A DNA stretch of 64,000 nt from Novosphingobium sp. G106 (lineage in GTDB: Bacteria; Pseudomonadota; Alphaproteobacteria; Sphingomonadales; Sphingomonadaceae), in NCBI RefSeq assembly GCF_019075875.1, contig NZ_JAHOOZ010000001.1, positions 4,216,001-4,280,000 of the forward strand. The letters run 5' to 3'. The notes beneath the pieces were generated by a model. The model worked only from the letters and a program-made list of their open reading frames with translations, made no database searches and was not told the origin of the DNA. The stretch's first letter is position 1; each line of letters opens with the position of its first letter. Of this stretch, positions 1 to 64,000 are shown in pieces. The position numbers were made by a program, and so were the translations under genes.

Positions 1-899
<899 letters not shown>

Positions 900-903
<4 letters not shown>

Positions 904-1331
904 GATACGGTCTCGGGCGCGCGCTGCGCTACTTCGGCCAGCCGGGTCAGCGACACTTGCGCCAGGGCGCCGCGCAGCGCCTCGTTCACCAGCGGCCAAT
1001 GCGGCCGGACCATGCAGGACGATTCCAGCGTGCAGTCGTGCCGGCCATGCTCGACGCAGGCGGTCAGCGCGATGGGGCCTTCGACGGCTTCGACGATGTC
1101 CGCCAACGTGATCGCCGCCGCCGGCCGCGCGAGCTTGAGCCCGCCGCCGACACCGCGCGACGAGCGCAGCAGCCCCGCCGCGGTCAGCCGGCTGACCAGC
1201 TTCTGCACGGTCGGCGCCGGGACACCCGTCTCCTCGGCGAGCTGGGTCGCCGAAACGCGCGCACCGCCACAGTGCCGCGCAGCGGCGGCCATGGTGACGA
1301 CGGCATAGTCTGCCATGCTCGAAAGTCGCAT
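900..1331 (-). CDS. Rrf2 family regulator of the suf operon
   Basis: A 143-residue Rrf2/IscR-type transcription factor. Residues 1-70 form the winged helix ([19 protein letters not shown] is the recognition region). C92, C100 and C106 correspond in position to the three cluster-ligating cysteines of IscR (C92, C98, C104), with slightly different spacing, so an Fe-S cluster is likely but not shown. It is the first gene of the suf operon and overlaps sufB by 4 bp, which fits the SUF-system regulator subfamily. It probably senses Fe-S status and regulates its own operon. A separate leader with a terminator hairpin lies about 120-230 bp upstream on the same strand. Confidence 0.92.
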
Positions 1332-1452
1332 TTGAGAACCGTTCGCAAAATCGGAGTGATTCGTTCCGGTTTCACCTAAGAGCGGTTCGGTCGCATTTCA
1401 ACCGCTGCTTCGCAGCATTCCGTGGTTCAGCGGCGGTCTATCTGCTGCGGAC

Positions 1453-1489
1453 AAAAAAGAGGCGGCCTTCGGATGATCCGGAGGCCGCC
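1453..1489 (-). terminator. Rho-independent terminator upstream of the rrf2-suf operon
   Basis: Two 13-base arms (1461-1473 and 1477-1489, one mismatch) flank a 3-base loop. On the minus strand the hairpin is followed by a run of six T (A-run at 1453-1458 on the plus strand). The strand follows from the position of the T-run. No minus-strand gene lies upstream that needs ending here, because pyrD is on the plus strand, so it must end a short leader or a small RNA. Confidence 0.8.
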
Positions 1490-1600
1490 GCAAAGTCGAG
1501 AACTCGCTGCAAATGCTACGAGCCCTTCGGGTCGCAGGGGTCGGATATGCCTGGCCTCCAACAAAAAATTGTACAAATGCGACACACTTCAACGGCTCAC
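1453..1600 (-). promoter_or_regulatory. Candidate attenuator leader or small RNA gene
   Basis: This lies in the 353-bp gene-free stretch between the Rrf2 gene and pyrD. Reading the minus strand, GGAGGCC at about 1559-1553 is complementary to GGCCTCC in the first arm of the terminator hairpin, so the two pairings are mutually exclusive. That is the architecture of a terminator/antiterminator leader; an autonomous small RNA ending at the terminator is the alternative. No convincing promoter was found, and the short frames inside start at non-ATG codons. The rest of the stretch (1332-1452 and 1601-1684) shows no further recognisable element. Confidence 0.35.
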
Positions 1601-1684
1601 CTCGTATTTACACTATATTGTGTTCGATATGGCCAATGGGCAACACATTGAGCTTTGCCTGTCGCAGGCGCTAAGGGCGCGAGG

Positions 1685-2728
1685 ATGGTCTATTCGCTCC
1701 TGCGCCCCGCCCTGTTCCGACTCGACGCCGAGCAAGCACACGGCCTTGCCTTGAACGCGCTGAAGCTGATGCCCGGCAGGCGCCACGCCCAACCGGGCGG
1801 CCCGCTGGCGGTGACGGTGGCCGGCATTGCGTTCCCCAACCCACTCGGCATGGCGGCTGGCTTCGACAAGGACGGGGAAGTGCCCGACGCGCTGCTCGGC
1901 CTGGGCTTTGGCTTCGCCGAGGCCGGCTCGATCACGCCGCTGCCGCAGGCGGGCAACCCGCGCCCGCGGCTGTTCCGCCTTGTCGAGGACCGCGCGGTGA
2001 TCAATCGCATGGGCTTCAACAACCGCGGCGGGGCCGAAGCCGTAGAGCGACTGCGCGCACGCAATGGCAAACCGGGCGTCGTCGGCATCAACATCGGCGC
2101 CAACAAGGACTCGGCCGACCGCATCGCCGACTATGCCCTGATGACGCGGCTGTTGGCCCCCTTCGCTTCCTATCTGGCGGTCAACATCAGCAGCCCGAAC
2201 ACCCCGGGCCTGCGTGCGCTGCAGGACGAATCGGCGCTTACCGCGCTGCTCGACGCAGTGCTGGAAGCGCGCGGCTCCTACGGCCCACCGATCTTCCTCA
2301 AAGTCGCACCCGATCTCGAGCCCGCCGACATCGACGCCATCGCCCGCATCGCTATCGACAAGGGCTTGGGTGCGCTGATGGTCTCGAACACGACGATCTC
2401 GCGTCCCCAAGGTTCTCTGGCGTTGACCTCACGCCATGCCGGCGAGGCTGGCGGACTGTCGGGTGCGCCTTTGCGCGAGCTGGCGCAGCAGCGCCTGCGC
2501 GACTTCCGCAAGGCAACCGGCGGCGCGGTTCCCCTGGTCGGCGTTGGCGGCATCGCCAGCGCCGAGGATGCCTGGGCGCGCATCCGCGCCGGGGCGAGCC
2601 TGGTCCAGCTCTACAGCGCCATGGTCTATGAGGGACCGGGCATTGCGCGGAAGATCACGCGAGGGCTTGAGGAACTGATGAAAAAGGACGGATTCACGTC
2701 GATTGCAGAGGCGGTCGGAAGCGAATAG
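1685..2728 (+). CDS. pyrD: Dihydroorotate dehydrogenase (quinone), class 2
   Basis: A 347-residue FMN enzyme that oxidises dihydroorotate to orotate with quinone as acceptor, in pyrimidine synthesis at the inner membrane. The N-terminal helix region typical of class 2 enzymes is present (residues 1-45), followed by the barrel with GMAAGFDKDGE, NRMGFNNRG, the conserved SSPNTPGLR segment, KVAPDL, SNTTISRP and the phosphate-binding GVGGIASAEDA near the C-terminus. The ATG at 1685 was chosen over an in-frame upstream start at 1655 because family proteins begin close to this point. It is followed 11 bp later by the gamma-glutamyltransferase gene. Confidence 0.96.
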   Translation: MVYSLLRPALFRLDAEQAHGLALNALKLMPGRRHAQPGGPLAVTVAGIAFPNPLGMAAGFDKDGEVPDALLGLGFGFAEAGSITPLPQAGNPRPRLFRLVEDRAVINRMGFNNRGGAEAVERLRARNGKPGVVGINIGANKDSADRIADYALMTRLLAPFASYLAVNISSPNTPGLRALQDESALTALLDAVLEARGSYGPPIFLKVAPDLEPADIDAIARIAIDKGLGALMVSNTTISRPQGSLALTSRHAGEAGGLSGAPLRELAQQRLRDFRKATGGAVPLVGVGGIASAEDAWARIRAGASLVQLYSAMVYEGPGIARKITRGLEELMKKDGFTSIAEAVGSE

Positions 2729-2739
2729 CATCGGGCGCG

Positions 2740-4458
2740 ATGCTGCGCTCCCTCCTCGCTCCGCTTGCCGCCGGCCTGCTTCTCGCCGGCTGCGCCACCG
2801 CCCCCAAATCCGTCTCGACTGCACCGAACAGTAGCGCCTTCGCGCATGGCATGGTCAGCGCCGCCGATCCGCGCGCAGCCGATGCCGGGGCCGAGATGCT
2901 TCACGCGGGCGGCAGCGCGACAGACGCGGCGCTCGCCATGCTGCTGGCGCTCAACGTCGTCGAGCCGCAAAGCTCGGGCGTCGGCGGTGGCGGTTTCATG
3001 GTGCTCGATGACGGCAAGGGCCACGTCGAAACGCTCGACGGCCGCGAAGCAGCGCCCAAGGCGGCGACGCCCGAATGGTTCAAGATGAACGGCCAGTACC
3101 TCTCGGTACCCCAGGCCATCCCCGGCGGGCTCAGCGTCGGCGTTCCCGGCAATGTCGCGCTGATGGCGCAGGCGCACGAGCGCTATGGCAAGCTGCCGTG
3201 GAAACAGCTGTTCGGCCCCGCGATCAAGCTTGCGCGCGACGGTTTCGCGGTGACGCCACGGATGCGCCAGTTCCTCGACCGGGCGCGCGGCACGGCCGGG
3301 CTGACCGCCGACGGCCGCGCGCTCTATTTCGGCGCCGACGGCGAGCCGCTGCCTGTCGGCACCACAATCCGCAACCCCGCCCTCGCCGCCTTCCTCGAAA
3401 AGCTCGCCGCGGGCGGCCCGAAAGTGTTCTATTCGGGCGCCAATGCCGCGGCGATCGCCGAGACGGTGTCGAAGTCGCCGCGCAACCCGGCGCCGATGAC
3501 CGCGAGCGATCTTGGCGCCTACCACGCCAAGTGGCGCGCGCCGGTCTGCGCGCCCTACCGCGCCTACAGGATCTGCGGCATGGGTCCGCCCGCCTCGGGC
3601 GCGACTACCGTCTCGGGCGTGCTCGGCGTGCTCGAACGCTTCGACATGACTGCGCTGGGCAAGGATTCGCCCGTCGCCTGGCACCTGATCGCCGAGGCCG
3701 AGCGGCTGGTCTATGCCGACCGCGACCGCTACCTTGCGGACAGCGACTTCGTCTCGGTTCCCGTCGCCGGCCTCGTCGCGCCCGACTATCTCGCTGCCCG
3801 CTCGCAGCTCATCGCGCCCGACAGGACCCTGCCCGCCGCCACGCCCGGCACGCCTCCCGGCGCCCAGGTCGCCCAGGCCGATACGCTGACCCCCGACGTG
3901 CCCTCGACCACTCATTTCGTCGCGGTCGACCGCAGCGGCCAGGCGGTGACCCAGACTTCGACCGTCGAAAGCAGCTTCGGCTCGGGCCTGATGGTCAGCG
4001 GCTACTACCTCAACAACGAGCTGACCGATTTCAGCCTCGTGCCCGACCGCGACGGCAAGCCCGTGGCCAACCGGGTCGAGCCCGGCAAGCGCCCGCGCAG
4101 CTCGATGGCGCCGACCCTGGTCTACGGCCCCGACGGCAAGCTGAGACTGGCGGTCGGAGCCGCCGGTGGTGCAACGATCCCGGCACAGGTGCTGCGCGTG
4201 ATCATCGGCGTGATCGACTGGAAGCTCTCGGTGCAGGACGCGATTGCGCTGCCGGTGATCTATGCCCCGGGCGGCACGACCGTGTCGGTCGACAAGGGCG
4301 GCGCACTGGAGGCGATGATCCCGGCGCTGAAAGCCCTCGGCCACGACGATATCGTCGTGCGCGAGCTGCCGCTGAAAGCCAATGCCGTCGAAGTGGTGAA
4401 CGGCGAACTGCACGGCGGCACCGATCCGCACACCGAAGGGGTTGCCAGATCGGACTAG
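2740..4458 (+). CDS. ggt: Gamma-glutamyltransferase, lipoprotein-like export signal
   Basis: A 572-residue Ntn hydrolase that transfers or hydrolyses the gamma-glutamyl group of glutathione and related compounds outside the cytoplasm. The precursor starts with a hydrophobic signal ending in LLAGC (C18), a lipobox, so the protein is probably membrane anchored. The autocleavage site is at PSTTHF: T390 is predicted to become the N-terminal nucleophile of the small subunit, as T391 is in E. coli Ggt. Other family motifs are the N-terminal GGSATDAA, SGVGGGGFM, and in the small subunit SSFGSG and RPRSSMAPT. Length is normal. It sits between pyrD and the acyl-CoA synthetase with short gaps. Confidence 0.95.
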   Translation: MLRSLLAPLAAGLLLAGCATAPKSVSTAPNSSAFAHGMVSAADPRAADAGAEMLHAGGSATDAALAMLLALNVVEPQSSGVGGGGFMVLDDGKGHVETLDGREAAPKAATPEWFKMNGQYLSVPQAIPGGLSVGVPGNVALMAQAHERYGKLPWKQLFGPAIKLARDGFAVTPRMRQFLDRARGTAGLTADGRALYFGADGEPLPVGTTIRNPALAAFLEKLAAGGPKVFYSGANAAAIAETVSKSPRNPAPMTASDLGAYHAKWRAPVCAPYRAYRICGMGPPASGATTVSGVLGVLERFDMTALGKDSPVAWHLIAEAERLVYADRDRYLADSDFVSVPVAGLVAPDYLAARSQLIAPDRTLPAATPGTPPGAQVAQADTLTPDVPSTTHFVAVDRSGQAVTQTSTVESSFGSGLMVSGYYLNNELTDFSLVPDRDGKPVANRVEPGKRPRSSMAPTLVYGPDGKLRLAVGAAGGATIPAQVLRVIIGVIDWKLSVQDAIALPVIYAPGGTTVSVDKGGALEAMIPALKALGHDDIVVRELPLKANAVEVVNGELHGGTDPHTEGVARSD

Positions 4459-4540
4459 TTTCCACCGGTAATGGCGGTACTATTCTGAACGATCTTGCGT
4501 TAGGACCGGGCGCAAGGACGGGCGAGAGGGCAGCAACCGC

Positions 4541-6343
4541 GTGAAGTTTTCCGATTTCGACGCCAGCCGCAATCTCGTCGAGCTGTTCTTCCTGCGCGCG
4601 GACGAGTTCGGCGAGAAGCCGATGCTCTGGGCCAAGCGAGACGGGGCCTGGCGATCGATCAGCTGGGCCGAGGCCGCGCGTCGCGTCTGCCTGATCGCGG
4701 AAAGGCTGCGCGCGCTAGGGCTCGTCCAGGGCGACCGCGTGCTGCTCGTGTCCGAGAACCGCCCCGAATGGTGCCTGGCCGATCTCGCGATCATGGCCGC
4801 GGGCTGCGTCACCGTCCCTGCCTATACGACCAATACCGAGCGCGATCATCTGCATGTGCTGGAAAACTCGGGCGCTCGTGCGGTCATCGTCTCCGACGCC
4901 AAGCTGGCCAAGCCGCTGCTGCCCGCCGTGCTGCGCTCGGACAACGTCAAGCACGTCATTGCGATCGAGCCGCTGCGCAACAACCAGGCCGGTGCGGTCG
5001 CGATGCACGACTGGTCCAGCCTGCTGGCGGGCGATGCCGCTGCCGCGCGCGCGGCGGTCGACGCGCGCATAGCCGGGGTCGGCCGCGAGGACCTCGCCTG
5101 CATCATCTACACCAGCGGCACCGGCGGCGCACCGCGCGGGGTGATGCAGCACCACGGCGCGATCCTTTGCAACGTCGGCGGCTGCGCCGAGATCCTGAGC
5201 GAGGACTTCGGCTGGGACGACGAGGTCTTCCTCTCGTTCCTGCCGCTGAGCCACGCCTACGAGCACACTGGCGGCCAGTTCCTGCCCATCGGCATGGGCG
5301 CGCAGATCTACTACGCCGAGGGGCTCGAGAAGCTTTCGGCCAATATCGAGGAGGTGCGCCCGACGATCATGATCGTGGTGCCGCGGCTGTTCGAAGTGCT
5401 GCGCGCGCGGATCATCAAGCAGGTGGAAAAGCAGGGCCGCCTCGCCAACTACCTGATGGACCGGGCGCTCCTGCTGGGCGAGCGCAAGGCCGAGGGCAAG
5501 CAGCGGCTGATCGACCAGCCGATGAACCTGATCCTCGAACGCACGCTGCGCCCGAAGATCCGCGCGCGCTTCGGCGGGCGAATGAAAGCATTGGTCTCGG
5601 GCGGCGCGCCGCTGAATCCGGACATCGGCGTATTCTTCGACGCGATGGGTCTGACGCTGCTCCAGGGCTACGGCCAGACCGAAGCAGGGCCTGTAGTCAG
5701 TTGCAACCGCCCCAAGGCCGGCCTCAAGATGGACACCGTCGGCCCGCCGCTGCGCGGGGTCGAGGTGAAGATCGCCGAGGACGGCGAGATCCTGCTGCGC
5801 GGCGAGCTCGTCATGCACGGCTATTGGCGCAACGAAGCCGAAACCGAGCGCGTGCTGCACGATGGCTGGCTCTCCACCGGCGACGTCGGCCATCTCGATG
5901 ACCGGGGCCGCATCGTCATCACCGATCGCAAGAAGGACATGATCGTCAACGACAAGGGCGACAACGTCTCGCCGCAGAAGGTCGAAGGCATGCTGACGCT
6001 GCAGCCCGAGATCGCCCAGGCCATGGTGGCGGGCGACAAGCGGCCCTATCTCGTCGGCCTGATCGTGCCCGATGCCGAATGGGCCCTCGCCTGGGCACGC
6101 GCGCAGGACGAGAAGTTCGACATGAAGGCGCTGCAGGACCTGCCCGCCTTCCGCACCGCGGTGCGCGATGCAATCGACCGGGTGAACCGCGATCTCTCGG
6201 TGATCGAGAAGGTCCGCCAGTTCTGCTTTGCCGACGAGGCCTTCTCGATCGACAACGAGGAAATGACGCCGAGCCTGAAGATCAAGCGGCACAAGATCCG
6301 CGACCGCTACGGCGCGCGACTGGACGGGCTGTACAAGGCTTGA
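4541..6343 (+). CDS. Long-chain acyl-CoA synthetase (AMP-forming)
   Basis: A 600-residue adenylate-forming enzyme that activates fatty acids to acyl-CoA. The AMP-binding signature IIYTSGTGGAPRGVMQHH is near residue 190, followed by PLSHAYEHTGG, the GYGQTEAGP motif and the hinge STGDVGHLDDRGRIVITDRKKD. The insertion with LYE-like helices places it with the bacterial FAA1/FadD15 long-chain group rather than E. coli FadD. Translation starts at GTG 4541, the first codon giving the family N-terminus. The downstream membrane gene starts inside its stop codon (TTGA), so the two are co-translated. Confidence 0.93.
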   Translation: MKFSDFDASRNLVELFFLRADEFGEKPMLWAKRDGAWRSISWAEAARRVCLIAERLRALGLVQGDRVLLVSENRPEWCLADLAIMAAGCVTVPAYTTNTERDHLHVLENSGARAVIVSDAKLAKPLLPAVLRSDNVKHVIAIEPLRNNQAGAVAMHDWSSLLAGDAAAARAAVDARIAGVGREDLACIIYTSGTGGAPRGVMQHHGAILCNVGGCAEILSEDFGWDDEVFLSFLPLSHAYEHTGGQFLPIGMGAQIYYAEGLEKLSANIEEVRPTIMIVVPRLFEVLRARIIKQVEKQGRLANYLMDRALLLGERKAEGKQRLIDQPMNLILERTLRPKIRARFGGRMKALVSGGAPLNPDIGVFFDAMGLTLLQGYGQTEAGPVVSCNRPKAGLKMDTVGPPLRGVEVKIAEDGEILLRGELVMHGYWRNEAETERVLHDGWLSTGDVGHLDDRGRIVITDRKKDMIVNDKGDNVSPQKVEGMLTLQPEIAQAMVAGDKRPYLVGLIVPDAEWALAWARAQDEKFDMKALQDLPAFRTAVRDAIDRVNRDLSVIEKVRQFCFADEAFSIDNEEMTPSLKIKRHKIRDRYGARLDGLYKA

Positions 6344-6978
6344 CCTCGCGATTGCGGCTGCCCGGCGCACTCTGGCTGCTCGCTGGCCTGCTTTACCTGA
6401 CATCCGAAGCGATCGCCGCTTCGGCCTTCGTCGGATACAGCTACGCGAACAACTACATCAGCGACCTCGGCGTGCCTTACGCCCTGACCGACGGCACGGT
6501 CTCACCCCTCGCATGGGTGATGAACTTTGGCGGGTTCATCCTCGATGCCCTGCTTTACGGTGCGGCGGCGATCGCGGCGATGGGCCTCCAACGCCCGCAC
6601 CGACGGAGGGCCACGGCTTTCGTGGTATTTGCATTGATCCACTCGGTCGGCTCGATATTGGTCGGCACCGTCCATAGCGGTCCGCGCGAGATCGCTGCCG
6701 GGACGCACGACATTCATGTCTTAGGCGCGGCGATGGCAATTATCGGCGGCAACGCCGCGTCGATAACCGCGAGCCGTTTCGATGCGTCGGCGGCCTACCG
6801 GCGCGCAAGCCTGTTCCTGGGACTGGTCGGATTGGCCAGCCTGGTCATGCTCGAAGCCAATCGGATTACAGGCACGCCGATCCTTGCCGACGGCCTGTTC
6901 GAGCGAGGCAGCGTCTATGCGATTACGGCCTGGGAAATCCTGACGGGCCTGACGCTGCTGTTCAGCAAGCGCGATTGA
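6340..6978 (+). CDS. DUF998-type membrane protein
   Basis: About 212 residues with six predicted hydrophobic segments (for example ALWLLAGLLYLTSEAIAAS, LDALLYGAAAIAAMGL, SLFLGLVGLASLVMLEA), so an inner-membrane protein. The overall pattern, with YSYANNYISDLGVP after the first helix, resembles the DUF998 family, whose function is unknown. The TTG start at 6340 overlaps the TGA of the acyl-CoA synthetase gene; no ATG lies near the expected N-terminus, so the start relies on coupling. Co-transcription with the synthetase suggests but does not show a lipid-related role. Confidence 0.75.
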   Translation: MTSRLRLPGALWLLAGLLYLTSEAIAASAFVGYSYANNYISDLGVPYALTDGTVSPLAWVMNFGGFILDALLYGAAAIAAMGLQRPHRRRATAFVVFALIHSVGSILVGTVHSGPREIAAGTHDIHVLGAAMAIIGGNAASITASRFDASAAYRRASLFLGLVGLASLVMLEANRITGTPILADGLFERGSVYAITAWEILTGLTLLFSKRD

Positions 6979-7015
6979 CTGAAGCACGAGGGCCGAAGCC
7001 CTCGCCCCGCCTAAT

Positions 7016-7543
7016 TCAAGCCGCTTCCTTCTCGATCCACTCGGGGAAGAAGCAGGGCTCGCGGGTCGACCAGCCGGGCGCAGTAGCCGCGGCTTCGCTG
7101 ATCGAGTGGAGCAGCTTCTTGCGGCGGTCGGGCTTGATCTGCGGCAGCGCGGCGGCGGCGCAGAAGGCGCTGGGCAACCAGGGCCGCACGGCGGCGCCGA
7201 GCAGGCGCTCGTAGAGGAAGCGATAGGCCGAGAAGCTGGTGATGCGATCCTGGGCCAGATCGAAGCCGGTCACGCGCACGAGCTTGCCGATGAAATCGTC
7301 GAGGCCGTCGAAGCCGGTCTCTTCGGGCGCCGCGCCGCGCAGGTTCTTGAGTTCCTGGTAGGCGACGTACTGCGAACGGATCGAAGCAACCTCGGCAGCG
7401 TCGCGTGCCCAGAGCTTGAATGCATCCTGGCGGCCGAGGCCGATATCGAGGCTGCGCTTGATGTAGCGCTGCTCGCAGGCCGAGAAGCTGGCGAATTCGC
7501 GCAGCTCGTTGATCGTCAGCGAAGCCGTACCCGTGTTGCCCAT
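7016..7543 (-). CDS. Conserved-looking hypothetical protein
   Basis: A 175-residue soluble protein with no signal peptide or membrane segment and no motif I recognise. It has a helical, charged composition (CEQRYIKRSLDIGLGRQDAFKLWARDAAEV) and a tryptophan-rich C-terminus (GWSTREPCFFPEWIEKE). The start at 7543 is preferred over the in-frame start at 7594 because the upstream 17 residues are arginine/histidine-rich and look untranslated; a GGGGG run lies about 11 bases ahead of it. It is convergent with the DUF998 gene and downstream of thiSG on the same strand. Codon use matches its neighbours, so it is probably a real gene. Confidence 0.7.
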   Translation of the reverse strand: MGNTGTASLTINELREFASFSACEQRYIKRSLDIGLGRQDAFKLWARDAAEVASIRSQYVAYQELKNLRGAAPEETGFDGLDDFIGKLVRVTGFDLAQDRITSFSAYRFLYERLLGAAVRPWLPSAFCAAAALPQIKPDRRKKLLHSISEAAATAPGWSTREPCFFPEWIEKEAA

Positions 7544-7661
7544 GGCAAGATGAACCCCCGTTGCAGGCCAATGGGCCCGACAAGCAGACTTCATCAGAAC
7601 TTGGTTATTATCGGGTTAACCAACCCGCCGATTAAATGCGCAGGCTAACGGAAGCTTTTGA

Positions 7662-8672
7662 TCAGATCAGACCCGCCAGCGGGCTGGAGGGATCGGCATA
7701 TTTGCGCGTCGCCATACGACCTGCGAGATAGGCATGGCGGCCAGCCTCGACTCCCAGCTTCATCGCGCGGGCCATACGGATCGGATCCTTGGCTTCGGCA
7801 ATGGCCGTGTTCATCAGCACGCCGTCGCAGCCGAGCTCCATCGCGACCGCCGCTTCCGAAGCCGTGCCGACACCGGCATCGACCAGCACGGGCACCTTGG
7901 CGCCCTCGACGATCAGGCGCACGGTCACCTTGTTCTGGATGCCGAGGCCCGAGCCGATCGGCGCGCCGAGCGGCATGACCGCGACCGCGCCGGCTTCCTC
8001 AAGCTGCTTCGCGGCGATCGGATCGTCGACGCAATAGACCATCGGCAGGAAGCCTTCCTTGGCCAGGACCTCGGTCGCCTTCAGCGTCTCGCGCATGTCG
8101 GGATAGAGCGTGCGTGCTTCGCCCAGCACTTCCAACTTGACCAGATCCCAGCCGCCCGCCTCGCGCGCCAGGCGCAGGGTGCGGATGGCATCGTCGGCGG
8201 TGAAGCAGCCGGCGGTGTTGGGCAGATAGGTGATCTTTTTGGGATCGATGAAGTCGGTCAGCATCGGCGCCTTGGGATCGCTGACGTTGACCCGGCGCAC
8301 GGCGACGGTCACGATCTCGGCCCCCGAAGCCTCGACCGCCGCGGCGTTCTGCGCGAAGTCCTTGTACTTGCCCGTGCCGACGATCAACCGCGATCGGAAG
8401 GTACGGCCCGCGACGGTCCAGGTGTCTTCCGCAGTGGTGTCAACGTCCCCACCCCCGACGAAATGGACGATCTCGAGCACGTCGCCGTCGCCGAGCACGA
8501 CCTCGGCCAGCGAGGAGCGCGGTGCGATCTCGCCATTGCGCTCGACCGCAACCTTCTGCGGGTTGAGCTCCAGGCTCTCGACGAGCTGGGCGATCGTGGC
8601 GCCGGCGGCAATGCGGCGCGGCTCGCCGTTGACGGTCAGGGAAAGTTCCGCGGAAGTGTTTTGAACGGTCAT
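7662..8672 (-). CDS. thiG: ThiS-ThiG fusion: sulfur carrier and thiazole synthase
   Basis: A 336-residue fusion for making the thiazole half of thiamine. Residues 9-75 are a ubiquitin-like ThiS domain ending in the Gly-Gly tail (IVHFVGGG, G73-G75). The ThiG barrel starts near residue 84 ([20 protein letters not shown]). The Schiff-base lysine of ThiG fits K179 in [10 protein letters not shown], and the phosphate-binding [10 protein letters not shown] and [11 protein letters not shown] motifs are intact. In free ThiS the C-terminal glycine becomes a thiocarboxylate; here it is internal, so cleavage or an altered mechanism is needed. Such fusions are known in database annotation. No other thi genes and no TPP riboswitch were seen nearby. 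Confidence 0.93.
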
Positions 8673-8691
8673 GGCCCACAGCCCTTAGCGT

Positions 8692-9063
8692 TCAGGCGGC
8701 GTGGCGCAAGTTCCGGATATGGGCCGTGGCGACCAGCGCGACGCCGGCGATCGTCAGCATGGCTTCCTTCGGGCCGTGAGGAACCAGCAGCGCGAGCGAC
8801 ATGAGCGAGATTCCGCCCGCGCCGATAAGCAGCGGCCCAGCCTGCCGGTGACGCAGCACGCCCAGCCCCAACGTGACCACACCGACGGCAATCGCCAGCG
8901 CCAGGCCGATCTCGTGGATCGCCGGCGTCAGCAGGATCTCGCCGCCGAGACCGAGCACCGAGACGAGCACGATCGAAAGCACGCAATGAAGCGCGCAGAG
9001 CCCCGAAAGGACCACGCCTACCCGGTCGAACCGGTCCCGAATCGTGAGCATGACGCGCGACAT
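8692..9063 (-). CDS. MerC domain membrane protein
   Basis: A 123-residue protein with four hydrophobic segments. The first contains a paired cysteine motif, CALHC (C23, C27), as in MerC mercuric transporters; a second conserved element of MerC is not obvious. MerC-like proteins without mer neighbours are common in proteobacteria and may handle other metals, so mercury transport should not be assumed. The gene ends 19 bp before thiSG and may be co-transcribed with it. It is divergent from the heme A synthase gene, and an inverted repeat lies in the shared upstream region. Confidence 0.82.
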   Translation of the reverse strand: MSRVMLTIRDRFDRVGVVLSGLCALHCVLSIVLVSVLGLGGEILLTPAIHEIGLALAIAVGVVTLGLGVLRHRQAGPLLIGAGGISLMSLALLVPHGPKEAMLTIAGVALVATAHIRNLRHAA

Positions 9064-9081
9064 GCCGATGATCTATGTGAT

Positions 9082-9099
9082 GTTGTATCATCTTGCAAC
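9082..9099. promoter_or_regulatory. Inverted repeat in the merC-like/ctaA divergent region
   Basis: GTTGTA and TGCAAC (5 of 6 complementary) are separated by 6 bp, 19 bp ahead of the MerC-like start. The half-site resembles the TGTTATA half of Zur operators, but the second half fits poorly. It may be a metal-regulator site; this is a weak inference from position and symmetry. Confidence 0.3.
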
Positions 9100-9151
9100 C
9101 CGAGTCGCCTCGCCGCTTGCGATTTTGTCCGGCCGGGAGCAGGACGCGGCC

Positions 9152-10198
9152 ATGTTCGATTCCTCTACGGTCCGTGGCTCGGATCTCTCCGCCAGGCCGC
9201 TGGCGCTGGCGCGCTGGCTTTATATCGTGGCGGGCCTCGTCGTGCTGATCGTCGCGGTCGGCGGGATTACCCGGCTGACCGAGTCGGGCGTGTCGATCAC
9301 CGAATGGAAACCGGTCTCGGGCGCGCTGCCGCCGCTTAGCCAGGCGCAGTGGCAGTCCGAGTTCGACGCCTATCGCCAGACGCCGCAATTCATCCAGATC
9401 AACGGCCCGGCCGGCATGACCTTGGCCGACTACAAGTTCATCTTCTTCTGGGAATGGGTGCACCGGCTGATTGCCCGGGCGATCGGTATGGTGCTGGCGC
9501 TGGTGATCGCCTGGTACGGGATCAAGCGGCAGATCCCGCGTGGCTACCTGCCGCGGCTGTTGGCGCTGGTCGCCCTGGTCGGGCTGCAGGGCGCGATCGG
9601 CTGGTGGATGGTCGAATCGGGCATCGTCAACGACGTCAAGGTCAGCCATTTCCGCCTCGCCGCGCACCTGCTGACGGCGCTGGTGACCCTGGGCGGCCTA
9701 GTCTGGACCGCGCTCGACCTCCAGGCGCTGGCCCGTGGCGAACCGCGTTCCCGGTTGACCGGCTTCGCCGCCCTCGCCCTCGCCGCGCTGCTGGTACAGC
9801 TGTTCTTCGGCGCGCTGACTGCGGGTCTGCGCGCGGGCCATGTCGCGAACGACTGGCCGCTGATGCAGGGTAGCCTCGTTCCCGAAGGCATCGACTGGAC
9901 GCTCGGGCCGATCCATGCCGCGCTCAACGATCCCTTCCTGATCCATTTCATCCACCGCTGGTGGGCCTGGGTGGTCGTCGCCGTGCTGATCGTCATGGGC
10001 CGCAAGCTCAAGGCCGCAGGCCAGCGCCCGGCCTCGATCGCGCTGCACAGCGCCTTCGGCGCCCAGGTGATCCTGGGCATCGTCACCGTCTGGTCGGGCA
10101 TCGCGCTGTGGCTGGCCGTGGCGCATCAGCTGACCGGCGCACTACTGGTCGCGGCGACGACCTGGGGCGCTCATGCGCTCGGCAGGCGCAGGGCATGA
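9152..10198 (+). CDS. ctaA: Heme A synthase, COX15/CtaA family
   Basis: A 348-residue polytopic membrane protein that oxidises the C8 methyl of heme O to form heme A for cytochrome c oxidases. Eight hydrophobic helices are visible, with the heme-ligand histidines in EWVHRLIARAIG, SHFRLAAHLLTA, FIHRWWAW and AVAHQLTGALL. GGITRLTESGVSITEWKPV after the first helix is a family signature. The ATG at 9152 was chosen over the in-frame start at 9044 because the longer form adds 36 residues of non-family sequence and overlaps the divergent MerC-like gene. Its stop overlaps the cutA start (ATGA). Confidence 0.95.
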   Translation: MFDSSTVRGSDLSARPLALARWLYIVAGLVVLIVAVGGITRLTESGVSITEWKPVSGALPPLSQAQWQSEFDAYRQTPQFIQINGPAGMTLADYKFIFFWEWVHRLIARAIGMVLALVIAWYGIKRQIPRGYLPRLLALVALVGLQGAIGWWMVESGIVNDVKVSHFRLAAHLLTALVTLGGLVWTALDLQALARGEPRSRLTGFAALALAALLVQLFFGALTAGLRAGHVANDWPLMQGSLVPEGIDWTLGPIHAALNDPFLIHFIHRWWAWVVVAVLIVMGRKLKAAGQRPASIALHSAFGAQVILGIVTVWSGIALWLAVAHQLTGALLVAATTWGAHALGRRRA

Positions 10199-10521
10199 TG
10201 GAACCTGCAGGCCCCGCGCTGATCTGGTGCCCCTTTCCCGACGCGGGAATAGCCGCCGCAACGGCTAAAACGTTGCTTGACGAAAGGCTGGTCGCCTGCG
10301 CCAATATCCTGCCCGCCATGCTTTCGCTGTTCGAATGGAACGGCGAGCGCGGCGAAGCGACGGAGGCGGGGGCCTTGTTCAAGACGGATGCCGCATTGCT
10401 CGATCGTGCCGTGGCGCGCCTGGCCGAGGAGCATCCCTATGACGAGCCGGCCATCCTGGCCTGGCACTGCGATGCCGCGACGCCCGGCACCGCCGCCTGG
10501 CTCGGAGGCCTGACCCGGTGA
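10195..10521 (+). CDS. cutA: Divalent cation tolerance protein CutA
   Basis: A 108-residue CutA1-type protein, a small ferredoxin-like fold that forms trimers and is linked to copper and divalent-cation tolerance. Family features are the N-terminal WCPFPDAGIAAATAKTLLDERLVACANI, the YDEPAILAWHCDA strand, and a conserved tryptophan in FEWNGE. The start is one of two adjacent ATGs (10195 or 10198), overlapping the ctaA stop. It is followed by another overlapping gene (GTGA), so ctaA-cutA-10518 form one coupled unit. Confidence 0.92.
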   Translation: MMEPAGPALIWCPFPDAGIAAATAKTLLDERLVACANILPAMLSLFEWNGERGEATEAGALFKTDAALLDRAVARLAEEHPYDEPAILAWHCDAATPGTAAWLGGLTR

Positions 10522-11234
10522 GCCGTGCGGTCTGGCTGGTGGCCACGGCTGCGATCCTCCCCATCGCAGCGATGTCGGCTGCCGAAACGCCGAAGCCGGC
10601 GGCCGGCCTGTTCAAGCCGACGGCGGCGCCGCTGATCCTGACACGCACGCTGCGCCATATGATGCACGACGGCACGGCCATCGTGACGCGGCGCAGCTAC
10701 CGCGTGCAGTTCACCGCCGAAGGCAATGGCTTCGAACTCGCGGGCACGCTTAGCGAAGTCAGCGTCGAGGCCCCGCCCGGACTCGAAGCGCTCGCCGCGC
10801 TCGAACGCCGCCGGCCAGACCCCGGGATCTTTCCGATCAAGCTCGATGCGGCGGGCATGATCGTGCCCTCCGAAGATCCCGCGCCCAGCCGGCAGCAGCG
10901 CCAGGCGATCGGCACGGCCTCGGCCGACATTGCCCGGATGAACCTCGCCTCGGCCGAGGCGACGCAGGCGCAGGGCTTCGTCTCACAGTTCCAGACGCGG
11001 CCCTTCCGGACCTACTGGCCGCTCGACCTGTTCCACCCGGCCGCGGGCACGCAGCGCGAGCAGAAGGCGATCGCGCTCGACGGCGGCCTGCAAGGGCAGG
11101 TCACGACCGTCATAACCGCCAGCACCGATCGCGCCTCCGGCCTAGTCTCCGATTTCACCCGCACCGTCGTGACGGATCTGGGAGGCGACAAGCGCACCGT
11201 GATCGAGGAATGGACGCTCGCTCCGGCGCCCTAA
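10518..11234 (+). CDS. Secreted hypothetical protein
   Basis: A 238-residue protein with a Sec signal (hydrophobic residues 4-20, cleavage likely after MSAAET). The mature part is rich in beta-strand-like segments (RRSYRVQFTAEGNGFELAGTL, VTTVITASTDRASGLV) and lacks recognisable catalytic motifs. It starts at GTG 10518, overlapping the cutA stop, so it is expressed with ctaA and cutA. Function unknown; periplasmic location is inferred. Confidence 0.8.
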   Translation: MSRAVWLVATAAILPIAAMSAAETPKPAAGLFKPTAAPLILTRTLRHMMHDGTAIVTRRSYRVQFTAEGNGFELAGTLSEVSVEAPPGLEALAALERRRPDPGIFPIKLDAAGMIVPSEDPAPSRQQRQAIGTASADIARMNLASAEATQAQGFVSQFQTRPFRTYWPLDLFHPAAGTQREQKAIALDGGLQGQVTTVITASTDRASGLVSDFTRTVVTDLGGDKRTVIEEWTLAPAP

Positions 11235-11279
11235 TTCCGAACGGTATTATTTTACCTCCATGCAAAACCGCCCATTCGC

Positions 11280-11308
11280 TTGACTTTTGGCGCCCTTTCC
11301 ACGATTGG
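11280..11308 (+). promoter_or_regulatory. Candidate promoter of rplM-rpsI
   Basis: TTGACT at 11280-11285 is followed after 17 bp by GATTGG at 11303-11308, about 60 bp before rplM. The -35 is near consensus and the -10 is weak, as is common in this group. Inferred from sequence only. Confidence 0.45.
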
Positions 11309-11370
11309 GCCGCCTTCGCCGCGCATCCGTCCACTCGGATTCGCGGTCAAAGCAAGGGAAATGACCAGCC

Positions 11371-11850
11371 ATGAAGGCGCTCAGCAAGGTCACCCGGTCG
11401 ATCAAGCCGGCCGAGGTGGAAAAGAACTGGCATCTTATCGATGCCGAAGGGCTCGTGCTCGGCCGCCTCGCGGTGATCGTTGCCAACGTCCTGCGCGGCA
11501 AGCATAAGCCGAGCTTCACCCCGCACGTCGATTGCGGCGATCACGTCGTCGTGATCAATGCTGATAAGGTGCGGCTGACGGGCAACAAGCTCAAGCAGAA
11601 GACCTATTACAAGCACACCGGCTATGCCGGCGGCATCAAGGCGGTCACCGCGGACAAGATCCTCGACGGCCGCTTCCCCGAGCGCGTGCTCGAAAAGGCG
11701 GTTGAGCGCATGATCCCGCGCGGCCCGCTCGGCCGTGCGCAGATGCGCGCGCTGCATCTCTACGCCGGCACCGAGCACCCGCATGGTGGCACCCAGCCCC
11801 AGCCGCTCGATGTTGCCAGCCGCAACCGCAAGAACAAGGTGGGTGCCTAA
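11371..11850 (+). CDS. rplM: 50S ribosomal protein L13
   Basis: L13 binds 23S rRNA early in large-subunit assembly. At 159 residues it has the alphaproteobacterial length, and it shows [26 protein letters not shown], the [21 protein letters not shown] segment and the [17 protein letters not shown] motif near the end. It is the first gene of the conserved rplM-rpsI operon; its TAA overlaps the rpsI ATG by one base (TAATG). Confidence 0.99.
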
Positions 11851-12383
11851 TGTCCGATAACACCGTCACCGATCTCGCCGACCTCGGCGCTCTCGCCGCC
11901 GGCGCTCCCGTGGATGCTTCGACCGAAGCCGCTCCGGAAGCTCCCGTCGTGCGCACCGGTCCCCCTGCTCCGATCCGCGATCAGGAAATCGACGCACAGG
12001 GTCGCGCCTATGCGACCGGCCGCCGCAAGGACGCCGTCGCCCGCGTGTGGCTGAAGCCCGGCTCGGGCAAGATCATCGTCAATGGCCGCGATCAGGAAGT
12101 CTACTTCGCGCGTCCGACGCTGCGCCTCGTCATCAATCAGGTGTTCGGCGTCGCCGATCGCGCTGGCCAGTACGACGTCGTCGCGACCGTCAAGGGTGGT
12201 GGCCTCTCGGGCCAGGCCGGCGCGGTCAAGCACGGCATCGCCCAGGCGCTGAGCAAGTTCGAGCCGAAGCTGCGCGCCGCAGTGAAGGCCGCCGGCTTCC
12301 TCACCCGTGACCCGCGCGTCGTCGAGCGTAAGAAGTACGGCCGCGCCAAGGCCCGCCGCAGCTTCCAGTTCTCGAAGCGCTAA
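11850..12383 (+). CDS. rpsI: 30S ribosomal protein S9 with N-terminal extension
   Basis: S9 sits in the head of the small subunit with its C-terminal tail reaching the P-site tRNA. The conserved core starts near residue 49 ([17 protein letters not shown]) and ends in the expected basic tail FQFSKR. The first 45 or so residues form an acidic, Ala/Pro-rich extension absent from E. coli S9 (130 residues, against 177 here); longer S9 proteins occur in alphaproteobacteria. The start is fixed by the TAATG overlap with rplM. A strong Rho-independent terminator follows. Confidence 0.98.
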
Positions 12384-12411
12384 GCTTTTCGCGAACTGCT
12401 GCCGAAAATCG

Positions 12412-12440
12412 GGGGGTCAGCCATGCTGGCCCCCTTTTTT
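12412..12440 (+). terminator. Rho-independent terminator of rplM-rpsI
   Basis: Arms of ten bases (12412-12421 and 12425-12434, one G-T wobble) with loop CAT, then six T at 12435-12440. It ends the ribosomal protein operon 28 bp after rpsI. The only nearby ATG for the next frame (12423) begins in the loop. Confidence 0.9.
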
Positions 12441-13181
12441 CGTATCTGCACGCAATCCCGGGAGCCTCCCCTGCCCTATCGCCTCCTCGTCCGCGCTGCG
12501 AGCCACGCCGGCGGCCGTCTGGGCTGGGCACGCAGCGCCGTGGGCGCGATCCTGGGCATCGTTTCCGCCACGCTGGTGACCGACATGGTGCTCGGCACCA
12601 ACCGGGCCGCCCTGCCCTGGCTGGTCGCCCCGGTCGGCGCTTCGGCCGTGCTGGTCTTCGCGCTGCCGGCCAGCCCGCTGGCGCAGCTCTGGCCGGTTCT
12701 GGGCGGATCGATGATCTCGGCAATGATCGGCCTCGCGGTCGGCCATCTGATGCCCTACCCTCCGCTCGCCAGCGCGGTGGCCGTCGCCGTGGCAATCGCG
12801 GTGATGAGCGCGCTGCGCTGCCTCCATCCCCCCGCCGGCGCCTGCGCGCTGATCGGCGCGATGGGCGCGCCGCTGATCACCGCGGTCGGCTGGCCGACCT
12901 TCCTGCTCGCGCTCTGGCTCGATCTCGTGGCGCTGCTCGGCATGGCCTGGGTATTCAACAACATGACCGGCCATAGCTGGCCGCACGAGGCCGCGGCGAT
13001 CGCTCCGCTGCCGCCCCAACACTGGATGGGCCGCTACGACATGGCCGATCTCGAGGCCGTGCTCGAGCACTGGGACGAAGTGCTCGACGTCAGCCGCGAC
13101 GATCTCGACGCGCTATTCCGCGCAGTCGAAGAGCAGACCTATCAGCGCGTCAATGCCGGCCTGGAGCCGCGCGACCGCTGA
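12423..13181 (+). CDS. HPP family membrane protein
   Basis: About 250 residues: residues 35-180 carry four hydrophobic helices and the family-defining CLHPPAGACAL motif, followed by a cytosolic acidic tail (DLEAVLEHWDEVLDVSRDDLDALFRAVEEQTY). HPP proteins include nitrite transporters in plants; the bacterial role is unclear. The ATG at 12423 lies in the loop of the rpsI terminator, so this start is doubtful. A start downstream (for example the CTG near 12471, giving LPYRLLVR) or an unusual leaderless transcript is possible. The core family domain is not affected. Confidence 0.8.
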   Translation: MLAPFFRICTQSREPPLPYRLLVRAASHAGGRLGWARSAVGAILGIVSATLVTDMVLGTNRAALPWLVAPVGASAVLVFALPASPLAQLWPVLGGSMISAMIGLAVGHLMPYPPLASAVAVAVAIAVMSALRCLHPPAGACALIGAMGAPLITAVGWPTFLLALWLDLVALLGMAWVFNNMTGHSWPHEAAAIAPLPPQHWMGRYDMADLEAVLEHWDEVLDVSRDDLDALFRAVEEQTYQRVNAGLEPRDR

Positions 13182-13277
13182 CTTTGCGCTCCGTGCCGGC
13201 GCGCCACCCTTAAAATTCTCCCATATTTCAGCGATTTCGAGGGTACTACGCATTGATTGGAACTAGTCATAACAAGC

Positions 13278-13307
13278 TACCTTGCAATGAATAGTACCTT
13301 GTATTAG
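13278..13307. promoter_or_regulatory. Direct repeats ahead of padR, candidate PadR operator
   Basis: TACCTTG occurs at 13278-13284 and again at 13295-13301, 17 bp apart, and the second copy abuts TATTAG (13302-13307), a possible -10. PadR regulators usually repress their own operons from such sites, so autoregulation is likely; the exact operator is inferred. Confidence 0.4.
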
Positions 13308-13335
13308 ACAGGCCTCGAACCAGGAGGCGTGATTC

Positions 13336-13716
13336 GTGCCCGAGGCTATCGAAATCCAGCTGAAGAAGGGGGTGCTCGGCCTCTGCGTGCTCGCGCTGCT
13401 CTCGCGCGGGAACAGCTATGCCTACGAGATCGCGAGCAAGCTCTCGCATGCGGTCGATATGGGCGAGGGCACGATCTATCCGCTGATGCGCCGCATGCAG
13501 AACGAAGGGCTTGTCGGCACCTATCTCGAGGAATCGCCATCGGGGCCGCCGCGCAAGTATTACCGGCTGACCGACGCCGGTCACGCCAGCCTGGCCTCCC
13601 AGCTCGCCGAATGGCGCAGTTTCACCACCGCCGTCGAAGGCCTGATCGGCCATGTCGACGCGGCCCCAGCAGATGCACAACCCGAAGCAGGTGCGGAGAC
13701 CCGGGATGACGCGTGA
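13336..13716 (+). CDS. PadR family transcriptional regulator
   Basis: A 126-residue winged-helix repressor of the short PadR class. Residues 8-85 hold the DNA-binding domain (GVLGLCVLALLSRGNSYAYEI, GEGTIYPLMRRMQNEGLV, GPPRKYYRLTDAGHASL). The start is GTG 13336, preceded by an AGGAGG at 13322-13328. It overlaps the next gene by 11 bp. PadR repressors paired with HAAS/DUF1700 membrane proteins and beta-solenoid GIN proteins are a known bacterial arrangement that responds to envelope or other stress; the signal here is unknown. Confidence 0.92.
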   Translation: MPEAIEIQLKKGVLGLCVLALLSRGNSYAYEIASKLSHAVDMGEGTIYPLMRRMQNEGLVGTYLEESPSGPPRKYYRLTDAGHASLASQLAEWRSFTTAVEGLIGHVDAAPADAQPEAGAETRDDA

Positions 13717-14284
13717 CGAATTCCTGAAACGGCTGCGGCGCGGCCTCGAGGGCATGTCCCCCGAAGCGATCGCCGATGCGATCGGCGACTACGAAGCCCA
13801 TTTCGACGCGGCGCGCGAAGATGGGCGCTCCGAAGCCGAGGTGGCCGAAGCGCTCGGCGATCCCGGCCGGCTGGCGCGCGAGCTTCGCCTGGAAGCGGGT
13901 ATCAAGCGTTGGGAGGAAGTCCGCTCGCCGTCCTCGGCGACCAATGCGGTCATCGCCTTCCTGGGCCTGGGTGCGATCGACATTCTCGTGCTGCTGCCGA
14001 TCCTACTGCCGGCGATCGGCGTGATCATCGGGCTCTACGCCGCGCTGCTCGCGCTGTTCATCGCCGGCGGCGTGATGCTGGTGACCGGGCCTTTCAGCGG
14101 CCTCACGGTCGGCCCCGCGATAGGCTTCGTCTTCGGCGGCCTGGGCATGATGTCCGCCGCCGTGGCCTTCGGCGCGCTGCTGTCGATCGTCGCGATCTGG
14201 TTGGTCAACGGCCTGCTGTGGTTCGGCCGGCTGCATTACCGGGTCATCGAACCCGCCATCAAATCCGACAGGAGCGCCCAATGA
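13706..14284 (+). CDS. HAAS domain (DUF1700) membrane protein
   Basis: A 192-residue protein: residues 1-65 form the HAAS alpha-helical signalling domain (MTRDEFLKRLRRGLEGMSPE, followed by DYEAHFDAAREDGRSEAEVAEALGDP), and residues 80-180 hold several transmembrane helices rich in Gly, Leu and Ile. The HAAS region typically couples membrane proteins to PadR regulators. The ATG at 13706 overlaps the end of padR, and its own stop overlaps the start of the next gene (ATGA). Function inferred from family and context. Confidence 0.88.
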   Translation: MTRDEFLKRLRRGLEGMSPEAIADAIGDYEAHFDAAREDGRSEAEVAEALGDPGRLARELRLEAGIKRWEEVRSPSSATNAVIAFLGLGAIDILVLLPILLPAIGVIIGLYAALLALFIAGGVMLVTGPFSGLTVGPAIGFVFGGLGMMSAAVAFGALLSIVAIWLVNGLLWFGRLHYRVIEPAIKSDRSAQ

Positions 14285-15018
14285 TCCGCAAGCTGCTCAT
14301 CGTCTTCGTCAGCGGGCTCGTGCTGTCGATCCTGCTGGTCAGCGGCGCCTGGGTGCTCGGCGGCGAAGAGATCAAGGCCCGCTTCCGCCACGACCACGGC
14401 GATTGGGACTTCGACGCGAGCGACGACGGCCCGACCGTAAAGCGAAGCTTCGCGTTCGACGGCTCACGCATACTCAAGATCGACGGGCCGGTGTCGCTGC
14501 GCTTCGTCCGCGGTCCCAAGAGCGAGATGACCGTCTCGGGCAATGCCCGCCTGATCGACGGCTTGCGCTGGCAAGACGGCGAACTCTCTTCCGAGCGCCA
14601 CGGATGGCGACATCACGGCGGGCTCACCGTGGAGATCACCGCGCCGCAGATCGCCGGCCTGGAACTGCGCGGACCTAGCCATGTAACGCTGGAAAACCTC
14701 GACCAGCCGTCGCTTCGCATCGAAGTGCGCGGGCCCGCAGACCTCGACGCTTCGGGCAAGGTGGGCAAACTCGACATCGACAGCCGCGGCGTCGGCACGC
14801 TCGATCTCGCCAAGGTCGAAGCCGGCGATGCCACCGTGCGCGTCCGCGGCGTCGGCAATGTCGACATCAAGGCTGCAGGCACGGTCGATGCCTCACTCAA
14901 CGGCGTCGGCAACATCACACTCCACCGCAAGCCCGCGATCCTGAACGCGGAAACGCATGGCGTCGGTGAAGTCCGCCACGATTACGACGAAGACGGAACC
15001 GCCAAGAAGGCTCAGTGA
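14281..15018 (+). CDS. GIN domain (DUF2807) exported protein
   Basis: A 245-residue protein with an N-terminal signal anchor (residues 4-27) followed by a repetitive beta-strand region with the alternating pattern LDIDSRGVGTLDLAKVEAGDA... typical of the GIN/DUF2807 (also called putative auto-transporter adhesin head) beta-solenoid. It is the third gene of the padR operon and is likely extracytoplasmic. Its 3' end overlaps the convergent phosphoesterase gene by 7 bp. No enzymatic motif is seen. Confidence 0.85.
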   Translation: MIRKLLIVFVSGLVLSILLVSGAWVLGGEEIKARFRHDHGDWDFDASDDGPTVKRSFAFDGSRILKIDGPVSLRFVRGPKSEMTVSGNARLIDGLRWQDGELSSERHGWRHHGGLTVEITAPQIAGLELRGPSHVTLENLDQPSLRIEVRGPADLDASGKVGKLDIDSRGVGTLDLAKVEAGDATVRVRGVGNVDIKAAGTVDASLNGVGNITLHRKPAILNAETHGVGEVRHDYDEDGTAKKAQ

Positions 15019-15899
15019 ACCGGCGGGTCTTCCACCGGAACCGCGCCCACCGGCGCGATCGGTTCTTCCTCGGAACGCGGCGGCAGCGCATTGGGCGGCA
15101 CGTCCGGGATCAGCATCTCGCGCGTCGGTACCGCTTCGAGATTGCGCACGCGCACTTTCACGTCATGGCCGGAGATCGTCAGCTCGTTGAAGCTCGGCGG
15201 GGTCGAGCGGATACGCTTGGACAGCGTGCCCGCGCCTATCATCCGTACCGGGCCGGCCGCGGTCTCGTGCTGCAGGTCGAAGGCGTCGTGGACATGGCCC
15301 GACAGCACCGCGAGGACATTGCGCCGGGCAAGTGCTTCGAGCGCGCGCTGACCGCCGCGGGTGAGGGCGGTGCCGCGCGTGCCGGTCTCGACCAGCGGGT
15401 GATGGCAGGCGACGAGAACGCGTGTGCCTTCAGGCAAGGCATCGATCTGCAGTAGGGTCTGCGCCAGCGCGGCTTTCGTCACCCAGCCCTTCGACCAGTT
15501 CAGCCGCCACTGCGCGCGCGCCGTTGTCTTGAGCGGGACGATGGCGACGCCTCCCACGCCCTGGCGAAGCTCGATCTTGCGCTCGACCAGCGCCTCGATC
15601 GCACGAAAGCGGCGGTAAGGATCGAGGAAGCGCTCGGCGAGGTTGAAATAGGGCAGGTCGTGGTTGCCGACCTCGACCGTGACCGGCGCTTTCAATCCGA
15701 GGATCCAGTCGCAGGCGGCGGCATATTCGCGCGACCGCGCGCGCATCGTCAGGTCGCCGGTGATCGCGACTGCGGCGGGCGCCTCGCCCTCGATGCAGCG
15801 CTCGGCCCATGCCAGGGCGTGCCGGTCCTCGAGCCCGAAATGGATGTCGGAAATGTGGAACAGGCGCAAAGGCGCGGAGGCCGGCGATTCAGTCGTCAT
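15012..15899 (-). CDS. Calcineurin-like metallophosphoesterase
   Basis: A 295-residue cytosolic phosphoesterase with all class motifs: SDIHFG (residue about 17), ITGDLT, VGNHDLPYF, CHHPL and SGHVHD, which bind the two metal ions. The substrate is not evident. It starts 11 bp inside the 3' end of the lipid kinase gene, so the two are coupled. The C-terminal 40 residues are proline/acid-rich and unrelated to the catalytic fold. Confidence 0.9.
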   Translation of the reverse strand: MTTESPASAPLRLFHISDIHFGLEDRHALAWAERCIEGEAPAAVAITGDLTMRARSREYAAACDWILGLKAPVTVEVGNHDLPYFNLAERFLDPYRRFRAIEALVERKIELRQGVGGVAIVPLKTTARAQWRLNWSKGWVTKAALAQTLLQIDALPEGTRVLVACHHPLVETGTRGTALTRGGQRALEALARRNVLAVLSGHVHDAFDLQHETAAGPVRMIGAGTLSKRIRSTPPSFNELTISGHDVKVRVRNLEAVPTREMLIPDVPPNALPPRSEEEPIAPVGAVPVEDPPVH

Positions 15900-16743
15900 C
15901 GCGGGTCGCTAGCAGATCGACGCCGCAGTGGGCGAGGGTGAACGTCTCCTCGTTGCCCGCTTCACCCGGTTCGCCGTCGATCAGCAATCCCATCGCTTCC
16001 CCTTCCGGACAGGCAAGCCGCACCGAACGATAGTGGCCAAGACTGTCATGCGGCCCCTCGCGGAAATTGCGCCGCAACAGCGCGATCCCCTGCTTCGCAT
16101 AGTCGCCAAGTGTTTCAGCATAATAACCTTCGACCGCAAAGCCGTCCGCCCCGGGCACGAGCTGGATCGCCGAATAGCCCTCCGGCCGGCCAATCGCAGG
16201 CTCCACACAGTGGACGTTGGAACCCGCCGTGGATTCGCCGATGGCCTCGGCCGCGCCGCTGATCGTGCCGAGCACGTCGGTTTCGCGCATCGCCTCGCGG
16301 ACCTGCGCCCAGGCGGTGCCCGGTCCGGCGAGAATGCCCGACAGACCATCGCCATGCCGCGATCGCACCAGCGTCGGGCGGACCAGGCGGGCGCGGCCGG
16401 CTGCGACGCGGGCGATGATCTCGGCCGGCTCGGCATCGCCGTGCAGGCGCTGCGCGAGAATGTTCATCGTCCCGCCAGGAAGCACCAGCACCGTGCCTTC
16501 CCAGCCGGTGAGCCCGGCAACCAGCGAATTGACCGTGCCGTCACCGGTGAAGATCACCAGCAGATCGACAGTTGCGCGGCGCAACTCGTCGATCGCGGGC
16601 GCACCTTCCTCGTGGAAGCCGATGCGCCGGCCGATCAGGCAGTTCTCGTCGCGAAAGGCCTGTTCGAGCGCCGCCACTGCATCGTCGCTGTTACTGCCGC
16701 TCGCCGCGTTCACCGCGAGCCAGATGGTCTTTCCATGGATCAT
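15889..16743 (-). CDS. Diacylglycerol kinase-like lipid kinase
   Basis: About 284 residues of the DAGK catalytic family (YegS/BmrU/LCB5-like). Evidence is the nucleotide-binding IFTGDGTVNSLVAGL near residue 67 and VLPGGTMNILAQRL near residue 90. It probably phosphorylates a membrane lipid such as diacylglycerol or a sphingoid base, the latter being plausible because sphingomonads make glycosphingolipids. An upstream GTG at 16758 is an alternative start; neither start has a clear ribosome site. Co-transcribed with the downstream phosphoesterase. Confidence 0.85.
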   Translation of the reverse strand: MIHGKTIWLAVNAASGSNSDDAVAALEQAFRDENCLIGRRIGFHEEGAPAIDELRRATVDLLVIFTGDGTVNSLVAGLTGWEGTVLVLPGGTMNILAQRLHGDAEPAEIIARVAAGRARLVRPTLVRSRHGDGLSGILAGPGTAWAQVREAMRETDVLGTISGAAEAIGESTAGSNVHCVEPAIGRPEGYSAIQLVPGADGFAVEGYYAETLGDYAKQGIALLRRNFREGPHDSLGHYRSVRLACPEGEAMGLLIDGEPGEAGNEETFTLAHCGVDLLATRDDD

Positions 16744-16777
16744 CGCAAAGGGACGCACGCGGCGCCGGTTTGGTTCC

Positions 16778-17044
16778 CTAGACGCGGCCCGAGAGGATCA
16801 GCCAGGCCGACAGCGCATTGACCATGCTGTAGAGCGCATAGCCCCAGGCCCAACCGAGTGCACCGGCGTCGACCATCAGCATGGCGCCGAGCAACATGAG
16901 GAATTCGACGCCCAGGCTGATGCGGCCGCTGAGCATGTGGACGAACCAGGGGGTTCGTCCAAGCAACGGATGTCCACTTTCGAGGACAGCCCTTTGCATC
17001 GCGAAATTGGCGATGCCGAGCAGGAAGAGCACGACGATGGCCAT
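16778..17044 (-). CDS. Small membrane protein, unknown function
   Basis: An 88-residue hydrophobic protein with three predicted helices (AIVVLFLLGIANFAMQ, LGVEFLMLLGAMLMVDA, YALYSMVNALSAWLIL). The start at 17044 is chosen because the longer in-frame version from 17104 adds 20 basic residues with no membrane character. It precedes the lipid kinase gene on the same strand by 34 bp. A LytTR-type direct repeat lies 84-114 bp upstream of its start. No family recognised. Confidence 0.65.
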   Translation of the reverse strand: MAIVVLFLLGIANFAMQRAVLESGHPLLGRTPWFVHMLSGRISLGVEFLMLLGAMLMVDAGALGWAWGYALYSMVNALSAWLILSGRV

Positions 17045-17127
17045 AGACGGGGGCAGCCTACGCCTTGCCGCGCCGCTTGGCCAGTGGAGGTAGAGACAGG
17101 CCAAGCGTCATCGCTCCGACGGCTTGC

Positions 17128-17158
17128 CGTTCGTCGATCCCGGCATGACGCTCGTCGA
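17128..17158. promoter_or_regulatory. Predicted LytTR binding site (copy 1)
   Basis: CGTTCGTCGA (17128-17137) and CGCTCGTCGA (17149-17158) form a direct repeat with 8-9 matching bases and an exact 21-bp period. LytTR regulators bind paired repeats two helical turns apart. It lies between the small membrane gene and urcA; a matching element precedes the sensor kinase gene at 19768. Confidence 0.55.
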
Positions 17159-17269
17159 AGCGGCTCGGCCCTCGTCGGCCGGTGCAGGGTTTGGTCGAAC
17201 GATCCGGGAAGCCTGCTGCGGCGAGCGGTAACAGAGCTCCAGTCCGTTAGGAATGGAAGGGAACCGGAC

Positions 17270-17590
17270 ATGAGAACTATCCTATTTTCGCTCGGGATCG
17301 CAGCGGCCTGCCTGGCGGCCAACCCCGCTTTGGCCGGCGAGGTCAAGCTCGCCTGGAAGGATCTCGATCTCACCACCGCAGCCGGCAAGGCCGAGCTCGG
17401 CAGCCGCATCGACGCGGCGGCCGAACAGGCCTGCACGTCCGACCCGGCCACCGGATCGAGGCTCACCCGTGCAACCCCGGGCTGCATCGCCGATGCGCGT
17501 CAGGCAATCACCGCACAGGTCGCCGCCAAGCTCGGCAACAACCGATTTGCCGCCAGCGGTGGCGGCGCCAATGGCGAGGCACGCCGCTAA
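17270..17590 (+). CDS. UrcA family exported protein
   Basis: A 106-residue precursor with a signal peptide cleaved after about residue 22 (NPALAGEV). The mature protein has the UrcA pattern: VKLAWKDLDLTTAAGKAELGSRIDAAAEQAC, with C55 and C72 positioned to form a disulfide, and a helical C-terminal part. UrcA proteins are small periplasmic proteins of unknown function, first named for uranium response in Caulobacter. A GGAAGGGAA ribosome site precedes the ATG. The gene is convergent with the LytTR regulator and may be in its regulon. Confidence 0.85.
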   Translation: MRTILFSLGIAAACLAANPALAGEVKLAWKDLDLTTAAGKAELGSRIDAAAEQACTSDPATGSRLTRATPGCIADARQAITAQVAAKLGNNRFAASGGGANGEARR

Positions 17591-17625
17591 AAAGTTCGCG
17601 TGGGGACGGCCGCCCCGCACGAAAA

Positions 17626-17659
17626 GGTGAGCCCGGCGGCGGGACCCTCCGGGCTCACC
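17626..17659. terminator. Stem-loop between convergent urcA and the LytTR regulator gene
   Basis: Perfect 10-base arms (GGTGAGCCCG and CGGGCTCACC) around a 14-base loop. No T-run follows on either strand, so it may act as a bidirectional barrier or 3'-end stabiliser rather than a classical terminator. Confidence 0.55.
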
Positions 17660-17673
17660 AAACACCCGCCGAT

Positions 17674-18399
17674 TCAGCGCCCGGCCATGGCCTTGGCGCG
17701 CGCGAGATAGGTCCGCCCGATCCGTACCGCGCTGCCATCGGCAAGCTCTGCCGACCAGGTCCCCAGCCCATCGTGCTTCAGCCCCCGAATGCGGTCGCGC
17801 CGCAGGATGCAGGAACGGTGCAGGCGGATGAACAGCGCCGGATCGAGCCGCGCTTCGAGTCCCGAGACGGTGTGGAGCAGCAGATAGCTCGCCTCGCCGA
17901 CATGCAGCCGGACATAGTCGCGCTCGGCATCGATCCGGTCGATGTCGACCGCCGCGATGCGCAGCAGTTCCGAGCGGTGGGGCACCCAGAATTCCTCGAG
18001 CCATTCACCCTTGGTCTTCTCGCCGTCGTTCCGACGCGCCAGCGCCCGCGCGATCGCGCGCTGCAGCCGTTCGGGCGCCACCGGCTTGAGTACATAGTCG
18101 ACCGCCTCGAGATCGAAGGCTTCGACCGCGAAACCGTCGTGCGCGGTGACGAAGATCACCGCGGGCGGCGAGGGCTGGGCGGCGAGGGTACGGGCGAGGG
18201 CGAGGCCGTCCATCTCGGGCATGGTCACGTCGAGCAGGATGAGATCGGGCGCCAGCGCGGCGATCAGCCGCAAGGCCGCGCCGCCGTCGCTCGCCGTGCC
18301 GGCCACGGCGATGCCGGGCAGGCCCGCGCAAACGATCTGCAGCCGCTCGACCGCAAGCGGCTCGTCGTCGACGATCAGGGTGCGTAGCGCCTCAGCCAT
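17674..18399 (-). CDS. LytTR family response regulator
   Basis: A 241-residue two-component regulator. Residues 1-125 form a receiver domain: acidic pocket VDDEP (D11, D12), phospho-acceptor in LILLDVTMPEMDG (D55), T/S in FVTAHD, and K105 in LKPVAPE. Residues 145-241 form a LytTR DNA-binding domain (VDIDRIDAERDYVRLHVG, SGLEARLDPALFIRLHRSCILRRDRI). It overlaps the sensor kinase gene by 8 bp, so the pair forms one operon. The likely binding element is the 21-bp direct repeat found ahead of the kinase gene and near urcA. Confidence 0.95.
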   Translation of the reverse strand: MAEALRTLIVDDEPLAVERLQIVCAGLPGIAVAGTASDGGAALRLIAALAPDLILLDVTMPEMDGLALARTLAAQPSPPAVIFVTAHDGFAVEAFDLEAVDYVLKPVAPERLQRAIARALARRNDGEKTKGEWLEEFWVPHRSELLRIAAVDIDRIDAERDYVRLHVGEASYLLLHTVSGLEARLDPALFIRLHRSCILRRDRIRGLKHDGLGTWSAELADGSAVRIGRTYLARAKAMAGR

Positions 18400-19727
18400 C
18401 GCGGTGCTGAAGCGGCAGGCGGATCACGGTCCTGAACCCGCCCTCGGGCGCGGTGCCGGCGTCGAGGCTGGCCGCCCCGTCGAAACGCGCCTGCAGCCGG
18501 TCGCGGACATTGGCGAGGCCGATGCCGCAACCGTCCTGCCAGATCGCGCCCGCTCCGGGTCCGTCGTCGCTGACCGATATTGTAAGCCCGCCGGCCTCGG
18601 CGCGCGCGGCTATGGTCACGGTCACCGGGCGGTTGGTGGCGGCCACGGCATATTTGATCGAATTCTCGACCAGCGGCTGCAGGATCATGCCGGGCACCAG
18701 CACGTCGGCGAGTTCGTCGGGCACTTCGAACACCGTCCGCAGTCGCTCGGGAAAGCGAACGGCCTCGACCTCGAGATAGAGCTTCTGGAGCTTGATCTCC
18801 TGCGCCAGCGGCAGGTCTCCGGTGGGGTCGCCCGCCAGGCTGCGGCGGTAGAAAGTGGCGATCGTCTGGATCATCCGCTCGGCCTCCGCCGGCTTGCCGG
18901 TGAGCACCAGCGCCGACAGCGAATTGAGCGTGTTGAACAGGAAGTGCGGGTTGATCTGGTAACGCAGCGAGCGCAGCTCGGCCGCCTGCGCGGCACGGCG
19001 GAACTCGCCCTCGCGGCGCTCTGCCGCGCGCGCCTGCTGGGCATTTTCGAGCGCGAGGTAGAGCGCCATCCAGGCCACCAGCAGGAAATAGCGGCCGAGC
19101 GCCATGTCGGCATACTCGTCCCAGAAATTCTTCTCCTTGGCCGGCAAGGTCTGCGCCTTAGTCATCGGAGGCGGGGACGCCGGTGAATTCACCGCAGGCG
19201 AGGGGGGTGAAGGAGGCGAGGGCGGGACAGGAGGTGATCTGTCCGCGCCCTTGCTGGCATTCACGACCAGCTTGCCATCACCCACCTCGACAACCGAGCC
19301 GTCGTCGCTGCGCACGCGAACATGCCCCCCCATGTATCTCGACGACATTGCCTTCGCCGTCATCGAGCACATTGACGCTTTGCCGCTGTTCTTGCTGCTT
19401 CGCCTCGTGGTCCATGTCGGCGAAGGCCCAGCTGTTGATCATCGTCGCGAGCAGGGCCACGGGGAGTGCGGCCATCAGCATCAGGCTCGCCCGCCGCCAT
19501 AGCGGCCAGCGCGCGAGCAGCGCCAGCAGCGGCCAGAGCGCCGCGGTCACGGCCATCGAGCCCAAGGTGACGACCAGCCGCCGCGAGAGGAAGGCCCAAC
19601 TGAGGTCGTAACCCAGCAGCGCGCCGCGCAGCGTCGTCAGCACGAAATAGCAGGCCCAGAGGCCCACGATCGAAGCCAGGACCAGCCGCGGCGGGACCCG
19701 CGGGCGCTGGGCGGTGTTGTCGTTCAT
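18392..19727 (-). pseudogene. LytS/AlgZ-type sensor histidine kinase, frame broken at a G7 run
   Basis: The partner kinase of the LytTR regulator, encoded in two frames. The N-terminal frame (19727 to 19278) gives about four transmembrane helices; the C-terminal frame (open from 19372 to 18392) gives the His kinase domain (YQINPHFLFNTLNSLSALV with the phospho-His, and ATPase boxes LVENSIKYAV and DDGPGAG). Both frames cover a run of seven C on the plus strand (19325-19331). Removing one base there joins VVEIHGG to HVRVRSDDGS with no loss. So this is a homopolymer indel, either a sequence error, a true mutation or switchable slippage. A proline-rich PPSPPSPPSP linker lies between membrane and kinase parts. 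Confidence 0.85.
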
Positions 19728-19767
19728 TGCCCGACAAATAGCCCGCCAGGCGGCCGGTGCGCCAGCC

Positions 19768-19798
19768 GCTTGGTCGATCCGCCTGGGACGCTCGTCGA
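19768..19798. promoter_or_regulatory. Predicted LytTR binding site (copy 2)
   Basis: GCTTGGTCGA (19768-19777) and CGCTCGTCGA (19789-19798) repeat with the same 21-bp period as copy 1, 41-71 bp ahead of the sensor kinase start. The flanking GAA...GCTCGG is also shared. Suggests autoregulation of the two-component operon. Confidence 0.55.
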
Positions 19799-19799
19799 A

Positions 19800-21326
19800 T
19801 CAGCTCGGCTGGAGCAGGCCTTCCTTGGCGATCTTGTCCTGCCAGACCAACGGCGCGAGCTTGTGGACGTTGCTGCCCTCGCTATCGACCGCGACGGTCA
19901 CCGGCATGTCCTCGACCGTGAACTCGTAGATCGCTTCCATCCCGAGATCGGCGAAACCGACGACTTCGGCCTTCTTGATCGCGCGGGCGACGAGGTAGGC
20001 CGCGCCGCCAACCGCCATCAGGTAGGCCGACTTGTGCCTGGCGATCGATTCGGTCGCCGCCGGGCCGCGCTCGGACTTGCCGACACTAGCGAGCAGGCCG
20101 AGATCGAGCATCATGTCGGAGAACGAGTCCATGCGCGTGGCCGTGGTCGGGCCGGCGGGGCCGACGACCTCGTCGCGCACCGGATCGACCGGGCCGACGT
20201 AGTAAATCACGCGGCCCTTGAAATCGACGGGCAGCGCCTCGCCCCTGGCCAGCATGTCCTGGATGCGCTTGTGCGCAGCGTCGCGGCCGGTGAGCATCTT
20301 ACCGTTGAGCAGCAGCCGGTCGCCCTGCTTCCAGGCCTGAACTTCCTCGGCGGTCAGCGTGTCGAGATTGACCCGCTTGGCCTCCTTGCTGGGCGTCCAC
20401 TGCACTTGCGGCCATTCCTCGAGCTTCGGCGTCTCGAGATAGCTCGGACCCGAGCCGTCGAGCGTGAAATGCGCGTGGCGCGTCGCGGCGCAATTGGGGA
20501 TCATCGCGACGGGCTTGCCCGCGGCATGGCACGGCCAGTCGAGGATCTTGACGTCGAGGATCGTCGAAAGCCCGCCCAGCCCCTGCGCGCCGATGCCCAG
20601 CGCGTTGACCTTGTCGAAGATCTCGATGCGCATGGCTTCGAGATCGTTCTGCGGGCCACGCGCCTTGAGCTGGCCCATGTCGATCGGTTCCATCAGGCTC
20701 TGCTTGGCGAGTTTGACGCAATGTTCGGCCGTGCCGCCGATGCCGATGCCCAGCATGCCCGGCGGACACCAGCCGGCGCCCATCTGCGGCAACATCTCGA
20801 TCACCCAGTCGACGATCGAATCCGACGGGTTCATCATCTTGAACTTCGACTTGTTCTCGCTGCCGCCGCCCTTGGCTGCGACGTCGACCGAGATCTTGCT
20901 GCCCGGCACCATGCTGACGCTGAGGACGCAGGGGGTGTTGTCCTTGGTGTTGCGGCGGGTGAAGGCGGGATCGGCCAGCACCGAGGCGCGCAGCTTGTTC
21001 TCAGGGTGGTTGTAAGCCCGGCGCACGCCATCATCGACGACGTCCTGCAGCGAACGGTCCGATTCCAGCCGGCAGTTCTGGCCCCATTCGATGAAGACGT
21101 TGACGATGCCCGTGTCCTGGCAGAGCGGGCGATGGCCCTCGGCGCACATGCGGCTGTTGGTCAGGATCTGCGCGATCGCGTCCTTGGCGGCCGGGCCTTG
21201 CTCGGCCTCGTAGGCCTCGCCCAGCGCGCGGATATAGTCCATCGGGTGGAAATAGCTGATGTACTGGAGCGCGTCGGCGACGCTTTCGATCAGGTCTTCT
21301 TCACGGATGGTGACCATCTCAGCCAT
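19800..21326 (-). CDS. Class I fumarate hydratase (4Fe-4S)
   Basis: A 508-residue fumarase of the iron-sulfur class, hydrating fumarate to malate in the TCA cycle. It combines the N-terminal catalytic and C-terminal beta domains in one chain. Cluster-ligand cysteine candidates are in PLCQDTG (about C69), GWCPPG and PNCAAT. Other motifs are KGGGSENKSKF, GIGIGGTAEHC, and in the C-terminal part GPTTATRMDSF and KSAYLMAVGGAAYL. The start at 21326 is chosen over 21341 because a GGGGA lies about 9 bases ahead of it. This oxygen-sensitive class is normal in sphingomonads. Confidence 0.95.
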   Translation of the reverse strand: MAEMVTIREEDLIESVADALQYISYFHPMDYIRALGEAYEAEQGPAAKDAIAQILTNSRMCAEGHRPLCQDTGIVNVFIEWGQNCRLESDRSLQDVVDDGVRRAYNHPENKLRASVLADPAFTRRNTKDNTPCVLSVSMVPGSKISVDVAAKGGGSENKSKFKMMNPSDSIVDWVIEMLPQMGAGWCPPGMLGIGIGGTAEHCVKLAKQSLMEPIDMGQLKARGPQNDLEAMRIEIFDKVNALGIGAQGLGGLSTILDVKILDWPCHAAGKPVAMIPNCAATRHAHFTLDGSGPSYLETPKLEEWPQVQWTPSKEAKRVNLDTLTAEEVQAWKQGDRLLLNGKMLTGRDAAHKRIQDMLARGEALPVDFKGRVIYYVGPVDPVRDEVVGPAGPTTATRMDSFSDMMLDLGLLASVGKSERGPAATESIARHKSAYLMAVGGAAYLVARAIKKAEVVGFADLGMEAIYEFTVEDMPVTVAVDSEGSNVHKLAPLVWQDKIAKEGLLQPS

Positions 21327-21509
21327 TATGCGTATCCCCATGCTGCAGCCGTGCGGGCAGAAATCCGGGCCGCCATAAGCCCACCGGGACGCTCCGTCAA
21401 AGCGCTTGGCGAGCTTGCAGCCTTCGCCTATTAGCGTGCCACCGCGCTACCGGGGGGCCGCTGCAAGGTACTGGTCGGGCTTCGGCAGCGCATGAGGGAT
21501 TTGCATTTG

Positions 21510-22115
21510 ATGACTTTGACCGAGAACCGCCCCGCTGCTGCTGCGTCAGAAGCGGCCCGCCGTGCGATGATCGACAGCCAGCTGCGCACCAGCGGCGTCA
21601 ACGAGCCCTGGGTGCTCGCCGCCATGGCGCGCGTCCCGCGCGAAGACTTCGTTCCCGAGGCGGCAAAGGCCGCCGCCTATATCGACCGCGCCGTGCCGCT
21701 GGGCGAGGGCCGCTTCCTCGCCGCGCCGCTGGTCCAGGGCATGATGCTGAGCGAGGCCAAGCCGAGCGCCGAGGACAAGGCGCTGCTAATCGGCGACGCT
21801 AACGGCTACCTCGCCGCGCTCCTCGGCCCGCTCGTCGGCTCGCTCGAAGCGGCCGATCCCGCCGATGTCTCGGCGAAGAAGAAAAACGGTCCCTACACGC
21901 TGATCGTCGTCGATGGCGCGATCGAGGAACTGCCTGGCGCGCTCGCGACGCAGCTCGCCGAGGGCGGCCGCATCGTTACCGGGCTCGTCCTGCGCAGCGT
22001 GACCCGGCTGGCCGCGGGCCGCAAGGCTGCGGGCGAAGTCGCACTGCTGCCGCTCGCCGAGATCGGCATCCCCGTCCTTCCCGAATTCGCTGCACCGAAG
22101 CGCTGGAGCTTCTGA
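21510..22115 (+). CDS. Protein-L-isoaspartate O-methyltransferase-like protein
   Basis: About 201 residues of the PCMT family. The N-terminal part is conserved (MIDSQLRTSGVNEPWVLAAMARVPREDFVPE). The SAM-binding motif I, normally like LEIGTGSGYQ, is replaced by LIGDANGYLAALL, and the motif around the isoaspartate site is weak, so catalytic activity is doubtful. It lies 2 bp before the tolC gene, an adjacency typical of sphingomonads. A longer start at 21492 exists, but 21510 gives the better N-terminus. Role unknown; true PIMT repair should not be assumed. Confidence 0.85.
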   Translation: MTLTENRPAAAASEAARRAMIDSQLRTSGVNEPWVLAAMARVPREDFVPEAAKAAAYIDRAVPLGEGRFLAAPLVQGMMLSEAKPSAEDKALLIGDANGYLAALLGPLVGSLEAADPADVSAKKKNGPYTLIVVDGAIEELPGALATQLAEGGRIVTGLVLRSVTRLAAGRKAAGEVALLPLAEIGIPVLPEFAAPKRWSF

Positions 22116-22117
22116 AC

Positions 22118-23644
22118 GTGCCGCAAACCGGCCTGCGCCTCCGGCTGCTGGCCGGAGCAGCCCTGCTGGCGAGTCCCGCCGCCGGGCCCGCCGCAGCCGA
22201 GGACCTGCGCGGCGCGCTCGTCGCCGCCTACAACACGAACCCGACGCTGCAGGCGGCCCGCGCGGGCCAGCGCGCCACCGACGAGGACGTGCCGATCCAG
22301 AAGGCTGCCGGCCGTCCATCGGTGACCGGGCAGGCAACGCATACCGAATTCATCCAGAAGAGCGCCAACAACTTCACCGCGCCCGATCGCAACCTGAACG
22401 GCACCGTCTCGCTGTCGGTACCGCTTTATTCGGGCGGATCGGTGCGCAACGGCGTGAAGGCGGCGGAAACCCGCGTCGTGGCCGGCCAGGCAGCGCTGCG
22501 CGGCACCGAGAGCACGGTGTTCAGCCAGGTCGTGGCGGCCTATATGGACGTAATCCTGAACGAGGCGGTGGTTGGCCTCAACCGCAGCAACGTCCAGGTT
22601 CTCGAAGTCAATCTGCGCGCCACGAGCGACCGGTTCGAGATCGGCGACCTCACCCGTACCGACGTCGCGCAATCACAGTCCCGCCTGGCGCTGGCCCGCG
22701 GTGATACGCGCACGGCCGAGGCGAACCTGGTGGCAGCGCGCGAACGGTATATCAGCCTTGTCGGCGAAGCCCCGGGCGCGCTCGATCCGCCGCCGCCGCT
22801 GCCCGGCTTGCCCACCAGCGCCGAGGAAGCGGTAACGCAGGCACTGGACGAAAATCCCGACCTCCTTGCCGCGCGCGAACAGCGCAAGGCGGCGGCCTAT
22901 GACGTGAAGGTAGCAGGGGCAGGGCGCTTGCCGACGGTCCAGGCTTTCAGCCAGGGCACCTACAACAACTATTTCGGTACCCTGGGCGGTGCCGGCGGCG
23001 CCGCGGCTGCCTTCACCCAGCACGAGACGACCGCCCAGGTCGGCCTGCGCGCCTCGGTCCCGTTCTACCAGGGCGGCCGTCCCGCCGCCCAGCGCCGCCA
23101 GGCCCAGGCCCTCGAAGGCGCCGCCATGGAGCAGGAGATCGCCGCCGAGCGCAACCTGATCGCGCAGGTCCGGTCGGCCTATTCCGCGTGGCAGGCCTCG
23201 AACGAACTTATCGTTTCCAACCAGTCGGCCGTCGATGCGGCACGGCTGAGCCTGGAGGGCGTGCGCGCCGAAAACAGCGTCGGCAACCGCACGATCCTCG
23301 ACATCCTCGACGCCGAGCAGGAACTGCTCTCGGCCAGCGTCCGCCTCGTCACCGCAAGGCGCAACGCCTATGTCGCCGGCTTCGCGATGCTAGCGGCCAT
23401 GGGCAGGGCCGAAGCGCAGGATCTGGGGCTCGATGGCGGGACGCTTTACGACCCCGGCGTCAACTACAAGCGCGTGCGCGGAAAGTGGTTCGACTGGGAC
23501 GACGATGCCGCGCCGAAGCCCCAATCCACGCGAACCGTTGACACCAAGCCCCAAGACGGCGAGATTCATGGCACTGAGGGGGGCTACGATTCAGTCTACC
23601 AATACTGGTGCGCCCGACACGAATGCCCAGGGGGGGGTAAATAA
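22118..23644 (+). CDS. tolC: TolC family outer-membrane efflux protein
   Basis: A 508-residue outer-membrane channel precursor with a signal peptide (cleavage near AAAED, residue 28). Two tandem OEP repeats (about residues 30-230 and 245-430) contain NPTLQAARAG, long amphipathic helices, and the second-repeat RNLIAQVRSAYSAWQASNELI and NSVGNRTILDILDAEQELL. TolC partners with RND, MFS or ABC pumps; no pump genes are in this window. The extreme C-terminus (VYQYWCARHECPGGGK) lies after runs of G6 and G8, so its frame could be wrong. GTG start at 22118, 2 bp after the methyltransferase-like gene. Confidence 0.93.
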   Translation: MPQTGLRLRLLAGAALLASPAAGPAAAEDLRGALVAAYNTNPTLQAARAGQRATDEDVPIQKAAGRPSVTGQATHTEFIQKSANNFTAPDRNLNGTVSLSVPLYSGGSVRNGVKAAETRVVAGQAALRGTESTVFSQVVAAYMDVILNEAVVGLNRSNVQVLEVNLRATSDRFEIGDLTRTDVAQSQSRLALARGDTRTAEANLVAARERYISLVGEAPGALDPPPPLPGLPTSAEEAVTQALDENPDLLAAREQRKAAAYDVKVAGAGRLPTVQAFSQGTYNNYFGTLGGAGGAAAAFTQHETTAQVGLRASVPFYQGGRPAAQRRQAQALEGAAMEQEIAAERNLIAQVRSAYSAWQASNELIVSNQSAVDAARLSLEGVRAENSVGNRTILDILDAEQELLSASVRLVTARRNAYVAGFAMLAAMGRAEAQDLGLDGGTLYDPGVNYKRVRGKWFDWDDDAAPKPQSTRTVDTKPQDGEIHGTEGGYDSVYQYWCARHECPGGGK

Positions 23645-23649
23645 CCGCG

Positions 23650-24156
23650 ATGCGTCAAACTGCTGAACCGACGGTCGAGGAAATTCTCGAATCGATCAAG
23701 AAGGTGATCGCGCGCGACAACCGCGCCGGCGCCGACGAACAGCGCCGCCAGCGCGAGACGCAGGGCGTCGTCGCGCCTGCCGTGCATCAGGCCAAGGACC
23801 TCGAAGAGGACCGGGCGGCTGATGACGAGGCCTTGTTCGACGAGGAAGACGTGCTCGACCTCGGCAGCGAAAGCGAGTTCGCCATGACCGAAGACGACGG
23901 TGACGAACGGCCCGAATCGCCGCTGCTGACCGATGCCGCACGCGTATCGATGCAGGAATCGCTGGCCGCGCTGGCCATGCTGGCCGAACCCGGCGTGCCG
24001 CCGCAGATCGTGCGTTCGGGTGAAACCTCGCTCGAAGGCATGGCGCGCGAGCTGCTGCGCCCTGCGCTGGCCGAATGGCTCGACAAGAACCTGCCGCAGA
24101 TGGTCGAGCGCATGGTCGCGAGCGAGATCGCCAGGATCGTCGGCAAGAAGGGCTGA
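23650..24156 (+). CDS. PopZ-like pole-organising protein (DUF2497)
   Basis: A 168-residue protein with the PopZ layout: short N-terminal helix (TVEEILESIKKVIARDN), a long acidic low-complexity middle (DEEDVLDLGSESEFAMTEDD), and C-terminal oligomerisation helices (LEGMARELLRPALAEWLDKNLPQMVERMVASEIARI). In Caulobacter, PopZ tethers ParB-parS complexes at the cell pole. Both parts of that pair occur in this window, which fits a role in segregation. Assignment to PopZ is by pattern; the DUF2497 family includes paralogs of unknown role. It follows tolC by 5 bp. Confidence 0.8.
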   Translation: MRQTAEPTVEEILESIKKVIARDNRAGADEQRRQRETQGVVAPAVHQAKDLEEDRAADDEALFDEEDVLDLGSESEFAMTEDDGDERPESPLLTDAARVSMQESLAALAMLAEPGVPPQIVRSGETSLEGMARELLRPALAEWLDKNLPQMVERMVASEIARIVGKKG

Positions 24157-24184
24157 TTGCCCGCCAGCCGATACCGACAGACCG

Positions 24185-24616
24185 ATGCCGAAACCCGATC
24201 CCGCGCTGCTCGATCCGGCGCGCTATCCGTTCCATTGCAGCATCGAGACCCGGTTCGCCGATCTCGACGTCAACCAGCACATCAACAATGTCTCGCTGGT
24301 CGGGCTGCTCGAGGAAGGCCGCGTGCGCTATCACCGCGCAGCCGGCGACCACGGCGCGCGTGGCGAGCTCTCGGTCATGGTCGTCAGCATGGCGGTCGAA
24401 TTCCTCGGCCAGAGTTATTTTCCCGATCCGCTGAAAATGCATGTCGCCGCGGGACCGCTCGGGCGGACCAGCTATAGGCTCCTCCAGCTCGTCACCCAGC
24501 AGGAGCGGCTGATCGCCTTCGCCGAGGTGACGATGGTCAGCACGGCCGGCGGCCAGCCCAATGAAATCCCAGCCGCGGTCCGCGAAAGCCTCCAGGCCTG
24601 GGCATTGAAGTCATGA
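24185..24616 (+). CDS. Acyl-CoA thioesterase, 4HBT hot-dog fold
   Basis: A 143-residue single hot-dog-fold thioesterase. The motif [24 protein letters not shown] carries the conserved aspartate and asparagine-histidine pair of 4-hydroxybenzoyl-CoA/YbgC-type enzymes. Natural substrate unknown. Its stop overlaps the start of the ferredoxin gene (ATGA), so the two are co-expressed. Confidence 0.9.
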
Positions 24617-24996
24617 ACGACAGCCCGGAAGTCGTGGCCCAGGCCGAACGCGCCCTCGAGATTCTCGGCGGCTTCGCGACCCAGCGCCACATCATGATCT
24701 GCGCCGACCCGGAAAAGCCCAAGTGCTGCGATCGTGAGACCGGGATCGAGGCCTGGAACTTCCTCAAGCGCCGGCTCAACGAACTCGGGCTGGGCGGTAA
24801 GGCCGGCGTGCTGCGCAACAAGGTCTCATGCCTGCGCGTCTGCATGGCCGGGCCAGTCGCCGTGGTCTATCCCGAGGGCGTCTGGTATCACGGCTGCACG
24901 CCCGAGGTGCTCGAACGGATCATCCTGGAACACGTGATCGGCGGCGTGCCGGTCGAGGAATACCGGCTCAATCCGCCCAGAGCGGAGGCGCTCTAG
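24613..24996 (+). CDS. Thioredoxin-like [2Fe-2S] ferredoxin
   Basis: A 127-residue protein of the (2Fe-2S) ferredoxin/thioredoxin-fold group, with candidate ligand cysteines in [11 protein letters not shown] near the N-terminus and in [16 protein letters not shown] in the second half; WYHGCTPE is also typical. Probably an electron carrier or Fe-S protein of unknown partner. A terminator overlaps its last codons. Confidence 0.88.
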
Positions 24997-25007
24997 GTTT
25001 TTGTTTT
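24979..25007 (+). terminator. Rho-independent terminator over the end of the ferredoxin gene
   Basis: AGAGCG (24979-24984), loop GAGG, CGCTCT (24989-24994), then a T-rich stretch (TTTTTGTTTT). The hairpin overlaps the last six codons including the stop, so termination starts inside the reading frame. Confidence 0.8.
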
Positions 25008-25011
25008 ACCT

Positions 25012-25053
25012 CGATTTCCGAGTCGCCAGATGATTCCATCCGGCTCGAAATCG
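25012..25053. repeat. Intergenic inverted repeat
   Basis: CGATTTCCGAG (25012-25022) and CTCGAAATCG (25044-25053) pair with one bulged base around a 21-base loop. It lies between convergent genes and resembles dispersed palindromic units of alphaproteobacteria; copy number elsewhere is unknown. Confidence 0.4.
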
Positions 25054-25055
25054 CT

Positions 25056-25352
25056 CTAGGGATTAGGGTGCTCGTCCTCAAACGGATCGACGATCGCATC
25101 ATCGTGACCGGTGCCGTTTGACAGGAAAACCAGGCCCATCAGCGCCGACATCAGCAGCATCATGAAACCGATTCCGAGCGCGGTCGCGATGTAGAAATGG
25201 ATCGAGACGAAGCCGTTCTCGCGGTAGAGCAGCACGCAGGCGCCGATCACTATGGTGATGGTCACGCTGAGCATCAGCCACATCAGCCGCCTGAACCGCG
25301 CCCAGGCGAAGGCGGCGGTCTCGGGATCGTCGAGAGGCGAGCGCGGAATCAT
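25056..25352 (-). CDS. Small membrane protein, unknown function
   Basis: A 98-residue protein with two transmembrane helices (LMLSVTITIVIGACVLLY and FYIATALGIGFMMLLMSAL) and an acidic tail (DDAIVDPFEDEHPNP). The ATG at 25352 gives the compact form; a longer frame to 25616 adds divergent-gene sequence. It is divergent from the CBS-domain gene. No recognised family. Confidence 0.75.
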   Translation of the reverse strand: MIPRSPLDDPETAAFAWARFRRLMWLMLSVTITIVIGACVLLYRENGFVSIHFYIATALGIGFMMLLMSALMGLVFLSNGTGHDDAIVDPFEDEHPNP

Positions 25353-25482
25353 CGCAGCCGCCTTGCGCCTTTGGCAGGATGTTCGCAAGCAGGGAACCTG
25401 CCCTGCGGGGCTGCGGCGCGATGAACTGGCGCAAATGCTTGAGCTATGGCATAGTGCCTGCCCAAGCTCCGGGAGACGAGCC

Positions 25483-25911
25483 ATGACCATCGGGCGCCTG
25501 ATTGAAGGCCGGGCCGGCACCATCATCACCTGCGAAGCCGATGCCAGCGTACGCGAGGGAGTCGCGCTGCTGGCTGGGAAACGCATCGGCGCGATGCCGG
25601 TGATGGAGAAGGGCAAGATCGTCGGCGTCTTTTCCGAACGCGACGTGATTTACCAGCTGCAGTCGCTCGGCCCCGCCATGCTCGACCGCAAGCTGCGCGA
25701 CGTAATGACAAGCCCGGCGGTGACTGTCGAGCCCGACACCACGGTGCTGGCCGCGCTGTCGCTGATGACGCGGCGGCGCATCCGGCACCTGCCGGTGGTT
25801 CAGAACGGCGAAATGCTCGGCCTCGTGTCGATCGGCGATCTCGTCAAGTCCCGCATCGAACACATCGAAAGCGAAGCCGAAGCGCTCAGGACCTATATCC
25901 AGACCGCCTGA
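25483..25911 (+). CDS. CBS domain protein
   Basis: A 142-residue protein consisting of two CBS repeats (residues about 10-62 and 75-128), seen in GAMPVMEKGKIVGVFSERDVI and RHLPVVQNGEMLGLVSIGDLVK. CBS pairs bind adenosyl nucleotides and usually regulate other proteins; with no partner domain here it is a stand-alone sensor of unknown target. GGGAGACGAG precedes the ATG at 25483. Similar stand-alone CBS proteins are common in alphaproteobacteria. Confidence 0.92.
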   Translation: MTIGRLIEGRAGTIITCEADASVREGVALLAGKRIGAMPVMEKGKIVGVFSERDVIYQLQSLGPAMLDRKLRDVMTSPAVTVEPDTTVLAALSLMTRRRIRHLPVVQNGEMLGLVSIGDLVKSRIEHIESEAEALRTYIQTA

Positions 25912-25988
25912 ACGTCGCGGAAGAGACCCGCCAGCATGCTATCGCCACAATCTTTTGTCATGCCGCGATCCAGCGAAAGAGGAACTGC

Positions 25989-26978
25989 ATGCTCGCCAAA
26001 GCCCGCTGGCTGACCGTCGTTTTCGCCGCCCTTCCCTATACCGCCTCCGCCGCCGACACGCCCGCCGACAATCGTGGGCCGGAAGCGGCGGGCGATGCCG
26101 CCAGCGCGGCCAGCACGGCGCCGCTCGATCCCGGCATCCGCAAGATGATCGAGATCGCGATCGCCAAGGGCAACGCCACGACGATCGCTAGCGTCTTCGC
26201 CGTCGCCCGCCAGGCCGCGCCCGAAGCCAGGCAGGAGATCGACGAACGCGAGCAGGCCTGGCACGCCCAGGTCGCCGTCCAGACCGCGCAGGCCAAGGTC
26301 GAGCAAATCGAAAAGCTGCGCACCGCCTCGGCGCTGTCTAACTGGAAGGGCGAAATCGAGGCCGGAGCCTCGCGTTCGACCGGCACCTCGAGCAGCTTCG
26401 GCATGCTGGGTGCGCTGGATCTCAAGCGCGAAGGGGTGGACTGGACGCACAAGCTGTCCGCCCGTGCCGACGTGCAGAGCACCAACGGCGAGACCACGAC
26501 CGAACGGGTCTTCGCTGCCTGGCAGCCGAGCTACCGCTTCCAGGAACGCACCTATGCCTATGGCCTGGCCCAGTACGAGCACGACACCTTTGCCGGTTAC
26601 GACAATCGCTACACGCTCGGCGGCGGGCTAGGTTACCGGGCGCTCGACGGGGCGCGGGTCAAGCTCGAGCTGGAAGGCGGACCGGCGCTGCGCCGGATCG
26701 ACGAAGTCGACGGTGGTGGCATTCATTCGCGCATCGCCGGCCGCGGATCGCTCAATCTCAACTGGCGGGTCACGCCCACGCTTAGCCTGACGCAGAATAC
26801 CGCGGTCTATATCGAAGGCGCCGACGGCAACGTCGTCGCGAATACCGCGCTCGATACCAAGCTGATCGGCAATCTCAAGGCGCGCTTCTCGTACAACGTC
26901 CAGTACGAGCGCAACCCGCCGGTCGGCACGGCGGAACTCAACACGCAGAGCCGCGCGACCTTCGTCTACAGCTTCTAG
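25989..26978 (+). CDS. DUF481-type outer-membrane beta-barrel protein
   Basis: A 329-residue precursor: signal peptide ending near TASAAD (residue 22), a helical region (residues 45-105), and a beta-barrel ending in phenylalanine (TFVYSF), as outer-membrane proteins do. The barrel has alternating strands such as YGLAQYEHDTFAGYDNRYTLGGGLGYR and LNLNWRVTPTLSLTQNTAVYIEG, which match DUF481. Function unknown. Confidence 0.88.
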   Translation: MLAKARWLTVVFAALPYTASAADTPADNRGPEAAGDAASAASTAPLDPGIRKMIEIAIAKGNATTIASVFAVARQAAPEARQEIDEREQAWHAQVAVQTAQAKVEQIEKLRTASALSNWKGEIEAGASRSTGTSSSFGMLGALDLKREGVDWTHKLSARADVQSTNGETTTERVFAAWQPSYRFQERTYAYGLAQYEHDTFAGYDNRYTLGGGLGYRALDGARVKLELEGGPALRRIDEVDGGGIHSRIAGRGSLNLNWRVTPTLSLTQNTAVYIEGADGNVVANTALDTKLIGNLKARFSYNVQYERNPPVGTAELNTQSRATFVYSF

Positions 26979-27028
26979 GCACGAGCCTGCCGCTTGCCCG
27001 GGGCGGCCTGAGTCCCTACATCCGGCGC

Positions 27029-27361
27029 ATGGAAGCACCCAGCCTGACTCTGAGCCCCTCGGCAGCCGCCCGCGTCGCGGCAATCGCCGCCAAGACGGGC
27101 AAGCCCGCAATCCTGCGGCTTTCGGTCGAGGGTGGCGGTTGCTCGGGCTTCCAGTACCAGTTCGGCTTGGCCGAGGCGCCCGATGCCGAGGACCTGGTCA
27201 GCGAGACCGACGGCGTGCGACTGGTGGTCGATCCGGTCAGCCTCGACCTCGTTTCCGGCTGCGTCGTCGATTTCGTCGGATCGCTGGGCGGCGCTGCCTT
27301 CCGCGTCGAGAACCCCAATGCCGTGGCCGGCTGCGGCTGCGGCTCGAGTTTCTCGGTCTGA
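27029..27361 (+). CDS. erpA: A-type iron-sulfur carrier, IscA/ErpA/HesB family
   Basis: A 110-residue A-type carrier that delivers Fe-S clusters to target proteins. The three ligand cysteines are C38 in VEGGGCSGFQY, and C102 and C104 in AGCGCGSSFSV. The ErpA name is by similarity; IscA or SufA cannot be excluded. It lies 7 bp before xth. Confidence 0.9.
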   Translation: MEAPSLTLSPSAAARVAAIAAKTGKPAILRLSVEGGGCSGFQYQFGLAEAPDAEDLVSETDGVRLVVDPVSLDLVSGCVVDFVGSLGGAAFRVENPNAVAGCGCGSSFSV

Positions 27362-27368
27362 TCGCGGC

Positions 27369-28145
27369 ATGATCAAAGTCGCGTCGTTCAATATCAACGG
27401 GATCAAGGCGCGCCTGCCGCGCTTGATCGAGTGGCTGGAGGAGACGCGTCCCTCGGTCGCCTGCCTGCAGGAGATCAAGACCCAGGACGAGGGCTTCCCG
27501 GTCAAGGATTTCGAGGCGATCGGCTACAAGGCGATCTGGCACGGCCAGAAGGGCTTCAACGGCGTCGCCATCCTCGCCGACGGCGTCGAGCCGGTAGAGG
27601 TCCGTCGCGGGCTCGAAGGCGATCCTACAGACGAGCATTCGCGCTACATTGAATGCGACGTGTTCGGCCTACGCATCGCCTGCATCTACCTGCCCAACGG
27701 CAATCCACAGCCCGGACCCAAGTTCGACTACAAGCTGCGCTGGATGGAGCGGCTGCGCGACCGGATGCGCGAGATCGCCGCCGAGGAAGTTCCGGCAATC
27801 ATCACCGGCGATTTCAACGTCATCCCCGAGGACAAGGACGTCTGGTCACCGGCCGCGATGGCCAGCGATGCGCTGATGCAGCCGGAATCGCGCGATGCCT
27901 ATTTCCGCCTGCTCGGCGACGGCTGGACCGACGCGCTCGACCTGCACAATCCGCGCGGCGGCGTCTGGACCTTCTGGGACTACCAGGCCGGGGCCTGGCA
28001 GCGCGACCATGGCTTCCGCATCGACCATGCGCTGCTGTCGCCTGAAGTGGCCGATCGGCTGATCGCCGCGGGCGTCGACAAGGAATATCGCGGCCGCGAG
28101 AAGGCCAGTGATCACACACCCGTCTGGGTGCAGATCAGCGAGTAA
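27369..28145 (+). CDS. xth: Exodeoxyribonuclease III (AP endonuclease)
   Basis: A 258-residue enzyme of base-excision repair that cuts at abasic sites and degrades 3' ends. Catalytic motifs are NINGIKARL, LQEIKTQ (metal-binding Glu), YLPNGNPQPGPKFDYK, TGDFNVIPEDKDVW, and the final KASDHTPVWVQI with the catalytic His. The ATG at 27369 fits the family N-terminus. Expressed with the A-type carrier gene. Confidence 0.96.
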   Translation: MIKVASFNINGIKARLPRLIEWLEETRPSVACLQEIKTQDEGFPVKDFEAIGYKAIWHGQKGFNGVAILADGVEPVEVRRGLEGDPTDEHSRYIECDVFGLRIACIYLPNGNPQPGPKFDYKLRWMERLRDRMREIAAEEVPAIITGDFNVIPEDKDVWSPAAMASDALMQPESRDAYFRLLGDGWTDALDLHNPRGGVWTFWDYQAGAWQRDHGFRIDHALLSPEVADRLIAAGVDKEYRGREKASDHTPVWVQISE

Positions 28146-28148
28146 GAC

Positions 28149-28173
28149 CCTCCCCGAGCTAGGCCCGGGGAGG
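28149..28173. terminator. Stem-loop between convergent xth and the cell wall hydrolase gene
   Basis: CCTCCCCG (28149-28156) and CGGGGAGG (28166-28173) form a perfect 8-base stem with a 9-base loop. It can serve as terminator in both directions, though the following bases are not T-rich. Confidence 0.6.
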
Positions 28174-28181
28174 ATCCATCG

Positions 28182-28835
28182 TCACCTGTAGAAAACGTGA
28201 TTGCCGATCCGCGCGATGCGGGTCGCCCGCCAGCTGGGCGAGACGCGTGCAGCGTGAAAGAACAGCGCGCCCTCGGCCGGGCTGCGCACCGAACCCGCAT
28301 CGGCGATGCGCGCGATGGCGACGGCTTCGTGCCAGTCCTGCGAGGCGGTGTTGATCGCGGGCATCGCGCGACCGCGGATGAACGAGAACTGCGAGGGCTG
28401 GTAGACCACGCCGCAATAGGAGGCGGGGAAGCGGCCCGACTTGGACCGGTTCACGATGACCCGGCCGACGGCGAGCTGGCCGGGCAGGGGTTCGCTCTTG
28501 GCCTCGAAATAGATGGCGCCGGCGAGGCAGCGCATTTCGGGTGAGAGCGTTTCGGGCTGGGTCTGCTCCGCAACCAGTTCGGCGAGCGAACCGCCGACAG
28601 AGGCGGTAGCGGCAGCAGCATCGTCGCTCTGCGCGGGTCCGGTGGAGAGAACCTCCTGGGCCTCGGCGGGCAGCGGCTGGACGATGGGCCGGGAAATCGT
28701 GGAGAGGGTTTCCTGTTTGGCCGGCCCGGACAGCGTGTCCTGAGCGACCGCGCCCGAACCCTGGGCGCTGACAACGGCAGTAAAAAGAGTCGCGGCCACG
28801 GCAAACGTGCTGGCCGGATATAACTTGGACTTCAT
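28182..28835 (-). CDS. SleB-like cell wall hydrolase
   Basis: A 217-residue exported protein. An N-terminal signal peptide (residues 8-27) is followed by a low-complexity spacer, and residues 105-217 form the Hydrolase_2/SleB domain (LAGAIYFEAKSEPLPGQLAV, CGVVYQPSQFSF). These enzymes cleave peptidoglycan, probably as amidases or transglycosylases. It is the first of the block of minus-strand genes running toward the predicted origin. Confidence 0.9.
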   Translation of the reverse strand: MKSKLYPASTFAVAATLFTAVVSAQGSGAVAQDTLSGPAKQETLSTISRPIVQPLPAEAQEVLSTGPAQSDDAAAATASVGGSLAELVAEQTQPETLSPEMRCLAGAIYFEAKSEPLPGQLAVGRVIVNRSKSGRFPASYCGVVYQPSQFSFIRGRAMPAINTASQDWHEAVAIARIADAGSVRSPAEGALFFHAARVSPSWRATRIARIGNHVFYR

Positions 28836-29020
28836 TATTTCAAATTCGGGTGCGGTGAACGCGCCCGCGCAGAAGGAACCGAACCGCCGCGAGCGACGTT
28901 AGATGTTCGGAGCGTCCTGCCGGCTGCCCCCCGTCTGCGTGCTTGCCGGAGCGGCCTTAGTGCCGTCCCCGCCGCCTGCGCGACCGTGAGCGGTCCCCAT
29001 GTTGCCCGTTCAGCCGAGAG

Positions 29021-29362
29021 TCAACTTGTGGGCACAGGCAATCCGATGAGTCGTTCCCCCTGCGCGATGTCCAGCTCTATGATCCACAAGTCTCGGTCCT
29101 GGGCGCCACGACGGGTCAGATATTCTCCGAATTCCGCTTTATTTTCATCATCTTGAGACCTCGAAAGGGTCCATTTTCGGTCACCATCCGGGGCCGGCAT
29201 GCGCTCGTAGACCCGCGCATTTGTGTCATTTTCGCACAGAACGAGCAAAATCGTTCCCGCTTCGCTTTCACCCTTCTGCAACACAGCTGCGAAGCCACCT
29301 TCGGCCTGAGTCTGGCGAATCAGCGCCGCGGCTTCGAGATGCGCAGGGAGCCGCCCTTCCAT
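29021..29362 (-). CDS. DUF1491 family protein
   Basis: A 113-residue cytosolic protein matching DUF1491 (LEAAALIRQTQAEGGFAAVLQKGESEAGTILLVL, DLWIIELDIAQGERLI). The family is limited to alphaproteobacteria and has no known function. It lies 6 bp after the thioesterase gene on the same strand. Confidence 0.85.
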   Translation of the reverse strand: MEGRLPAHLEAAALIRQTQAEGGFAAVLQKGESEAGTILLVLCENDTNARVYERMPAPDGDRKWTLSRSQDDENKAEFGEYLTRRGAQDRDLWIIELDIAQGERLIGLPVPTS

Positions 29363-29368
29363 GTCAGC

Positions 29369-29854
29369 TCAACGCAGCGCCTGGGCGTAGCCGGCGAGCC
29401 CCGAGAGCGAGATACGCGAACGCTGGAACGTGCCGGTGCCGCGGCCGATTTCCTCGCCCTCGCTGTCGATCAGCCGCGATTCGGCGACGAGCACGCGCCG
29501 CCGGCCCGAAATCCAGCGCCCTTCGGCCACGACCTGTCCGATCCGCACGGGCCGGGTGAAATGGAGGTTGAACGAGGTCGTCAGCAGGAACCGGTCGGTC
29601 ACCAGCGTATTCGCCGCATAGAAGGCCGCATCGTCGAGCATCTTGAAATAGATCGTGCCATGCGCCGCGCCGGCAGCATGGTAGTGGCGCTCTTCGACCT
29701 GGAAAATGATCCGCGAGTAGCCTTCCTCGGTGATCTCAAGGCTGGACGCGAAGAGCTGGTTCACGGGTGCCGAGGCGTAGAGCCCTTCGAGCGCGCGCCA
29801 GTGAAGTGTCGCGCCTGAATCGCGGGCCTCAGGCGGCGTCGCGGTCGATGACAT
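29369..29854 (-). CDS. PaaI-type hot-dog thioesterase
   Basis: A 161-residue hot-dog protein. AAGAAHGTIYFKMLDDAAFYAAN is the acyl-CoA thioesterase signature of the PaaI group with the catalytic aspartate. The substrate is unknown. It overlaps the end of ptsN by 26 bp. Confidence 0.87.
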   Translation of the reverse strand: MSSTATPPEARDSGATLHWRALEGLYASAPVNQLFASSLEITEEGYSRIIFQVEERHYHAAGAAHGTIYFKMLDDAAFYAANTLVTDRFLLTTSFNLHFTRPVRIGQVVAEGRWISGRRRVLVAESRLIDSEGEEIGRGTGTFQRSRISLSGLAGYAQALR

Positions 29855-30290
29855 TGCAGATCAGGCCGTAGATCGCTTCCGGACCCGGTGCCTGGGTCAG
29901 CGCCGCGTGCATTTCCTCGTCGCGCATCATCCGCGAGATCGCCGCGAGCGCGTGGAGGTGGGTCGCTCCGGCATGTTCGGGCGAGAGCAGGCCGAAGACG
30001 ATATCGACCGGCCGGCCATCGGCCGCATCGAAAGCAACCGGCGCCTCGAGCCGCAGCAGCGCCGCGACCGGACGGTTCACCCCGGCGAGCCGGGCGTGCG
30101 GTATGGCGACGCCGCGGCCGAAGCCGGTACTGCCCAGCTTCTCCCGCTCCTGCAGCTTGGCGAGCACGTCCGAACGGTCCAGCGCATAGACCGTGGCGAA
30201 ACGGTCTGCGAGCTGTCCGAGGATTGCCGGCTTGCTATCGGCGCGAATGGCACCGACGGCTTCGGGCAGGATGGTGAAGAGAGATCCCAT
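29829..30290 (-). CDS. ptsN: PTS IIA-like nitrogen regulatory protein (EIIA-Ntr)
   Basis: A 153-residue EIIA-Ntr protein with the phosphorylation motif GRGVAIPHARLAG (H65 from the 30290 start). In proteobacteria it is the output of the nitrogen PTS and affects potassium homeostasis and sigma-54 activity. It lies just downstream of hpf, as in many proteobacteria; an rpoN gene is not in this window. The ATG at 30290 was chosen over 30296. Confidence 0.94.
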   Translation of the reverse strand: MGSLFTILPEAVGAIRADSKPAILGQLADRFATVYALDRSDVLAKLQEREKLGSTGFGRGVAIPHARLAGVNRPVAALLRLEAPVAFDAADGRPVDIVFGLLSPEHAGATHLHALAAISRMMRDEEMHAALTQAPGPEAIYGLICNVIDRDAA

Positions 30291-30403
30291 TAGCAATCAA
30301 ACAATAGTCCAGCACCAGTTGCCAGATGATGTACGAACCTGAGCCCGGGTCGCCCCGGGTGCCAAGCCTCTTTCGATCTGGAAAGCAAGCGCGTTTGCGA
30401 GCG

Positions 30404-30970
30404 TCAGGACGGTTCGACCCAGCCGATCGAGCCATCGCCGCGGCGGTAAACCATATTATGCTTGCCGGTTCCAGCGTTTTTGAAAAGCAGGGCGTTGGTG
30501 TTGCGCAGGTCGAGCATCATCACCGCGTCGGACACCGTCGCTTCGGGAACGTCCACCTTGGTCTCGGCAATGACCACCGGCGCATCGGCGGTCACTTCCG
30601 CATGATCGTCGGCCGGCTCCTCGAAGATGACGTAGGCGGCTTCCTCTTCCTTCAGCGCATAAGTGCTCTGTTCATGCCGGTCGTTGAGCCGGCGCTTGTA
30701 GCGGCGCAGCTGCTTGTCGATCTTGTCGGTCGCCTGATCGAAGGCGATATGCGCGTCCTGCGCGATGCCCGCTCCCTTGAGCACGAGGCCCTGCATCACA
30801 TGGGTAACGATATCGCAGCGGAAAGCGCCGGCCGGCGCGCGCCCGAAAGTCACCTGAGAGGACAAGGCGCGGGCGAAGTATTTGTCGACCACATTGGTCA
30901 ACCGCTCGCTGGCGTGGACTTGCAAGGCTTCGCCCGTGTTCATCTGATGACCGGATACGCGGATTTCCAT
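30404..30970 (-). CDS. hpf: Ribosome hibernation promoting factor, long form
   Basis: A 188-residue long HPF. Residues 1-105 match the S30AE domain (MEIRVSGHQMNTGEALQVHA) that blocks the decoding and tRNA sites; residues 130-188 are the C-terminal dimerisation domain (VMMLDLRNTNALLFKNAGTGKHNMVYRRGDGSIGWVEP), which makes 100S ribosomes from dimers. It is expressed with ptsN, 113 bp apart. Confidence 0.95.
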   Translation of the reverse strand: MEIRVSGHQMNTGEALQVHASERLTNVVDKYFARALSSQVTFGRAPAGAFRCDIVTHVMQGLVLKGAGIAQDAHIAFDQATDKIDKQLRRYKRRLNDRHEQSTYALKEEEAAYVIFEEPADDHAEVTADAPVVIAETKVDVPEATVSDAVMMLDLRNTNALLFKNAGTGKHNMVYRRGDGSIGWVEPS

Positions 30971-30988
30971 GGTCCATCTCCTCTTGGG

Positions 30989-31669
30989 CTAGGTACTCCA
31001 GAGCGGAGCCTTGAGAGTCTGTATAAACTCGGCATGCGCAGCGAGTTCCGCCTCGCTGGCGGCGTGTGGCCGGGCCGGGCGGAACACGCGGTCGGTGCGG
31101 ACCGTCATCACCGTGACGATTTCCTTGCGCCGATCGGCCGCCAGCTCGAGCCCGATCTGCCGTCCGCCGCGCAGCTCGACATAGACCTGGGCGAGCAGTT
31201 CGGCATCGAGCAGCGCACCGTGCTTGGTGCGGTGGCTGCGATCGATGCCATAACGCGTGCAGAGCGCGTCGAGCGATAGCTTGGCGCCGGGATGGCGCGT
31301 ACGCGCGATCGCCACCGTATCGACCATGCGATCGCGCGAGACGATGTCGAGCCCGCAGATAGTCATCTCGGCGTTGAGGAAACCGAAGTCGAAGCCGGCG
31401 TTGTGCGCGATCAGCGGACTGTCTTCGATGAATGCGATCAGCTCGGCCGCGCGCTCGGCGAACTTCGGCTTGTCGGCAAGGAAAGCCTCGGACAGGCCAT
31501 GTACCGCCTCGGCCTCGGCCGGCATGTTTCGCTCGGGATTGAAATAGGCGTGAAACGTGCGGCCGGTGGCGACGCGGTTGACCATTTCGATGCAACCGAT
31601 CTCCACCATCCGGTCGCCGCGCTGCGGATCGAGGCCGGTCGTTTCGGTGTCGAAAATGATCTCACGCAT
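30989..31669 (-). CDS. dnaQ: DNA polymerase III epsilon subunit (proofreading exonuclease)
   Basis: A 226-residue DEDD exonuclease with FDTETTGLDP (D7, E9), HNAGFDFGFLNAE and the C-terminal HGALLDAELLAQVY motif. The ATG at 31669 is preferred over 31705 because the family begins with MREIIFDTETTG. In the conserved dnaQ-coaE-aroE-maf order near the origin. Confidence 0.95.
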   Translation of the reverse strand: MREIIFDTETTGLDPQRGDRMVEIGCIEMVNRVATGRTFHAYFNPERNMPAEAEAVHGLSEAFLADKPKFAERAAELIAFIEDSPLIAHNAGFDFGFLNAEMTICGLDIVSRDRMVDTVAIARTRHPGAKLSLDALCTRYGIDRSHRTKHGALLDAELLAQVYVELRGGRQIGLELAADRRKEIVTVMTVRTDRVFRPARPHAASEAELAAHAEFIQTLKAPLWST

Positions 31670-31720
31670 CCCGATTGATATCGGCCCGAGAGGGCTGCGA
31701 AGCAAGGGGTTGTCGCGCTA

Positions 31721-32323
31721 TTATTCGCTTGCCGTCAGGCTGTGGACGAGCCGCTGCACGGCATGGCGCGTTTCGGCCAGCGAAGTGCCGGTATCGACGA
31801 CATAATCCGCCCGGGCGCGCTTTTCCGCGTCGGGCACCTGCAGCTTGAGGATCTGCTCGAATTTCTCGGGCGTCATGCCGGGACGGGCGAGGACGCGTTC
31901 GCGCTGCGCTTCGGCGGAGGCCGAGACGACGACCACGGCATCGACCTGTTCCCAGCCACCCTTTTCGAACAGCAAGGGAATGTCGAAGACGATCAGCGGC
32001 TTCTCCGCATTCTCGGCGAGGAAATCCTTGCGCATCGCGCCGACGGCGGGATGGACGATCCGTTCGAGGCGCTTCAGCGCTTCTGGATTGCCGAACACCG
32101 CCGCGCCCAGCTTGGGCCGGTCGACGCCCTGAGGGCCGGTCGTGCCGGGAAACTCCGCCTCTATCGTCGGCAACAGCGCACCGCCGGGACCCTGGAGCCG
32201 GTGGACAGCGGCATCGGCATCGAACACCGGCACGCCCAGCCCCTGGAACATCGCAGCGACGGCGCTCTTGCCCATGCCGATCGAACCGGTGAGGCCCAGG
32301 ATGAACGGCCTGGCCTCGCTCAC
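31721..32323 (-). CDS. coaE: Dephospho-CoA kinase
   Basis: The last step of coenzyme A synthesis. A 200-residue P-loop kinase with [13 protein letters not shown] (Walker A) near the N-terminus, DADAAVHRL and [14 protein letters not shown] start at 32323 overlaps the aroE stop (GTGA); the longer open frame upstream is in aroE territory and is rejected. Confidence 0.95.
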
Positions 32324-33177
32324 GAAGTCAGCCTTGCGCGCAGTTCGCCGTCGAAGTCGCGCGGCGGTGCGACTCCGAAGAAGTGCTCGAAGGCCACCGC
32401 CGCCTGGCCAATCAGCATCGACAGCCCGTCGATCGTGCGGAAGCCAGCCGCGCGAGCGCATTGCAGGAAATCGGTATCGAGCGGGTGCGTGACGATGTCG
32501 TAGATCACGCTGCCCGGCGGTGCGTGGCTAAAATCGAAAGCGAGCGGCGGCTGGCCCGCCATGCCCAGCGGGCTGGCATTGACGATGAGGTCGAGACACT
32601 GTTCGCGATCGTCGAAAGCGAAATCGGTGGCATCGGCGAAATGGGCGAGATCGATTGCATGGTGATCGTTGCCGCGCGCCAGTTCGTCGAGCAGTTCCTG
32701 TGCCTTCGCCGGATTGCGCCCCGCGAGCACGACGACACAGCCCTGATCCGACAGCGCCGCGACGATCGCGCGCGCCGCGCCGCCCGTGCCAAGGACGCGG
32801 GCCATGCGGAAGTAATGCTTCTCGGCCAGTGACGACGCCAGCGGCTCGAGAAAACCTGCGGCGTCGGTATTGTAGCCGGTCAGCGTGCCGTCGGCCTCAC
32901 GCACCACCGTGTTGACCGCACCGATGCGCGCGGCGAGCGGATCGACCCGGTCGAGCAGCGGCATGATCGTCTGCTTGTGCGGCATGGTCACGTTGCAGCC
33001 ACGCCAGTTCGCGTTTCCGCGGACACCGGCGATATAATCTGGCAGCCCATCGGCAGTGACCAACGAACGGCCATAGTCCGCCTCAATGCCGAGCTTTTCC
33101 AACCAGAAGCCGTGGATCGCAGGCGATTTCGACTGGGCAATCGGATCGCCGATTACCTCGGCATAGCGTCTGCTCAC
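32320..33177 (-). CDS. aroE: Shikimate dehydrogenase
   Basis: A 285-residue NADP-dependent dehydrogenase of aromatic amino acid synthesis. Substrate-binding region: [22 protein letters not shown] and [12 protein letters not shown] (catalytic Lys-67 region). Nucleotide-binding part: [16 protein letters not shown], with NASPLGM. Overlaps coaE (4 bp) and maf (4 bp). Confidence 0.96.
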
Positions 33178-33797
33178 CGCGGCAGCTCACCGAGATCGCG
33201 CAGCGCGCCCAGAACCTGCAACAGCGGCATGCCGAGCACGGTGAAATGATCGCCGTCGATCCGCTCGAACAACTGCACGCCCCGCGCCTCGATGCGGAAC
33301 ACGCCGACGCAGCCCGCGACCGCCGGCCACTCGGCATCGAGATAGGATTCGATAAAGCTGTCCGACATGGGCCGGACGTGCAGCTCGGCCGTCGCCGCAT
33401 GAGTCCACAGCGTCGCGCCATCGCGCACCAGCGCCGCCGCACTATGCAGATACATGATCCGGCCTGCGAAGAAACGCAGGTGTGCCGCCGCTTCCTCCCG
33501 GCTCTTCGGCTTGTCGAACCGCTTGCCGTCGACCGCGACAAGCGAATCGCTGCCCAGGACCAGAGCATCGCGCTGCTCGCATGAAACCGCGAAAGCCTTC
33601 TGCTCGGCGAGCAGCAACGCGATCACCTCAGGCGGCTTCCCGGCCTGGTCGTGCTCGATCGCACGCTCGTCGATGTGCGCCGGGATCGCTTCGAAATCGA
33701 CGCCGGCGGCCGATAGCATCTCGCGGCGAGAAGCGCTTTGCGAAGCGAGCACGAGCGGCCGCAGGCGAGCCTGGCCTGAACTGGTGGGAAGAGTCAT
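33174..33797 (-). CDS. maf: Maf family nucleotide pyrophosphatase
   Basis: A 207-residue Maf protein, which hydrolyses non-canonical or UTP/dTTP nucleotides. The motif LVLASQSASRREMLSAAG at the N-terminus and VLGSDSLVAVDGKRFDKP in the middle are typical. In the same conserved gene order. Confidence 0.94.
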   Translation of the reverse strand: MTLPTSSGQARLRPLVLASQSASRREMLSAAGVDFEAIPAHIDERAIEHDQAGKPPEVIALLLAEQKAFAVSCEQRDALVLGSDSLVAVDGKRFDKPKSREEAAAHLRFFAGRIMYLHSAAALVRDGATLWTHAATAELHVRPMSDSFIESYLDAEWPAVAGCVGVFRIEARGVQLFERIDGDHFTVLGMPLLQVLGALRDLGELPR

Positions 33798-34639
33798 ATC
33801 GGTTTGGGTCCAGCCGGTGTGGTATCGCCAGAAGCCTGGCGTTCGTTAAGCAGGTTGATCACCGCCGCTGCAGTCTCTTCGATCGAGCGGCGGGTGACGT
33901 CGATCACAGGCCAGCCGTTATCAGCGAACATGCGCCGTGCATATTGCACTTCGCGGCTGACCTTCTCGGTATCCACATAGGCCGTCTCGGGTGACTGGTT
34001 GAGCGAGAGCAGCCGGTTGCGACGCACCTGGATCAGGCGCTCCGGGGCCGTCGTCAGCCCGACCACCAGCGGCCGGCGCAACCCGAACAGCGCGTTGGGC
34101 GGCGGGCTTTCGATGACGATGGGAATATTGGCGACCTTGTAGCCGCGGTTGGCGAGGTAGATCGACGTCGGCGTCTTCGACGAGCGCGACACGCCGGCGA
34201 GGAGGATGTCGCAATCCTCCCAATCCTCCCAGGCAACGCCGTCGTCATGCGCGATGGTGAACTGGATCGCCTCGACGCGCGCGAAATAGGCGTCGTCCAT
34301 CAGGTGCTGGCGGCCGGGCTTGCCCTTGGCTTCCTGGCCGAGCACGTTTTCAAGGGTATCGGTCACGGCGTCGAGTGCGGCGACCGAGGGCAGGGCAAGC
34401 GCCCGGCAATGCTCTTCGAGCCGGGTGCGCGTCTCGCTGTTGACGAGCGTGAACAGCACAAGGCCGGGATTGGCGGCGATATCGGCCATGATCCGGTCTA
34501 GATGCTGACGCGAACGGACCATCGGCCAGAAATGGCGCACGACGTCGGCATCCTCGAACTGGGCGAGGGCGGCCTTGGCGATCATCTCCAGCGTTTCGCC
34601 GGTGGAATCCGACAGAAGGTGGAGGTGAAGGCGGGTCAT
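33794..34639 (-). CDS. ppsR: Pyruvate,water dikinase regulatory protein (PpsR family)
   Basis: A 281-residue bifunctional kinase/phosphorylase-like regulator (DUF299) of PEP synthase or pyruvate phosphate dikinase, with LLAGVSRSSKTPTSIYLA as the P-loop region and PIVIESPP. It is the gene directly left of the predicted oriC and starts at 34639. Confidence 0.93.
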   Translation of the reverse strand: MTRLHLHLLSDSTGETLEMIAKAALAQFEDADVVRHFWPMVRSRQHLDRIMADIAANPGLVLFTLVNSETRTRLEEHCRALALPSVAALDAVTDTLENVLGQEAKGKPGRQHLMDDAYFARVEAIQFTIAHDDGVAWEDWEDCDILLAGVSRSSKTPTSIYLANRGYKVANIPIVIESPPPNALFGLRRPLVVGLTTAPERLIQVRRNRLLSLNQSPETAYVDTEKVSREVQYARRMFADNGWPVIDVTRRSIEETAAAVINLLNERQASGDTTPAGPKPI

Positions 34640-34993
34640 GCGGTCGGATCGGGCCTGCTTGTGGATGGGGCCTGATCAGGGATCAGGGGCTGGGGACAAA
34701 GCCTAGCATAAATCATGAGAGAGAAGGTCTGACAACTTCGGGGGGTCATTCGCTGCCCACTGGCGGCATTCGGATCCGGACTCTGTGGACAGGTGGACAG
34801 CGCTTCCCACAGGCTGGGGATAGCTGGGATAAGCCTTGCTTGACGGCGCAGCGAAGGGAGTCGCCAAGCGGCTGCCCTCTGTTCACGGCGGGACAAATCG
34901 GGCAAGGCGCCGCTGTCCCCGATATCCACAGGACCTACTACCTACAGAATCCTATTATAAATCTTTTATTTTATTGGATTGGACCCTTCCGAA
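34640..34993. other. Predicted chromosomal replication origin (oriC)
   Basis: The only gene-free stretch over 300 bp besides the rrf2 leader. It carries DnaA-box-like sequences: ATATCCACA at 34922-34930 (8 of 9 to TTATCCACA), and TGTGGATGG (34660-34668), TGTGGACAG (34784-34792) and TGGGGATAG (34815-34823), 7 of 9 on the other strand. An AT-rich block (about 34945-34980) follows, fitting a DNA-unwinding element. Three GANTC motifs, the CcrM methylation site, occur at 34779, 34858 and 34947. Genes on both sides are transcribed outward, and hemE is the flanking gene, as at Caulobacter Cori. No canonical CtrA box was seen. Confidence 0.72.
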
Positions 34994-36022
34994 ATGTCCG
35001 GACTCCTCCTTCGCACGTTGCGCGGCGAGAATGCTTCCGAGCGACCGATCTGGCTCATGCGCCAGGCGGGACGCTACCTGCCCGAGTACCGCGCGCTGCG
35101 TGCCGAGAAGGGCGGATTCCTTGCGCTCGTCTACGACAGCGACGCCGCGGCCGAGATCACGCTCCAGCCTATCCGCCGCTTCGGCTTCGATGGCGCGATC
35201 CTGTTCTCCGACATCCTGATCGTGCCCTATGCGATGGGCCAGGATCTCGAATTCCTGGTGGGCGAAGGCCCGCGCCTCTCGCCCCGGCTCGTGGATACCG
35301 CACTGGATGGCCTCAGAGCTGCGCCTGAGCGTCTCGAGCCGATCTATGCCACCGTGGCCAAGGTCAAGGCCGGACTCGGCGCTGGACGGACGCTGCTGGG
35401 CTTTGCCGGAAGTCCCTGGACCGTCGCGACCTATATGGTTGCCGGCGAGGGCAGCCGCGACCAGCACGTCACGCGGGCGATGGCCTATCGCGATCCCAAG
35501 GGCTTCCAGGCGATCATCGATGCGATCGTCGAGGTTACCGTGGATTACCTCGCCGGCCAGGTCCGTGCCGGCGCCGAAGCCGTGCAGCTGTTCGACAGCT
35601 GGGCGGGCAGCCTGGCCCCGGCCGAATTCGAGCGCTGGGTGATCGCACCCAATGCCGCGATCGTCACCCGGCTCAAGGCGCATTTTCCGAGTTTGCCGGT
35701 GATAGGCTTTCCCAAGGGCGCGGGCGAGAAGCTGCCGGCCTATGCCCGCGAGACCGGGGTCGACGCGCTGGGGCTCGACGAGACGATCGATCCGTTCTGG
35801 GCGGCGAAAGCTCTGCCCGAGGGCCTGCCGGTACAGGGCAATTTCGATCCGCTGCTGATCGAGGCGGGCGGACCGGAGATCGACCGCCAGGCCACGCGCA
35901 TCCTCGATGCCTTTGCCGATCGGCCGCATGTCTTCAACCTGGGCCACGGCATCGGTCAGCACACGCCTATCGCGCATGTCGAGCAGCTGCTTGCCGTCGT
36001 CCGCGGCTGGCGGCGCCCCTGA
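34994..36022 (+). CDS. hemE: Uroporphyrinogen decarboxylase
   Basis: A 342-residue heme pathway enzyme converting uroporphyrinogen III to coproporphyrinogen III. Signatures: RPIWLMRQAGRYLPEYR at the N-terminus, ILFSDILIVPYAMG, and GFAGSPWTVATYMVAGEGSR. The ATG at 34994 was preferred over an in-frame TTG at 34979. Its promoter must overlap the AT-rich end of the predicted oriC. It is 22 bp from hemJ. Confidence 0.97.
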   Translation: MSGLLLRTLRGENASERPIWLMRQAGRYLPEYRALRAEKGGFLALVYDSDAAAEITLQPIRRFGFDGAILFSDILIVPYAMGQDLEFLVGEGPRLSPRLVDTALDGLRAAPERLEPIYATVAKVKAGLGAGRTLLGFAGSPWTVATYMVAGEGSRDQHVTRAMAYRDPKGFQAIIDAIVEVTVDYLAGQVRAGAEAVQLFDSWAGSLAPAEFERWVIAPNAAIVTRLKAHFPSLPVIGFPKGAGEKLPAYARETGVDALGLDETIDPFWAAKALPEGLPVQGNFDPLLIEAGGPEIDRQATRILDAFADRPHVFNLGHGIGQHTPIAHVEQLLAVVRGWRRP

Positions 36023-36044
36023 CGGCTCGCTATATGCCGGGTCC

Positions 36045-36488
36045 ATGCAACAGGTTCTCGCGATGACCTATCTCTGGCTCAAGGCCGGCCACATCATTTT
36101 CGTGATCTTCTGGATGGCCGGGCTGTTCATGCTGCCGCGCTATTTCGTCTATCACCAGGAATGCGAGCCGGGCTCGCCTGAGAACGCGGTCTGGATCGAT
36201 CGCGAGCGCAAGCTGCTCAAGATCATCCTCTGGCCATCGCTGGTCGTCGTCTGGGTGCTCGGTCTCGCCCTCGCCATGACGATCGGCGCTTTTGCCGAAG
36301 GCTGGTTTCATGCCAAGCTTGCGTTGGTGCTGGCGCTGTCGGCCTACCACGTCTGGCTGGCCGGCTATGCCGCCGCCCTGGCGAAAGGCGAGCGCAAGCT
36401 CACGGGCAAGAAGCTGCGCCTGCTCAACGAAGTACCGGGCATCGCCGCGGCGCTGATCGTTGTGCTGGTGGTCGTCAAGCCGTTCTGA
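36045..36488 (+). CDS. hemJ: Protoporphyrinogen oxidase HemJ
   Basis: A 147-residue membrane protein with four helices, oxidising protoporphyrinogen IX to protoporphyrin IX. The motif LWLKAGHIIFVIFWMAGLF holds the conserved His (H16), and WFHAKLALVLALSAYH the conserved Lys. Often annotated CopD-like or UPF0093; the link to hemE supports HemJ. An ATG six codons downstream is an alternative start. Confidence 0.9.
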   Translation: MQQVLAMTYLWLKAGHIIFVIFWMAGLFMLPRYFVYHQECEPGSPENAVWIDRERKLLKIILWPSLVVVWVLGLALAMTIGAFAEGWFHAKLALVLALSAYHVWLAGYAAALAKGERKLTGKKLRLLNEVPGIAAALIVVLVVVKPF

Positions 36489-36516
36489 TCTTCGACACCT
36501 TTCTGGAGCCAAGCCG

Positions 36517-36876
36517 ATGATGACGATCCTGCTCGCGGCCGCTGCGGCTTCCGCTGCGCCGGCGCTGCCCACCGATCCCGACGTGCGCTGCATGGCCGCC
36601 TATCTGGTTGCGGCGGGCAATGCGAAGGACGACCCCTCGGTCAGCGCCGACGACAAGGCGGGCATCCAGTCGATCGTCATGTATTTCTTCGGCAAGCTCG
36701 ACGGGCGCCGGCCCAATGCCGATCTCAAGAGCGACATCCTGAAGATCGTCGGCTCGCCGACCTATACCCAGATCCTCCGCCCCGACATCGAGCGGTGCAG
36801 CGCCGAGGCCGAAGCGCGGGGCAAGTATCTGCAGTCGTTCGGCGATCAGACGGAAACCGGCGCGCCGAAGCCTTAG
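36517..36876 (+). CDS. Small exported hypothetical protein
   Basis: A 119-residue protein with a short signal-like N-terminus ([16 protein letters not shown]) and a helical mature part ([20 protein letters not shown]), with two cysteines (C25, C94) that could form a disulfide. A GGAG lies 10 bases before the ATG at 36517. No recognised family. Confidence 0.75.
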
Positions 36877-36891
36877 ATCGTCGCGCCCCGA

Positions 36892-36920
36892 TTGACGGGC
36901 GGCCCCTGCATAACTATGTG
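36892..36920 (+). promoter_or_regulatory. Candidate rho promoter
   Basis: TTGACG (36892-36897) and TATGTG (36915-36920) with a 17-bp spacer, about 118 bp before rho. A long leader is expected because rho is autoregulated by attenuation in many bacteria. Confidence 0.5.
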
Positions 36921-37037
36921 AGCTTCGTCTTTACCGGCAGCCGACGGCGTGCATTCCCGCAGGCCCGATCCGCTTTCTCCAAGCCCTTCGATCGGCCGGT
37001 CATCGAGACCTCTCTAAATCCGCAAATCGGACTCACA

Positions 37038-38294
37038 ATGCATCTCAAAGAACTCAAGAAAAAAACCGCTGCCGAGCTGGTCGAAATGGCCGAAGAGCTC
37101 GAAATCGAAGGCGCATCGACCCTCCGCCGACAGGACCTGATGTTCGCCATCCTCAAGGAAGTGGCGGAAGACGGCGAAGAAATCATGGGCCTCGGCACGA
37201 TCGAAGTCCTGACCGATGGCTTCGGCTTCCTGCGCAGCCCTGAGGCGAACTATCTCGCCGGCCCCGACGATATCTACGTCTCGCCCAACCAGGTCCGCAA
37301 ATGGGGCTTGCGCACGGGCGATACGGTCGAAGGCGAAGTCCGCGCGCCCAAGGACGGCGAGCGCTATTTCGCGATCACGAAGCTGACCAGCGTCAACTTC
37401 GACGATCCCGAAGCAGTGCGTCACCGCGTCAACTTCGACAACCTGACGCCACTCTATCCTGACGAACGCCTGGTGCTCGACAGCTCGGACCCGACGGTCA
37501 AGGACAAGTCGGCCCGCGTGATCGACTTGATCAGTCCCCAGGGCAAAGGCCAGCGGGCGCTGATCGTCGCGCCACCGCGTACGGGTAAGACCGTCCTGCT
37601 GCAGAATATCGCCAAGGCCATTACCGACAACCATCCCGAGGTCTTCCTGCTGGTGCTGCTCGTCGACGAGCGTCCCGAGGAAGTCACCGACATGCAGCGC
37701 TCGGTGAAGGGTGAGGTCATTTCCTCGACCTTCGACGAGCCCGCGCAGCGCCACGTCCAGGTCGCCGAAATGGTCATCGAGAAGGCCAAGCGTCTCGTCG
37801 AGCACAAGCGCGACGTCGTCATCCTGCTCGATTCGATCACCCGCCTCGGCCGCGCCTACAACACCGTGGTGCCGAGCTCGGGCAAGGTCCTGACCGGCGG
37901 TGTCGACGCCAACGCCCTGCAGCGCCCGAAGCGCTTCTTCGGTGCCGCGCGCAACATCGAGGAAGGCGGCTCGCTGTCGATCATCGCTACCGCGCTGATC
38001 GATACCGGCAGCCGCATGGACGAAGTCATCTTCGAGGAATTCAAGGGCACCGGTAACTCGGAAATCGTTCTCGACCGCAAGGTTTCGGACAAGCGCATCT
38101 TCCCGGCGCTCGACGTCGGCAAGTCCGGCACGCGCAAGGAAGAGCTGCTCGTCGCCAAGGACCAGCTCTCGAAGATGTGGGTGCTGCGCCGTATCCTCAT
38201 GCAGATGGGCACGGTCGATGCGATGGAATTCCTCCTCGACAAGATGAAGGATTCCAAGAGCAACGAGGACTTCTTCGCCACGATGAACCAGTAA
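37038..38294 (+). CDS. rho: Transcription termination factor Rho
   Basis: A 418-residue hexameric RNA helicase. The N-terminal RNA-binding region has [21 protein letters not shown] and [22 protein letters not shown]; the ATPase part has [15 protein letters not shown] (Walker A) and [18 protein letters not shown]. Located near the origin as in other alphaproteobacteria. Confidence 0.98.
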
Positions 38295-38315
38295 GCCGGC
38301 AAGCATCGGCACCCG

Positions 38316-38960
38316 ATGGATCTGCAATCGCTTCTTTCGTCGGGTGTCGTCGCCGATTTCGGCAAGGTCATCGCCATCGACCTGATGATGGCCGGCGACA
38401 ACGTCGTCGTGCTCGGTGCTCTGGCTGCGGGCCTTCCTTCCGACCAGCGCAAGAAGGTCATCACGATCGGCGTCGGCATCGCGCTGGTTTTCCTGATCGG
38501 CTTCGCGCTGCTGGCCACACAGTTGCTACATGTCGTCGGCCTGCTCGAGGCGGGCGGTTTGATGCTGCTCTGGGTAGCATGGAAGCTGTTCCGCGAGCTG
38601 CGGCACCAGGACCGTGCGCCCGACGACATGACCGACGCCGAAATCTCGGCCGAGGCATCGAGCAACCCCAAGAGCTTCAAGGCTGCGGTGATCCAGGTCG
38701 TCATTGCCGATCTGTCGATGAGCCTGGACAACGTGCTGGCAGTCGCCGGAGCGGCGCGCAAGCATCCGTTCGTGTTGCTGTTCGGCCTGGTGTTCTCTGT
38801 CACCTGCATGGGACTTGCGGCGAACGCGATCGCCCGGCTGATCGAGCGGCATCGCTGGGTCGCCTATCTCGGCCTGGCCATGCTGCTCTATGTCGCAGCC
38901 TCGATGATCTTCGAAGGCTGGACCGATCCCGACATCGGCTTGCTGTCCCTCTTCACCTGA
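38316..38960 (+). CDS. TerC family membrane protein (YjbE-like), copy 1
   Basis: A 214-residue protein of the TerC/YjbE type, a putative metal exporter. The acidic motifs in membrane helices, DLMMAGDNVVVLGALAAGLP near residue 22 and VIADLSMSLDNVLAVAGAARKHP near residue 130, are the family signature. It is adjacent to a paralog (27 bp apart). Confidence 0.9.
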   Translation: MDLQSLLSSGVVADFGKVIAIDLMMAGDNVVVLGALAAGLPSDQRKKVITIGVGIALVFLIGFALLATQLLHVVGLLEAGGLMLLWVAWKLFRELRHQDRAPDDMTDAEISAEASSNPKSFKAAVIQVVIADLSMSLDNVLAVAGAARKHPFVLLFGLVFSVTCMGLAANAIARLIERHRWVAYLGLAMLLYVAASMIFEGWTDPDIGLLSLFT

Positions 38961-38987
38961 CCGCGAAACGAGGCTAGCGCTGCGCCC

Positions 38988-39698
38988 ATGATCGAATTGA
39001 TGGCGAACGCGGCCGATGCCGCCGAAATGATGGGGCCCGGCGGTATCTGGGAGGCGATGAAGCGCGATTTCGCGAACATCGGCACGCCCAGCGCACTGGC
39101 TGCATTCCTCCAGGTGCTGATGATCGACATCGTCCTCGCCGGCGACAACGCGATCGTCGTCGGTGCACTCGCCGCGGGACTGCCCGACGCGCAGCGCAAG
39201 AAGGTCATCGCCATCGGCGTGCTCGCAGCGCTGGTACTGCGCGTTATCTTTGCGCTGATGGTGACCTGGCTGCTCGGCATCGTCGGCCTGGTGCTCGCCG
39301 GCGGCTTGCTGCTGCTATGGGTGGCCTGGCGCATGTACCGCGACATTCGCGCTCACGCTTCACCGGCTGGCGGCTCGCCCGAGGTCGCGGGTGACGAGCA
39401 TTCCGGCCTGAGCCCGGCCAAGAGCTTCGCCGCCGCCGCCTGGGCGGTTGCCGTCGCCGACGTCTCGATGAGCCTCGACAATGTCCTCGCCGTCGCCGGT
39501 GCGGCACGTGAGCATCCGGGCATCCTCATCGTCGGCCTGATCTTCGCCGTCGCGCTGATGGGCGTCGCGGCGAACATCATCGCCAAGTACATCGAGCGTT
39601 ACCGCTGGATCGGCTGGGTCGGCCTCGTCGTCATCCTCTACGTCGCGGTGAAGATGATCTGGGAAGGCTGGCACGAGGTCGTGCCTCACCTGTTCTGA
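38988..39698 (+). CDS. TerC family membrane protein (YjbE-like), copy 2
   Basis: A 236-residue paralog of the preceding gene, with the matching motifs IDIVLAGDNAIVVGALAAGLP and AVADVSMSLDNVLAVAGAAREHP, and the QRKKVIAIGV loop. It has a 30-residue N-terminal extension (MIELMANAADAAEMMGPGGI). The two are clearly a tandem duplication, perhaps specialised for different ions or forming heteromers. Confidence 0.9.
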   Translation: MIELMANAADAAEMMGPGGIWEAMKRDFANIGTPSALAAFLQVLMIDIVLAGDNAIVVGALAAGLPDAQRKKVIAIGVLAALVLRVIFALMVTWLLGIVGLVLAGGLLLLWVAWRMYRDIRAHASPAGGSPEVAGDEHSGLSPAKSFAAAAWAVAVADVSMSLDNVLAVAGAAREHPGILIVGLIFAVALMGVAANIIAKYIERYRWIGWVGLVVILYVAVKMIWEGWHEVVPHLF

Positions 39699-39701
39699 TT
39701 C

Positions 39702-40670
39702 CTAGGGAATCAGAACTGTCGATCCCACGGTCTGCCGCGCTTCCAGGGCGCGGTGGGAATCCGCTGCGTCGGCCAAGGCAAAGCGCTGACCGATCACGGC
39801 CTTGACCACGCCGCGCTTCATCCGGTCGAACAGCCGCTCGGCCGTATGCGCGAGATCCCTCGGCGCTGCGATGTAATCGGCCAGGGTCGGGCGGGTCACG
39901 TAGAGCGAACCGCCGCGCATCAGTTCGAGCAGGGTGATCGGCGGCACCGCACCCGAGGCATTGCCATAGCTTGCCATCAGCCCGCGCCGCTTGAGACAGG
40001 CGAGCGAGGCCGCCCAGCTGTCCTTGCCGACACCGTCATAGACGACATCGACGCCCTGGCCGCCGGTGATGGCTTTCACCTGATCGGGCAGTGCGTCAAA
40101 CGAGCCACTGAGGCTGTGATCCGCCGCGACGCTTGCGGCCTTCTCCGGGGTACCGGCGTGGGCGATCACGGTGACGCCCTTGTCGCGGAGCCAGGGCACG
40201 AGGATCGAGCCGACGCCGCCCGCTGCCGAATGGACGAGCGCCACCTGTCCGGCCGAGAGCGCGATCGTGTCTTCTGCGAGATAGCAGGCGGTGAAGCCCT
40301 TGAGCATCGTTGCCGCTGCGTCTTCGGCCGAAATGCCGTCGGGGACGCGGACGATCCGGGCGGCAGGGAGGATGCGATGCGTGGCGTAGGCTCCCGGCGC
40401 GCTGACCGAGCCGACGCGGTCACCCACCGCGAATTCGGTCACGGCCGAGCCGACCGCCACGACCTTGCCGACGCTTTCGGAGCCCAGCGCGATCGGGAAG
40501 GGCGCGTCGTAGAGTCCCGTGCGATAATAGGTATCGATGAAGTTGAGGCCGATCGCCTCGTTCTCGACGAGGACTTCGTCCGCACCGGGCTTGCCGGGGT
40601 CGAAGTCCTCGCGTTCGATCACCTCGGGTCCGCCGAACCTGCGAACCACCATGCGCCAGGGCCCAGTCAT
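39702..40670 (-). CDS. qor: NADPH:quinone oxidoreductase
   Basis: A 322-residue zinc-independent medium-chain dehydrogenase. Features: LNFIDTYYRTGLY, the nucleotide-binding VHSAAGGVGSILVPWL, and the absence of zinc-ligand cysteines, as in Qor. It is convergent with the TerC genes (only 3 bp apart). Confidence 0.94.
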   Translation of the reverse strand: MTGPWRMVVRRFGGPEVIEREDFDPGKPGADEVLVENEAIGLNFIDTYYRTGLYDAPFPIALGSESVGKVVAVGSAVTEFAVGDRVGSVSAPGAYATHRILPAARIVRVPDGISAEDAAATMLKGFTACYLAEDTIALSAGQVALVHSAAGGVGSILVPWLRDKGVTVIAHAGTPEKAASVAADHSLSGSFDALPDQVKAITGGQGVDVVYDGVGKDSWAASLACLKRRGLMASYGNASGAVPPITLLELMRGGSLYVTRPTLADYIAAPRDLAHTAERLFDRMKRGVVKAVIGQRFALADAADSHRALEARQTVGSTVLIP

Positions 40671-40694
40671 TTACGTCTCCGTTGCGCTAGCACC

Positions 40695-40764
40695 CTTCGA
40701 CAAGCTCAGGGTGAGCGGGGCTGGATTTTCAGAACAACATCCGCTCATGCTGAGCTTATCGAAG
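40695..40764. repeat. Dispersed inverted repeat, copy 1
   Basis: CTTCGACAAGCTCAGG with GTGAGCGG on the left (40695-40718), and its near-inverse from 40741 to 40764 (CCGCTCATGC...CGAAG). It lies between the dienelactone hydrolase gene end and the qor start, and recurs at 49071. Confidence 0.75.
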
Positions 40765-40766
40765 CA

Positions 40767-41465
40767 TCAGCCCACGTGCCTCGCGAAGAACTCCGCGGTG
40801 CGCGTATCAGCCAGCGTCGCGGCTGCCTCGTTGCGGCGCACGCCGTCCTCGGCGGCAAAGCCGTGGTCGAGGCCTTCGTAATCGTAGAGCGTGACGTGCG
40901 GGTTGTCGTCGAGCCCTTCGTGCATCGCCTTCTGCGCGTCGGGCGAGACGAAGCCGTCGGCGGTCGGCACGTGCAGCAGCAGCGCCTTGGCGATGGCATG
41001 CGATTCGTTCAGCATCTGGTCGATGCCGACGCCGTAGTAGCCGACCGAAGCGTCGACGTCGGTGCGCGTCGCAGCCAAATAGGCGATCCTGCCGCCCATG
41101 CAGAAGCCGACCAGGCCGACCTTGGCGACGCCGGCTTCACGGCGAATCCAGTGCACGGTAGCCTCGACATCCTGGATGCCCAGGTCGAAGTCGTGCTTCA
41201 TCATGTAGCCGACGGCTTCCTGGAATTGCTCGGGAATGTCCGAATCGAGTTCGATGCCGGGCTTCTGCCGCCAGAACACGTCGGGCGCGACGGCGAGGTA
41301 GCCCTTGGCTGCCCAGTCGTCGCACTTCTTCACGATGCCCGGATTCACGCCGAAGATTTCCTGGATGACGATGATCGCGCCGCGCGGGCTGCTCGCGGGT
41401 TTGGCGACATAAGCAGGGAAGCTGCCGGCGCTATCCAGAGTCGGGATCGTCGTGTTGGTCGTCAT
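40767..41465 (-). CDS. Dienelactone hydrolase family protein
   Basis: A 232-residue alpha/beta hydrolase. The nucleophile is C122 in VGFCMGGRIAY, and the acid and base are D170 (PTADGFVSP) and H201 (GLDHGFAAE), giving the Cys-Asp-His triad of dienelactone hydrolases. The start MTTNTT at 41465 matches the family length; the longer frame is rejected. Substrate unknown; homologs also act as general carboxymethylenebutenolidases. Confidence 0.92.
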   Translation of the reverse strand: MTTNTTIPTLDSAGSFPAYVAKPASSPRGAIIVIQEIFGVNPGIVKKCDDWAAKGYLAVAPDVFWRQKPGIELDSDIPEQFQEAVGYMMKHDFDLGIQDVEATVHWIRREAGVAKVGLVGFCMGGRIAYLAATRTDVDASVGYYGVGIDQMLNESHAIAKALLLHVPTADGFVSPDAQKAMHEGLDDNPHVTLYDYEGLDHGFAAEDGVRRNEAAATLADTRTAEFFARHVG

Positions 41466-41574
41466 GGCGGCTCTCCTCGGGGCTGTTTCGTGGCCTATTC
41501 CTAGGCCTCGGCGGTGGACTTTGCCAAGGCCGTGTGTCAGCAGTGCTGCATGAGCAATCGCCGAGGTTAAGGCC

Positions 41575-41829
41575 ATGAAAGTCAACGTCGAGATCGATTG
41601 CACGCCCGAGGAAGCCCGACGGTTCCTGGGCCTGCCCGACGTCAGCAAGGCCAACGAAGCCTATATGGATGCGGCGCTGAAAGCGATGCAGGGCGTCGGC
41701 AGCTTCGAGCAGATGCAGGAATATGCCAAGCAGCTCGCGCCGATGGGGCAGATGGGCATGAAGCTGTTCGAGAACCTGATGGCCAGCGGCGCCAGCTTTG
41801 GCGGTATGGGTGGCGCGGGCAAGAAGTAG
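41575..41829 (+). CDS. DUF6489 family protein
   Basis: An 84-residue protein with an N-terminal strand (MKVNVEIDCTPEEARRFLGLPDV) and a helical C-terminal part ending in Gly/Met repeats. It matches small proteins of sphingomonads called DUF6489; no function is known. Divergent from the dienelactone hydrolase gene. Confidence 0.78.
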   Translation: MKVNVEIDCTPEEARRFLGLPDVSKANEAYMDAALKAMQGVGSFEQMQEYAKQLAPMGQMGMKLFENLMASGASFGGMGGAGKK

Positions 41830-41868
41830 AACTCCCGCCGTCCGGGCGATTCTGCTAGCGCCCGCGGC

Positions 41869-43144
41869 ATGACCGATACCATCTTCGCGCTCTCGAGCGG
41901 CGCCCCGCCGGCCGCGATCGGCGTTGTGCGGATCAGCGGACTCGCCGCGGGCGAGGCCTTGCGCGCGCTGGCGGGAGGGTTGACGGCACCCCGACATGCC
42001 GCATTTCGGCCGCTGTCGGCCTGCGATGGTGCACTTCTCGACCGCGCTCTGGTGCTCTGGCTGCCAGGTCCGGGCACTGCGACGGGCGAGGACATGGTCG
42101 AGCTCCATCTTCATGGCGGCCGCGCGGTGATTGCCGCGGTGGAGCGCGCGCTCGAAGCGCTCGGGTTGCGCCGCGCAACTCCGGGCGAGTTCACGCGCCG
42201 GGCCTTCGCCAATGGCCGGATAGACTTGGCCGAAGCCGAAGGGCTGGCCGATCTGCTCTCCGCCGAGACCGAACTACAGCGCCGCTCGGCGATGGCGATG
42301 GTGGGAGGTGCGTTCTCGGGCCAAGTCGAGGACTGGCGCGAGCGCGTGCTTGCCGCTGCGGCCGCTGTCGAGGCCGTGCTCGATTTTGCTGATGAAGATG
42401 ATGTCGCGGTTCTTCCGACCGATTTCTCCGCCCGCCTGGAGGCGCTTTCAGGCGAAATCGGCGATTGGCTGGCGCGCCCGCGCGCGGAAATGCTGCGCGA
42501 AGGCTTTCGGGTGGTGCTGGCTGGTCCGCCAAACTCTGGAAAAAGCACACTTTTCAATGAATTAGTTGAAAGTGAGGCGGCTATTACTGCTCCAATCGCG
42601 GGAACAACGCGCGATGTGCTGACCCGCCCGGTTGCTATCTCCGGCGTGCCGTTCCTGTTTGTCGATACCGCGGGACTGCGCGATGAGGCGGGTGACGAAA
42701 TCGAGGCCATCGGTGTCGCGCGGGCGAGGGGTGAGCTTGGACAGGCCGATCTCGTGCTGTGGCTCGGACCCGAAGGTGAGGGGCCGGACGGCTGTTGGGA
42801 GATTGCGGCGCAGATCGACCGGGCCGATGGCGTGGACAAGGGGGGCACCGCGCCATCGGCTTTCGGCGATCACGGGGGACGGGCTGGCAGCGCTCCGCGA
42901 CGACCTCGTCGTCACAGCCCGCGCCGCGCTGCCGAAACCCGGGGAGGCCGCGCTCAATGCTCGTCAGCATATTCTGCTGGGCCGGGCGGGGACAGCGCTG
43001 GTCGATGCCTGCCGCGACAGCGATCCGCTGGTCATAGCGGAGCACCTGCGCATCGTCCGCGTCGCTTTCGACGGCCTGATCGGTCGCGCGACGACCGAGG
43101 ATATGCTCGACGCCCTGTTCGGACGATTCTGCATCGGCAAATGA
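41869..43144 (+). pseudogene. mnmE: tRNA modification GTPase MnmE, frame broken at a G6 run
   Basis: MnmE with MnmG adds the 5-carboxymethylaminomethyl group to wobble uridine. The first frame (from 41869) has the N-terminal domain (MTDTIFALSSGAPPAAIGVV), the GTPase LAGPPNSGKSTLFNEL, and DTAGLRDE. It reads through the G6 run at 42840-42845 into unrelated Arg-rich sequence. The C-terminal frame, open to 43144, continues with RLSAITGDGLAALRDDLVV and ends in the conserved FCIGK. Deleting one G restores a full-length MnmE. The C-terminal CIGK, with the catalytic Cys, is present, so the gene is most likely intact and the base an error. Confidence 0.88.
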
Positions 43145-43151
43145 GCCGAAC

Positions 43152-43167
43152 TGTTCCACGTGGAACA
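43152..43167. other. parS site 1
   Basis: TGTTCCACGTGGAACA, a perfect 16-bp palindrome identical to the canonical chromosomal parS, in the mnmE-mnmG gap. It is about 2.5 kb from parA and 8 kb from the predicted oriC. Confidence 0.96.
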
Positions 43168-43211
43168 TGCGCGCTTTGACGCGAATCCCGGTGTCGGTTA
43201 AAGGGCGCCGC

Positions 43212-45059
43212 ATGCACTCCTTCGACATCATCGTGATCGGCGGCGGCCATGCCGGCGTGGAAGCGGCGGCGGTCGCGGCCCGGATGGGCGCGCGCGTCGC
43301 GCTGGTCAGTTTCGACCTCGCTGCGATCGGTGCGATGAGCTGCAATCCGGCGATCGGGGGACTCGGCAAGGGTCATCTCGTGCGCGAGGTCGACGCCTTC
43401 GACGGGCTCATCGCGCGCGCGGCCGATGCCGGGGCGATCCATTACCGGATGCTCAACCGCTCGAAGGGCAGCGCCGTCCAGGGCCCACGCGTCCAGGCAG
43501 ACCGCAAGCGCTTCAAGGCGGCGATCCAGACGATGATCCGTCAGCAGGGCGATCTCTCGCTGGTCGAGGGTGAGGCCGCCAGCCTGGTCCTCGCCGGTGG
43601 GCGCATCGTCGGAGTCAAGCTCGGCGACGGCAGTGAACTCTCGGCGAAGGCAGTCGTGCTCTGCACCGGCACCTTCCTCGGTGGCACCTTGTTCCGCGGC
43701 GAGGAGCGGATGACCGGCGGCCGGATCGGCGAGGCCTCGGCCCAGGTTCTGGCGCAGCAGTTGCGCGAGGCTGATCTGCCGATGGCCCGGCTCAAGACCG
43801 GCACACCGCCGCGGCTGGACGGGCGGACGATCGACTGGGGCCGGCTCGGCGAGCAGCCTTCGGACCGGGAACCCTGGACGATGTCGCCACTCGGCGAAGG
43901 CAGGGTGCTGCCGCAGATATTCTGTGCGATCACCCGGACGAACGCACGCAGCCATGATGTGATCCGCGCCAACCTCCACCGCTCGCCTCTGTTCACCGGC
44001 GCGATCGGCGCTTCGGGCCCGCGCTACTGCCCATCGATCGAGGACAAGATCCACCGCTTCGCCGACCGCGACGGGCACCAGATTTTTCTCGAACCCGAAG
44101 GTCTCGACACGCATCTCGTCTATCCCAACGGCATCAGCACATCGCTGCCCGCCGAGGTCCAGCTCGACATGTTGCGGACGATGGAGGGGCTCGAACAAGT
44201 CGGGATGGCAGTGCCCGGCTATGCGGTCGAGTACGACCACATCGATCCGCGTGCCCTGCGGTCTAGCCTCGAACTGCGCGCGATCCCCGGTCTCTACTGT
44301 GCAGGTCAGATCAACGGCACGACCGGCTATGAGGAAGCGGCCGCCCAGGGGCTAGTTGCCGGAATGCATGCTGCGTCCGCCGTGCTCGGCCGCGAACCGG
44401 CGCCGATCGACCGGGCCAACAGTTACATGGCGGTGATGATCGACGACCTTACACTGCAGGGGGTGAGCGAGCCCTACCGCATGCTCACAGCGCGCGCCGA
44501 GTACCGGCTGCGTCTGCGCGCCAACAATGCCTCGACCCGGCTGACGTCGCTCGCGATCACGGCGGGATGCGTCGGCCGGGAACGGGCCGAATGGTTCGAG
44601 CAGCGGGAGTCGAAGCGTCAGGCGTTGGAGCAGGAGCTCGATCGCGAACTGTCGAGCGCGGTGCTTGCCGGGGAAGGACTGCCTGTACGCACCGACACCG
44701 GAAGACTATCCTTGCGCGAATGGCTGCGCTTCGGCGGGATCGACCTGGCCGCGCTGTCTCTCTGGATAGCGCCCGAAGTACTGGCCGACACCGAGCTGGC
44801 CGAAGAGGTTGCCGAGGACGCAGCCTATGCGCCCTACCTCGCGCGGCAGGAGAGCGAGCTACGCGAGCTGCGTGCTAGCGAAGCGTTGGCGCTGGGTGAT
44901 GATTTTCCTTATGACGCAATTGCAGGTCTCTCCCGCGAGATGGTCGAACGCCTGGGCAAGGCGCGACCGGCAACGCTCGCCGCGGCGGGTCGGGTTCCGG
45001 GTGTGACGCCTGCGGCGCTCGCTGCGCTACTGGTCCATGCGCGCAGGCTCGCCGCATGA
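43212..45059 (+). CDS. mnmG: tRNA modification enzyme MnmG (GidA)
   Basis: A 615-residue FAD protein, partner of MnmE. It begins [26 protein letters not shown] with the dinucleotide-binding fold, and has [23 protein letters not shown], the [14 protein letters not shown] segment and the C-terminal [24 protein letters not shown]. The ATG at 43212 was chosen over 43167 because of the family N-terminus. Its 3' end overlaps rsmG by 4 bp. Confidence 0.97.
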
Positions 45060-45709
45060 TCGCCGATGAGGGCGAAGCTCGCGCCTGGTTGCGTCAGCTT
45101 CCGGAATGCGATGATGCAGCGATGGTCCGGCTCGAGCGGTTGGCCGACCTGCTCGCCGATGAGAACCAGCGCCAGAACCTCGTCTCGGCGGCGAGCTTGG
45201 AGGAGGTCTGGCGGCGGCATATAGCCGACTCTGCTCAGCTCGTGCCGCATGTTCCACGTGGAACATCGCCGTGGATGGATCTGGGAACGGGTGCGGGGTT
45301 TCCCGGTCTCGTCGTTGCTGCGCTCCGTCCGGACTGCGAAGTCGTGCTCGTCGAATCGCGCAAGCGGCGAATTGAATGGCTGGAGCGTGCGGCCAGCGAG
45401 CTCGGTCTGACTCGCGTGACCGTGCAGGGCTTGCGACTTGAAGATGTCCCGGCGCGGAACGCCGCGGTCATTTCTGCGCGCGCTTTTGCTCCACTTGACC
45501 GATTGCTGGACCTATCCGCACGATTTTCCACAAGCGACACGGTGTGGCTGTTGCCCAAGGGGCGTTCGGCGCAGCAAGAACTCGCTATGGTTCGCGGATG
45601 GAATCACATGTTCCACGTGGAACAATCGCTGACCGATTCGGAAGCCGGTGTGATCGTTGGAACTTTGGCGGGGCCGATACGACCCGCCAGGAAGGGAAAA
45701 GCTTCGTGA
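45056..45709 (+). CDS. rsmG: 16S rRNA m7G527 methyltransferase RsmG (GidB)
   Basis: A 217-residue SAM methyltransferase of G527 of 16S rRNA. Motifs: [11 protein letters not shown], the SAM-binding [20 protein letters not shown], and [14 protein letters not shown]. Two perfect parS sites are embedded in its coding sequence and specify residues such as HVPRGT and MFHVEQ. Its stop overlaps parA (GTGA). Confidence 0.95.
45250..45265. other. parS site 2 (inside rsmG)
   Basis: Perfect TGTTCCACGTGGAACA. It is in frame within rsmG (HVPRGT), so the codon choice is constrained by both the protein and ParB binding. Confidence 0.96.
45609..45624. other. parS site 3 (inside rsmG)
   Basis: Perfect TGTTCCACGTGGAACA near the 3' end of rsmG (residues FHVEQ), 82 bp before parA. 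Confidence 0.96.
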
Positions 45710-46482
45710 TTCGCGTAGCAATCGCCAATCAGAAGGGCGGGGTGGGCAAGACCACCACTGCCATCAACATCGCCACGGCCATGGCCGCAACTGGGTGGAA
45801 GACGCTGCTGATCGATCTCGATCCGCAGGGTAACGCTTCGACGGGGATCGGCATCCAGGCCGCGGACCGCCTGCGCTCGTCCTACGACGTGCTCATCGAT
45901 GAGGCGTCGATCGCTGAATGCGCGATGGCGACTCGGATCCCCGGTCTCGATGTCGTTGCGGCGACCGTTGATCTGTCCGGAGCCGAGGTCGAGCTTGTGG
46001 CGGTGGAGAACCGCACCGACAAGTTACGCCAGGCTCTCGATCGCGAGAACGGCTATGACATCTGCTTCATCGATTGCCCGCCCTCGCTCGGCCTGCTGAC
46101 GCTCAATGCTCTGAGCGCGGCCGATACGCTGCTCGTTCCGCTACAGTGCGAGTTCTTCGCGCTAGAAGGCCTGAGCCAGCTTTTGAAAACTGTCGAGCAG
46201 GTTCAGCAGCGCTTCAATCCCGAGCTCGGCATCATTGGTGTGGCGCTGACGATGTTCGATCGCCGCAACCGCCTGACCGACCAGGTGGCCGATGACGTGC
46301 GCTCGTGCCTCGGCCCGCTGGTGTTCGGATCGACGATCCCGCGCAACGTCCGGCTGTCCGAGGCGCCGAGCCATGGCCTGCCGGCACTCGTCTATGATCA
46401 CGCCTGCGCCGGCAGTCGCGCCTATATGGCCCTGGCGCGCGAGCTGATCGCGCGGCTGCCCGAACAGAGGAAAGCGGCATGA
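45706..46482 (+). CDS. parA: Chromosome partitioning ATPase ParA
   Basis: A 258-residue Walker-type ATPase with the deviant P-loop ANQKGGVGKTTTAINIATA, LIDLDPQGNAS, and FIDCPPSLGLLTLNAL. ATP-bound dimers on the nucleoid move ParB-parS complexes. GTG start at 45706 overlaps rsmG, and the gene overlaps parB (ATGA). Confidence 0.97.
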   Translation: MIRVAIANQKGGVGKTTTAINIATAMAATGWKTLLIDLDPQGNASTGIGIQAADRLRSSYDVLIDEASIAECAMATRIPGLDVVAATVDLSGAEVELVAVENRTDKLRQALDRENGYDICFIDCPPSLGLLTLNALSAADTLLVPLQCEFFALEGLSQLLKTVEQVQQRFNPELGIIGVALTMFDRRNRLTDQVADDVRSCLGPLVFGSTIPRNVRLSEAPSHGLPALVYDHACAGSRAYMALARELIARLPEQRKAA

Positions 46483-47453
46483 GCGACGATCCCGTCATCC
46501 GTATTGCCGTGCCGCCGGCCGAAGCCGCTCCGGCGAAGCGCAAGCCGCCCGCGCTGGGTCGCGGCCTCGGCGCATTGATGGGCGAGACCCGCCGCGAGGA
46601 ATCGGTCGTTGCTGCCCGCAGCGTCGGCAGCGCACCCGCGGCACCGACTAGCGGACTGGCGATGCTCTCGATCGCGGATATCGAGCCACACCCCGAACAG
46701 CCGCGCCGCTATTTCGCTGAGGAAGCGCTCGACGAGCTTGCCGCCTCGATCGCGCAGCGCGGGGTGATCCAGCCGGTCATCGTCCGACCGCTACGCGCGG
46801 GCCGCTATCAGCTCGTTGCCGGCGAACGCCGCTGGCGCGCGGCGCAGCGTGCGCAGCTGCATGAAATCCCGGCGATCGTCCGCGAGCTGACCGAGCGCGA
46901 GGTCATGGCCCTAGCGCTCATCGAGAATCTGCAGCGCGAAGATCTCAATCCGATCGAGGAAGCGCGCGCCTATCACCGTCTTGCCGAGCACGAGAGTCTG
47001 ACCCAGGCTGAGATCGCGCGGATGGTCGACAAGAGCCGCAGCCATGTCGCCAATATCCAGCGCCTGCTGCTGCTACCCGAACCGGTCATGATGCTGGTCG
47101 AGCAGGGCAAGCTGTCGATGGGCCACGCCCGCGCGCTGATCGGGGCCGAAGGCTCCGAGAAGCTGGCCGAGTTGGCAGTGGAGAAAGGGCTGTCGGTCCG
47201 AGAGGTTGAGAAGCTCGTGCGCCGCCAGACCAAGGGCGATGCGCCTTCCGCGCCGCGCACGGCCAGGCCCGAGCGCAGTTCGGCCGACGACGCGGATATC
47301 GCAGCGGTACAGGGTCATCTCGAGGAGTTCCTCGGCCTGCCGGTAAAGATCCTCGCCGACGCCGATCCGCGTTCGGGCGCGGTGACGATCCGCTACCGCA
47401 CGCTCGACCAGCTTGATCTGATCTGCCAACGGTTGACCGGTGGTGGTATTTAA
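46479..47453 (+). CDS. parB: Chromosome partitioning protein ParB
   Basis: A 324-residue CTPase and parS-binding protein. It has the N-terminal basic PPALGRGLGALMGE motif (ParA-activating), the ParB/CTPase region LQREDLNPIEEARAYHRL with GERRWRAAQRAQ, a helix-turn-helix (LTQAEIARMVDKSRSHVANIQRLLLLPE), and a C-terminal dimerisation domain. Translationally coupled to parA. Confidence 0.97.
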   Translation: MSDDPVIRIAVPPAEAAPAKRKPPALGRGLGALMGETRREESVVAARSVGSAPAAPTSGLAMLSIADIEPHPEQPRRYFAEEALDELAASIAQRGVIQPVIVRPLRAGRYQLVAGERRWRAAQRAQLHEIPAIVRELTEREVMALALIENLQREDLNPIEEARAYHRLAEHESLTQAEIARMVDKSRSHVANIQRLLLLPEPVMMLVEQGKLSMGHARALIGAEGSEKLAELAVEKGLSVREVEKLVRRQTKGDAPSAPRTARPERSSADDADIAAVQGHLEEFLGLPVKILADADPRSGAVTIRYRTLDQLDLICQRLTGGGI

Positions 47454-47587
47454 GTAATTGATAAATAATTATAAAGTTTAGAACTCGGTGAGCAGTTGCT
47501 GGCGCGCCGAGGGCTAGTCGCTTGGGGTGGCGGTAAGTCTCAATTCCCTTCCTTGCCGTGATGCGGTGTGCGCTCTATCTCTCCGGC

Positions 47588-49069
47588 ATGAATCCTCGCT
47601 TGCGCAAGCTCCTCGTCACGCTCGGCGTGATCGTCGTCGTCCTCGTCGCCTTCACGGCCTGGGTCATGCACGGCAATCCTTCCGACAAGCCGTCTGATGC
47701 GACCACGGGTAAAAGCCCGCTGCTGGTCGAGGCGGAGAGCGAGACGATCCCGAGCGTCGGTCTCGCCACGACGATCGGCTGGACGGCAGGCGAGGCGCCC
47801 AAGCCGGCCCAGGGCCTGGCGGTCGCCCGTTTCGCAGAAGGGCTCGATCACCCGCGGACGCTGCTGACCTTGCCGAATGGAGACGTGCTCGTCGCCGAGA
47901 CCAATTCTCCGCCGCGCGAAGGTGGCGGCGGCAGTGGTGGGATCACCGGCTTCTTCATGAACCTGTTCATGAGCCGGGTTGGCGCCGGTGAGGCCTCGCC
48001 GAACAGGATCGTGCTGCTGCGTGATGCCGACGGCGACGGCGAGGCCGAGCAGCGCTTCACGTTCCGCGAGAAGGGCCTCGTCGCGCCCTCGGGCATGGCC
48101 TGGGGCGCGAACAAGCTCTACATCGCCAATCACAACGCCGTGCTGGCTTTCGATTTCGTTCCCGGCGCAACGACGCTGACCGGTGAGCCCAAGAAGCTCA
48201 TGGACCTGCCGGGCGGCGGTAACCACTGGATGCGCAACCTGCTGCTGAGCCCTGACGGCAAGAAGCTCTACGTCGCGGTCGGCTCGTCATCGAACATCGC
48301 CGAAAACGGCATTGCTGCCGAACAGGGCCGCGCGGCGATCTGGGAGATCGACCTCGCCAGCGGCAGCGTCCGGCAGTACGCGGGCGGTCTGCGCAATCCC
48401 AACGGGATGGGCTGGAACCCCTCGACCGGCGAGCTGTGGACCGTGGTCAACGAGCGCGACATGCTCGGACCCGATCTCGTGCCCGACTACCTGACCAACG
48501 TGCCCGTCGGCGCGCAATATGGCTGGCCCTGGGTCTACTGGAAGGACGTGATCGACTGGCGCGTCAAGGATCCGATGCCCGAGTTCCTGCTCGAATATAC
48601 GCGCAAGCCGGAGTTCGCGCTGGGCGCCCATACCGCGGCGCTGGGGCTGGTCTTCGCGGGCGACGGCAATATCATGGGCGATGCCTATGCAAACGGTGCC
48701 TTCATCGCGCGCCACGGTTCGTGGAACCGCAAGCCTCTCGCGGGTTACGACGTGGTCTTCGTCCGCTTCGATGCCAACGGCAATCCGCTGGGCAAGCCGC
48801 TGCCGGTGCTGACCGGCTTCCTTACGGGTAACGACAACGAGACGCATGGCCGCCCGGTCTGGCTCGCCTGGGACAAGCCGGGCGCGCTGCTGGTAAGCGA
48901 CGATACTGCCGGGGTGATCTGGCGGGTGATGGCGCCGGGCGCCAAGCCACTGGTCGGGCCCAAGGCGGTGGTCACGGATCACATGCCCGCGCAGAAGGGG
49001 CTCACCGACCCGACGACCAAGTACGAGGCGACGCTTGGCGAAGTGCGCAACGAAATGAAGCAGCGGTAA
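47588..49069 (+). CDS. PQQ-dependent sugar dehydrogenase family protein (sorbosone dehydrogenase-like)
   Basis: About 493 residues: an N-terminal membrane anchor (LLVTLGVIVVVLVAFTAWVM) and a beta-propeller domain of the sorbosone/glucose dehydrogenase family, seen in EGLDHPRTLLTLPNGDVLVAET, GGLRNPNGMGWNPSTGELWTVVNE, ARHGSWNRKPLAGYDVVFV and HGRPVWLAWDKPGALLVSDDTAGVIWRV. It probably oxidises a sugar in the periplasm; PQQ binding is inferred. Start at 47588 is preferred over 47558. It begins about 130 bp after parB in an AT-rich gap (47454-47587). Confidence 0.85.
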   Translation: MNPRLRKLLVTLGVIVVVLVAFTAWVMHGNPSDKPSDATTGKSPLLVEAESETIPSVGLATTIGWTAGEAPKPAQGLAVARFAEGLDHPRTLLTLPNGDVLVAETNSPPREGGGGSGGITGFFMNLFMSRVGAGEASPNRIVLLRDADGDGEAEQRFTFREKGLVAPSGMAWGANKLYIANHNAVLAFDFVPGATTLTGEPKKLMDLPGGGNHWMRNLLLSPDGKKLYVAVGSSSNIAENGIAAEQGRAAIWEIDLASGSVRQYAGGLRNPNGMGWNPSTGELWTVVNERDMLGPDLVPDYLTNVPVGAQYGWPWVYWKDVIDWRVKDPMPEFLLEYTRKPEFALGAHTAALGLVFAGDGNIMGDAYANGAFIARHGSWNRKPLAGYDVVFVRFDANGNPLGKPLPVLTGFLTGNDNETHGRPVWLAWDKPGALLVSDDTAGVIWRVMAPGAKPLVGPKAVVTDHMPAQKGLTDPTTKYEATLGEVRNEMKQR

Positions 49070-49070
49070 C

Positions 49071-49141
49071 CTTCGACAAGCTCGGGCTAAGCGGGAATAT
49101 TTGTATAAACGCGACATCCGCTCATCCTGAGCTTGTCGAAG
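49071..49141. repeat. Dispersed inverted repeat, copy 2
   Basis: CTTCGACAAGCTCGGG with CTAAGCGG on the left, and CCGCTCATCC with TGAGCTTGTCGAAG on the right (49118-49141). Same arms as copy 1 at 40695, in a convergent gap; may terminate both transcripts. Confidence 0.75.
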
Positions 49142-49160
49142 GATGCCAGCGAAACGCCTC

Positions 49161-49988
49161 CTAAATCGCCTTGCCGGCGCGCCCGGCGAGTTCGGTGACG
49201 TACTGCCAGGCCACGCGCCCTGATCGCTGGCCCCGACGCCGCGACCATTCGAGTGCATCAGCCTGCTCCCAGGTCAGGCCGAAATGCGCCGCATAGCCGG
49301 CGATGATCGCAAGATAATCGTCCTGGTTGCAGTTGTGGAAGCCGATCGACAAGCCGAAACGGTCGGCCAGCGCGAGCCGATCATCGACCGCGTCGCGCGG
49401 ATTCAGTGGATCGTCCTGCTCGCTGGCATGGCGTGGGACGATGGCGCGGCGATTCGAAGTGACCGCCAGACGGACGTTGCCCGGCCGCGCTTCGACCCCG
49501 CCTTCGAGCCACGAACGCAGTAGTCGCGGTCCGCCGCCGTCGCCGTCCTCGAAGCCGAGGTCGTCGATGAAAACGAAGAAGCGGCGGTCGATCCTGCCCA
49601 AGGTCGCGAAGAGTCCGGCAATGCCTGCCATGGCATCCTGCGCGACCTGGACGAGCGCGATGCGGCCCGGATGGAGCGTCTGTGCAGCGACGATGCTCGC
49701 GCGCAGCAGCGCCGACTTGCCCATGCCGCGCGAGCCCCAGAGCAGCATGTCGTGCGCTGCATGGCCCGCGGCGAGGCGGGTGACGTTGGCGGTCACCACG
49801 TCCTTCTGCTGATCGATCCCCTGAAGCAGATCGAGCGCCGGTGCGTAGATCTTCTCGACCGCTCGGGCGCCGCCACCGTCCCAGACGTAGGCGGGATGGG
49901 CCAGCCAGTCGATTGCCGGGGCGGGTGGAGGTGTCAATCGCTCGAGCGCGGCCGCGATGCGCGCGAGGGGATCGCCCTGATCGGTCAT
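49161..49988 (-). CDS. DUF815-type P-loop ATPase
   Basis: A 275-residue AAA+-like protein with Walker A at LLWGSRGMGKSALLRA (about residue 82) and Walker B-like FFVFIDDLGFEDGDGG, followed by RLAVTSNRRAIVPRHASE. It matches DUF815, a family of unknown function. It is downstream of the acyl-CoA dehydrogenase gene and overlaps it by 4 bp. Confidence 0.88.
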   Translation of the reverse strand: MTDQGDPLARIAAALERLTPPPAPAIDWLAHPAYVWDGGGARAVEKIYAPALDLLQGIDQQKDVVTANVTRLAAGHAAHDMLLWGSRGMGKSALLRASIVAAQTLHPGRIALVQVAQDAMAGIAGLFATLGRIDRRFFVFIDDLGFEDGDGGGPRLLRSWLEGGVEARPGNVRLAVTSNRRAIVPRHASEQDDPLNPRDAVDDRLALADRFGLSIGFHNCNQDDYLAIIAGYAAHFGLTWEQADALEWSRRRGQRSGRVAWQYVTELAGRAGKAI

Positions 49989-51727
49989 CCGGCCAACTCC
50001 TCGGTGCTCAGATCATAGAGGAGCGCCGATCCGCCGGTGGCTGACGCCTTCAGCCCGATCGCTTCGGGAACGATGCGGTTGAGGAAGTAGCGTGCGATCA
50101 CCGGCTTGCTGCGGGCGATGCCAGCGGGCGCGCCATCCTCTCCGGCCGCACGGGCCTGGCGAAGTAACTGCCATCCGGCGACGGCCACCGCGCACATCGT
50201 CTGGAACGGCACGCTGCCCGCCAGCCGGTCGTCGAGGCTGGCATCCTTGAGCATCCATTCGCCGGTTCCGGCGCAGGTCTGCGCCAGTTCGGCCAGCGCC
50301 GCAGCGTCACCCGCCTCGCGCGCGATCTCCGCCATCAGCGCCGCCAGTACTCCGCCGTTGTTCATGCCGAGCTTGCGCGTCACCAGATCTGCTGCCTGGA
50401 TGCCGTTGGTGCCTTCGTAGATCGGCGTGATCCGGGCATCGCGGAAATGCTGGGCGGCGCCGGTTTCCTCAATGAAGCCCATGCCGCCGTGGACCTGCAC
50501 GCCGAGGCTCGCGACTTCGCAACCGACGTCGGTGCCCCAGGACTTGATCAGCGGCACCAGCAGCTCGGCACGCGTCTGCGCGGTGGCATCGCCCAGCGTT
50601 CCGCGATCGACCTGGCCTGAGGTGTAGTAGAGCAGCGCCCGCGCGCCTTCGGTGAGCGCCCGCATCCGCAGCAGCATGCGGCGCACGTCGGGATGCTCTA
50701 TGATCGCCACGGACGCTTTGTCGGCCGAGCCGGCACGGGCCGACTGTACGCGCTCGCGCGCATAGGCCATGGCGCGCTGGGTCGCCGCCTCGGCCACCTG
50801 CACGCCCTGGCTGCCGACGTTGATCCGCGCCGAGTTCATCATCGTGAACATCGCGCGCAGGCCTGCGTTTTCGGCGCCGACGATCTCGCCGATGCATTCG
50901 TCGTTGTCGCCGTAGCTCATCACGCAGGTCGGCGAGGCGTGGATGCCCATCTTGTGCTCGAGGCTGACCACCTTGAGGTCGTTGCGCGGTCCCAAGGTGC
51001 CGTCCTGGCCGACAAGATACTTGGGCACGACGAACAGCGAGATGCCGCGCGATCCTGCCGGAGCGCCGGGCGTGCGGGCGAGGACCAAATGGACGATGTT
51101 GCCCGAAAGCTCGTGCTCGCCCCAGGAAATGAAGATTTTGGTGCCCTTGATCCGGTACTTGCCGGCGTGGGGACCCTCAGTGATGGGCGTCGCGGTGGTG
51201 CGTAGCGCACCGACGTCGCTGCCCGCCTGCGGCTCGGTCAGGTTCATCGTTCCCGACCATTCGCCGCTGATCAATTTCGGCAGGAACAGCGTCTTCTGGT
51301 CTTCGCTGCCGTGATGGTCGAGCGCTTCGATCGCACCGACGGTCAGCATCGGCAGCAGGCTGAAAGCGAAATTGGCCGCGCCCATCGTTTCGAGCACGCA
51401 GCAGGCGAGGCTGTAGGGCAGGGCTTGGCCGCCGAAGGCTTCGGGCGCGGCCACCGCGCCCCAGCCGGCCTCGACGAAGCCCTGGTAGGCTTCGGCATAG
51501 CCCGCCGGCAGGCGTACAACGCCGTTCTCGAGCTTCGCGCCCTCGGTATCGCCGACGCGGCTGAGCGGCGCCCAGACGCCCTGGGCGAAATCGCCTATGC
51601 CTTCCGCGATTGCTTCGACCATATCGGGGCTCGCGGCGGCGAAGCGGTCCTGCGTGGAGAGTTCCTCGATCCCGGCGCAGACCTTGAGCGCGAAGACCTG
51701 TTCGGCGGTGGGCGGGGAGAAGTCCAT
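49985..51727 (-). CDS. Acyl-CoA dehydrogenase
   Basis: A 580-residue FAD enzyme of the large acyl-CoA dehydrogenase class with a C-terminal extension. Motifs: MNLTEPQAGSDVGALRTTA, the RIKGTKIFISWGEHEL segment, NDECIGEIVGAENAGLRAMFTMMNSARINVG, and YEGTNGIQAADLVTRKLG with the catalytic Glu region. The ATG at 51727 gives the family N-terminus (MDFSPPTAEQ). Confidence 0.94.
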   Translation of the reverse strand: MDFSPPTAEQVFALKVCAGIEELSTQDRFAAASPDMVEAIAEGIGDFAQGVWAPLSRVGDTEGAKLENGVVRLPAGYAEAYQGFVEAGWGAVAAPEAFGGQALPYSLACCVLETMGAANFAFSLLPMLTVGAIEALDHHGSEDQKTLFLPKLISGEWSGTMNLTEPQAGSDVGALRTTATPITEGPHAGKYRIKGTKIFISWGEHELSGNIVHLVLARTPGAPAGSRGISLFVVPKYLVGQDGTLGPRNDLKVVSLEHKMGIHASPTCVMSYGDNDECIGEIVGAENAGLRAMFTMMNSARINVGSQGVQVAEAATQRAMAYARERVQSARAGSADKASVAIIEHPDVRRMLLRMRALTEGARALLYYTSGQVDRGTLGDATAQTRAELLVPLIKSWGTDVGCEVASLGVQVHGGMGFIEETGAAQHFRDARITPIYEGTNGIQAADLVTRKLGMNNGGVLAALMAEIAREAGDAAALAELAQTCAGTGEWMLKDASLDDRLAGSVPFQTMCAVAVAGWQLLRQARAAGEDGAPAGIARSKPVIARYFLNRIVPEAIGLKASATGGSALLYDLSTEELAG

Positions 51728-51775
51728 TGCGCGCTTTTCCTTGGCTTTGGCCGGCAAGGCCTATAGCGGCGGGCC

Positions 51776-52720
51776 ATGACGGGCAACAGCCAAGCCACGA
51801 TAGCTACCGCCGACGAGGCCGGAATCGCCCGCGCCGCTGCCGTGTTGCTGGCGGGCGGGCTGGTCGCGGTGCCGACCGAGACCGTCTATGGCCTCGCCGC
51901 GCGCGCGGACAGCGATGCGGCGGTTGCGGCGATCTACCGTGCCAAGGGGCGGCCTGACTTCAATCCGCTGATCGTCCATGTCATCGATCTGGCCCAGGCC
52001 GACGAGCTGGCCTTGTTCGATGAGCGCGCGCTTCGGCTGGCAGCGGAATTCTGGCCTGGCGCTTTGACTCTGGTGCTGCCGCGCCGGACCGGGGCCGGAC
52101 TGGCTGCTGCGGTTACCGCGGGGCTCGAGACCGTGGCGTTGCGCTGCCCAGCCCATGGCGCGATGCGTGCAGTGCTGGCGGCGGCGGGCCTCCCGCTCGC
52201 CGCGCCTTCGGCTAATCGTAGCGGCGGGGTGAGCCCAACCAGTGCGGCCCACGTCGTAGCGTCGCTCGGACCGAAGGTCGATCTGGTCCTCGACGGCGGC
52301 ACCTGCGAGGCGGGGATCGAATCGACGATCGTTGCGCTCAGGCCTGGCGGCGGCTGGCAGATCCTGCGACCCGGGCCGATCACCGGGGCCCAGCTTTCGG
52401 CGATTCTCGGCGGCTCAAGTGACGTCACGGCTTCAGGCATCGAAGCGCCTGGGCAGCTTGCCAGCCACTATGCACCGGGCAAGCCGGTGCGGCTAAACGC
52501 GCCGGAGGCGGCCGCGGATGAGTTCCACATCGGTTTTGGACCGGTGGCGGGCAATGTGACTTTGTCCGCTTCAGGTGACCTTGCTGAGGCGGCCGCGCGG
52601 CTCTACTCGGTCTTGCATGAAGGCGCTTCGGCCGAGCAGCCCCGCATAGCGGTGGCGCCAATACCGCAGGATGGAATCGGTGCGGCGATCAACGACAGGT
52701 TGAAGCGGGCTGCCGCCTAA
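51776..52720 (+). CDS. Threonylcarbamoyl-AMP synthase (Sua5/YrdC/TsaC)
   Basis: A 314-residue Sua5-type enzyme that makes the threonylcarbamoyl-AMP needed for t6A37 in tRNAs. The N-terminal YrdC domain has GGLVAVPTETVYGLAARADSDAAVAAIY and KGRPDFNPLIVHV; the C-terminal Sua5 domain (about residues 210-314) includes HYAPGKPVRL. Divergent from the acyl-CoA dehydrogenase gene. Confidence 0.95.
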   Translation: MTGNSQATIATADEAGIARAAAVLLAGGLVAVPTETVYGLAARADSDAAVAAIYRAKGRPDFNPLIVHVIDLAQADELALFDERALRLAAEFWPGALTLVLPRRTGAGLAAAVTAGLETVALRCPAHGAMRAVLAAAGLPLAAPSANRSGGVSPTSAAHVVASLGPKVDLVLDGGTCEAGIESTIVALRPGGGWQILRPGPITGAQLSAILGGSSDVTASGIEAPGQLASHYAPGKPVRLNAPEAAADEFHIGFGPVAGNVTLSASGDLAEAAARLYSVLHEGASAEQPRIAVAPIPQDGIGAAINDRLKRAAA

Positions 52721-53040
52721 CGCTGCGGCGCAGGTATCGTCGCGCGCAGGTTTTCCATTTCCCCGTAGTCGGCGCGGGCGACGTCGCAGGCCTCCTCGTT
52801 TCCGTTCATGCACTGCTTGGTGTGCTTGTCGTAGTCGCGTTGGAGCCTGCCGAGCCGCTCCTCACGATGGCGCAGGTCGCGGCCGCGCTTCTCGTCGGAT
52901 TCGGACTGGCTCGTCGTCATCATGTCGACGCCCTTGGAAGCCACGCGCACTGGCGCAGTGACGAGATTGGCAGCGGTGCTGGCGATGCAGCCGCTCATCA
53001 GCGGCGCGGCTAGCGCGATGGGGACAAGGCGAAGGATCAT
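52717..53040 (-). CDS. Small lipoprotein with a coiled-coil segment
   Basis: A 107-residue protein with a signal ending in APLMSGCIAS, a lipobox (Cys18), and a charged helical segment (SESDEKRGRDLRHREERLGRLQRDYDKH) typical of a coiled coil. The start at 53040 is preferred to 53109 because it gives a proper signal. Convergent overlap of 4 bp with tsaC. Function unknown. Confidence 0.8.
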   Translation of the reverse strand: MILRLVPIALAAPLMSGCIASTAANLVTAPVRVASKGVDMMTTSQSESDEKRGRDLRHREERLGRLQRDYDKHTKQCMNGNEEACDVARADYGEMENLRATIPAPQR

Positions 53041-53110
53041 GCTGCGGTCATAGCGTCCCGAGGTTGCCCGCCCATGAATTTGGGATGAGGAGAGTGCCCA
53101 TAACGGCAAA

Positions 53111-53134
53111 GGGCCGCCCCTTGCGGAACGGCCC
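53111..53134 (-). terminator. Likely terminator of carD
   Basis: GGGCCG (53111-53116) and CGGCCC (53129-53134) pair around a 12-base loop, 27 bp after the carD stop on its strand; on that strand only three T follow, so it may be a weak terminator. Confidence 0.55.
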
Positions 53135-53160
53135 CCTGGTGATCTTGCGATCCTATCCGA

Positions 53161-53691
53161 TCAGGCCGGAGCCGTCTCGTAGTATTTCGGCGCGTATTCG
53201 TTGAGGATCGCGAGGATCTTCTTAAGCGCTGCCGGCTCGTCGGTCTTTTCCATCGCCGCGAGTTCACGCGCGAGGCGCGATGAGGCGGCTTCGAAGATCT
53301 GCCGTTCGGAATAGGACTGCTCGGGCTGATCGTCGGCGCGGAACAGGTCGCGGGTCACTTCGGCGATCGAGACGAGATCGCCCGAATTGATCTTGGCTTC
53401 GTATTCCTGGGCGCGGCGCGACCACATGGTGCGCTTGACCTTGGGTTTGCCCTTCAGCGTGTCGAGGGCTTCGCGCAGCGTCTTGTCGGACGACAGTTTG
53501 CGCATGCCGATGGCTTCGACTTTATTGACCGGGACGCGGAGCGTCATGCGTTCCTTTTCGAAGCGCAGCACGTAGAGCTCGAGCTGCATGCCGGCAATTT
53601 CCTGCTTTTGAAGCTCGATGACTCGGCCGACACCGTGCTTGGGGTAAACAACGTAATCACCAACGTCGAAGGCGTTAGCCTTGGTTGCCAT
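53161..53691 (-). CDS. carD: CarD family transcriptional regulator
   Basis: A 176-residue CarD/CdnL protein that binds RNA polymerase beta and stabilises open complexes. The RID domain is seen at FDVGDYVVYPKHGVGRVIELQKQE, followed by a helical DNA-binding part. In alphaproteobacteria it supports growth and rRNA transcription. Length is typical. Confidence 0.94.
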   Translation of the reverse strand: MATKANAFDVGDYVVYPKHGVGRVIELQKQEIAGMQLELYVLRFEKERMTLRVPVNKVEAIGMRKLSSDKTLREALDTLKGKPKVKRTMWSRRAQEYEAKINSGDLVSIAEVTRDLFRADDQPEQSYSERQIFEAASSRLARELAAMEKTDEPAALKKILAILNEYAPKYYETAPA

Positions 53692-53860
53692 GTATCGTCC
53701 TTTCGCCTGCAGGGGCGACGCCGGTATGCCGGTTGAGGATAGAGGGGATGACCGACGCCGTATCCGCGCGGTCCGATGGCTCCATCAACCGGTGTTTTGC
53801 GACCCTGCCTTCCATGATGCCTGCTGCCGTTGTGGGACAGAGGGCCCCGGCAGTCGGGTG

Positions 53861-53866
53861 ATTATA
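53861..53866 (-). promoter_or_regulatory. Candidate -10 element of carD
   Basis: A perfect TATAAT on the minus strand, 170 bp upstream of carD; the -35 is not obvious. The remaining gap (53692-53968) also holds two hairpins that likely end the opposing-side transcript of fdxA. Confidence 0.45.
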
Positions 53867-53893
53867 TAGCACTGCTGTAACAAAATTGCCAGA

Positions 53894-53919
53894 GGCGAGA
53901 ATCCTTTCGGATTCCCGCC
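53894..53919 (-). terminator. Probable terminator of the helicase-S4-fdxA operon
   Basis: GGCGAGAATCC (53894-53904) and GGATTCCCGCC (53909-53919) pair (one mismatch) around TTTC; a T-rich stretch follows on the minus strand. A second hairpin, CCCGCGC/GCGCGGG, is at 53948-53964. Both are after the fdxA stop. Confidence 0.65.
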
Positions 53920-53968
53920 TGCGCAAAAGTGTACAAACATTAATATTCCCGCGCGCAGCGCGGGGCGA

Positions 53969-54307
53969 TCAGTCGCCTTCGCCGGGCTCTGCCGAGAAGA
54001 ACTGGTCGAACTTGTTCTCGACGCCCTTGTACTCGTCGGCATCAGCCGGCGTGTCGCGCTTCGAGGTGAGGTTCGGCCATTCCGCCGAATACTTGGTGTT
54101 CAGCTCAAGCCACTGCTCGAGGCCGCTTTCGGTATCGGGCAAGATCGCTTCGGCGGGGCATTCGGGCTCGCAGACGCCGCAGTCGATGCATTCGCTGGGG
54201 TTGATGACGAGCATGTTCTCGCCCTCGTAGAAGCAGTCCACCGGGCAAACTTCGACGCAATCCATATATTTGCAGCGGATGCAGGCGTCGGTGACGACAT
54301 AAGTCAT
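53969..54307 (-). CDS. fdxA: Seven-iron ferredoxin FdxA
   Basis: A 112-residue ferredoxin with nine cysteines in the 3Fe-4S plus 4Fe-4S arrangement: C9, C12, C17, C21, C25 and C40, C43, C46, C50 ([20 protein letters not shown] and [18 protein letters not shown]). The C-terminal 55 residues are acidic. It overlaps the S4 gene by 4 bp. Confidence 0.96.
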
Positions 54308-54618
54308 GGCTGCAAATCCCCTTCGGCAGTTTCGTTACGATTGGGCGCTGCTATGGGGAAAGCCCCGGTCTCGTCAAGCACCCTGTAGCAGGATTGTGCC
54401 TCGGGTGCGGGCCCGCGGCGGTGCGGCAGGGCCAGCAACTCGATCACGCGCACACCCGGCGCCAGCGGCAAGGTCAAGATGTCGCCGGCCACCACCTTCT
54501 GATGGGCTCGGTCAACGCGGCGCGAATTGAGCCGGATATGGCCCTCCTCGGCCATCGCCTGAGCGATCGAACGTGTCTTCGCGAGCCGCAGGAACCAGAG
54601 CAGTTTGTCGATTCGCAT
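54304..54618 (-). CDS. S4 domain RNA-binding protein, Hsp15-like
   Basis: A 104-residue S4 protein: [22 protein letters not shown] and [21 protein letters not shown] form the S4 domain. In E. coli, Hsp15 binds stalled 50S subunits. The ATG at 54618 is preferred to the longer frame at 54651. It follows the helicase gene by 4 bp. Confidence 0.9.
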
Positions 54619-54622
54619 GGAA

Positions 54623-57154
54623 TTAACGGACCAGTTCGGCGAGCGCGGCAAAGGCGCCTTCGGGCCGGCGCGGTTCGGCGGGCTCGGGCTCGGCCTGCCG
54701 GCGCGGCGGGCGCCAGCGCCAGGTCAGCGGCTGCAGCGGGCCGTGCGCGCCTTCGCGCAAGGCTCGCGGCATCAGCGGCTGGAAGCCGGCGAGGCGCAAC
54801 AAACGGGCATAGCTCGCCGTGGTCAGCCCCATCGACACTGCCTTGGCCGGATCGAGCGTGAACGGCCGGCGGCCAGCCGCGATGCGCGCGGCGTGGGCAT
54901 CGCGCAGCAGCTTCTCGGCCATGTCGACCCGCAGCCATTGCTTGCCGAGCACGCGGTAGCCGGGCGGGAGGGGGCGCTTCTCGGCCGCGAGGGTGGGCGG
55001 CATGGCCGGATCGGGCAGCGGCGTCTTGCGGCCCGTGAGTTCGCGCCAGAGCGCGAGCGCGGCGGGGCGCAGCATGGCCGGTACGAAGAGGTCGAGCGCA
55101 CCGACGCGCAGGCCTAGCCGGGCGAGCATCGTGCGCTGGTCCTTGCCGAGCGCATCGAGCCCCGATTCCGCGCGTTCCATGAGTCCGCCCTCCTCGACCA
55201 ACCGGATCAGCAGCGCGCGCAGCTCGGGTCCGGCCTCGTGCGCCATGGTCGCGGCTTCGAGCTTGCGCAGCGGCGCCAGCGGTTCGAGCATCCTGCCAAG
55301 CCAGCCGGCCAACGCCGTAACCAGCGCCTTGCGCGCAGGGGCGGACAGAGCGTCAAGCGTCGGATCAGGGACGATCTGGGGGGAGAGCAGGGTCTTGCCG
55401 CGCGCCAGTCGGCCCAGCACTTGGCCGTCCCAGGCAATCGCGCCTTCTTTCAGAGTCGGCGTGGCGGTCCCGTCGGCCAGTGTTTTGGTCAGCACATCGG
55501 CGCGCTGGGCCAGCAGTCCCGGCACGTGGCGCTCCGCCGCCGCCAGCAGCAGCTTGTGGTCGGCATGGCGGGCGGCGGGATCGACGACGAAGCGGAAGCC
55601 CTTGAGCCGGCCAATGTGCTCGCCGTCGACCAGCACGTCCTCGCCGTCGAGTTCCACTGGCAGCAGCGCCGCGTCGGGGCCGAGCTTCTTCATCAGCACG
55701 GCGGTCCGGCGGTTGACGAAGCGTTCGGTCAGCCGTGCGTGCAGGGCATCGGACAGCCGCGCCTCGACCGCGCGGGCACGGGCGGCCATCTCGTCCTTGG
55801 CCAGGACCCAGTCGGGCCGCTGGGTGATATAGGCCCAGGAGCGGACCGAGGCGATGCGGTGCTGCAATGTGTCGATATCGCCCGAGACGTTGTCGAGCGC
55901 GGCGATCGCGCCGGCGACATAGTCCCCGCCGAGCTGGCCGCGGCGCAGGTCTTCCCAGAGCCGTGCGACGAAGCGGCCGTGCGTCTCGGTGCCCTGCTGG
56001 CGGAAATCTGGCAGGCGGCAGGTTTCCCAGAAGCGCCGGACGGCCTGTGGCGAGCGTACCGTGCCGGCGATCTCGGGATCCTCGGCAAGCCGCTTGAGCA
56101 CGGCGAGGTCGATCGCTTCGGGCGCCGCGATGAGCTGCGGGACTGTCGGCGGGGCTTCGAGATCGCCGATCAATGTGTCGAGATTGTCGAAGCGCGGCTC
56201 AGGCTCGCGCCAGAACAACCGGGTCAGCGGCGGAAAGCGGTGCTCCTCGATCGCATAGACTTCCTCGTCGGCGAATGTGGCGTCATGACTTCCGGTGCCG
56301 GCGAGCGTGCCGAAGGTCCCGTCGCGCTGGTGACGGCCGGCGCGGCCGGCGATCTGCGCCATTTCCGCCGTGGTCAGCCGGCGGTGGCGGACTCCGTCGA
56401 ACTTCGACAGGCCGGCGAAGGCGACGTGGCTCACGTCGAGATTGAGCCCCATGCCGATGGCATCGGTGGCAACGAGATAGTCGACCTCGCCCGACTGGTA
56501 GAGCGCGACCTGGGCGTTGCGCGTCTGCGGGCTGAGCGCGCCCATCACCACGGCCGCGCCACCGCGGAAGCGCCGCAGCATCTCGGCGATGGCATAGACC
56601 TGCTCGGCCGAGAAGGCGACGATCGCGCTGCGGGGCGGGATGCGCGAGAGCTTGGTCGCGCCGACGTGGCTGAGCGTCGAGAAGCGCGGGCGGCTGACGA
56701 TCTCGGCTTCGGACACCAGCGCCCTGATCATCGGTTCGAGCGTGGCCGAGCCGAGGATCATCGTCTCCTCGCGGCCGCGGGCGTTGAGCAGACGGTCGGT
56801 GAAGACGTGCCCGCGCTCGCGGTCGGCGGCGAGCTGGGCTTCGTCCAATGCGACGAAAGCGAGGTCGCGGTCTATCGGCATCGCCTCTGTCGTGCAGAGC
56901 AGCCAGCGCGCATCCCTGGGCTCGATCCGCTCCTCGCCGGTGATCAGCGCGACGCGATTCTCGCCCTTGATCGCGCAGACCCGGTCGTAAACCTCGCGCG
57001 CCAGCAGCCGCAGGGGAAAGCCGATCGCTCCGCTCGAATGGGCGCAGAGCCTTTCGATGGCGAGGTGGGTCTTGCCGGTGTTGGTCGGGCCGAGCACCGC
57101 CTTTATCCGGGAATCGGCTGCGCTGCGCGCCTGTGCGGGCGGGTAGGTGGCCAT
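54623..57154 (-). CDS. SUV3-like DEAD/DEAH-box helicase
   Basis: An 843-residue helicase. Motif I is AVLGPTNTGKTHLAIERL (about residue 20), motif II VALDEAQLAADRER, motif III GSATLE, and the C-terminal motif VI AEMAQIAGRAGRHQRDGTFG. The region between and after the helicase core resembles the mitochondrial SUV3 RNA helicase, which works with ribonucleases. In this genome it lies with an S4 RNA-binding protein. The start at 57154 removes a 32-residue upstream tail with no homology. Substrate probably RNA, inferred from family. Confidence 0.9.
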   Translation of the reverse strand: MATYPPAQARSAADSRIKAVLGPTNTGKTHLAIERLCAHSSGAIGFPLRLLAREVYDRVCAIKGENRVALITGEERIEPRDARWLLCTTEAMPIDRDLAFVALDEAQLAADRERGHVFTDRLLNARGREETMILGSATLEPMIRALVSEAEIVSRPRFSTLSHVGATKLSRIPPRSAIVAFSAEQVYAIAEMLRRFRGGAAVVMGALSPQTRNAQVALYQSGEVDYLVATDAIGMGLNLDVSHVAFAGLSKFDGVRHRRLTTAEMAQIAGRAGRHQRDGTFGTLAGTGSHDATFADEEVYAIEEHRFPPLTRLFWREPEPRFDNLDTLIGDLEAPPTVPQLIAAPEAIDLAVLKRLAEDPEIAGTVRSPQAVRRFWETCRLPDFRQQGTETHGRFVARLWEDLRRGQLGGDYVAGAIAALDNVSGDIDTLQHRIASVRSWAYITQRPDWVLAKDEMAARARAVEARLSDALHARLTERFVNRRTAVLMKKLGPDAALLPVELDGEDVLVDGEHIGRLKGFRFVVDPAARHADHKLLLAAAERHVPGLLAQRADVLTKTLADGTATPTLKEGAIAWDGQVLGRLARGKTLLSPQIVPDPTLDALSAPARKALVTALAGWLGRMLEPLAPLRKLEAATMAHEAGPELRALLIRLVEEGGLMERAESGLDALGKDQRTMLARLGLRVGALDLFVPAMLRPAALALWRELTGRKTPLPDPAMPPTLAAEKRPLPPGYRVLGKQWLRVDMAEKLLRDAHAARIAAGRRPFTLDPAKAVSMGLTTASYARLLRLAGFQPLMPRALREGAHGPLQPLTWRWRPPRRQAEPEPAEPRRPEGAFAALAELVR

Positions 57155-57242
57155 CTTGCGAATCAATGTGGCATTGCCCTCGGGCGCCCGCAAGGGACGG
57201 CGCTTTCGCCCCGTCGCTGGACTTTGTGAAAATCCACAGGAT

Positions 57243-57257
57243 TTAGCCAAAGATTAA
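57243..57257. promoter_or_regulatory. CtrA-box-like sequence before the M23 peptidase
   Basis: TTAG, 7 bp, TTAACC: one mismatch from the TTAA-N7-TTAAC CtrA consensus, 40 bp ahead of the M23 gene and 89 bp ahead of the divergent helicase gene. CtrA controls cell-cycle and envelope genes in alphaproteobacteria. Confidence 0.4.
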
Positions 57258-57296
57258 CCTTGATCGTGCAGGGATTGGTGCTGGATCTGCGGCGAA

Positions 57297-58904
57297 ATGG
57301 CCGCGCGCGGGGACCGGCACTTGTACAAGCCACACGGCGAGCTCGACGGCATCGGTGGCGGCCCAGCGGCCGTCGCAGCGGTGCCCGCGTTCGGCCTTGC
57401 CTCGGCAGACCGCTTTCAGCCCCGCCGCGACTGGCGCAGCCGCATCGAACATCACTTCCACAGGCTCGATCTGGTCCACGACCTGGCCGAGGACATCGGC
57501 ACCGCGCACTGGTATCGCGGGTTTGGGACGATGATCGCTCTGGGTGTCGCCGCCCTGGCCTTCTGGCCCGATTTCTCCGCAGTAGAAGCTGCCACCACGG
57601 TTCACGCCGGCGCGTCGGTTCGGGACGAGTATCGCAGCCAGGCGATCGCCCCGCTCGGGCTGGGAGGCGACACCGGCCGCCGGATGGGGCCCAGCGCGAA
57701 AGTGGTGCCGCTGGCCAGCGTGCCGGAGCGGGCAAGCCTCCAGCTCGTTGCAACGCTCGGCGAGGGCGACAATTTCGCCCGCATGCTCCAGCGCGCGGGC
57801 GTCGGCACATACGATGCCGGTGTCGCTTCCGACATGGTCGCTGCGGTGATGCCGATCGGCGACGTGAAGCCGGGTACGCGCTTCGACGTGACGCTCGGCC
57901 AGCGCAGTGCTCCGGGCGAACCGCGGCAGCTCGACAAGCTGGTCTTCCGCGCCCGCTTCGATCTCGATCTCGCGGTCGAGCGGCAGGGCGGGGGACTGAC
58001 GATCAACCGGCACCCGGTCGCGGTCGATGCGACGCCGCTGCGTATCCGCGGCACGGTCGGCGCGAGCCTGTTCCGTTCGGCCCGCGCGGCTGGCGCGCCG
58101 ATGAAGGCGATCGAGCAGTATCTCCAGACGGTTGCTGCCCATCTCAGCCTCGACGGCGACATGGCCCCGACCGACCAGTTCGACATGATCGTATCCTACA
58201 AGCGCGCTGCTGGTGGCGGCAACGAGGTCGGCGACCTGTCCTATGCCGGGCTCGAACGCGACGGCAAGCCGATCGCCCAGCTCGTACGCTGGAAGGACGG
58301 CCAGTTCGTCGATGCCGCCAGCATGAGCCAGCCGCAGGTCTTCAGCACGGGCATGGTCCAGCCAGTTAACGGCCACATGACCTCCCCTTATGGCATGCGC
58401 CGCCACCCGATCCTCGGCTATGTGCGGATGCACGCGGGCATCGATTTCGGCGCGGCCTGGGGTTCGCCGATCTTCGCGGTGAGCGACGGCGTGGTCACTT
58501 TCGCCGGCCGGCACGGAGGACACGGCAACTACGTCAAGCTCGACCACGGCGGCGGGCTGGGCACCGGCTATGGCCACATGAGCCGCATCGCGGTCGTGCC
58601 CGGCGCGCATGTCCAGGCCGGGCAGGTGATCGGCTATGTCGGCTCGAGCGGGCTCTCGACCGGACCTCACCTGCATTACGAGGCCTATCAGAACGGCCGC
58701 ACGGTCAATCCGCTGTCGATCAGCTTCGCCAGCTTCCGCACGGCGAGCGTCGACAAGGGTGAGCTCGACGCGGTCAAGGGCAAGATCGCCGCGCTGAAGA
58801 AGGTTGCACCAGGCGCCGCGTTGCAGAAGCTCATGCCCAAATATGCGCCGGAGAAGGGCGCAACTGGCGCAAAGTCCAAAGCCCCGATTGCCGAGAGCGA
58901 TTGA
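57297..58904 (+). CDS. M23 (LytM-type) metallopeptidase
   Basis: A 535-residue envelope protein with one membrane anchor (MIALGVAALAFWPDFSAVEA, near residue 80) and a C-terminal zinc endopeptidase domain. The zinc ligands are H in RRHPILGYVRMHAGIDFG, the D after it, and the H in GPHLHYEAY. It probably cuts peptidoglycan cross-links or regulates amidases during division. Start at 57297 is the earliest ATG; a shorter start could apply. It is divergent from the helicase gene and may be CtrA-regulated. Confidence 0.92.
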   Translation: MAARGDRHLYKPHGELDGIGGGPAAVAAVPAFGLASADRFQPRRDWRSRIEHHFHRLDLVHDLAEDIGTAHWYRGFGTMIALGVAALAFWPDFSAVEAATTVHAGASVRDEYRSQAIAPLGLGGDTGRRMGPSAKVVPLASVPERASLQLVATLGEGDNFARMLQRAGVGTYDAGVASDMVAAVMPIGDVKPGTRFDVTLGQRSAPGEPRQLDKLVFRARFDLDLAVERQGGGLTINRHPVAVDATPLRIRGTVGASLFRSARAAGAPMKAIEQYLQTVAAHLSLDGDMAPTDQFDMIVSYKRAAGGGNEVGDLSYAGLERDGKPIAQLVRWKDGQFVDAASMSQPQVFSTGMVQPVNGHMTSPYGMRRHPILGYVRMHAGIDFGAAWGSPIFAVSDGVVTFAGRHGGHGNYVKLDHGGGLGTGYGHMSRIAVVPGAHVQAGQVIGYVGSSGLSTGPHLHYEAYQNGRTVNPLSISFASFRTASVDKGELDAVKGKIAALKKVAPGAALQKLMPKYAPEKGATGAKSKAPIAESD

Positions 58905-58947
58905 AGCGCGCGGTTGATTCCGATTTTCTGTGGACGCATCGCCAGTT

Positions 58948-58974
58948 GCGGAAAACCGGTTCCCACTTTTCCGC
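58948..58974. repeat. Inverted repeat upstream of hemB
   Basis: GCGGAAAA (58948-58955) and TTTTCCGC (58967-58974), perfect 8-base arms with an 11-base loop. Its sequence (AAAACCGGTTCCCACTTTT) resembles a dispersed intergenic repeat of alphaproteobacteria; family membership is inferred. Confidence 0.5.
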
Positions 58975-58986
58975 GCGATGCTCTAG

Positions 58987-60508
<1,522 letters not shown>

Positions 60509-60512
<4 letters not shown>

Positions 60513-62767
60513 GCGAAGGCGACATCGCCGGCAATCCGCCGGTTCGTAGCGTGCCGGTCAACCGCGCGCTGTTCGTCGCGACGATCCTGACCGGGAGCTT
60601 CCTGCTGTTCCTCGTCCAGCCGATGGTCGCGCGCATGGCGCTGCCGCGGCTCGGCGGCGCGCCGAACGTCTGGAACAGCGCCATGCTGGTCTATCAGGCG
60701 CTGCTGCTGGCGGGCTATGGCTATGCTCACAAGCTCGGCCAGATGCCGCTGCGCCGCGCGGCGAAGATCCACCTGACGCTGCTGGTCGTGGCGGCGGTGA
60801 CCCTGCCGGTGACGCTGGTCGCGCTGCCGGCACCCGCGCCGGGCTGGGAAGTGCTGTGGGTGCCCGCGCTGTTTGCGGTGACGATCGGTCCCGTGTTCTT
60901 CCTCGTCTCCGCGCAGGCGCCGCTGATGCAGCGTTGGTTCGCGCTGCATCCGGGGGCGGGCGAGCCCTGGGCGCTCTATGCCGCATCCAATATCGGCAGT
61001 TTCGTCGGGCTGATCGCCTATCCGATCCTGGCGGAACCGCTGCTGAGTATCCACGAACAGAGCCTGACCTGGAGCATCGGCTATGGCGTGCTCATCGCGC
61101 TCGTGGCGCTGACCGCCTGGGCACGCTGGCACGTGGCGCCGATCGCGCAGGTTGCCGACGCGCCGATCGAGGATCAGGCGGAGCCCATCGGCTGGCAGCG
61201 CATCACGCTGTGGCTGGCGCTTTCGGCTGTGCCGTCGGGCCTGATGCTGTCGACGACGACGCATCTCACCACCGACGTATTCGCCATGCCGCTGCTATGG
61301 GTGATCCCGCTCGGGCTCTACCTGCTGAGCTTTGCTTTCGCCTTCTCCGACCACCGGGACGTTGCCAACGCGGTGACGCGTGTCGCGCCGCTGATCCTGA
61401 TTCTCGCCGGCGGCACGGCGATGCTGTCGCATAGCGCGAGTAGCATGACTCTGGCGACGGGCAGCGTCGCGCTGCTGTTCGTCGTCGCGGTGGCGCTCCA
61501 TGCGAAGCTGTACGACAGCCGCCCGCCGGCCTCGCAGCTGACCTTGTTCTACTTTGTCATGTCGGCGGGCGGCGCGCTCGGAGGCGTGTTCACCGCGCTG
61601 ATCGCGCCCGTGGTGTTCGACTGGGTCTGGGAGCACCCGCTGCTGGTGATCGCTGCGGCGCTGCTCTTGCCATTGAAGCCGGTGCTCGATTGGCGGCGGC
61701 TGCCCGATCTCGATCCGGGCATGGCCCGCGCCGGGGTGGTGATGCTGCTGCTCGTCTCGCTGTTCCTGGCCTTCAAGGTCCACGAGTACATCGCGGCGAC
61801 CGATTCCTCGCTGTCGCGGCTGTGGTTCGTCGGCGGCATAGCACTGATCGGCATGCTGCTGGTGCCGTGGCGCGCCGCCTTCGTCACGCTGCTGGTCGTG
61901 CTGATGTTCGCGCAGGGCGGGATCGAAACGGTCAAGGCCTCGCTCGAGGGAGCACGGACGCGCAGCTATTTCGGCATCTATACGGTGCGCAACTATGAGG
62001 CGAGCAGGCTGCGCACGCTGGCGCACGGCACGACGCTGCACGGCCAGCAATCGCTCGACAAGAAGCTCGAATGCGCGCCGATGACCTACTACGGCGCAGG
62101 CTCGGGCGTGGGCGTCCTGCTGGGCAATGCGCAGATGCTCTATGGCCGCGAGGCGCGGATCGGCGTGGTCGGGCTCGGCACCGGGACGACGGCCGCCTAT
62201 TTCCAGCCCGGCGAAAAGTGGCGCTTCTACGAGATCGATCCCGCAGTGCTGCGCCTCTCGCTGAACGGCACCTTCACCTACCTGACGCATTGCGCGCAGA
62301 ACCCGCAGGTCGAGATCGGCGATGCCCGGCTGGAACTCGGCAAGACGGCGCCGGGCTCGTTCGACATCCTGGCGGTCGATGCCTTCTCGTCCGACGCGAT
62401 CCCGCTGCATCTGCTCACCGACGAGGCGGTGGGCGTCTATCTGCGCGCGCTTTCGCCCAAGGGCGTGCTGCTGATCCACATCTCGAACCGGTACATCGAA
62501 CTCGAGCCGGTGCTCTCGGCGATCGCCAAGCATCGTGGACTCACCGCGCGGGTGCGCGACGACAATCCGTATGACCGGAACCTGCTGACACCCTCCTCTT
62601 GGGTCCTCCTCACGCGAGATCCGACGCAGCTCAAGGCGCTTGCCGCGGCGAGGCCCGATGCGCCATGGACGCCGCTGCAACCGCCGGCGCCGCGGGTCTG
62701 GACCGACGATCACGCGTCGATCCTGCCCTATATCCTCTGGCACAACCTTTTGGGACCACAGCAATGA
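60509..62767 (+). CDS. Fused membrane protein with spermidine synthase-like domain
   Basis: A 752-residue protein. Residues 20-490 hold 12 or more hydrophobic segments resembling a transporter; residues about 500-752 form a SAM/spermidine synthase-like domain (IGVVGLGTGTTAAYFQPGEKWRFYEIDP, DILAVDAFSSDAIPLHLLTDEAV). Fused MFS/spermidine synthase proteins are known in proteobacteria; the metabolite is not known. ATGA overlaps with both neighbours. Confidence 0.9.
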
Positions 62768-63348
62768 CCGACAACAGCCTTTCGCGGCGGACCGATATCA
62801 CGATCGCTGCGATCAAGGGCAAGGCCCCGCGCATCCATTCCAGCGCCTTCATCGCGCCGGGCTGCCGGATCGTCGGCGATGTCGAGATCGGGCCCGACGC
62901 GTCCATCTGGTACAACTGTGTGATCCGCGCCGACGTGCACCGCATCGTCATCGGCGCGCGCAGCAATATCCAGGATGGCACCGTCGTCCACTGCGACAGC
63001 CCCAAGCCGAAGCGGCCGGACGGATTCCCGACGATCATCGGCGACGACGTGCTGATCGGCCACATGGCTATGGTCCACGGCTCCACGCTCGAGGACCGGG
63101 CCTTCGTCGGGCTCGGCGCGATCGTCATGGACGGCTGCACGATCCATTCGGACGGTATGCTCGCCGCAGGCGCGCTGCTGACCCAGGGCAAGGTCATCGA
63201 ATCGCGCCAGCTCTGGACCGGACGCCCGGCCAAGTACCTGCGCGACCTCACCGACGATGCCCTGGCCGACATGCGGGCCGGGGTGAAGGGCTATGTGATC
63301 AACGGCAAGATCCACCGCGAAGCGCTGGATGGCGCGCAGCAAGGCTGA
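62764..63348 (+). CDS. Gamma carbonic anhydrase-like protein
   Basis: A 194-residue left-handed beta-helix protein with the hexapeptide repeats (GCRIVGDVEIGPDASIWYN, ADVHRIVIGARSNIQDGTVVH). The metal-ligand histidines correspond to HCDS, GHMAMVHG. It may be a carbonic anhydrase or act in another role, as many homologs lack activity. Overlaps the upstream gene by 4 bp. Confidence 0.93.
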   Translation: MTDNSLSRRTDITIAAIKGKAPRIHSSAFIAPGCRIVGDVEIGPDASIWYNCVIRADVHRIVIGARSNIQDGTVVHCDSPKPKRPDGFPTIIGDDVLIGHMAMVHGSTLEDRAFVGLGAIVMDGCTIHSDGMLAAGALLTQGKVIESRQLWTGRPAKYLRDLTDDALADMRAGVKGYVINGKIHREALDGAQQG

Positions 63349-63610
63349 GCTGCCGGCGGCGGAGGCGATCCGCGCATTGGTGGATGGCGAGGGCCGGTTA
63401 GCCGTGCGCGTGACCCCGGGCGCTCGGGTCGAGACGTTGGAGATTGCTGACGGCAGGCTGCTCGCAAAGGTCCGTGCCAAGCCAGAGGACGGAAAAGCGA
63501 ATGCCGCGGTGATCGCGCTTCTGGCGACAGGCCTCGGCATCGCGCACTCGCGGCTTGTCCTGTTGCGCGGCGCAACTTCGCGCGAGAAGCTTTTCCGGAT
63601 CAATCTTTGA
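63329..63610 (+). CDS. DUF167 (YggU-like) protein
   Basis: A 93-residue protein of the YggU family (GRLAVRVTPGARVETLEIADG, KVRAKPEDGKANAAVIALLATGLGIAHSRLVLLRGATSREKLFRI). Function unknown. Starts 20 bp inside the carbonic anhydrase gene and overlaps the convergent ligase gene by 11 bp. Confidence 0.92.
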   Translation: MARSKAELPAAEAIRALVDGEGRLAVRVTPGARVETLEIADGRLLAKVRAKPEDGKANAAVIALLATGLGIAHSRLVLLRGATSREKLFRINL

Positions 63611-64000
63611 TCATCCCCCGCAGCGTCTCGATCCGGTCGGCCTCGTGCGCGGGTTTGTCGGTGCGGATGCGGCTGATGCGGGGGAAGCGCATGGCGAGGC
63701 CGGACTTGTGGCGCTTGCTGGCGTGGACCGAATCGAAGGCGACTTCGAAGACCAAGCTCTTGTCGGTCTCACGCACCGGGCCGAAGCTCTTCACCGTGTG
63801 GTTGCGGACATAGCGGTCGAGCCATTTCAGCTCCTCGTCGGTGAAGCCGAAATAGGCCTTGCCGACCGGCAGCAGCTCGGCGCCTTGATCGGGATCGCCG
63901 TCCCAGCAGCCGAAGGTGTAGTCCGAATAGAACGAGCTGCGCTTGCCGCTGCCGCGCTGAGCATACATCAGCACGCAGTCGACCAGTAGCGGATCGCGCT
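63600..64000 (-). CDS. ATP-dependent DNA ligase, C-terminal part (gene continues outside window)
   Basis: The last 130 or so residues of an ATP-dependent DNA ligase: LMYAQRGSGKRSSFYSDYTFGCWD, YFGFTDEELKWLDRYVRNHTV and RFPRISRIRTDK belong to the OB-fold of this class. The frame is open to base 64000, so the catalytic Lys region lies outside. Such ligases in alphaproteobacteria often sit with an Lhr-like helicase and nuclease genes; none are visible here. Confidence 0.85.
   Translation of the reverse strand, partial: RDPLLVDCVLMYAQRGSGKRSSFYSDYTFGCWDGDPDQGAELLPVGKAYFGFTDEELKWLDRYVRNHTVKSFGPVRETDKSLVFEVAFDSVHASKRHKSGLAMRFPRISRIRTDKPAHEADRIETLRGMIKD

Follow-up and report, generated by a model that had tools for sequence, protein, structure and literature searches.

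A predicted hemE-linked chromosomal replication origin in Novosphingobium sp. G106, with a conserved triplet tract next to its best DnaA box

The intergenic gap between ppsR and hemE in Novosphingobium sp. G106 is very probably the chromosomal replication origin, a hemE-linked oriC (we put the probability at about 0.96). This reading of the sequence is based on the position of the skew minima, the genome's only parS-like sites lying nearby, the divergent arrangement of ppsR and hemE, conserved DnaA boxes and a conserved module running from a box to an AT-rich block. The same features, including the class-wide gene order and module, support the original prediction of a chromosomal origin next to hemE. 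The window, that is, the whole stretch of DNA analysed, is 64 kb long and corresponds to C1:4216001-4280000. C1 (6,172,107 bp) is one of the 5 contigs of a 7.23-Mb assembly with a reported contamination of 4.4%. Positions without a contig name are those of the window. The gap and its immediate neighbours are as follows:

33794..34639, minus strand: ppsR (Kinase-PPPase, pyruvate phosphate dikinase regulatory protein type; PF03618, 308.7 bits)
34640..34993, no strand: predicted replication origin region, the ppsR-hemE intergenic gap (skew minima, parS proximity, conserved gene order and sequence module)
34994..36022, plus strand: hemE (uroporphyrinogen decarboxylase; PF01208, 352.9 bits), start codon ATG at 34994

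The hemE start at ATG 34994 is favoured over TTG 34979 because in 70 of the 80 named relatives the alignment with the longer ORF begins no earlier than residue 4. The best-matching named relatives of hemE come from Novosphingobium, Erythrobacter, Sphingomonas and related genera, which marks the organism as a sphingomonad. Pfam identifies the left neighbour as ppsR, a name absent from the original prediction. Of the flanking genes that had been named there from sequence, maf, aroE, coaE, hemE, rho, mnmE, mnmG, rsmG and a ParA-type ATPase are confirmed by Pfam matches. The strand switch is also as described: with a home-made gene caller, every gene called between 28.2 kb and the gap lies on the minus strand, and hemE on the plus strand.

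Chromosome-scale skew was calculated from 39 sampled 20-kb stretches together with the window, on a contig that is possibly not closed. Among these samples, cumulative GC skew reaches its minimum in the window, at the sample that begins at 4,236,001. The maximum follows the sample at 1,120,001, at a distance of about 3.1 Mb, which is half of C1. The sampled trend is noisy, with positive skew at 3.84 and 4.00 Mb, for example, and negative skew at 4.64 Mb. In a contiguous 500 kb, the cumulative T-A minimum falls at 34949, inside the gap. The cumulative G-C minimum, at 27113, is shallow, lies 7.7 kb from the gap and belongs to a broad trough of about 24-42 kb; a second, shallower local dip occurs near 4.42 Mb. 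A skew minimum within a few kb of 34.8 kb had been anticipated, and both the 500-kb minima and the sampled chromosome minimum are in agreement with this. A scan of the complete 7.2-Mb genome for the parS 16-mer, allowing up to two mismatches, identifies only three sites. All are in the window, 8-11 kb from the gap and in the same region as a ParA-type ATPase gene:

43152..43167, no strand: parS-like palindrome TGTTCCACGTGGAACA (genome-wide 16-mer scan)
45250..45265, no strand: parS-like palindrome TGTTCCACGTGGAACA (same scan)
45609..45624, no strand: parS-like palindrome TGTTCCACGTGGAACA (same scan)
45544..46482, plus strand: ParA-type ATPase gene (PF13614, 201.7 bits), start codon provisional

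Within the gap, sites resembling the DnaA box TTATCCACA are followed by a short trinucleotide tract and an AT-rich block:

34660..34668, minus strand: DnaA box-like site, 7/9, CCATCCACA, probably chance (counterpart in 0/103 relatives)
34691..34699, minus strand: DnaA box-like site, 7/9, TTGTCCCCA (counterpart of at least 7/9 in 96/103 relatives and of at least 8/9 in 64/103)
34784..34792, minus strand: weak DnaA box-like site, 7/9, CTGTCCACA (counterpart in 25/103 relatives)
34815..34823, minus strand: DnaA box-like site, 7/9, CTATCCCCA (counterpart in 69/103 relatives)
34913..34921, plus strand: degenerate upstream partner box CTGTCCCCG, the start of the conserved 58-bp module, abutting the same-direction box at 34922
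34922..34930, plus strand: best DnaA box, 8/9, ATATCCACA (counterpart in 68/103 relatives)
34935..34947, plus strand: trinucleotide tract CTA-CTA-C-CTA-CAG, DnaA-trio-like, of which the DnaA-bound strand would be the complement (from the sequence and a period-3 tract at the same place in relatives)
34945..34980, no strand: AT-rich block, probable DNA unwinding element (29/36 A+T; meets the end of the tract; counterpart in relatives)

The single 8/9 match of the original prediction (34922, plus) stands, but the number of 7/9 sites is four and not three (34660, 34691, 34784 and 34815, all minus). Judging from the number of relatives with a counterpart (96, 69, 68, 25 and 0 of 103), one or two of the five box-like sites are probably due to chance. 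In the partner box at 34913-34921 the CCCCG part is common in relatives, as seen from base frequencies. There is no perfect DnaA box in the gap; the exact TTATCCACA occurs 8 times in the genome.

The gap has the top box score among 295 intergenic segments of 80-800 bp (39 stretches plus the window, defined with the home-made gene caller), and its score is reached by only 2 of the 15,327 sliding windows taken across the 39 stretches, both at one locus. Of the 19,986 windows in the contiguous 500 kb, 18 have a score of at least 6. The 14 of these that are listed fall at C1:4420751-4420951, where the score rises to 7, and at C1:4330576-4330676, which ties with the gap at 6. With similar-scoring windows elsewhere in the 500 kb, the cluster is unusual but not unique. 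The highest cluster of the 500 kb (C1:4420751-4421304) reads by eye as ileS coding sequence beside a ribF-like frame; in this by-eye reading of the cluster at C1:4420851, Tyr-Pro-His codons yield TATCCACA. The box count was rejected as sole proof of an origin in view of the score of 7 in the ileS-like stretch, the tie at C1:4330576-4330676 and an exact TTATCCACA count that is uninformative. The original prediction had named a better box cluster elsewhere as evidence against it. Such clusters exist only in a trivial sense (the higher one in the ileS-like stretch and the tie), and there is none beside dnaA.

The AT-rich block had been placed adjacent to the boxes at 34945-34980, and this is what is found. 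Eight of 40 stretches, window included, contain a 36-mer at least as A+T-rich, so the block counts by its position and not by its rarity. A richer 36-bp block (32/36 A+T) is present at 47447-47482, about 12.5 kb downstream.

Of 110 loci, counting that of the window, 105 have ppsR and hemE as a divergent pair; the other 5 have no ppsR match. The divergent pair is also present in 33 of 40 genomes of the class (one per family, one of them from the window's own family; 7 without a ppsR match) and in 29 of 40 further genomes (11 without a ppsR match), which gives 62 of 80 further alphaproteobacteria. These 80 were drawn from 92 genomes, other than the window's own, with a hemE match; the hemE search covered 114 genomes and gave no match in 21. 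No co-directional pair occurs in the 110 loci or in either set of 40 genomes. The 28 gaps used below as a held-out set are those of the 29 divergent pairs after removal of one gap longer than 1 kb. Four loci (L104, L112, L095 and L097) have no ppsR match in about 3 kb upstream of hemE; in the first three, a similar tract and AT block can still be seen by eye at the end of the upstream region. The hemE-origin regions of two assemblies labelled Bacillus sp. 2B10 (L111) and Microvirga sp. SRT01 (L080) are sphingomonad-like, and these assemblies are probably mislabelled.

Sequence conservation was assessed with a 58-bp matrix (weak box, box, tract and AT block) built from sphingomonad gaps with the window left out. 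Over the 64-kb window the matrix scores 49.3 bits at 34913 on the plus strand and 15.2 one base further on; the best location elsewhere reaches 5.7. In 31 of 33 class gaps (one per family) the matrix score is above the 99% level of shuffled gaps (6.8 bits), always on the hemE strand; of the remaining two, one scores 6.0 bits and the other has no site on that strand. The null distribution consists of 660 shuffled-gap maxima, the highest being 19.1 bits, from shuffles that preserve base composition only.

Initiation could proceed from these elements as follows. DnaA would bind three conserved boxes, those at 34691, 34815 and 34922. A DnaA filament starting from the abutting same-direction pair (34913-34930) would grow onto one strand of the tract at 34935-34947 and would open the AT-rich block at 34945-34980. 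Helicases would load there and two forks would leave as the origin fires. The ParA system, acting with the parS-like sites 8-11 kb away, would then move the new origins apart.

GANTC, the CcrM-type methylation site, occurs three times in the gap:

34779..34783, no strand: GANTC, CcrM-type methylation site (motif scan)
34858..34862, no strand: GANTC site (motif scan)
34947..34951, no strand: GANTC site at the junction of the tract and the AT-rich block (motif scan)

For the window gap alone this is not significant compared with its own shuffles (3 vs 1.68, p 0.23). Over 104 unique gaps the mean is 4.48 per gap vs 1.37 in shuffles, and 105 of 105 gaps have more sites than their flanks do on average. 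Where flank windows of matching GC content were available (92 loci), the figures are 4.10 vs 0.89. At least three sites are also found in 29 of 546 GC-matched windows and in 9 of 64 GC-matched intergenic segments of at least 200 bp. We do not claim the enrichment as new, since GANTC sites in Caulobacter origins are reported in passages of PMC3973325. A RAMA-domain protein at C1:2142466 is a candidate CcrM, and CcrM-type control of initiation, in which GANTC methylation would influence timing, is possible. Control of the gap by CtrA and IHF was considered and rejected: there is neither a strict CtrA site (TTAA-N7-TTAA) nor a strict IHF site in the gap. Strict CtrA sites are present in 1 of 104 unique sphingomonad gaps and in 3 of 33 class gaps (L162, L170 and L185).

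The origin call has points against it: another cluster in the 500 kb has a higher box score, the G-C minimum is displaced by 7.7 kb, and perfect boxes and strict CtrA and IHF sites are absent from the gap. Could the gap then be only the shared promoter region of ppsR and hemE, with boxes that are DnaA-responsive or fortuitous, and with the true origin elsewhere in the neighbourhood? The gap must indeed also house two promoters, box clusters of similar score exist elsewhere, and GANTC, at 8.5/kb in the gap vs 3.0/kb in intergenic DNA, also marks CcrM-regulated promoters. However, both skew minima and the genome's only parS-like sites lie within about 11 kb, and a box-tract-AT module at one place across families would not be expected of promoter DNA. 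We therefore regard this explanation as very unlikely.

Less likely still is an origin beside dnaA. Such origins are common in many other bacteria, but here dnaA (C1:5,168,921) is 0.92 Mb from the gap, its 3.2-kb locus includes no DnaA-box cluster (box score at most 1), and the sampled skew has no minimum there. A hemE-linked origin in the ppsR-hemE gap remains the preferred reading.

In Caulobacter crescentus, hemE lies at the origin, Cori, as reportedly described by Brassinga et al. 2001. The likeness to Cori asserted in the original prediction holds for the gene neighbourhood. It does not extend to a strict CtrA site, and the gap is in this respect different from the Cori type with CtrA control. 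Both have weak DnaA sites instead of perfect boxes and parS within about 8 kb (passages of PMC4468827).

Since hemE-linked origins have been published, the gap would be an origin of an already known kind: according to passages of PMC4741004, an oriC near hemE is predicted for most Sphingomonadaceae in DoriC. That of Sphingopyxis granuli TFA lies, like the gap, beside hemE among conserved genes, with several putative boxes and a putative unwinding element. The conserved hemE neighbourhood, several boxes and a skew minimum are all found here, and we see no essential difference from the Sphingomonadaceae type in those passages, which make no mention of a triplet tract.

This tract might be the part of the origin that a specialist would not expect. 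The founding paper on DnaA-trios is reportedly that of Richardson et al. 2016. The basal unwinding system (BUS), consisting of DnaA boxes and DnaA-trios, is described for B. subtilis and H. pylori in passages of PMC8287927, PMC10721633, PMC6669920 and PMC8235120. In H. pylori the trios lie downstream of the boxes as 5'-CTA-3', and their T is strictly conserved. Opening is abolished when the first and third bases are changed and the T is kept, so the first base matters in this species too (passages of PMC8235120). In B. subtilis, the trio guanine is contacted by Arg202 and Glu228 and the middle adenine by Asn187; at the middle position cytosine is about as active as adenine, and guanine and thymine are less active (passages of PMC10721633). 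Passages of PMC8287927 give 15% of the origins examined as lacking DnaA-trios and voice the suspicion that deviant trios without the middle adenine exist. The gap resembles the BUS in having two abutting same-direction boxes, a short spacer, 5'-CTA-3' triplets (3'-GAT-5' on the bound strand) and then AT-rich DNA. Boxes adjoin the tract as in the BUS (34913-34930, followed by the tract at 34935), but the window falls short of the three or more 3'-NAN-5' trios within 16 bp of a DnaA box that passages of PMC8287927 specify: it has two consecutive canonical units, and the third CTA is one base out of frame. A further difference is that the middle base in alphaproteobacteria is not confined to T on the CTA strand.

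Downstream of the box, sequence identity at a lag of three bases is 0.516 vs 0.306 in shuffles (z 11.2) in 31 class segments and 0.414 vs 0.288 (z 12.3) in 99 sphingomonad segments. As the 58-bp matrix itself contains the tract, an anchor using only the boxes was also employed; it gives a lag-3 z of 6.6 in 33 class gaps, although it and the full matrix point to the same place in only 22 of the 33. In three repeats, matrix matches in shuffled gaps gave no such signal at lag 3. Of the 31 class segments, 24 have a run of four or more C[ACT]N units (shuffle mean 5.3, maximum 12 in 500). This pattern, which bars G at the middle by definition, was first counted post hoc, and the count was for this reason repeated on new genomes with criteria fixed beforehand. 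In the 28 held-out gaps, the box-only anchor gives a lag-3 z of 7.5 and at least four units in 13 (shuffle mean 2.8, maximum 7; random gap places mean 1.4, maximum 4). The full matrix gives a z of 10.5 and at least four units in 19 (shuffle 4.2, maximum 9).

Runs of three canonical units, by comparison, are not enriched. Three or more NTN units, which read 3'-NAN-5' on the complementary strand, are found in 5 of 31 class segments vs a shuffle mean of 4.2. The held-out figures are 8 of 28 with the box-only anchor (shuffle 4.5, maximum 10; random places 7.9) and 7 of 28 with the full matrix (shuffle 5.7); among sphingomonad segments, 20 of 99 have three or more. Middle bases on the top strand, with G barred by the pattern, are T 46, A 53 and C 55 in the first set and T 29, A 30 and C 26 in the held-out set (box-only). 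The commonest unit is still CTA, and tracts with CTA exceed shuffles (24/31 vs 17.6; 26/28 vs 15.8; box-only 17/28 vs 12.9), both of which speak against an entirely new motif. CTACTA occurs in 7 of 31 class segments; the window reads CTA CTA C CTA. On the bound strand, middle T and G are thus as frequent as A: recognition is different here, or else DnaA does not read the tract as trios.

DnaA of the class (the best 30 loci of 39 genomes with a match, plus the window's own) was aligned to 8btg_A, which we take to be B. subtilis DnaA; its residues 187, 190, 193, 202 and 228 agree with passages of PMC10721633. Lys at 202 and Glu at 228 are found in 31 of 31. Residue 187 is Tyr in 28, Phe in 2 and Ile in 1 (the window's own). 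In the window's family it is V in 14, I in 6, F in 5, Y in 2 and N in 1 of 28 (of 30 loci, one partial and one without a match were left out). Residue 187 is only partly a clean class marker: one family DnaA keeps Asn, and in other classes of the phylum most DnaA proteins likewise have neither Asn nor Gln there. Among the latter it is Thr in 10, Ala in 10, Gln in 5 and Asn in 2 (best 27 of 67 genomes), and loss of Asn187 is therefore not special to alphaproteobacteria. The PF00308 search also returned repeated weak ATPase matches on contigs C1, C2 and C3 of this genome, five of them sharing a 269-aa frame; these are probably insertion-sequence helper ATPases in several copies.

Our tentative reading, to which we give somewhat less than even odds, is that alphaproteobacterial origins may carry relaxed DnaA-trios, approximately 3'-GNW-5' on the bound strand instead of 3'-GAT-5', in which DnaA would read mainly the guanine and not the middle adenine. 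Such a trio would fit a DnaA with Tyr, Phe, Ile or Val at 187 and with Lys and Glu at the guanine-contact positions. Its probability is lowered by the enrichment of single CTA units and by the weaker activity of a middle T or G in B. subtilis. Passages of PMC6727663, PMC10797057, PMC10225481, PMC5043019 and PMC8235120 do not describe alphaproteobacterial trios. An earlier description is possible: a supplementary figure in PMC8235120 shows trios of over 20 phyla.

If correct, the origin call fixes the ori-ter axis of this genome. The class-wide tract would provide a concrete candidate for the deviant trios suspected in passages of PMC8287927, together with a residue-level prediction for DnaA.
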